From a virus, in the IMG/VR virus record IMGVR_UViG_3300023176_001117, positions 1 through 23,107 of that record: a stretch of 23,107 nt of DNA; one strand, written 5' to 3'. The translations under genes and the position numbers were made by a program. The notes under the pieces were generated by a model. The model was not told the DNA's origin. It did no database searches and saw only the letters and a program-made list of their open reading frames with translations. Positions 1-23,107 of the stretch are shown piece after piece. The number at the start of each line of letters is the position of its first letter. Position 1 is the stretch's first letter.

Positions 1-1242
1 AATTCTACTGGATATCACAGCTTTCCTTTAAATCAAAATATAGAAGATTTAACTAACATAGATTTAGATTTTTATCTACCAGAAGCAGGTGAAATATTAA
101 ACAATAATTTTCAACAAGGTATATCTTATAATGATTTATTTTTTGAAACAAATAAAATTCCTAGTAACGATCTCAGTAGTTTTAGACATGCATTGCATGT
201 AGATGCAAATAAATTAGGAAGATATATTGAATGGAGATTTAAAGACTATTTAAACATAGTAGACGGAGTAGTTGAAACTGTTAATTTTAAAAATAATAAA
301 ATAGATTCTTTAATATTAAAAAATGGAAACACTATAACTGGTGATTTGTTTATTGACTGTTCAGGTTACCAACGGTTGTTAATAAGCAAGTTAACGTCTG
401 ATTGGGTAGATATTTCAAAAGACTTGCCTACAGATAGGACAATACCAAATCCGTTGTTTAAAGAGTTCGACACAATACCTGTTTATACAACTGCTGAAGC
501 AACAAAAGACGGATGGATACTGGATGTACCTTTATCAAATAGACACGGTACTGGTTATGTATATTCTTCTAAGTTTACATCAGACGACGAAGCTAAAAAA
601 GAATTTAATAGTTGGTTATTAAAAAACTACAATACAGAATTACAATCAGACAGAGTTATAAAATTTAAAAACGGATATCATAAAAAATCTTGGGTTAATA
701 ATTGTTTGTCTATTGGGTTAAGCTCTGGATTTATAGAACCATTAGAAGCAACGTCAATTCATTTAGTAGTTATACAATTAGAAATATTTGCAAAGTTGTA
801 TAATTTAAATTCTGAAGAGGAAAACTTTAATCAAGAAGTATTTAACACAGAAATAAGAAACTTCTATGAAAATGCATTTCAATATATTAGATTTTTTTAC
901 GATACAAACAGGACTGACAGCGAATTTTGGAAATACATGACTAACAATCGACCCCAGTGGTTAAAAAATTTAAATAAACAATTATCTAATGGGTTCATAA
1001 ATGATATTCATTTTTCAAACAGCCTTGCAATAATGTTTAGTAGTCTTAGTTTTATTAATATTGGATATTATCATAACAAATTTAATCCTACCGCTGTTAG
1101 AAAGTATCTCGAAAACAAACACTTATACAATAGGTGTTTAGAAGCTGATACAATAGTTACAAAAAACAAAACAAAGATTTTTAACAGTGCAGTTGATCAT
1201 ACCTTGCTTATTCGATCTATTCTTAGTAAGATAAATATATAA
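1..1242 (+). CDS. flavin-dependent tryptophan halogenase-like protein (5' partial)
   Basis: The frame is open from base 1, so the gene starts upstream; 413 codons plus stop are present and roughly the first 100 residues, with the FAD-binding GxGxxG, are missing. Family signatures are HVDANKLGRYIE (near 196-231), DLFIDCSGYQRLLI (near 343-384), GYVYSS after a WxxxVP segment, and IGLSSGFIEPLEATSIHL (near 712-765), the flavin/substrate region of tryptophan halogenases (PF04820). Such enzymes use FADH2, oxygen and halide to halogenate aromatic substrates, and relatives occur in marine T4-like phages. The diagnostic WxWxIP motif reads W-I-L-D-V-P at 514-531, so the second Trp is lost; halogenation is therefore not assured. 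The conserved active-site Lys lies outside the window. Its 3' end contains the late promoter of the next gene. Family is confident; substrate and activity are unknown. Confidence 0.85.
   Translation, partial: NSTGYHSFPLNQNIEDLTNIDLDFYLPEAGEILNNNFQQGISYNDLFFETNKIPSNDLSSFRHALHVDANKLGRYIEWRFKDYLNIVDGVVETVNFKNNKIDSLILKNGNTITGDLFIDCSGYQRLLISKLTSDWVDISKDLPTDRTIPNPLFKEFDTIPVYTTAEATKDGWILDVPLSNRHGTGYVYSSKFTSDDEAKKEFNSWLLKNYNTELQSDRVIKFKNGYHKKSWVNNCLSIGLSSGFIEPLEATSIHLVVIQLEIFAKLYNLNSEEENFNQEVFNTEIRNFYENAFQYIRFFYDTNRTDSEFWKYMTNNRPQWLKNLNKQLSNGFINDIHFSNSLAIMFSSLSFINIGYYHNKFNPTAVRKYLENKHLYNRCLEADTIVTKNKTKIFNSAVDHTLLIRSILSKINI
1230..1237 (+). promoter_or_regulatory. T4-type late promoter box GATAAATA
   Basis: Exact GATAAATA, matching the T4 late consensus TATAAATA in 7 of 8 bases. 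It lies in the last codons of the halogenase gene, 20 bases before the next ATG. A modest Shine-Dalgarno-like AAGGG follows near 1243-1246. Confidence 0.7.
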
Positions 1243-1257
1243 AAGGGTATCACTATT

Positions 1258-1659
1258 ATGGCAAACAATTTTACGTTTAGTACAGGTATAAACAATACAG
1301 TAAAATTAAACAACAATTCGGGGTTTAGTTACGAAGGACCTTGGAAACAATTATACAATAATACATTAGTTGAAAAATGGTATCTTGGAGATTTTTCTAG
1401 CGCAGAATTTACTATATCAGCTGATTATGACAATACTCACAAAGAAATACTTAAATGTCTAGTTACAGCTGGCATTGATGTAGCAAACGTAGTTATCTAT
1501 GCTAGAAGTAATTTTGGTGTAGACTTAATAAATCTATCAGTTACTGTAAACGGGTCAAGTGTCGAATTACTTGCTAGTCCAACTTCTGAGGTTTATGCAG
1601 GAACAAGATTTATACATACAGGATCGTTTTTTGGAAATCAGAAACCATTAACTCCATGA
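1258..1659 (+). CDS. small putative virion structural protein, unknown function
   Basis: 133 residues, acidic to neutral, rich in Asn, Ser, Thr and aromatic residues, with no signal peptide or membrane segment. It has the low-complexity, beta-rich look of small phage fibre or adhesin-associated proteins. Recognisable stretches are a central VEKWYLGDFSSAEFTISADY segment and a C-terminal LLASPTSEVYAGTRF segment. I do not recognise a named family. It sits 15 bases after the halogenase gene and directly before two fibre-type genes. A late promoter box at 1230-1237 precedes it, so it is probably a late structural component. The ATG at 1258 is the only sensible start. The function is inferred from context alone. 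Confidence 0.6.
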   Translation: MANNFTFSTGINNTVKLNNNSGFSYEGPWKQLYNNTLVEKWYLGDFSSAEFTISADYDNTHKEILKCLVTAGIDVANVVIYARSNFGVDLINLSVTVNGSSVELLASPTSEVYAGTRFIHTGSFFGNQKPLTP

Positions 1660-1665
1660 TAAATA
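1658..1665 (+). promoter_or_regulatory. T4-type late promoter box GATAAATA
   Basis: Exact GATAAATA overlapping the stop codon of the preceding gene, 18 bases before the ATG at 1684. A strong Shine-Dalgarno sequence (GGAGGAG, about 1673-1679) lies between the box and the start. Confidence 0.75.
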
Positions 1666-1683
1666 CAATAGCGGAGGAGTTAA

Positions 1684-2646
1684 ATGTCAGTAATTAATGG
1701 ACCTTTTAGATCACAGTACGGCTTCAAAAGCCCTAATTTTACTGTTGACAGTGACGGCAATATTATAGCAACTAGTATTACGGTATCTAACACAGGACCA
1801 GTTGATCCTGAAGATCCTACTACTTCTGCCAGTGATTTTAGATTTACAGAGCAAGCTGGAAATTTTAGATTTGTTACTACTCCAGGAAATAATCCATCAA
1901 TTACACTGAAAAGAAATAAAACATATTCTTTTGAGTTAACTAGTTTTTCAACATTAACATTTAATATTTTTAGAGATGATTTAACAACGTTATATAATAC
2001 AGGATTACGTCATACAGATGGTACTGCTGGATCAAATGCTCAAGGAAAAGACACCGGTATTTTGTATATTGATGTTGCATTAAATGCTCCGGACACATTA
2101 TATTACGCAGACGCCACAGGAACAGTTTACGGAGAAATTACTGTAGAAGATCCTGAAGGTCTTTTTAGTACTGTTGACATTAACAGCACTATAGATTCAA
2201 CATCTGCAACAACTGGAGCATTAACTGTTGCAGGCGGTATTGGATTAGAAAAAAGTTTAACAGTAGGCGAAAATGCAAATATACTAGGTAATGCAGATGT
2301 TGGCGGGGCATTAACTGCCCAAGAAGTAAATGTTGATGGTATCGGAATTGCAAAATTAGAAACAGGTACTAACTTAGAATTAGTTGCAGGAAACAGGATA
2401 ATAATAAAAGTTGCTGATGTCAGAATAGCTAATTTAACTAGTAACGGATTTGAAAATGTTTCTATCTCTAATTCTACAATAAATAGTAGTACAATAAACG
2501 ATACAGTAATCGGAGATATAACGCCGTCTACAGCAACATTTGAATCTGTGTTAATAAATGACGTTACAACTTCGCCTAAGAGTGCAGCAACTAAAAGTTA
2601 CGTTGATAGTAGCGCAACTGCACTAGCAGTAGCATTTGGAATATAA
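1684..2646 (+). CDS. tail fibre / adhesin-type structural protein
   Basis: 320 residues with at least three visible parts. Near residues 50-160 is a beta-sandwich of the type common in marine phage fibres: ITLKRNKTYSFEL, then a TGLRHTDGT loop and APDTLYY...YGEITVED. It resembles a cupredoxin-like fold, but the usual C..H..M copper-ligand segment is replaced by ADATGTVYG, so no copper is expected. Near residues 165-215 is a fibre repeat, TTGALTVAGGIGLEKSLTVG followed by GNADVGGALTAQ. The C-terminus (SPKSAATKSYVDSSATALAVAFGI, given here as key segment KSYVDS) is typical of trimeric phage fibres. It has a strong Shine-Dalgarno sequence and a late promoter box. It stops 2 bases before the giant structural gene and is likely co-transcribed with it. 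It probably forms part of a host-recognition fibre; the exact T4 equivalent is unclear. Confidence 0.75.
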   Translation: MSVINGPFRSQYGFKSPNFTVDSDGNIIATSITVSNTGPVDPEDPTTSASDFRFTEQAGNFRFVTTPGNNPSITLKRNKTYSFELTSFSTLTFNIFRDDLTTLYNTGLRHTDGTAGSNAQGKDTGILYIDVALNAPDTLYYADATGTVYGEITVEDPEGLFSTVDINSTIDSTSATTGALTVAGGIGLEKSLTVGENANILGNADVGGALTAQEVNVDGIGIAKLETGTNLELVAGNRIIIKVADVRIANLTSNGFENVSISNSTINSSTINDTVIGDITPSTATFESVLINDVTTSPKSAATKSYVDSSATALAVAFGI

Positions 2647-2648
2647 AA

Positions 2649-5600
2649 ATGGCAAAAAAGCAAATTAAAAATTACGTATTTAAACCAGGGATAGGCTCAA
2701 ACGATTATGTTTATCCAGATGCATACAGTCTTTTAAGTAGTAATAGAGACTTTATTATTTCAGAAGCAACTCAATACATTGCCCAAGAAGTAATTGATGC
2801 TACAAAGTGTCAACGAGATATTGGATATATTATTGATGGTGTAGCAGCAGATGCAGTACTAGGAACTAGTTATAATGCATACTTTTTAGGTTTAGCAGAA
2901 TATAATAGCTTAGACATTTCTAAAACAGTTATTAGAACAATTGAGCGTACAAAATCAGAAATACAAGCTATTCCAGAAGTATTAAGTGAAGCAACTTTTA
3001 ATGCACGTATCGGAAGTTCTATTGATGAAATTCTAAATATTATGCAGAATGGTAGAGATGCTGCTAATCCAGTAACATATACCATTCCAGGAGGTGTTGC
3101 ACCAGATAGACAAGCAGCTCATACTAAAATTATAGAAAATTTAAATTTTATGGCTGCAGAAGTTAATGCCTGGGTAGATGTAAATTATCCTTTGCACGAT
3201 CACGATGTTGACAAATGTACACGAGATGTAAAATATGCATTATTAGCAGCAGCATATGATGTCCTTTATCAAGGAAATAGTGCAAGTTACGACAGTGCAA
3301 AGTTTTTTAATAATTATGCCGCTGCTGGAAATACAGGAATTACAGCCGAACATCAAGCACAAACAGTTGCAGCATACAGACATTTACAAACAATAATTTC
3401 TGATGTAGTACAGGGAATATCTGTTAGTCCTTCAACTGGAAATTCAACTCCACAAGTAACAGCTGGGTTAACAGCAAACTCTGCAACAGGTACCGAAGTT
3501 TCTAATCTAATAGATATTGTTGCAGATGTTGTAGAAAATGGAACAGGAGCATTACCCGGTATAAGAACTGCACCAACAATCACATTATCTACTGCTGGCG
3601 AGCAAACAGCATATAACCAAATTCTTACTGACAAAACAGATATTATAGATGCTGTTACTTGGTCACCAACATATACATATAACCAAGAAAAATGTGAACG
3701 AGATATGGGTTACGTTGTTGATGCATATCTTTATGATCTTAGATATGGCGGCAATCATAAACTATTAAACACAATTAAGTATTATTGGGAAGAAGATGTA
3801 GCACAAGTAGACGGAAATAGAATTCCTGAAATTGATACACATAATTTTATTGGTGATTTAATCTTAGATTATATTTTTACAAACACATCTTGGGCAAATG
3901 TAGGATTGATTCCGCAAACAGTTGATGTATCTAAAACAACAGAATCAGGAGCTATTACTAAAATAACTTCATTAGTCGGCTCAACAGTTGCCGTTATTAC
4001 TAACGGTTTAAGCAGTATGCCAGCAGAAGAAGAAACTGGTGTAGGTTATGTTAAGATTCAAGGCAAATATCAAAGCAATACATTGCTGTTAATTACAAAT
4101 ACTACTAAAAATGAAGTCATTTACAACTTTAGTAACAGTGATTTAGGAGCCTCTGTTACTATAAAAGATTATGGTGATGATGATGATTTTGTAAAATATT
4201 TGCAAACTACTGATGGTGTAACTACAATAGAATTAGTTTACAATACTTCTACCCATAGCGCAACCGATGATATTCAAATCTTTGTAGAAGAACAGGAAGT
4301 AAGAACACGCCCATACGATTTTGGAACAGATGCAATTGAACGTATGCGTATTGCACCTCCGTTAAGTATGCTTGATGCTGACTTTGAGTACGGATTACAG
4401 CCTACCAAATGGAGTGCTATTGCAACAATGCGTGGATATCCGAGTGTTTATGAAATTCCGGGTACAGACACTTCAGTATCTAGCGTAGTAACTGACGCTT
4501 CTACAGGAACAAACGGTGTAGGACAATCATTAATTACAGTTACAACTGCAGGTGCTCATGGATTTGATGCAGGAACTCCGATCACTATTAAAGCACTTGA
4601 AAATAGTGTATCTGGTGCAGCAAGAGCCGAAGGATCGTTTGTAATAATTACAGTACCAAGTTCTAATACTTTTACTTACTATGCAAAAGCAAAAGTAGGA
4701 TTAACATCAGGTGAAGTATTATCAACTACATATACACAATTAAGACAAGCTGGATTTTATACAGGTGCAGCAATTGGTAAACCAACATTTACTGTGATTT
4801 CTAATGGTTACAACGGTACAGCGACAACAGAATTAATCACAGCTTCCGGATCCAATAAAATTGCATTTAGTGGTGACGTTCCAGAAATTGGCGCTCCGCT
4901 AACTCATCCTAGTTTAAACACTGGTACACAGGTAACTGGTGTAGCTGGATCGGGTGGTACTGTAGTAACACCGACAGTTGTAGGCTCTTACGGAGCAGGC
5001 GTGTCTTCTATAGAAGTAGCAAGTGCCGCTGGTATTGTTCCTAACTTATCGATAGACAGGGGCGATGGGCAAGCAATTCACGTTGCATCAGTTAACGGAA
5101 CAACTATTAATTTTGACGGTACGACAACATCACCAATTGTTGGAAATTATGAATTATATCAAGGTGTTGTTGGAGTAATACAACAAGGCGTAGGAACGAA
5201 TGCAACTTTTGATGTTACTAATACTGGAGGCGTTTATTCTGTAGCATTAAATACTGCTGGTACCGGATATCAAATAGGTGACAGATTAACAATTGCCGGC
5301 GCATTTTTAGAAGGTGACAGTCCAACTAATGATATAAAAATAACAGTACAAACAGTAGGCGGAAGCGGAGAAATTTTAACATTTACCTTTACAGGTGCAG
5401 GCTTCACTGGCACAGGAACGATATCAGGAGTATCACCAAATGTTAATGGTGGAATCGGCGCTGATGCAATTATTGATATTACATATACTAACAATGTTTA
5501 TAGTGCATCTGTTGCTACACTCGATACATCTGTAGATTATGTTGTACAAGATAGATTAAAGATTACCGGTGACGTATTAGGCGGTGTAACTCCAACTAAT

Positions 5601-8600
5601 GATGTAATTTTAGTTATAACAGGCGTTGGAGTAAACGGTGAAATTACTGGTATTACTGCATCAGGTACTGCACCCGATGCTAGTGTAGATTATACAAACG
5701 TATCTTTTTCTACTACTGGCGCCGGCGTAAATGCTCAAGTAGATGTTTCAAGAATTGGAACAATTTATGCTGTTAATATTCCAACACCTGGTACTGGTTA
5801 TGTTGTAAATGATACTATTACTGTAGCAGGTAATATTCTTGGTGGTGCGACACCTGCAAACGATGTGACTATAAATGTTGATGCTGTAGATGGCGTTGGT
5901 GGAATCACTGCTTGGTCAGAAAGTGGGGTAGCAGTCAATACAGCAAATTATCCAAACCAAGCCCCTACAAATATAGTAGGTAGCGGAGCAGAATTTAGTA
6001 TTGATATTGCAAGTAGTACATATACTGCAAATGTAACAAGCGGTGGTTTAGATTACGGTGTCGGCCAAACATTTACTGTATTAGGTACCGATCTGTACGG
6101 TAGTACAACTGCAAACGACTTAACAATTGAAATTGTTTCGGTTGATGTCGCAGGAACAATTACTAGCGTTTCTGCATCAGGTACTGCCGTTTCAGGAAGT
6201 GGTACATTTAATAATAGTACTGCTACAAACGAATTTGCTCTAGGTAACGGAGCAACATTTGATATAATTAGAAGCAATAATTCATATACTGCTGCTGTTG
6301 CACTAGCAGGACAAGATTATCAAATTGGGAATAGAATATTAATTTTAGGATCACAATTAGACGGCGTAGACGGTGTTAATGATTTGTTATTAAGAGTAGC
6401 AACTATCGGAGCAAGTAATAGCATTGATAGTATAACACAAGATGCTGCAACCGGTGTCTCTGGAGACAGTGTTCCGTTCATATCTACAATAACAATATCT
6501 GATTTATCAACAGCATCGATAGGAATTGGACAAAACATTACATTTACAGCATTGGCTACTTTAGAAGTTACCTTTGATAACGCACATGGCCTAGTTCCTG
6601 GAAACACATTTATTGTTGATATTAATAGCGGCGACGGTGTAAATAACCATTCTCTTGCATCTGGTGCATTTTTAGCAACAGTTATACCTGATACAAACAA
6701 ACTAAGATACGTAGCAAGAGCTGTAGGAAATATCGATACTTCAGCAGATAGTATTAGCGGTGTCGTTTATCCGAGACCAGATTCATTCTTTATTCATAGA
6801 CCTTATGACGGTGGTGTACAGCTAGGTACAGGTGGCCCACAACACGGTGCGCAAGCAATACGTCAAAGTAAAAAGTATATTCGTTACCAATCAGGTAAAG
6901 GCATTATGTATACAACTGGTGCGCTATTTGCACCAAGTTATGATTTAAAATCTGTAACGTCAAATGGGACCGAAGTTGGCTCTGTAATTACAGTAGAGAC
7001 TGATGATAATGATCACGGAGTTCAAGTAGGCGGTGTAATTCGTTTATTAGGAATTGAAACTCCGGGATACAACAGTGGAAACGAAACAGCATCACCGCCA
7101 ACATTTGATTATGAAGTTGTTAATGTTCTTGACGAAAGAACATTTAACGTTTTAGCTAAGAGACGTTTAGGAAGTACTAATGCTAAACTAGGATTTTCTG
7201 CACAAATGTCAGTAGTTAGTTGGCACGGCGCTACAGTACGCTCGGGTATCTTTGATGATCAAAATGGTATTTTCTGGGAATATGACGGCACAAACCTAAG
7301 TGTTAATCAACGTACAGGAACTAAACAACTTGCTGGAACAGTATCAATTGATGTTGATAATAACTTAGTTGTAGGAACTAATACTAGATTTAGAGATCAA
7401 GTTGTTGCAGGTGATAGATTTATTATCAAAGGTATGACACACGTTGTAAGCCATGTAATTGATCAAACAACATTAACTGTTACACCAGACTTTAGAGGTG
7501 TATCAAATGTTACTGCTGCAAAGGCAAATCTAGTATCAGATAAAAAAGTTAAACAAGAAAACTTTAACTTAGATCGTTTAGATGGAACCGGACCAAGTGG
7601 ATATAATGTAGACATTGCTAAAATGCAAATGATTGGTATTCAGTATTCATGGTATGGTGCTGGTTTTATTGACTTTATGGCACGTGGTTCAGATGGTAAC
7701 TTTGTATTTGCGCACAGAATGCGTAACTCAAACATAAACACAGAAGCGTTTATGCGTTCAGGTAACTTGCCTGTGCGTTATGAAGTTACTAACGAAGGAC
7801 CTCCAGGCAAACTAGTAGAAGCAATGGATGCGACACAAACTTCACTAGTTCTTGAAGATACTAGTTTCTTTCCAGAAACTGGATTTATATATATTGACAA
7901 TGAAATAATAAGTTACAGTGCTAAGAATGACACTACAAATACTTTAAGCGGATTACAAAGAGCAGCAACACTAACAAACTTCCAAGCTGGTGCTTCAAGG
8001 GATTATCAAGCAGGTGCTGCCGCAATACACAGCTCTGGTACAGGTGTAGTATTAATTAGTAACACTATTACACCGCTTATTAGTCACTGGGGTAGTGCAT
8101 TCCTAACAGATGGCGGATTTGATGAAGATCGTGGTTATATTTTCTCATACGCTGAATCGGGTGTTGAAGTTACTACAACAAAACAAACAGCATTTATGAT
8201 TCGATTAGCACCTAGTGTATCAAATGCTATTGTAGGTGACTTAGGCGAACGTGAACTGCTAAACCGTGCGCAGTTACTACTACAAGGTCTTGAAATTACA
8301 TCAGACGGTGTTGACCAATCAAATAATAGTATTACAGGTGGTATTGTTGTTGAAGGTATTCTTAACCCGCAAAACTATCCTCTCAATCCAAGTGACGTTG
8401 GTTGGTCGGGACTTAGTTCACTAGCACAAGGTGGACAGCCTAGCTTTGCGCAAGTTGCTGCCGGCGGTTCGGTATTATGGTCAACAGGACAGGCTGCGAC
8501 AACAGCACAAGCAACAGCACAAGCTACTACAAACGTTGATCTAACCTCTATTGCAGGCGGGTGGTATAGTAGTGAAGTTAGAGTTTCTGTAAGTGAGTAT

Positions 8601-9254
8601 GAAACCCTTGGACCTGTAGCTATAGGCTCAACAGTGACACTAGTTAACAACAATGGCGGTACAGGATACATACTCGGCAACACTACAGTTACAGCAGTTA
8701 ATATTCGAAACAACGATGTAAGAATTAGATTGAGTCAGAACTGGATTCAATGGATTGGTCAAGGTTCTACTTTTAGATTTAGTGTAGGGGCAGACTTAAC
8801 AAACAGAAACTTTGCATTCCTAACTAAAGCAAGTGTTGATTCAGCAGGTATAGCCAACGGTACTGCTGTTACTAGCGGCGGCTCTGTGTCGTTTCCTGCT
8901 AGTACACTTGTTTCTAGTATCACTGCGTATGAACACGGTACTGTTGATTACTATAGGATTACATTTAACAATAACTTTAACGGAACACTAGTACAAGGCA
9001 CAGGAACAATCGAATTTGAGTTTGTTCAACCGCCTTATGCACAACCAGGAGAAACTGTATTCTCGTTCATTGCGGTACCAGGTGAAAGATCGACTGTGGA
9101 CTTTAGCGAATTGAAAGAACTTACAAATACCACATTAGGTGGTAGAGGAACATTCCCAAATGGTCCAGATGTTCTTGCAATTAACGTGTATAAGGTTTCG
9201 GGTGCAGCTACAAATGCAAACCTTATTCTAAGATGGGGTGAAGCGCAGGCTTAA
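2649..9254 (+). CDS. giant repeat-built virion structural / adhesion protein (2201 aa)
   Basis: 2201 residues, no signal peptide, a typical very large marine T4-like phage structural protein. In order: an N-terminal helical region with three KCxRDxxY modules (Cys54, Cys190, Cys349); a beta-rich middle; five tandem repeats of 87-89 residues starting at residues 847, 935, 1024, 1111 and 1199; three scattered His-Gly beta modules (His637, His1313, His1456); and a conserved-looking C-terminal region. That last region includes an FIYIDNEIISYS segment, ILNPQNYPLNPSDVGWSG and a terminal INVYKVSG...LILRWGEAQA. The C-terminal part has fewer repeats and looks more constrained. Only 2 bases separate it from the preceding fibre gene, and no Shine-Dalgarno is visible before its ATG, so translation may be coupled. 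Its stop overlaps the stop of convergent gmhB. A receptor-binding or tail-fibre role is inferred from architecture and position. Confidence 0.8.
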   Translation: MAKKQIKNYVFKPGIGSNDYVYPDAYSLLSSNRDFIISEATQYIAQEVIDATKCQRDIGYIIDGVAADAVLGTSYNAYFLGLAEYNSLDISKTVIRTIERTKSEIQAIPEVLSEATFNARIGSSIDEILNIMQNGRDAANPVTYTIPGGVAPDRQAAHTKIIENLNFMAAEVNAWVDVNYPLHDHDVDKCTRDVKYALLAAAYDVLYQGNSASYDSAKFFNNYAAAGNTGITAEHQAQTVAAYRHLQTIISDVVQGISVSPSTGNSTPQVTAGLTANSATGTEVSNLIDIVADVVENGTGALPGIRTAPTITLSTAGEQTAYNQILTDKTDIIDAVTWSPTYTYNQEKCERDMGYVVDAYLYDLRYGGNHKLLNTIKYYWEEDVAQVDGNRIPEIDTHNFIGDLILDYIFTNTSWANVGLIPQTVDVSKTTESGAITKITSLVGSTVAVITNGLSSMPAEEETGVGYVKIQGKYQSNTLLLITNTTKNEVIYNFSNSDLGASVTIKDYGDDDDFVKYLQTTDGVTTIELVYNTSTHSATDDIQIFVEEQEVRTRPYDFGTDAIERMRIAPPLSMLDADFEYGLQPTKWSAIATMRGYPSVYEIPGTDTSVSSVVTDASTGTNGVGQSLITVTTAGAHGFDAGTPITIKALENSVSGAARAEGSFVIITVPSSNTFTYYAKAKVGLTSGEVLSTTYTQLRQAGFYTGAAIGKPTFTVISNGYNGTATTELITASGSNKIAFSGDVPEIGAPLTHPSLNTGTQVTGVAGSGGTVVTPTVVGSYGAGVSSIEVASAAGIVPNLSIDRGDGQAIHVASVNGTTINFDGTTTSPIVGNYELYQGVVGVIQQGVGTNATFDVTNTGGVYSVALNTAGTGYQIGDRLTIAGAFLEGDSPTNDIKITVQTVGGSGEILTFTFTGAGFTGTGTISGVSPNVNGGIGADAIIDITYTNNVYSASVATLDTSVDYVVQDRLKITGDVLGGVTPTNDVILVITGVGVNGEITGITASGTAPDASVDYTNVSFSTTGAGVNAQVDVSRIGTIYAVNIPTPGTGYVVNDTITVAGNILGGATPANDVTINVDAVDGVGGITAWSESGVAVNTANYPNQAPTNIVGSGAEFSIDIASSTYTANVTSGGLDYGVGQTFTVLGTDLYGSTTANDLTIEIVSVDVAGTITSVSASGTAVSGSGTFNNSTATNEFALGNGATFDIIRSNNSYTAAVALAGQDYQIGNRILILGSQLDGVDGVNDLLLRVATIGASNSIDSITQDAATGVSGDSVPFISTITISDLSTASIGIGQNITFTALATLEVTFDNAHGLVPGNTFIVDINSGDGVNNHSLASGAFLATVIPDTNKLRYVARAVGNIDTSADSISGVVYPRPDSFFIHRPYDGGVQLGTGGPQHGAQAIRQSKKYIRYQSGKGIMYTTGALFAPSYDLKSVTSNGTEVGSVITVETDDNDHGVQVGGVIRLLGIETPGYNSGNETASPPTFDYEVVNVLDERTFNVLAKRRLGSTNAKLGFSAQMSVVSWHGATVRSGIFDDQNGIFWEYDGTNLSVNQRTGTKQLAGTVSIDVDNNLVVGTNTRFRDQVVAGDRFIIKGMTHVVSHVIDQTTLTVTPDFRGVSNVTAAKANLVSDKKVKQENFNLDRLDGTGPSGYNVDIAKMQMIGIQYSWYGAGFIDFMARGSDGNFVFAHRMRNSNINTEAFMRSGNLPVRYEVTNEGPPGKLVEAMDATQTSLVLEDTSFFPETGFIYIDNEIISYSAKNDTTNTLSGLQRAATLTNFQAGASRDYQAGAAAIHSSGTGVVLISNTITPLISHWGSAFLTDGGFDEDRGYIFSYAESGVEVTTTKQTAFMIRLAPSVSNAIVGDLGERELLNRAQLLLQGLEITSDGVDQSNNSITGGIVVEGILNPQNYPLNPSDVGWSGLSSLAQGGQPSFAQVAAGGSVLWSTGQAATTAQATAQATTNVDLTSIAGGWYSSEVRVSVSEYETLGPVAIGSTVTLVNNNGGTGYILGNTTVTAVNIRNNDVRIRLSQNWIQWIGQGSTFRFSVGADLTNRNFAFLTKASVDSAGIANGTAVTSGGSVSFPASTLVSSITAYEHGTVDYYRITFNNNFNGTLVQGTGTIEFEFVQPPYAQPGETVFSFIAVPGERSTVDFSELKELTNTTLGGRGTFPNGPDVLAINVYKVSGAATNANLILRWGEAQA
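2799..3800 (+). repeat. three KCxRDxxY helical modules in the giant structural protein
   Basis: Diverged protein-level repeat inside the 2649-9254 gene. The cores are KCQRDIGYIIDG (Cys codon at 2808), KCTRDVKYALLAAAYD (3216) and KCERDMGYVVDAYLYD (3693). Each is followed by a loop with Gly-Asn or similar and then a further helix. Spacing is 136 and then 159 residues. Confidence 0.75.
5187..6458 (+). repeat. five tandem beta repeats of about 88 residues
   Basis: Diverged in-frame repeats beginning at 5187, 5451, 5718, 5979 and 6243 (periods 88, 89, 87 and 88 codons). Each has the pattern G-x-G-A-x-(F/V)-D-I, then (G)-x-x-Y-x-x-G/N-D-x-(L/I)-x-(I/V)-x-G, then a G-(G)-x-(T/S)-x-x-N-D-(V/L/I) turn and a final (G)-x-I-x-x-(I/V) strand. 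Nucleotide identity between copies looks low, so they are old protein repeats and not recent duplications. Confidence 0.85.
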
Positions 9255-9265
9255 TGCGCTTCATC
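9237..9265. terminator. hairpin spanning overlapping convergent stop codons (possible bidirectional terminator)
   Basis: A perfect 9-bp inverted repeat, TGAAGCGCA (9239-9247) and TGCGCTTCA (9255-9263), with a 7-base loop. It can extend by G-U and G-C pairs to 9237/9265. A short TTT follows on the plus strand. It sits exactly where the giant structural gene and gmhB converge, with their stop codons in the loop. The U tract is weak, so activity as an intrinsic terminator is uncertain. Confidence 0.5.
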
Positions 9266-9820
9266 TTTAAGCCACTGGCTAAATGAATACAAATCATCGA
9301 AGATAATTGTTTTATCTTTTAGTTGTTGGTATTTAGATTCTTCTAATTTTTTTTCAGTTATTTTACCGTATCCTGTTCTAACTAAAACAGGCTTAACGTC
9401 AAACCTTGATGCAAATTCAAGGTCGCTTATTTTGTCTCCAACATAGTATCCTTTGTAAAATGATATTAAATAATCTCTTTGTGCTTGTAAAAACATACCT
9501 ATGTTTGGTTTTCTAAAGTTGTCAAATTCGTCACTTCCGGTACTATACAAGAGTCCATCTAGTTTACACCCAGTTTCATCAAACAACAGTTTTTCTAAAT
9601 ACTGGTGTACAGTATGAACACTAAAGTCGTCCATATGACCTTTACTAACACCTGCTTGATTAGTAAGAACAATTGTAGCATAACCTAAGTCTTTAATTTC
9701 TTTTATGGCTTCTAAACTTCTAGGAATGGGTTTAAACTGCTCTTTTTTAGAAATATAAGTTCCTGTATCTTCATTAATTGTTCCGTCTCTATCTAAACCA
9801 ATGACTATTCTTTTATCCAC
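9251..9820 (-). CDS. gmhB: D-glycero-D-manno-heptose 1,7-bisphosphate 7-phosphatase (HAD family)
   Basis: HAD-superfamily phosphatase that removes the 7-phosphate of heptose bisphosphate in the ADP-heptose pathway. Counting from the start used here (189 aa; the family is about 190): motif I LDRDGT with Asp10 and Asp12, motif II LTNQAGVSKG (Thr53-Asn54), motif III RKPNIGM (Lys104), and motif IV YVGDKISD (Asp129, Asp133). The start is the GTG at 9820, since a GGAG lies 9 bases upstream and the protein then begins just before the first HAD strand. The frame extends to another GTG at 9862, but that would add an unusual 14-residue leader and a 50-base overlap. With the 9820 start it overlaps the cupin gene by 8 bases. 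The zinc-binding Cys/His loop found in many GmhB proteins before RKP is absent. It is the last gene of the operon. A related histidinol-phosphate phosphatase role is less likely given its neighbours. Confidence 0.85.
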   Translation of the reverse strand: MDKRIVIGLDRDGTINEDTGTYISKKEQFKPIPRSLEAIKEIKDLGYATIVLTNQAGVSKGHMDDFSVHTVHQYLEKLLFDETGCKLDGLLYSTGSDEFDNFRKPNIGMFLQAQRDYLISFYKGYYVGDKISDLEFASRFDVKPVLVRTGYGKITEKKLEESKYQQLKDKTIIFDDLYSFSQWLKDEAH

Positions 9821-10199
9821 TTTGACTATCTCCAGGTATAATTCTAAAATTATCTTCAACACTGTCTGCTGTACTTACTTCAGTAATACTAGAATTTTCT
9901 TCAAGTGCTTCTAGTTGATGAGGTTGTAATGGAGGATTATGCCATGTATCACCTTCTTTTAATTCAGCCTCCATAAGTGTTGCAGTATTTGTATCAATCC
10001 AACGCAATTTAAATCGTCCATTGTTAACAAACCATGTTTCATCTTTTTCTCGATGAAAGTGCATACTAAACTTTGATCCTATATTTTTAAAGACCATAAT
10101 TTTACCACAATACTTGTCGTTAGTTGCCCAGATTAATTCATAACCCCAACCCTTTTGTACAACACCAGATAATCTTTCAGTTTGGTTAGACGTTTGCAT
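9813..10199 (-). CDS. cupin, phosphomannose-isomerase-like sugar isomerase candidate
   Basis: A single-domain cupin of 128 residues. Cupin motif 1 is visible as GSKFSMHFHREKDETWFVNNG, with metal ligands His47, His49 and Glu54. Motif 2 is GDTWHNPPLQPHQLEALEE, with His94. The leading KGWGYELIW and trailing ITEVSTADSVEDNFRI segments resemble the C-terminal cupin of type II mannose-6-phosphate isomerases. GAGG precedes the ATG at a spacing of 9 bases. It overlaps hldD by 14 bases and gmhB by 8 and lies between these two heptose enzymes. The family assignment is firm; the substrate is not shown. Phosphomannose isomerase and GmhA catalyse the same kind of C1-C2 ketose-aldose isomerisation, so it could stand in for GmhA, or it could modify a nucleotide sugar. 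Confidence 0.8.
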   Translation of the reverse strand: MQTSNQTERLSGVVQKGWGYELIWATNDKYCGKIMVFKNIGSKFSMHFHREKDETWFVNNGRFKLRWIDTNTATLMEAELKEGDTWHNPPLQPHQLEALEENSSITEVSTADSVEDNFRIIPGDSQSG

Positions 10200-11013
10200 T
10201 TATATAATCCTCTACTTTAATCCAATCGATATCAATTACAGAATTTAACTTGTCTAAATTTGCACAAGTAAAGTCTTGATATTGTGTTTTTAAATTTTCT
10301 GGAATTGGCACATATCTAATTTCTGCATTGTATTTGTTTGCAATTTTGTTTGCAATTTGATAAAAACTAACACTATTGCCAGTACCAACATTCCAAATCC
10401 CCGATTCATCGACACCGAGCATTTTTTCATGTACTTTAGCAACGTCCTCTACGCAAACAAAATCACGCTTGTATTTTTCACTATTTTCAAATAATGTAAT
10501 AAAACCGTTTTCTTTTGCCTGTTGTGTAAATTTAGTTACCGGTGATGCTTGATCACCTTTGTGATCTTCTCTAGGACCATATACATTAAAATATCTAAAA
10601 CCTTGTACAAGTATTTCAAAATCTTGACTATGTTGTGATATAAATCTATCAAACAAATATTTTGACCAAGCATACGGTGACTGCGGCAATAGCGGACCGT
10701 CTTCTTTAAAATGTGTTGGCCTATAGCCGCCATAAACGCTTGCACTTGAAGCATATTGAAAATTAGTCCCCATCATATCACATGCCTGTACCAACCTCAC
10801 GCTGTATTCAAAGTTTTGTTCTAATATTTTATCTACATTAGTTTCAGTTGTACTACTAATAGCACCTAAATGTATTACCCAATCATAACTAGACGGATCT
10901 GGTATTGTGTTAGGAACATATTCCCATCCTTCAACTTCATGACCTTGCTCTTGTAAATACAATGCAAGATTTGATCCGATAAATCCTTTATATCCTGTAA
11001 CTAATATTCTCAT
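10186..11013 (-). CDS. hldD: ADP-L-glycero-D-manno-heptose 6-epimerase
   Basis: Short-chain dehydrogenase/epimerase of 275 residues that converts ADP-D-glycero- to ADP-L-glycero-D-manno-heptose. The Rossmann glycine motif is GYKGFIGS (Gly7, Gly10, Gly13), followed by HLGAISSTTE. The active site has ASSASVYGG (Ser89-Tyr94) and YAWSK (Tyr114, Lys118). The segment RYFNVYGPREDHKGDQASP (Arg140 to Pro158, including Lys152) is characteristic of HldD rather than general UDP-sugar epimerases. It is shorter than bacterial HldD (about 310 aa), mainly in loops. Its ATG overlaps the hldE stop by 4 bases (ATGA), and its 3' end overlaps the cupin gene. This is the second gene of the ADP-heptose operon. Confidence 0.9.
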   Translation of the reverse strand: MRILVTGYKGFIGSNLALYLQEQGHEVEGWEYVPNTIPDPSSYDWVIHLGAISSTTETNVDKILEQNFEYSVRLVQACDMMGTNFQYASSASVYGGYRPTHFKEDGPLLPQSPYAWSKYLFDRFISQHSQDFEILVQGFRYFNVYGPREDHKGDQASPVTKFTQQAKENGFITLFENSEKYKRDFVCVEDVAKVHEKMLGVDESGIWNVGTGNSVSFYQIANKIANKYNAEIRYVPIPENLKTQYQDFTCANLDKLNSVIDIDWIKVEDYINANV

Positions 11014-12149
11014 TTGCTCTTCTCTATAATACTTGTTGTACTAAATCCTTTTACTGTAGGAATAATTTTTACAGGCACAATGTCATGCCCAACTACTTGT
11101 TCTACAGTGTAATCTCCACCCTTGACAATCATGTCAGGATTTAGTTTTTTAATTAGTTCGTATGGTGTATCTTCGTCAAAGACAACAACTTCATCTACCC
11201 AAGACAACAATTCTAATTGTTCTTTGCGTGTTTGTTCTGTGTTTATAGGACGACTATTTCCTTTAAGACGTTTTGTACTAGCATCACTATTAATACCTAC
11301 TACAAGTTTTTCTCCTAACGCACGAGCTTCTTTTAATAAAGTAAAATGACCTCTATGTAATATATCAAATACACCGTTTGTAAAAATAACACGTTCTTGT
11401 AAATCTTCAGGTTTAACTACATATGTGCCAACATGCTTAACTGATTCTGTTGCACCTTTTGCAGCTAGTTTAAGACAGTCGCTGTAACTTTTTCCTCGAC
11501 TCATTCCGTAAACAAATGTAGCAAGAAAACAATCACCTGCACCTGTAACATCATTTACTTCGACAGGATCTGGTTTAATTTTGTAATATATTCCGTCTAT
11601 GTCTGCAATTATATCTTCGCCTGCAGAAGTAATAATTAAATTATTTTTCCATGCTGCAAATTCAAATGTATGATATTCTTTTTTGTTAGGTTTAACTAAC
11701 CAAGCACCTTGATAAAAACTATAATGACGTTTAGGATCTACAATAATTTTACAATCATATTTGTTGATGTGTTCTATAATTTGTTGTGAATATTCTAGTA
11801 CACCTTTATTATAATCACTCAGTATTACAACATCATACTCACTAAAATTTTTCTCTTTTATAGTATTAAGTGCTTCTTTACTATTAGTTTCAAAATCTTG
11901 ATCTATACGTGTAACGTAATGACCATCACACAGCACACGAGTCTTAATACATTTAGGCGACGATAAGTCTAACATTTCTACATCTACACCTAAGTTCAAT
12001 AGATTAAGATATACGAGGTATGCACCACCCCATTGCTCCCAACTATCTTGCTGACTAACAACAGGCACAGGAGCTTCAGGACTCAATCGTGTTGATGTTC
12101 CTGTGATATATTTGTCAATAATAATGTCGCCAATAACTAAGACTTTCAT
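11010..12149 (-). CDS. hldE: bifunctional heptose 7-phosphate kinase / heptose 1-phosphate adenylyltransferase
   Basis: 379 residues with two domains. The PfkB-type kinase (about 1-245) begins GDIIIDKYITGTSTRLSPEAPVPVV and has IIVDPK near 135-140 and DVTGAGDCF with catalytic Asp206. The nucleotidyltransferase (about 253-379) has TNGVFDILHRGH (HxGH at 265-268), KRLKGNSRP and a final STTSII. This is the RfaE/HldE order. The kinase domain is shorter than in E. coli HldE (477 aa in total). The sugar-binding GGAxNVAxN segment is altered here to GGAYLVYLN (41-49), losing the first Asn. It is the first gene of the minus-strand heptose operon, behind a near-consensus sigma-70 promoter only 5 bases upstream, and no Shine-Dalgarno is visible. 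ADP-heptose synthesis is the confident role; whether the kinase half is fully active is open. Confidence 0.9.
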   Translation of the reverse strand: MKVLVIGDIIIDKYITGTSTRLSPEAPVPVVSQQDSWEQWGGAYLVYLNLLNLGVDVEMLDLSSPKCIKTRVLCDGHYVTRIDQDFETNSKEALNTIKEKNFSEYDVVILSDYNKGVLEYSQQIIEHINKYDCKIIVDPKRHYSFYQGAWLVKPNKKEYHTFEFAAWKNNLIITSAGEDIIADIDGIYYKIKPDPVEVNDVTGAGDCFLATFVYGMSRGKSYSDCLKLAAKGATESVKHVGTYVVKPEDLQERVIFTNGVFDILHRGHFTLLKEARALGEKLVVGINSDASTKRLKGNSRPINTEQTRKEQLELLSWVDEVVVFDEDTPYELIKKLNPDMIVKGGDYTVEQVVGHDIVPVKIIPTVKGFSTTSIIEKSK

Positions 12150-12154
12150 GCTTT

Positions 12155-12183
12155 ATTATACTACATCAGTTATTATTAGTCAA
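12155..12183 (-). promoter_or_regulatory. sigma-70-type (early) promoter of the heptose operon
   Basis: Read on the minus strand: TTGACT (12183-12178), a 17-base spacer, then TATAAT (12160-12155). This is 11 of 12 consensus bases at the optimal spacing. The -10 ends 5 bases before the hldE ATG, so transcription would start at or within 1 base of the start codon. It overlaps the 3' end of the NUDIX gene. Confidence 0.8.
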
Positions 12184-12610
12184 GTAAATCTGCCATGCTA
12201 AACACTGTTTCTAACTTAGCACGATTTATTTTACTTTGAAGGGTATTACGTAGGCCTTTGTGCAACGGCATTGGCCAATTATTGTAACTAGCCCATGCAT
12301 AACCTGTATGCTCGTTGTTAAGTACTGGAATAAATTCTTCGCGTATTACACACAAATATGTGTGAAATTGAAAATGTTGATCTGTACTTATAAAGGTTTC
12401 TAATGGAATTGTTTTTTCAATTGTAGGAACCTGGCCTACTTCTTCTTGAATTTCTCTTTGTAAACCTTCCCACGGGGTTTCGCGTTCTTCATTAGTGCCG
12501 CCTACAAGACCCCAAACGTTTGAACGCTTTCCGTTGTTTCTATATAAAAATAAAAATCTTTTAGTATCTAGTGTGTAAAACAATGCACCACTACAAATAA
12601 TATTGTCCAT
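12176..12610 (-). CDS. NUDIX hydrolase
   Basis: 144 residues with one NUDIX domain. The box GX5EX7REUXEEXG runs from Gly38 (TNEER, Glu44) to RE-I-Q-EE-V-G (Arg52, Glu53, Glu56, Glu57, Gly59), with all metal-binding acidic residues intact. It is preceded by NVWGLVGG. The family cleaves nucleoside diphosphates linked to another moiety; the substrate here cannot be read from sequence. MutT-like clean-up of oxidised or excess nucleotides, or turnover of nucleotide sugars, are both possible. Its ATG lies 8 bases after the gp15 stop in the same direction, with only a weak Shine-Dalgarno, so it is probably transcribed with gp14-gp15. Its 3' end carries the -35 of the heptose operon promoter. Confidence 0.85.
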   Translation of the reverse strand: MDNIICSGALFYTLDTKRFLFLYRNNGKRSNVWGLVGGTNEERETPWEGLQREIQEEVGQVPTIEKTIPLETFISTDQHFQFHTYLCVIREEFIPVLNNEHTGYAWASYNNWPMPLHKGLRNTLQSKINRAKLETVFSMADLLD

Positions 12611-12618
12611 ACAAATAA

Positions 12619-14046
12619 TTATCCGTAGAGGTCAATTCTCCATGTGCCAACTGGATAATCACCTTCAACGCTCATTAACCAGGATCCATTTGAATATCTA
12701 TACTGTATACCTGTGTTTAAGTTTGTTGTATAAGTAGTTTCGGTAATTTCACTAGCATTGAATATAATGTTCCATTTAGAACCATCCCATTCTACAATAT
12801 CATTACCACTAGCAATTAGACCAGAACCATCATTATTTCGCCATGCCTTAGATACTTCTTGGGCATCTTCATTCCCTACATCATCTAATAGCAATAGTCT
12901 AACACCCGAAGCACGAACTCCTTCGGGGTTAAATCTTGTAGGATCTATAATATAATCTATACTTGTTCTGTCTCCTAATGAACTAGTAATAATACTATCA
13001 GAAGGGAAACTGTCTGTGTCCCAATTAATTTGTAATGCTTTTGGATCAAATGGATTTACACTAATTGTTCCGGTAACAGTATTATTTGAATCGTCAATGC
13101 TAGTTAAATAAATTCTACTAACATCTGCAAGATAATTTCCTGGAAGTGCTTCAAATATTTCATCCCAATTTATTCCACCTACAATACCATTTGCTATAAG
13201 TTTAGCAGTAAATCCTTCTATGTATACACCGTAACCTTTGTAGTTAACATTGGCCATTTGATCTGTTAAATCAGTTGCAGGACGTCTACCAAACTCATTT
13301 TCAGTAATACCTGATTGTGTATAATCATCATATGCATTAACTTCTGGTGTACTTACTCCTGTTTCTATGGTACCTCTATTTTCATCAAACATGCTAGTAA
13401 TAACATTTGTAATAACACCCATCTTTTTAACTTTAACAGGTGGACTAATATATATTGGTACACTAAATGTTAGAGTAGCAATATCAATTTCTGAGTCTAC
13501 ACCAACAGGAACACTTCTATTAGACCATTGTACACTTTCTAAGTTAACAACTGTAATACTAGTCCAATCAATAAAGTTATCAGTGGTTTGTATTTCTAAA
13601 CTTGGATTAAACAGTACTAATATTTGCTCTAGAATTTGTAACTTTTGATCTGTGTTTGAAGTCCATATATCTACATTTGCTCGCATCATATACGGAGTTG
13701 GTATTAGTCTTTCAACTGTATAATTTGGACCTTGGAAATTAAGGTATTCTTGGTTTAAATCATCGTATGCACGTTCTCTAATATTAACGGAACGTGTGTA
13801 AGATGCATCTGTTAAGCGATCTTTGTCTAATTCAAGTGCAGTAATATACACTGACATACGTGGTGCGCTTGGTAATTTGTTTTCAGAATTTTCTCTAATA
13901 ATATTAGCAACTTGTCTAGTTAAGTCGCCATACATTACAGGTACTTCTTTAGTTTTTCCTTTCCCGTCCTTGACCGGAAAATTACTAACAATACGCATTA
14001 ATTGGGTTATATATCGTCTTACTTGTCCGTCGTAAAAATGCTGCAT
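12619..14046 (-). CDS. 15: gp15-like proximal tail sheath stabilisation / tail terminator protein
   Basis: 475 residues. The first 230 or so match the layout of T4 gp15: an N-terminal FYDGQVRRYITQLMRIVSNF, then EVPVMYGDLTRQ, LPSAPRMSVYITALELD, and then YTVERLIPTPYMMRANVDIWT. QILEQILVLFNPSLEIQ, a VNLESV strand and VGVDSEIDIATLTFSVPIYISPP follow. T4 gp15 (272 aa) caps the tail tube and sheath and joins the tail to the neck. The extra 200-plus C-terminal residues include a loop-rich region and two short Trp-containing modules (IVEWDGSKWNIIF and YRYSNGSWLMSVEG). The stop of gp14 and the start of this gene overlap by 1 base, so translation is likely coupled. It is on the opposite strand from gp13 and gp18. 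Confidence in the T4 equivalent is high for the N-terminal domain. Confidence 0.8.
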   Translation of the reverse strand: MQHFYDGQVRRYITQLMRIVSNFPVKDGKGKTKEVPVMYGDLTRQVANIIRENSENKLPSAPRMSVYITALELDKDRLTDASYTRSVNIRERAYDDLNQEYLNFQGPNYTVERLIPTPYMMRANVDIWTSNTDQKLQILEQILVLFNPSLEIQTTDNFIDWTSITVVNLESVQWSNRSVPVGVDSEIDIATLTFSVPIYISPPVKVKKMGVITNVITSMFDENRGTIETGVSTPEVNAYDDYTQSGITENEFGRRPATDLTDQMANVNYKGYGVYIEGFTAKLIANGIVGGINWDEIFEALPGNYLADVSRIYLTSIDDSNNTVTGTISVNPFDPKALQINWDTDSFPSDSIITSSLGDRTSIDYIIDPTRFNPEGVRASGVRLLLLDDVGNEDAQEVSKAWRNNDGSGLIASGNDIVEWDGSKWNIIFNASEITETTYTTNLNTGIQYRYSNGSWLMSVEGDYPVGTWRIDLYG

Positions 14047-15209
14047 TAGTTATCTGCCTTTGGTTTAAGTGCTTTAGATAAACTTTGTCTTTCTTCAACA
14101 ACTTCACCGTTAATTTTATTAGTATTAGTATTATTAATAAAGCTAGTTTTCTGAGTATATCTATCAAGTGTATTACTTAGTGTCATACGTGCATCGTCTG
14201 TTACTTTCACCCACCTAGTTCCATCATATGTAAACATTCTGTTTGGGAAAAAGTCTGTACGCAAATAGTAATCTCCTCTAATTGGATTGCGAGGAAATTG
14301 TATGCCAAAACCGTAAGGTGCACCATTAGGAGTAGTTCCATCTCCATAATTCAACAAGTATCCTGTATATCCTTCTCGTTCAGGACGATTTGTAACTTCG
14401 TCAGCAGTGTTACTAATATTGCTTGCTTCTAAGTCTTCTTGGTCTGCTGTTTTAAGAGCAATAGTACCATCATCATTAGTTGCTACTGTATAATAATGAC
14501 TAGTCTCAAATCCTGACTTGGGTGAATCTGCTTCTGCTTGTGCAACTACAGCATTTGAAATTTGCATTTCTTTTTCATATGTTGAAAGTACATCACGGAG
14601 CGTAGTATCTGATCCTTCAGTTGCTGGAAGGTCGAGTATTTCTGCGTATTCTTGGCCGTCGTATATTTGCTTTAATTTAAGTCTGTATAAGTGCGGATAC
14701 CAAGTATGACTAAATCCTTCTGCTGCACGATTAACATCTTCAACAACATAAAAACGTTTTAGTGCCATGTCATAATCATTTAGTGCATACTCGTCTTTTA
14801 AGTGAGGAAGTTCTATAACATCACCACTCATAATTTTTCTACCTAATGTTTTGACACTACTTCTAATATGTATAGTCATAAACAGTGTATCATTGCTTAA
14901 AAATAAACCAAACTGACTTAGATCAAAATCAATGTCTTGGACATTATATATTGCTCGCATAGTATAGATGTCTGGATCATACTTGCGATCTCTGTTTTCA
15001 AGAAATAACAAATCTTGTATATTAGTTTCTTTTACAGCATCATATGTTGGCTGATCAGCAGTTCCTTCACCTTCTGCAGGATTTTCAGGACCTATGTATT
15101 TGTGTATGTTAATATCAGTGCCGCCAACCTGAAACATTTCCCCAATTTGTCTATCTAGGAATTCGTAATCGTTACCGCGCTCTGGTTTATATAAACTTAA
15201 TCTTGGCAT
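14046..15209 (-). CDS. 14: gp14-like neck protein
   Basis: 387 residues from the start used here. The N-terminus MPRLSLYKPERGNDYEFLDR and the GEMFQVGGTDINIHKYIGP segment are characteristic of gp14 neck proteins of marine T4-like phages. So are DLLFLENRDRKYDPDIYTM and VQDIDFDLSQFGLFLSNDTL. Neck proteins gp13 and gp14 close the portal after packaging and receive the tail. Near the C-terminus is a GDYYLRTDFFPNRMFTYDGTRW module. The frame is open upstream to 15272, but the added residues are hydrophobic and unlike the family, and they run antisense into gp13. The start at 15209 fits both the family and the promoter (15215 is a possible alternative). There is no Shine-Dalgarno; the late promoter box ends 5 bases before the ATG. 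The protein is longer than T4 gp14 (256 aa). Confidence 0.8.
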   Translation of the reverse strand: MPRLSLYKPERGNDYEFLDRQIGEMFQVGGTDINIHKYIGPENPAEGEGTADQPTYDAVKETNIQDLLFLENRDRKYDPDIYTMRAIYNVQDIDFDLSQFGLFLSNDTLFMTIHIRSSVKTLGRKIMSGDVIELPHLKDEYALNDYDMALKRFYVVEDVNRAAEGFSHTWYPHLYRLKLKQIYDGQEYAEILDLPATEGSDTTLRDVLSTYEKEMQISNAVVAQAEADSPKSGFETSHYYTVATNDDGTIALKTADQEDLEASNISNTADEVTNRPEREGYTGYLLNYGDGTTPNGAPYGFGIQFPRNPIRGDYYLRTDFFPNRMFTYDGTRWVKVTDDARMTLSNTLDRYTQKTSFINNTNTNKINGEVVEERQSLSKALKPKADN

Positions 15210-15214
15210 ATACA

Positions 15215-15222
15215 TATTTATC
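15215..15222 (-). promoter_or_regulatory. late promoter box GATAAATA for gp14 (minus strand)
   Basis: TATTTATC on the plus strand, so GATAAATA reading toward gp14. It ends 5 bases before the gp14 ATG at 15209, and with T4 spacing (box at about -13 to -6) the start site falls on the A of the ATG. It forms one arm of an inverted repeat with the gp13 promoter. Confidence 0.65.
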
Positions 15223-15226
15223 GTTA

Positions 15227-15234
15227 GATAAATA
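15227..15234 (+). promoter_or_regulatory. late promoter box GATAAATA for gp13 (plus strand)
   Basis: Exact GATAAATA, 19 bases before the gp13 ATG, followed by a CGGAG Shine-Dalgarno at 15241-15245. Only GTTA separates it from the divergent box at 15215-15222. Confidence 0.75.
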
Positions 15235-15253
15235 CTACGACGGAGAAACCTAA

Positions 15254-16012
15254 ATGGCAAATATATCAACACAGAAACAAGAAATATACGATTATGTTTA
15301 CGCTATGCTCGGCGGAGGCATGGTTGATGTAGAACTTGATCCTGTACACTACGAAACTGCTTTAAACAAGGCACTTACAAGATTTAGACAACGCAGTGAT
15401 AATAGTGTTGAAGAATCTTATATGTTTATGCCAACCGTTATTGATCAAAACGAATATACACTACCAAAAGAAGTAGTAGAAGTTCGTAAATTATTTCGCA
15501 GATCAATCGGTTCACGCAGCGGCGGCGGCGATGGCGGCACATTGTTTGAACCGTTCAACCTTGCTTATACTAATACGTATTTGTTAGCAAGTTCAAATTT
15601 AGGTGGACTAGCAACATACGATTTCTTTAGCCAATATCAAGAACTTGTAGGACGTATGTTTGGCTCGTTTATTGAATTCAAATGGAATACTACAAGTAAA
15701 AAATTAACTCTACTACAGCGTCCTAGAGCAGAAGAAAATTTATTATTGTACTGTTACAACTACCGTCCAGATGAACAACTATTAGAAGATTATCTAGCAG
15801 TACAATGGATTAAAGATTATACACTTGCTAGTTGTAAGTTTATGCTAGGTGAAGCACGAAGCAAGTTTGCTACTATTGCTGGTCCACAAGGCGGATCGAC
15901 ACTTAACGGTGATGCACTAAAAGCCGAAGCACAAGCTGAAATGGAAAAGTTAGAAGCAGAAGTATCTCAAGCAGTTGCAGGCGGCACAGGATACGGCTTT
16001 TTAATTGGTTGA
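15254..16012 (+). CDS. 13: probable neck / head-completion protein (gp13-like)
   Basis: 252 residues. The start has Shine-Dalgarno CGGAG at a good distance and a late promoter box. Distinctive segments are YDYVYAMLGGGMVDVELDP, NKALTRFRQRSDNSVEESY, NEYTLPKEVVEVRKLFRRSIG, FFSQYQELVGRMFG, a WIKDYTLASCKFMLGEARSKF helix (a few residues shortened here) and IAGPQGGSTLNG. I recognise this as a conserved marine T4-like phage structural protein usually placed next to gp14 and given as neck protein gp13; T4 gp13 is 309 aa. The C-terminal third is a charged Glu/Ala-rich helix, ending GTGYGFLIG. It is divergent from gp14, sharing a 20-bp promoter region. The structural role is confident; the exact gp13 equivalence is moderately so. 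Confidence 0.65.
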   Translation: MANISTQKQEIYDYVYAMLGGGMVDVELDPVHYETALNKALTRFRQRSDNSVEESYMFMPTVIDQNEYTLPKEVVEVRKLFRRSIGSRSGGGDGGTLFEPFNLAYTNTYLLASSNLGGLATYDFFSQYQELVGRMFGSFIEFKWNTTSKKLTLLQRPRAEENLLLYCYNYRPDEQLLEDYLAVQWIKDYTLASCKFMLGEARSKFATIAGPQGGSTLNGDALKAEAQAEMEKLEAEVSQAVAGGTGYGFLIG

Positions 16013-16036
16013 CAAACTTTTTTAATCTGCTATAAT
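16009..16036 (+). promoter_or_regulatory. consensus sigma-70-type promoter for the dNMP-kinase-like gene
   Basis: TTGACA at 16009-16014, a 16-base spacer, and TATAAT at 16031-16036: both hexamers are perfect. The -35 overlaps the gp13 stop codon. A GGAG Shine-Dalgarno at 16051-16054 and the ATG at 16061 follow. This is a host-polymerase (early) promoter inside late genes. Confidence 0.85.
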
Positions 16037-16060
16037 ATATAGAAATAATAGGAGTTCTAT

Positions 16061-16630
16061 ATGTTACCTAAACTACTTGTAGTTGGACATGGCAGACACG
16101 GCAAAGACACTGTTTGTGAATTATTAGAAAAATACGGCTACACATTTCAATCTAGTTCTAAGTTCTGTTCAGAACTTTTTATATTCAATGATTTAAAAGA
16201 CAAGTACGGTTATGCAGACGAAGAAGAGTGTTATGCAGATCGTCATAATCATCGCACAGAGTGGTACAACATGATACACGATTACTGTAAAGATGATCTA
16301 GCACGTCTTGGGCGTAACTTGTTTGCACAAAACAATATCTATTGCGGTTTGCGCAACAAGCGAGAATTCTTTGCAATGCAAAATGAAGAAATCTTTGACT
16401 ATGCTATTTGGGTAGATCGTACAGATCATTTGCCTACTGAAGATCCTAGCTCAATGAGTATAGAACAATGGATGTGTGATTACACTATTGATAACAATGG
16501 TTCGCTAGAACGTTTAGAAAGAAATGTAGATATTCTTATTAAGACAATATTTAAAAATCAGGGCGTAAATCACCCTGCTTCCACCGTCCGCCGGCTTTCT
16601 GAATTAATCGCTGACAGTTTGCACAAATAG
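16061..16630 (+). CDS. P-loop deoxynucleoside monophosphate kinase-like protein
   Basis: 189 residues. The Walker A motif is GHGRHGKDT (Gly9 to Thr17), in the position and form of T4 gp1-type dNMP kinases, which feed dNTP synthesis. Further family-like segments are YTFQSSSKF, a DRHNHRTEWYNMI segment (61-72), DLARLGRNLFAQ, IYCGLRNKREF (93-103), FDYAIWVDRTDHLP and DYTIDNNGSLERLERNVDIL. Marine T4-like phages commonly carry this short form; T4 gp1 is longer (241 aa). The natural end of the family is near residue 165. The last 26 residues (about 164-189) are read antisense to the C-terminus of the convergent HNH gene, so the C-terminus looks replaced. It has its own sigma-70 promoter and GGAG Shine-Dalgarno. 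The function as a nucleotide kinase is likely; the substrate range is unknown. Confidence 0.75.
   Translation: MLPKLLVVGHGRHGKDTVCELLEKYGYTFQSSSKFCSELFIFNDLKDKYGYADEEECYADRHNHRTEWYNMIHDYCKDDLARLGRNLFAQNNIYCGLRNKREFFAMQNEEIFDYAIWVDRTDHLPTEDPSSMSIEQWMCDYTIDNNGSLERLERNVDILIKTIFKNQGVNHPASTVRRLSELIADSLHK
16551..16577 (-). terminator. intrinsic terminator inside the HNH C-terminal codons
   Basis: Read on the minus strand: CAGGGTG, loop ATTTA, CGCCCTG (a 7-bp stem with one mismatch), followed at once by ATTTTTAA, which includes the HNH stop. The stem therefore encodes the last residues of the protein. It fits a minus-strand terminator; it is not followed by T residues on the plus strand. Confidence 0.5.
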
Positions 16631-16886
16631 TTTTTAAATTATTAGGACGGCAGTTGTTTAAATCACCGTCTATATGAAACACATTAAATTGTTCTTCATG
16701 CTTTGATTTAAAACCGCACTTTTCACATTGAGTTTTCTTTTCGTAACCTCGTTGCCGCCATTTAGGTATACCGTGTCCCGCACCATTGCGTAAACAGGTT
16801 TCACAGAGCTTACGATAATAAGTTCTGTTTCCTTTTTTATAATTTATAGCAGCAGGACGTTCACCACAAACACATAAAGGTCTCAT
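16551..16886 (-). CDS. HNH-type zinc-ribbon homing-like endonuclease
   Basis: 111 residues. Zinc ligands are visible as C5xC7, C28xxC31, C54xxC57 and C88xxC91. The nuclease core is FNVFHIDGDLNNCRPNNLKTICANCQRL, with catalytic His71 and Asn83. The last His of the HNH triad, expected after C88xxC91, is Gln92. Small proteins of this kind are common in marine T4-like phages and may act as free-standing homing nucleases or have roles in recombination or packaging. GAGG precedes the ATG by 10 bases. It is convergent with the kinase gene and overlaps its 3' end by 80 bp. It lies alone on the minus strand between gp13/kinase and gp18, which suggests a mobile insertion. Its target is unknown. Confidence 0.8.
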   Translation of the reverse strand: MRPLCVCGERPAAINYKKGNRTYYRKLCETCLRNGAGHGIPKWRQRGYEKKTQCEKCGFKSKHEEQFNVFHIDGDLNNCRPNNLKTICANCQRLIQKAGGRWKQGDLRPDF

Positions 16887-16953
16887 ATTGTATTTACCTC
16901 ACCTTTTCGGTCCCTTTTTTTGGGTGTTTAAAAGCTAGTTTTCTTTTTATTAT

Positions 16954-16961
16954 ACTAAATA
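16954..16961 (+). promoter_or_regulatory. variant late promoter box ACTAAATA for gp18
   Basis: ACTAAATA matches TATAAATA in 6 of 8 bases and lies 45 bases before the gp18 ATG. It is the only candidate late box in the 120-base gap between the HNH gene and gp18. AGGAG at 16995-16999 is the gp18 Shine-Dalgarno. The assignment is tentative. Confidence 0.4.
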
Positions 16962-17006
16962 CAAGCATAGTACAGAATACATTACTACTATCTTAGGAGA
17001 AAGAAT

Positions 17007-20000
17007 ATGGCATTAGTATCACCAGGCGTAGAAGTCAAAGTAATTGACGAATCATTCTACACCCCAGCAGCAGCTGGTACTGTACCTATGATCTTTGTGG
17101 CATCAGCTGAAAATAAAACTTCAAGCAGTGGCGCAGGAACAGCGGTAGGTACGTTAAAGGCAAACGCTGGTAAACCTTACTTAATCACCAGCCAACGTGA
17201 GCTTGGTGAAACATTTGGCGATCCATTATTTTATTCCGATAATAACGGAAATATGATACATGGGGGCGAATTAAACGAATACGGTCTACAAACTGCATAC
17301 TCATTACTTGGCGTAACAAACCGTGTATATGTATGTAGAGCAGATCTTGATTTAAGCAAACTACAAGCAAGTGCAACTGCACCAGGCGGCGAACCATCTG
17401 ATGGCGCATACTGGTTTGATACACAAGTAACCGATTTTGGTGTACTTGAGTGGAACGGCGCAGCACTAACTACTTCGGGCGGGCAGAGCTTTAGTTCTGT
17501 TACACCAATTGTTATTACCGAAGTAAACGATGTAACTGGTTCAGCTACATCACCAGGAGCACCAAAAGAAGCAGTAGGTGCTATTGGAGATTATGCAGTA
17601 GTTGCTATTACTACATTAAACACACTATGGTATAAAAATAGTGCAGGTACTTGGGTAGGAGTAGGCGACGATGATTGGCGTTCTAGTTGGGCAGCAGTTA
17701 AAGGAACAGCAGCTAATCCAGCATTAACCAATGGCCACTCAATTACACTAGACGGATCTGCACCAATTGCAATTAACGGCACAGGTGTAGCAGATATAGC
17801 ATCTGCTATTAATGGCGCAGGCGTAACAGGTGTAAGTGCAGCAGCAGTTGACGGAAGATTAGAAATTTATACTTCTAATGACTCTGTCGTTGTTGCAAAC
17901 AGTACAGGCACATTGTTAACTGACTTAGGAATTATTGCAGGTACATATGCATCACCAACAGTTGCAATTGCACCACATACATTAATTCCTGAATTTAAGT
18001 CAGGAGACACTACACCACGTCCAACTGGTTCTATTTGGTTAAAAACTACAGAACCAAATGGCGGTGCAAACTTCCGTATTAAAATTTATAATGGTGACAC
18101 ACAGTTATGGGATACTGTTACTGCTCCGATTTATCAGTCTAATGAACAAGCAATTTATAACTTAGACAAAGCAGGTGGCGGAGCAAATCTAATAACAGGC
18201 GATGTTTATGTTAGAGCAAATGTTGAACAAGATGCACAAAAGCTAGGTACATGGAAAATATTCCGTCGTAAAACTAACGGTGCAACTATTATTACTTCAC
18301 CAAAAGTTACTAGCGGAACATTACAAGCTGCAAGCGATGTTGATTTTACTATTGACGAAACTAAAGTAAACAGCATGATTTACACAGGAAGTCCTAAAAC
18401 TGTAACATTTACAGCTACAGGTACATCAACGGACGCAGATGCACTAGCAGGCGCAATTAATGCAGCTGGTTTAACTAACGTCCTTGCAAGTGTTGATGGA
18501 CAAAATCGTGTTGTAATTAGACATAAACTAGGCGGTGAAATTAAAATTGTAGATACAAACGGATCATTTACTGAAATGGGTTTTGTTCCATACGATTCAG
18601 CAAATCCACAAGGTACAACGCCAAATTTATATTATGCACCAGGAACTACATCAGGAGATAATCCTGCACAGTATGTTGCAAGTAACTGGCAAGTCCTAAC
18701 TTACACAGCAAGCGAAGATGAGCCACTAGAGCTTACAGCAGACGGCGAACTATGGTATAGTTCAGTTGTAGATGAAGTTGATATCATGATTCACAATGGT
18801 GATGATTGGGTAGGTTATAAAAACTTTAGTTTAGATTATAACAATACCAACGATAGAGGACCACAAGTGACTGCAACAGCTCCAACTGTTCAAGACAACG
18901 GTGATCCGTTAGTTGACGGAGATCTTTGGGTTGATACTTCGGATTTAGAAAACTTCCCAACAGTACATCGTTACAACGGTACATTAGCAAGTTGGATTGA
19001 AATTGATTCATCAGATCAAACTACTGAAAATGGTATTTTGTTTGCAGATGCACGTTGGAGTGATGCAGGATCAAACTCAGCAGCAGCTGATATTGACGAA
19101 CTGTTAACAAGTAACTATAAAGATCCAGATGCTCCAGATCCGGCACTATATCCGAAAGGTATGTTGCTATGGAATCTAAGACGTTCAGGATTTAATGTTA
19201 AGCGTTTTGAGCGTAACTACATTGATGTTGATGGTGATAACATTAGATTCCCTGTAACATCAGTTCTAGGTTCAGATGTTTATGACTTTGTATCAGGCGA
19301 TGATCAATCAATGGATGGATATTATCCACACCGTTGGGTTACTGATTCAGGCAACAATGAAGATGGATCAGGCACATTTGGACGCCATGCGCAACGTAAG
19401 TCAGTAATACAAGCACTACAAGCCGAAGTTAACGGTAACTTAGATGTACGTGATGAAGAATCGCGTCAATTTAACTTGATTGCTACACCAGGTTATCCAG
19501 AACTAATTGGTGAAATGATCACACTAAACTATGATAGACGCTTAACAGCATTTGTTGTAGGTGATTCACCAGCTAGACTAACACCAGATGCAACTTCATT
19601 AAATGAATGGGCGTCTAACGTAAGACTAGCAGTTGAAGATAATGACGATGGCGCAGTTAGTTTCGACGAGTACATGGGCATGTATTATCCATGGGGATTC
19701 ACAAGTGACAATGCAGGTAACAACATTGTTGTTCCTCCAAGTCATATGGCACTACGTACACTAGTACTAAATGACCAAGTGGCATTCCCCTGGTTTGCAC
19801 CAGCAGGTACAAGACGCGGCGGTGTTACAAACGCAACAGCATCTGGTTATATTAACTCAGAAGGCGAATTTGTTTCAGTAGCACTAAACACTGGACAACG
19901 TGATACACTATACACTAACAACATTAACCCAATCACATTTATTAGTGGTGCAGGTTTAGTTGTATTTGGTCAGAAGACTCGCGCAAGAAATGCTTCTGCA

Positions 20001-20324
20001 CTAGATCGTATTAACGTAGCACGTCTAGTTGTTTACATGCGTGGCCAGCTAGAGAAATTGGCAAGACCATATCTATTTGAGCCAAACGATAAGATCACAC
20101 GTGATCAAATCAAAGCGGCAGCTGATGCGTTCTGTTTAGAACTAGTTAGCTTAAGAGCTTTATATGACTACCTAGTTGTATGTGATGAATCAAACAACAC
20201 ACCAGCTAGAATAGACCGTAACGAGCTATATCTAGATATTGCTATTGAGCCAGTTAAAGCAATTGAATTTATTTACATTCCATTGCGTATTAAGAACACT
20301 GGTGAGATTGCTGCACTAGGCTAA
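17007..20324 (+). CDS. 18: tail sheath protein gp18 with large inserted domains
   Basis: 1105 residues; T4 gp18 has 659. The N-terminus MALVSPGVEVKVIDESFYTP corresponds to T4's LLSPGIELKE start. The C-terminal third is clear sheath: LTPDATSLNEWASNVRLAVE, NPITFISGAGLVVFGQKT, a DRINVARLVVYMRGQLEK stretch, YLFEPNDKITRDQI, and YDYLVVCDESNNTPARIDRN with a closing IEFIYIPLRI. Between residues of about 130 and 680 is a large insert. It holds GxxWxxT...NG modules at residues 133, 341, 580 and 638 and two segments like flagellin-IN repeats (about 233-320 and 431-535). The insert would project from the sheath surface. The sheath contracts around the gp19 tube at infection. AGGAG lies 7 bases before the ATG. 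It is followed by a hairpin and the gp19 promoter. Confidence 0.92.
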   Translation: MALVSPGVEVKVIDESFYTPAAAGTVPMIFVASAENKTSSSGAGTAVGTLKANAGKPYLITSQRELGETFGDPLFYSDNNGNMIHGGELNEYGLQTAYSLLGVTNRVYVCRADLDLSKLQASATAPGGEPSDGAYWFDTQVTDFGVLEWNGAALTTSGGQSFSSVTPIVITEVNDVTGSATSPGAPKEAVGAIGDYAVVAITTLNTLWYKNSAGTWVGVGDDDWRSSWAAVKGTAANPALTNGHSITLDGSAPIAINGTGVADIASAINGAGVTGVSAAAVDGRLEIYTSNDSVVVANSTGTLLTDLGIIAGTYASPTVAIAPHTLIPEFKSGDTTPRPTGSIWLKTTEPNGGANFRIKIYNGDTQLWDTVTAPIYQSNEQAIYNLDKAGGGANLITGDVYVRANVEQDAQKLGTWKIFRRKTNGATIITSPKVTSGTLQAASDVDFTIDETKVNSMIYTGSPKTVTFTATGTSTDADALAGAINAAGLTNVLASVDGQNRVVIRHKLGGEIKIVDTNGSFTEMGFVPYDSANPQGTTPNLYYAPGTTSGDNPAQYVASNWQVLTYTASEDEPLELTADGELWYSSVVDEVDIMIHNGDDWVGYKNFSLDYNNTNDRGPQVTATAPTVQDNGDPLVDGDLWVDTSDLENFPTVHRYNGTLASWIEIDSSDQTTENGILFADARWSDAGSNSAAADIDELLTSNYKDPDAPDPALYPKGMLLWNLRRSGFNVKRFERNYIDVDGDNIRFPVTSVLGSDVYDFVSGDDQSMDGYYPHRWVTDSGNNEDGSGTFGRHAQRKSVIQALQAEVNGNLDVRDEESRQFNLIATPGYPELIGEMITLNYDRRLTAFVVGDSPARLTPDATSLNEWASNVRLAVEDNDDGAVSFDEYMGMYYPWGFTSDNAGNNIVVPPSHMALRTLVLNDQVAFPWFAPAGTRRGGVTNATASGYINSEGEFVSVALNTGQRDTLYTNNINPITFISGAGLVVFGQKTRARNASALDRINVARLVVYMRGQLEKLARPYLFEPNDKITRDQIKAAADAFCLELVSLRALYDYLVVCDESNNTPARIDRNELYLDIAIEPVKAIEFIYIPLRIKNTGEIAALG

Positions 20325-20331
20325 AAATAGA

Positions 20332-20353
20332 GGCCCCTCAGCAATGGGGGGCC
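20332..20353 (+). terminator. strong GNRA-capped hairpin between gp18 and gp19
   Basis: A 9-bp stem GGCCCCTCA (20332-20340) pairs with TGGGGGGCC (20345-20353), with one G-U pair, closed by a GCAA tetraloop. No T tract follows. It may be a transcript-end stabiliser, a processing site or a weak terminator separating gp18 from gp19. Confidence 0.55.
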
Positions 20354-20358
20354 AATTG

Positions 20359-20366
20359 GATAAATA
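20359..20366 (+). promoter_or_regulatory. late promoter box GATAAATA for gp19
   Basis: Exact GATAAATA, 24 bases before the gp19 ATG, with AGGAG at 20380-20384 between. Confidence 0.75.
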
Positions 20367-20390
20367 CATATAACGTATTAGGAGAATAGA

Positions 20391-21056
20391 ATGCCAATTA
20401 CAACACTACAGAACATATCAATCCCAACAGAGGGATCAGGTTCTAACAGTTCGCTATTAATGCCAAAACTGCAATACCGCTTTAGAGTATTGCTCGACGG
20501 CTTTGGTACAACTGGTGGACCAGACGGTGTAAGAGAAATTTCAAGACAAGTTGTAGACGTAACTCGTCCAAACTTGAGTTTTGAACAAATTACTATTGAT
20601 GCATACAACAGTAGATCATATCTAGCTGGTAAGCATACATGGGAACCAATTACATTAACACTAAGAGAAGATGCAAACAACAACGTACAAAAAATTGTTG
20701 GTCAGCAACTTCAAAGACAGTTTGACTTCTTTGAGCAAGCAAGTGCTGTTGCTGGTGGTACATATAAATTCCAAACTAGAATTGAAATACTAGACGGTGG
20801 AAACGGTAATGCTGGCGGTGCGCAAGTACTAGACAGATTCCATTTAGTAGGATGCTACGTTGAATCAGCAAACTACAATACACTAGCATATGCAACAAAC
20901 GATCCTGTAACTGTAGCACTAACTATTCGTTACGACAACGCTATCCAATACGGAGCAGACGGCGATGGCGAAAACGGTATTGGTGAAATTACTACTAGAG
21001 CAACACAAGGCGCTTCAGGTGGTACACAAGTTACTGGTGGTACTAACTTCGTTTAA
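20391..21056 (+). CDS. 19: tail tube protein gp19
   Basis: 221 residues, the usual size for marine T4-like gp19 (T4: 163). Typical features are LLMPKLQYRFRVLLDGFG near the start, EISRQVVDVTRPNLSFEQIT, YNSRSYLAGKHTWEPITLTL, then a QLQRQFDFFEQASA helix. VLDRFHLVGCYVESANYNTL and DPVTVALTIRYDNAIQY follow. It polymerises into the inner tube of the contractile tail through which DNA passes. The C-terminal 30 residues are Gly/Thr rich and probably flexible. It has its own late promoter and an AGGAG Shine-Dalgarno and is followed by a strong intrinsic terminator. This fits the high separate expression expected of tube protein. Confidence 0.92.
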   Translation: MPITTLQNISIPTEGSGSNSSLLMPKLQYRFRVLLDGFGTTGGPDGVREISRQVVDVTRPNLSFEQITIDAYNSRSYLAGKHTWEPITLTLREDANNNVQKIVGQQLQRQFDFFEQASAVAGGTYKFQTRIEILDGGNGNAGGAQVLDRFHLVGCYVESANYNTLAYATNDPVTVALTIRYDNAIQYGADGDGENGIGEITTRATQGASGGTQVTGGTNFV

Positions 21057-21084
21057 TCTAAAGATTAAACTGTCATTCTATTCA

Positions 21085-21115
21085 AGCGGGGATCTTACAC
21101 GGTCCCCGCTTTTTT
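21085..21115 (+). terminator. intrinsic terminator after gp19
   Basis: A 10-bp stem AGCGGGGATC (21085-21094) pairs with GGTCCCCGCT (21101-21110), with one G-U pair and loop TTACAC, then runs into TTTTTT. It is a classic rho-independent terminator. Confidence 0.9.
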
Positions 21116-21139
21116 ATTATATACGCAGTTATATTACGA

Positions 21140-21147
21140 GATAAATA
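21140..21147 (+). promoter_or_regulatory. late promoter box GATAAATA placed 5 bases before an ATG
   Basis: Exact GATAAATA ending 5 bases before the ATG at 21153, the same geometry as the gp14 promoter. With T4-type spacing, transcription would begin at the ATG itself. There is no room for a Shine-Dalgarno. Confidence 0.7.
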
Positions 21148-21152
21148 TTACT

Positions 21153-22430
21153 ATGAGTATAGTAGATCCGTATTTAATTAACAGTAATAGTGACTTGCAT
21201 TTGCGAGATGCAAGGCATGCACATCAGTTATACACACAACATAACTTTGCTTTAGCTCCAAAGATGAAGTTCTTATACCATGTGGTATTTGAATACAGTG
21301 CTCCGCTTGGCTTTATTCCTAATAGTGACCAGTTTCGAAAAGAGTTAGGTGTTCTTGCAAATGAAGTATCGTTGCCTTCTTATAGACTTGATGTTGATAC
21401 TAAACATCAATATAATAGAAAAAAGAATGTTCAAACTGGTATTAACTATGATGAAGTAACATTTGGATTTATTGATGATAATACCGGTATAACTAGAGCG
21501 TTAATGGAAGAATATTATAGATTTTATTTTAGAGATGGCGGCAAACATGAAAACGGATCACCGCTTGATTTTGATGCTAGAGATAAGTTTAAACTAAATG
21601 TTCCTCGTTACGGAATGGATAATCTTGATGGTAAAGAAGTACCATTTTTTAAAACTATAAGATTATACCAACTTGCTAGACACAAATGGGTGTCATATAC
21701 TCTTGTAAATCCGTTAGTAACATCATTTAAACACGATGATTTGTCATATCAAGATGGTGCAGATATTACTATGAATACTATGAATATAGCATATGAAGCT
21801 GTAATGTATGATTCAGGAGATATCAATCCAGGTGGTAATCCGCCAGGATTTACAAGCGAAGAAACACGTTATGATAATGTGTTTAGTCCATTACAAACTA
21901 GTGGAGGTGGTGGAGGTGGCGGCGGAGGCCAGGGCGCCGGCGGCGGATTGCCGTCTATTATTAAGGGGCTAACCAATCCGTTTCTTAATGAAACGCTACC
22001 AAGTATTTTTAGTAATACAAGTTCTCGTGCTGGAGATCCTTTAGGAACTTTAAATAATATAGTTAATTTTAGTCGCAATCCTACTATAGGAGGATTGCAG
22101 CAATTAGTATTTCCTAAAACAAATACACGATCAAATAGTACGTTAACAAACTTATTAGACAGATCGGTTAGAAATTTAGATGGCGATACAATTAGAGGAA
22201 CTTTAACTTCTAATAGGTCTGCATTAAATTCTACAGTAAGAAGATCACTAGCAACAGGAGCATATAATTCAGATTGGAATAGTTCAAATTTTGGTCAGTT
22301 TAATAATTTGCCTAGAACTGCACAATCTGCAATAGAAAACGAAATTGTAGAACGAGCATCTAACGGTGACAAAAAAATACAGCAAATTGCAAGCCAAGTA
22401 ATAAGTTCAATTAGAGGTAGAGTAGTATAA
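21153..22430 (+). CDS. tail-tube-fold structural protein (gp19/gp48/gp54-like)
   Basis: 425 residues in two parts. Residues 1-230 have the tube-protein pattern: KMKFLYHVVFEYS, LANEVSLPSYRLDVDTK, YNRKKNVQTGINYDEVTFGF, and a MEEYYRFYFRDGG helix. IRLYQLARHKWVSYTLVNP and MNTMNIAYEAVMYDSGDI follow. A Gly-rich linker (nine Gly at 251-259, then QGAGGG) leads to a C-terminal 160 residues rich in Asn, Ser and Arg. The fold points to a tail-tube initiator or cap at the baseplate (gp48 or gp54 class) or a tube-terminal protein; I cannot decide which. It follows the gp19 terminator with its own late promoter box. It overlaps the next gene by 1 base (TAATG). Confidence 0.65.
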   Translation: MSIVDPYLINSNSDLHLRDARHAHQLYTQHNFALAPKMKFLYHVVFEYSAPLGFIPNSDQFRKELGVLANEVSLPSYRLDVDTKHQYNRKKNVQTGINYDEVTFGFIDDNTGITRALMEEYYRFYFRDGGKHENGSPLDFDARDKFKLNVPRYGMDNLDGKEVPFFKTIRLYQLARHKWVSYTLVNPLVTSFKHDDLSYQDGADITMNTMNIAYEAVMYDSGDINPGGNPPGFTSEETRYDNVFSPLQTSGGGGGGGGGQGAGGGLPSIIKGLTNPFLNETLPSIFSNTSSRAGDPLGTLNNIVNFSRNPTIGGLQQLVFPKTNTRSNSTLTNLLDRSVRNLDGDTIRGTLTSNRSALNSTVRRSLATGAYNSDWNSSNFGQFNNLPRTAQSAIENEIVERASNGDKKIQQIASQVISSIRGRVV

Positions 22431-22792
22431 TGTCAACAATACTTAATGATTATATAGATACATCAAATGATACTGCAAAGTTTTTTAATAGATTTTATCA
22501 AGAAGACATATTTTATAAACCTAGTGAAGTAGATGCTGTTATAGGTTACTTTTTAAAAAGAGGATTTGGTGAAGTTTCAGCTGTTAACACTGCATCTGTT
22601 ATACTACAACAAGCAGCAAAGGATAAACTTCCTGCATACGAATTGCTTGATACATTAAAAGGAATTACAGATGTACAATTAAGTAATGTGGTTGCACAAA
22701 TTCTTAATTTAGATCGCTCAAACTGTAGTACTATTGGTTATAGGATTGCTGCAGGGAAAGAATTATTTGATCAACGTAATATCATAGTATAA
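22430..22792 (+). CDS. small conserved-looking protein of unknown function
   Basis: 120 residues, mostly alpha-helical by composition, with no signal peptide, membrane segment or recognised motif. Segments that stand out are NDTAKFFNRFYQEDIFYKPS, VDAVIGYFLKRGFGEVSA, and a TASVILQQAAKDKLPAYELL helix. The end, GYRIAAGKELFDQRNIIV, is compact and not low-complexity. Its start overlaps the upstream stop by 1 base and its stop overlaps the gp4 start by 1 base, so it is translated as part of one tightly coupled late operon. That position suggests a tail or head-completion role, perhaps a virion or assembly protein. I do not recognise the family. Confidence 0.65.
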   Translation: MSTILNDYIDTSNDTAKFFNRFYQEDIFYKPSEVDAVIGYFLKRGFGEVSAVNTASVILQQAAKDKLPAYELLDTLKGITDVQLSNVVAQILNLDRSNCSTIGYRIAAGKELFDQRNIIV

Positions 22793-23107
22793 TGGGACGT
22801 TTTGCACAAGGTAAATTCAATCTAAAAAACCCTGAAAAATATGTAGGTAATAGAACCCCTACATACCGTAGCGGATGGGAATTTACTTTTATGAAATTTT
22901 GTGACGAACATCCTAGTGTTAGTCAGTGGGCTAGTGAAGCAATAAAAATACCTTACCGTAATCCTTTAACTGGTAGACACACTATCTATGTTCCAGATTT
23001 TTTTATTGTTTATTCAGATAGAGGTGGTAGACAACGTGTTGAACTTATTGAAGTAAAACCTAAAAATCAAGCACTTAAAGAAAAACTAGGACGTTCAAGA
23101 GCTAACC
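22792..23107 (+). CDS. 4: head completion protein gp4 (3' partial)
   Basis: 105 codons are present; the gene runs off the window edge (T4 gp4 is about 150 aa). The N-terminus KFNLKNPEKYVGNRTPTYRS followed by GWE matches T4 gp4, which ends with a TnsA/PD-(D/E)xK-like nuclease fold. The putative catalytic residues are visible: Glu30 in SGWE, Asp69 in VPDFF, and Glu87 and Lys89 in EVKP. The family acts after packaging, preparing the head vertex for neck addition. The ATG overlaps the preceding stop (TAATG), so it is translationally coupled. It is confidently assigned despite truncation. Confidence 0.85.
   Translation, partial: MGRFAQGKFNLKNPEKYVGNRTPTYRSGWEFTFMKFCDEHPSVSQWASEAIKIPYRNPLTGRHTIYVPDFFIVYSDRGGRQRVELIEVKPKNQALKEKLGRSRAN

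Follow-up and report, generated by a model that had tools for sequence, protein, structure and literature searches.

In silico analysis of a viral DNA stretch of 23,107 nt (positions 1 to 23,107 of IMG/VR record IMGVR_UViG_3300023176_001117; the whole stretch is referred to below as the window) revealed two divergent neck-region genes separated by an intergenic gap of 44 bp. On the minus strand lies a gp14-like gene encoding a neck/virion structural protein of 387 residues (14046–15209; phrog_11591), which adjoins the next gene, a gp15-type tail sheath stabiliser (12619–14046, minus strand; PF16724). On the plus strand lies the gene of a gp13-type head-tail adaptor (Ad2) neck protein of 252 residues (15254–16012). 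The two start codons, ATG at 15209 (minus strand) and ATG at 15254 (plus strand), agree in position and divergence with an earlier note on this DNA. The gap contains a 20-nt element, TATTTATCGTTAGATAAATA, at 15215–15234, which that note had read as a perfect 8-bp inverted repeat with a loop of four bases; the description is exact, the element being TATTTATC-GTTA-GATAAATA. Its left arm (15215–15222, minus strand) is the putative T4-type late promoter box GATAAATA of the gp14-like gene, its right arm (15227–15234, plus strand) is the corresponding box of gp13, and the spacer GTTA between the 8-mer arms (15223–15226) leaves 8 nt between the 6-mer cores.

The gp13 assignment follows from profile matches (phrog_211, E 2.3e-33; family profile against the T4 gp13 chain 9mkb, E=1.4e-15). 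The name gp14 is based on gene order, since the gp14-like gene and then the gp15-type PF16724 gene reproduce the 14-15 order of T4, and on a weak co-linear motif. The phrog_11591 family differs from the PHROGs of T4 gp14/Hc2 (679/460), alignment of the gp14-like profile with T4 gp14 by hhalign gave a probability of 1%, with motifs that are weak yet co-linear, profile comparison against the PDB gave no confirmation of a gp14 identity, and the AlphaFold2 model of the protein (pLDDT 41) is too poor for use. Of the two neck-gene labels given earlier, gp13 is upheld by profile match, and gp14 is upheld by synteny and not by sequence. Elsewhere in the window, the tail sheath protein (17007–20324) is unusually long, with 1105 residues and a flagellin-IN-like stretch, and its gene is preceded by a 111-residue open reading frame (16551–16886, minus strand), HNH endonuclease-like by eye, which overlaps the end of a dNMP-kinase-like gene. 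Host-like metabolic genes are located amid the virion genes at 193–1242 and 9251–12149; they comprise a tryptophan halogenase, phosphoheptose isomerase, cysteine dioxygenase, nucleotide-sugar epimerase and heptose kinase/adenylyltransferase.

The inverted repeat by itself is near chance; 0.63 perfect 8-bp repeats with a four-base loop are expected per shuffled window, and a further one occurs at 21051. The divergent pair of late boxes, in contrast, is beyond chance. Only 0.03 pairs of divergent ATAAATA boxes at most 40 bp apart are expected per window, and the chance of finding both in the 44-bp gap is about 9e-5, which rules out a chance inverted repeat as the full account. Of the six copies of GATAAATA in the window, two make up the element and the remaining four (1230, 1658, 20359 and 21140) all lie on the plus strand, directly upstream of the starts of open reading frames.

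The late promoters of T4 carry TATAAATA at -13 to -6. Compared with this box, GATAAATA matches at seven of eight bases on both strands, with G for T at the first position, and it fits a late box because the T at -13 is poorly conserved in T4 relatives (PMC1524935). Six of the seven ATAAATA boxes in the window stand 3–45 nt ahead of an ATG, and in a 267-kb relative (G001) 40 of 54 boxes precede an ATG, 39 of the 54 within this same range of distances. In the same relative, permuted heptamers are about 2.6 times as frequent as ATAAATA, as though the box were avoided outside promoters. The commonest sequence downstream of the plus-side box in relatives is CTATT, which we take to be a match to the extended T4 late consensus. 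A sigma factor of the gp55 family (phrog_12791, E 1e-75 to 1e-118) is encoded by four of the five largest relative contigs (G001, G002, G004 and G005) and by all three isolates searched (Atu_ph07, Phosso and PA5oct); this evidence comes from the genomes of relatives, the window itself being a 23-kb fragment. A search for the gp45 sliding clamp with one Pfam model (PF09116) gave no match in any record, controls likewise, and is hence uninformative. Judged from these features, the pair of divergent T4-type late promoters at 15215–15234 looks real.

Two scans of viral contigs yielded 158 sequences with both genes, the window included, of which 111 are distinct; these relatives, marine jumbo phages, are non-independent samples. 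The gp14-like and gp13 genes are divergent in 158/158 sequences, and none of the 111 distinct relatives lacks either box; the TAAATA core is kept in 100%, spacer and leaders being variable. Together with the sigma gene in relatives, this bears out the divergent late boxes that the earlier note had placed between gp14 and gp13. The box pair is also retained in MAG contigs at 54–60% identity. In the larger relatives, each genome has one such tight pair with two ATAAATA boxes. The length of the spacer, for which a comparison with related genomes had been proposed, is not kept; 2–21 nt separate the 6-mer cores, which rules out a fixed spacer as a need for exclusion. Among the 111 relatives the cores are 8-10 nt apart in 86 (9 nt in 56), 20–21 nt apart in twelve, 2–5 nt apart in nine, and 7, 15 or 18 nt apart in four. 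Of 53 distinct spacers of at least 7 nt, 40 fall at 7–10 and 11 at 20–21, with almost none between, and a tree of 100 relatives requires at least 18 changes of spacer class. The two modes, about 9 and 20–21 nt, differ by about one helical turn, a relation that is suggestive only, because some of the long spacers are alike and recombination in this region may play a part.

The position of the boxes has consequences for the predicted transcripts. By the T4 convention (box at -13 to -6), the +1 of gp13 is predicted at 15240 on the plus strand and is followed by a leader of 14 nt containing the Shine-Dalgarno sequence GGAG (15242–15245) ahead of the ATG; a Shine-Dalgarno-like sequence is found in 110/111 relatives. 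The same convention puts the +1 of the gp14-like gene on the A of its ATG (15209, minus strand), with AUG exactly at the predicted 5' end, and the gp14 mRNA is probably leaderless. In 88 of the 111 relatives the gap between box and gp14 start is 4–8 nt, and all of these have ATG (88/88) and none a Shine-Dalgarno sequence (0/88). In the other 23 the gap is 21–25 nt, the Shine-Dalgarno sequence is strong, and the first codon is ATC (17), ATT (5) or TTG (1). Fourteen of the 23 have no ATG, GTG or TTG in frame from the box through the first codon, eight have an in-frame ATG two codons earlier, only 1–2 bases past the Shine-Dalgarno sequence, and one has the TTG start. A structural gene would accordingly start with AUC or AUU in many relatives. 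Relatives with ATC or ATT as the first gp14 codon include L005, L007, L015, L018-L021, L047, L054, L116 and L120. The leader class of gp14 switches at least eight times on the tree of 100 relatives. Initiation on leaderless mRNAs requires AUG and is counteracted by IF3, a factor that likewise disfavours AUU and AUC starts (PMC4611024). These start patterns suggest that translation of gp14 is held at a low level. The contrast in translation between gp13 and gp14 is not universal, because gp13 itself looks leaderless in a distant clade (54–60% identity) and gp14 has a leader and ATG in Atu_ph07 and Phosso.

The arrangement predicted for gp14 recurs at single boxes. Among 119 single boxes before ATGs in eight contigs, the gap is 4–5 nt in 23, 3 or 6–14 nt in four and 15–45 nt in the rest, and the peak of ATGs at gap 5 is consistent with a +1 six nt after the box. 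In T4, 0/28 gaps between box and ATG are below 12 nt (Fisher p 0.008 versus the marine group). A second box of this kind in the window, GATAAATA-TTACT-ATG (21140–21155, plus strand), has its ATG at the predicted +1 and forms the start of a tail-tube-like gene (21153–22430). For about one fifth of the single late boxes of this phage group, sampled in the window and G001–G007, the ATG falls exactly at the predicted +1, and a class of leaderless late mRNAs is predicted from this; a start codon as the first base of the transcript would be a class of late mRNA not seen in T4.

As to the origin of the symmetry, most of it follows from the same box being present twice. One account, to which we give even odds, is that of two independent late promoters brought together only through the short intergenic gap, the symmetry having no extra function. 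Late boxes are near-identical everywhere, so that any divergent pair looks palindromic; looser divergent pairs also occur in relatives (e.g. at 251319 in G001) and a pair stands between genes 26 and 51 of T4, and the frequent changes of spacer class point the same way. Strict covariation of the arms, by which the palindrome would be kept perfect, is rejected, as identical 8-mer arms are found in 78/111 and identical 9-mer arms in 67/111 relatives, with many uncompensated changes. Two observations stand against mere juxtaposition. In the distinct pair elements, C precedes GATAAATA in 35/45 on the plus side and 42/47 on the minus side (78–89%), whereas it does so in 8/63 single boxes (p 5e-12 and 1e-16 against the pairs, calculated on non-independent rows), and the spacers cluster at 7–10 and 20–21 nt with a nearly empty gap between. 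A more elaborate reading, held tentatively and judged somewhat less probable than simple juxtaposition, combines a dedicated symmetric double promoter with a deliberately weak, IF3-sensitive gp14 start and, more widely, with about one fifth of the late mRNAs of these marine jumbo phages being made leaderless straight from T4-type promoters. In this reading the CG-extended boxes and the helical-turn spacer modes would belong to the double promoter, and gp14 would start either from a leaderless AUG or from AUC/AUU behind a strong Shine-Dalgarno sequence.

The dyad might instead be the binding site of a symmetric regulator acting on both promoters at once. In most relatives the inner C is present on both copies (CGATAAATA), giving the extended dyad TATTTATCG..CGATAAATA, and spacer modes that differ by roughly one turn of the helix would suit such a protein. 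However, the CG keeps with each box as the spacer lengthens and, because it moves in this way, looks like part of each of the two promoters rather than a separate dyad; moreover, a distant relative (L265) has CGATAAATA before gp14 although gp13 is not adjacent. We know of no regulator for the gp14/gp13 dyad, and consider this explanation improbable.

The earlier note had further proposed that two polymerases could hardly occupy both boxes at once, and that gp13 and gp14 may be kept in balance through mutual exclusion of initiation at a single element. The first part is a fair reading: with the predicted starts only 31 bp apart, simultaneous occupancy would be implausible, and core spacings of at most 21 nt in the 111 relatives would extend the exclusion throughout. 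The second part finds no support and is, if anything, slightly less credible than a regulator. Exclusion reduces both outputs without equalising them, as it offers no equalising feedback; the translation signals at gp13 and gp14 are strongly different; and the spacer length is variable. Equal amounts are moreover not what the neck of T4 calls for, with its twelve gp13 and six gp14 (PMC12270204), and T4 manages this 12:6 ratio with genes 13 and 14 on one strand and without such a back-to-back element. A ratio of gp13 to gp14 arising from unequal translation is more likely than one arising from exclusion. A DNA or RNA hairpin or terminator, to which the perfect 8-bp arms and four-base loop might point, is rejected as highly improbable, judging by the place of the element upstream of both predicted starts, hence in neither transcript, by an AT-rich stem lacking a T-run, and by spacers of 2–21 nt, incompatible with a fixed hairpin.

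The best explanation of the locus as a whole, to which we assign a probability of roughly 0.88, is a back-to-back pair of divergent T4-type late promoters, with a gp13:gp14 ratio more likely set by translation than by exclusion. Late in infection, host RNA polymerase with a phage gp55-type sigma factor would recognise GATAAATA on either strand. Rightward initiation near 15240 would produce the gp13 mRNA with its 14-nt Shine-Dalgarno leader; leftward initiation near 15209 would coincide with the first base of the gp14 start codon and yield a leaderless transcript covering gp14 and the following gp15-type gene. With starts about 31 bp apart, one open complex at a time would be likely, and the ratio of the two products would be set more by translation, gp14 being started weakly. 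On this evidence, T4-type late promoters may be placed back to back at a distance of about 30 bp between starts, and a broad range of jumbo phages may have retained this layout.

Compared to the late promoters of T4, which are served by gp55 together with gp33 and gp45, those described here share the TAAATA core, the place before late virion genes, the frequent CTATT after the box and, in relatives, the gp55-family sigma. The differences relate to the first position, which in the marine group is mostly G and not T, and to the ATG at +1 in about one fifth of cases, for which T4 has 0/28. The back-to-back arrangement is not unique, because a divergent late-box pair with similar spacing of the cores is present in T4. 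This pair, between genes 26 and 51 (NC_000866, 116441–116461), likewise consists of divergent back-to-back late boxes between virion-assembly genes, and its 9 nt between 6-mer cores equal the marine mode; the genes are other ones, however, both with Shine-Dalgarno leaders, and the CG-extended symmetry is absent. The literature searched contained no paper on the 26/51 pair or on divergent late promoters of T4. The rhizobial jumbo phages Atu_ph07 (Agrobacterium) and Phosso (Sinorhizobium) possess the same divergent genes (41–48% identity), likewise separated by a box pair, but their boxes are more degenerate (TATTTACCGTTAAATA; TATTTATGTGGATTTTCGCGTAAATA) and a leader precedes the ATG of their gp14-like gene. 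Finally, the predicted AUG-first gp14 mRNA of the short-gap class and the AUC/AUU starts of the leader class resemble the leaderless and IF3-discriminated starts described previously (PMC4611024). In contrast to those systems, a single gene appears to alternate here between the two modes among members of one phage group, with both modes tied to a late box.
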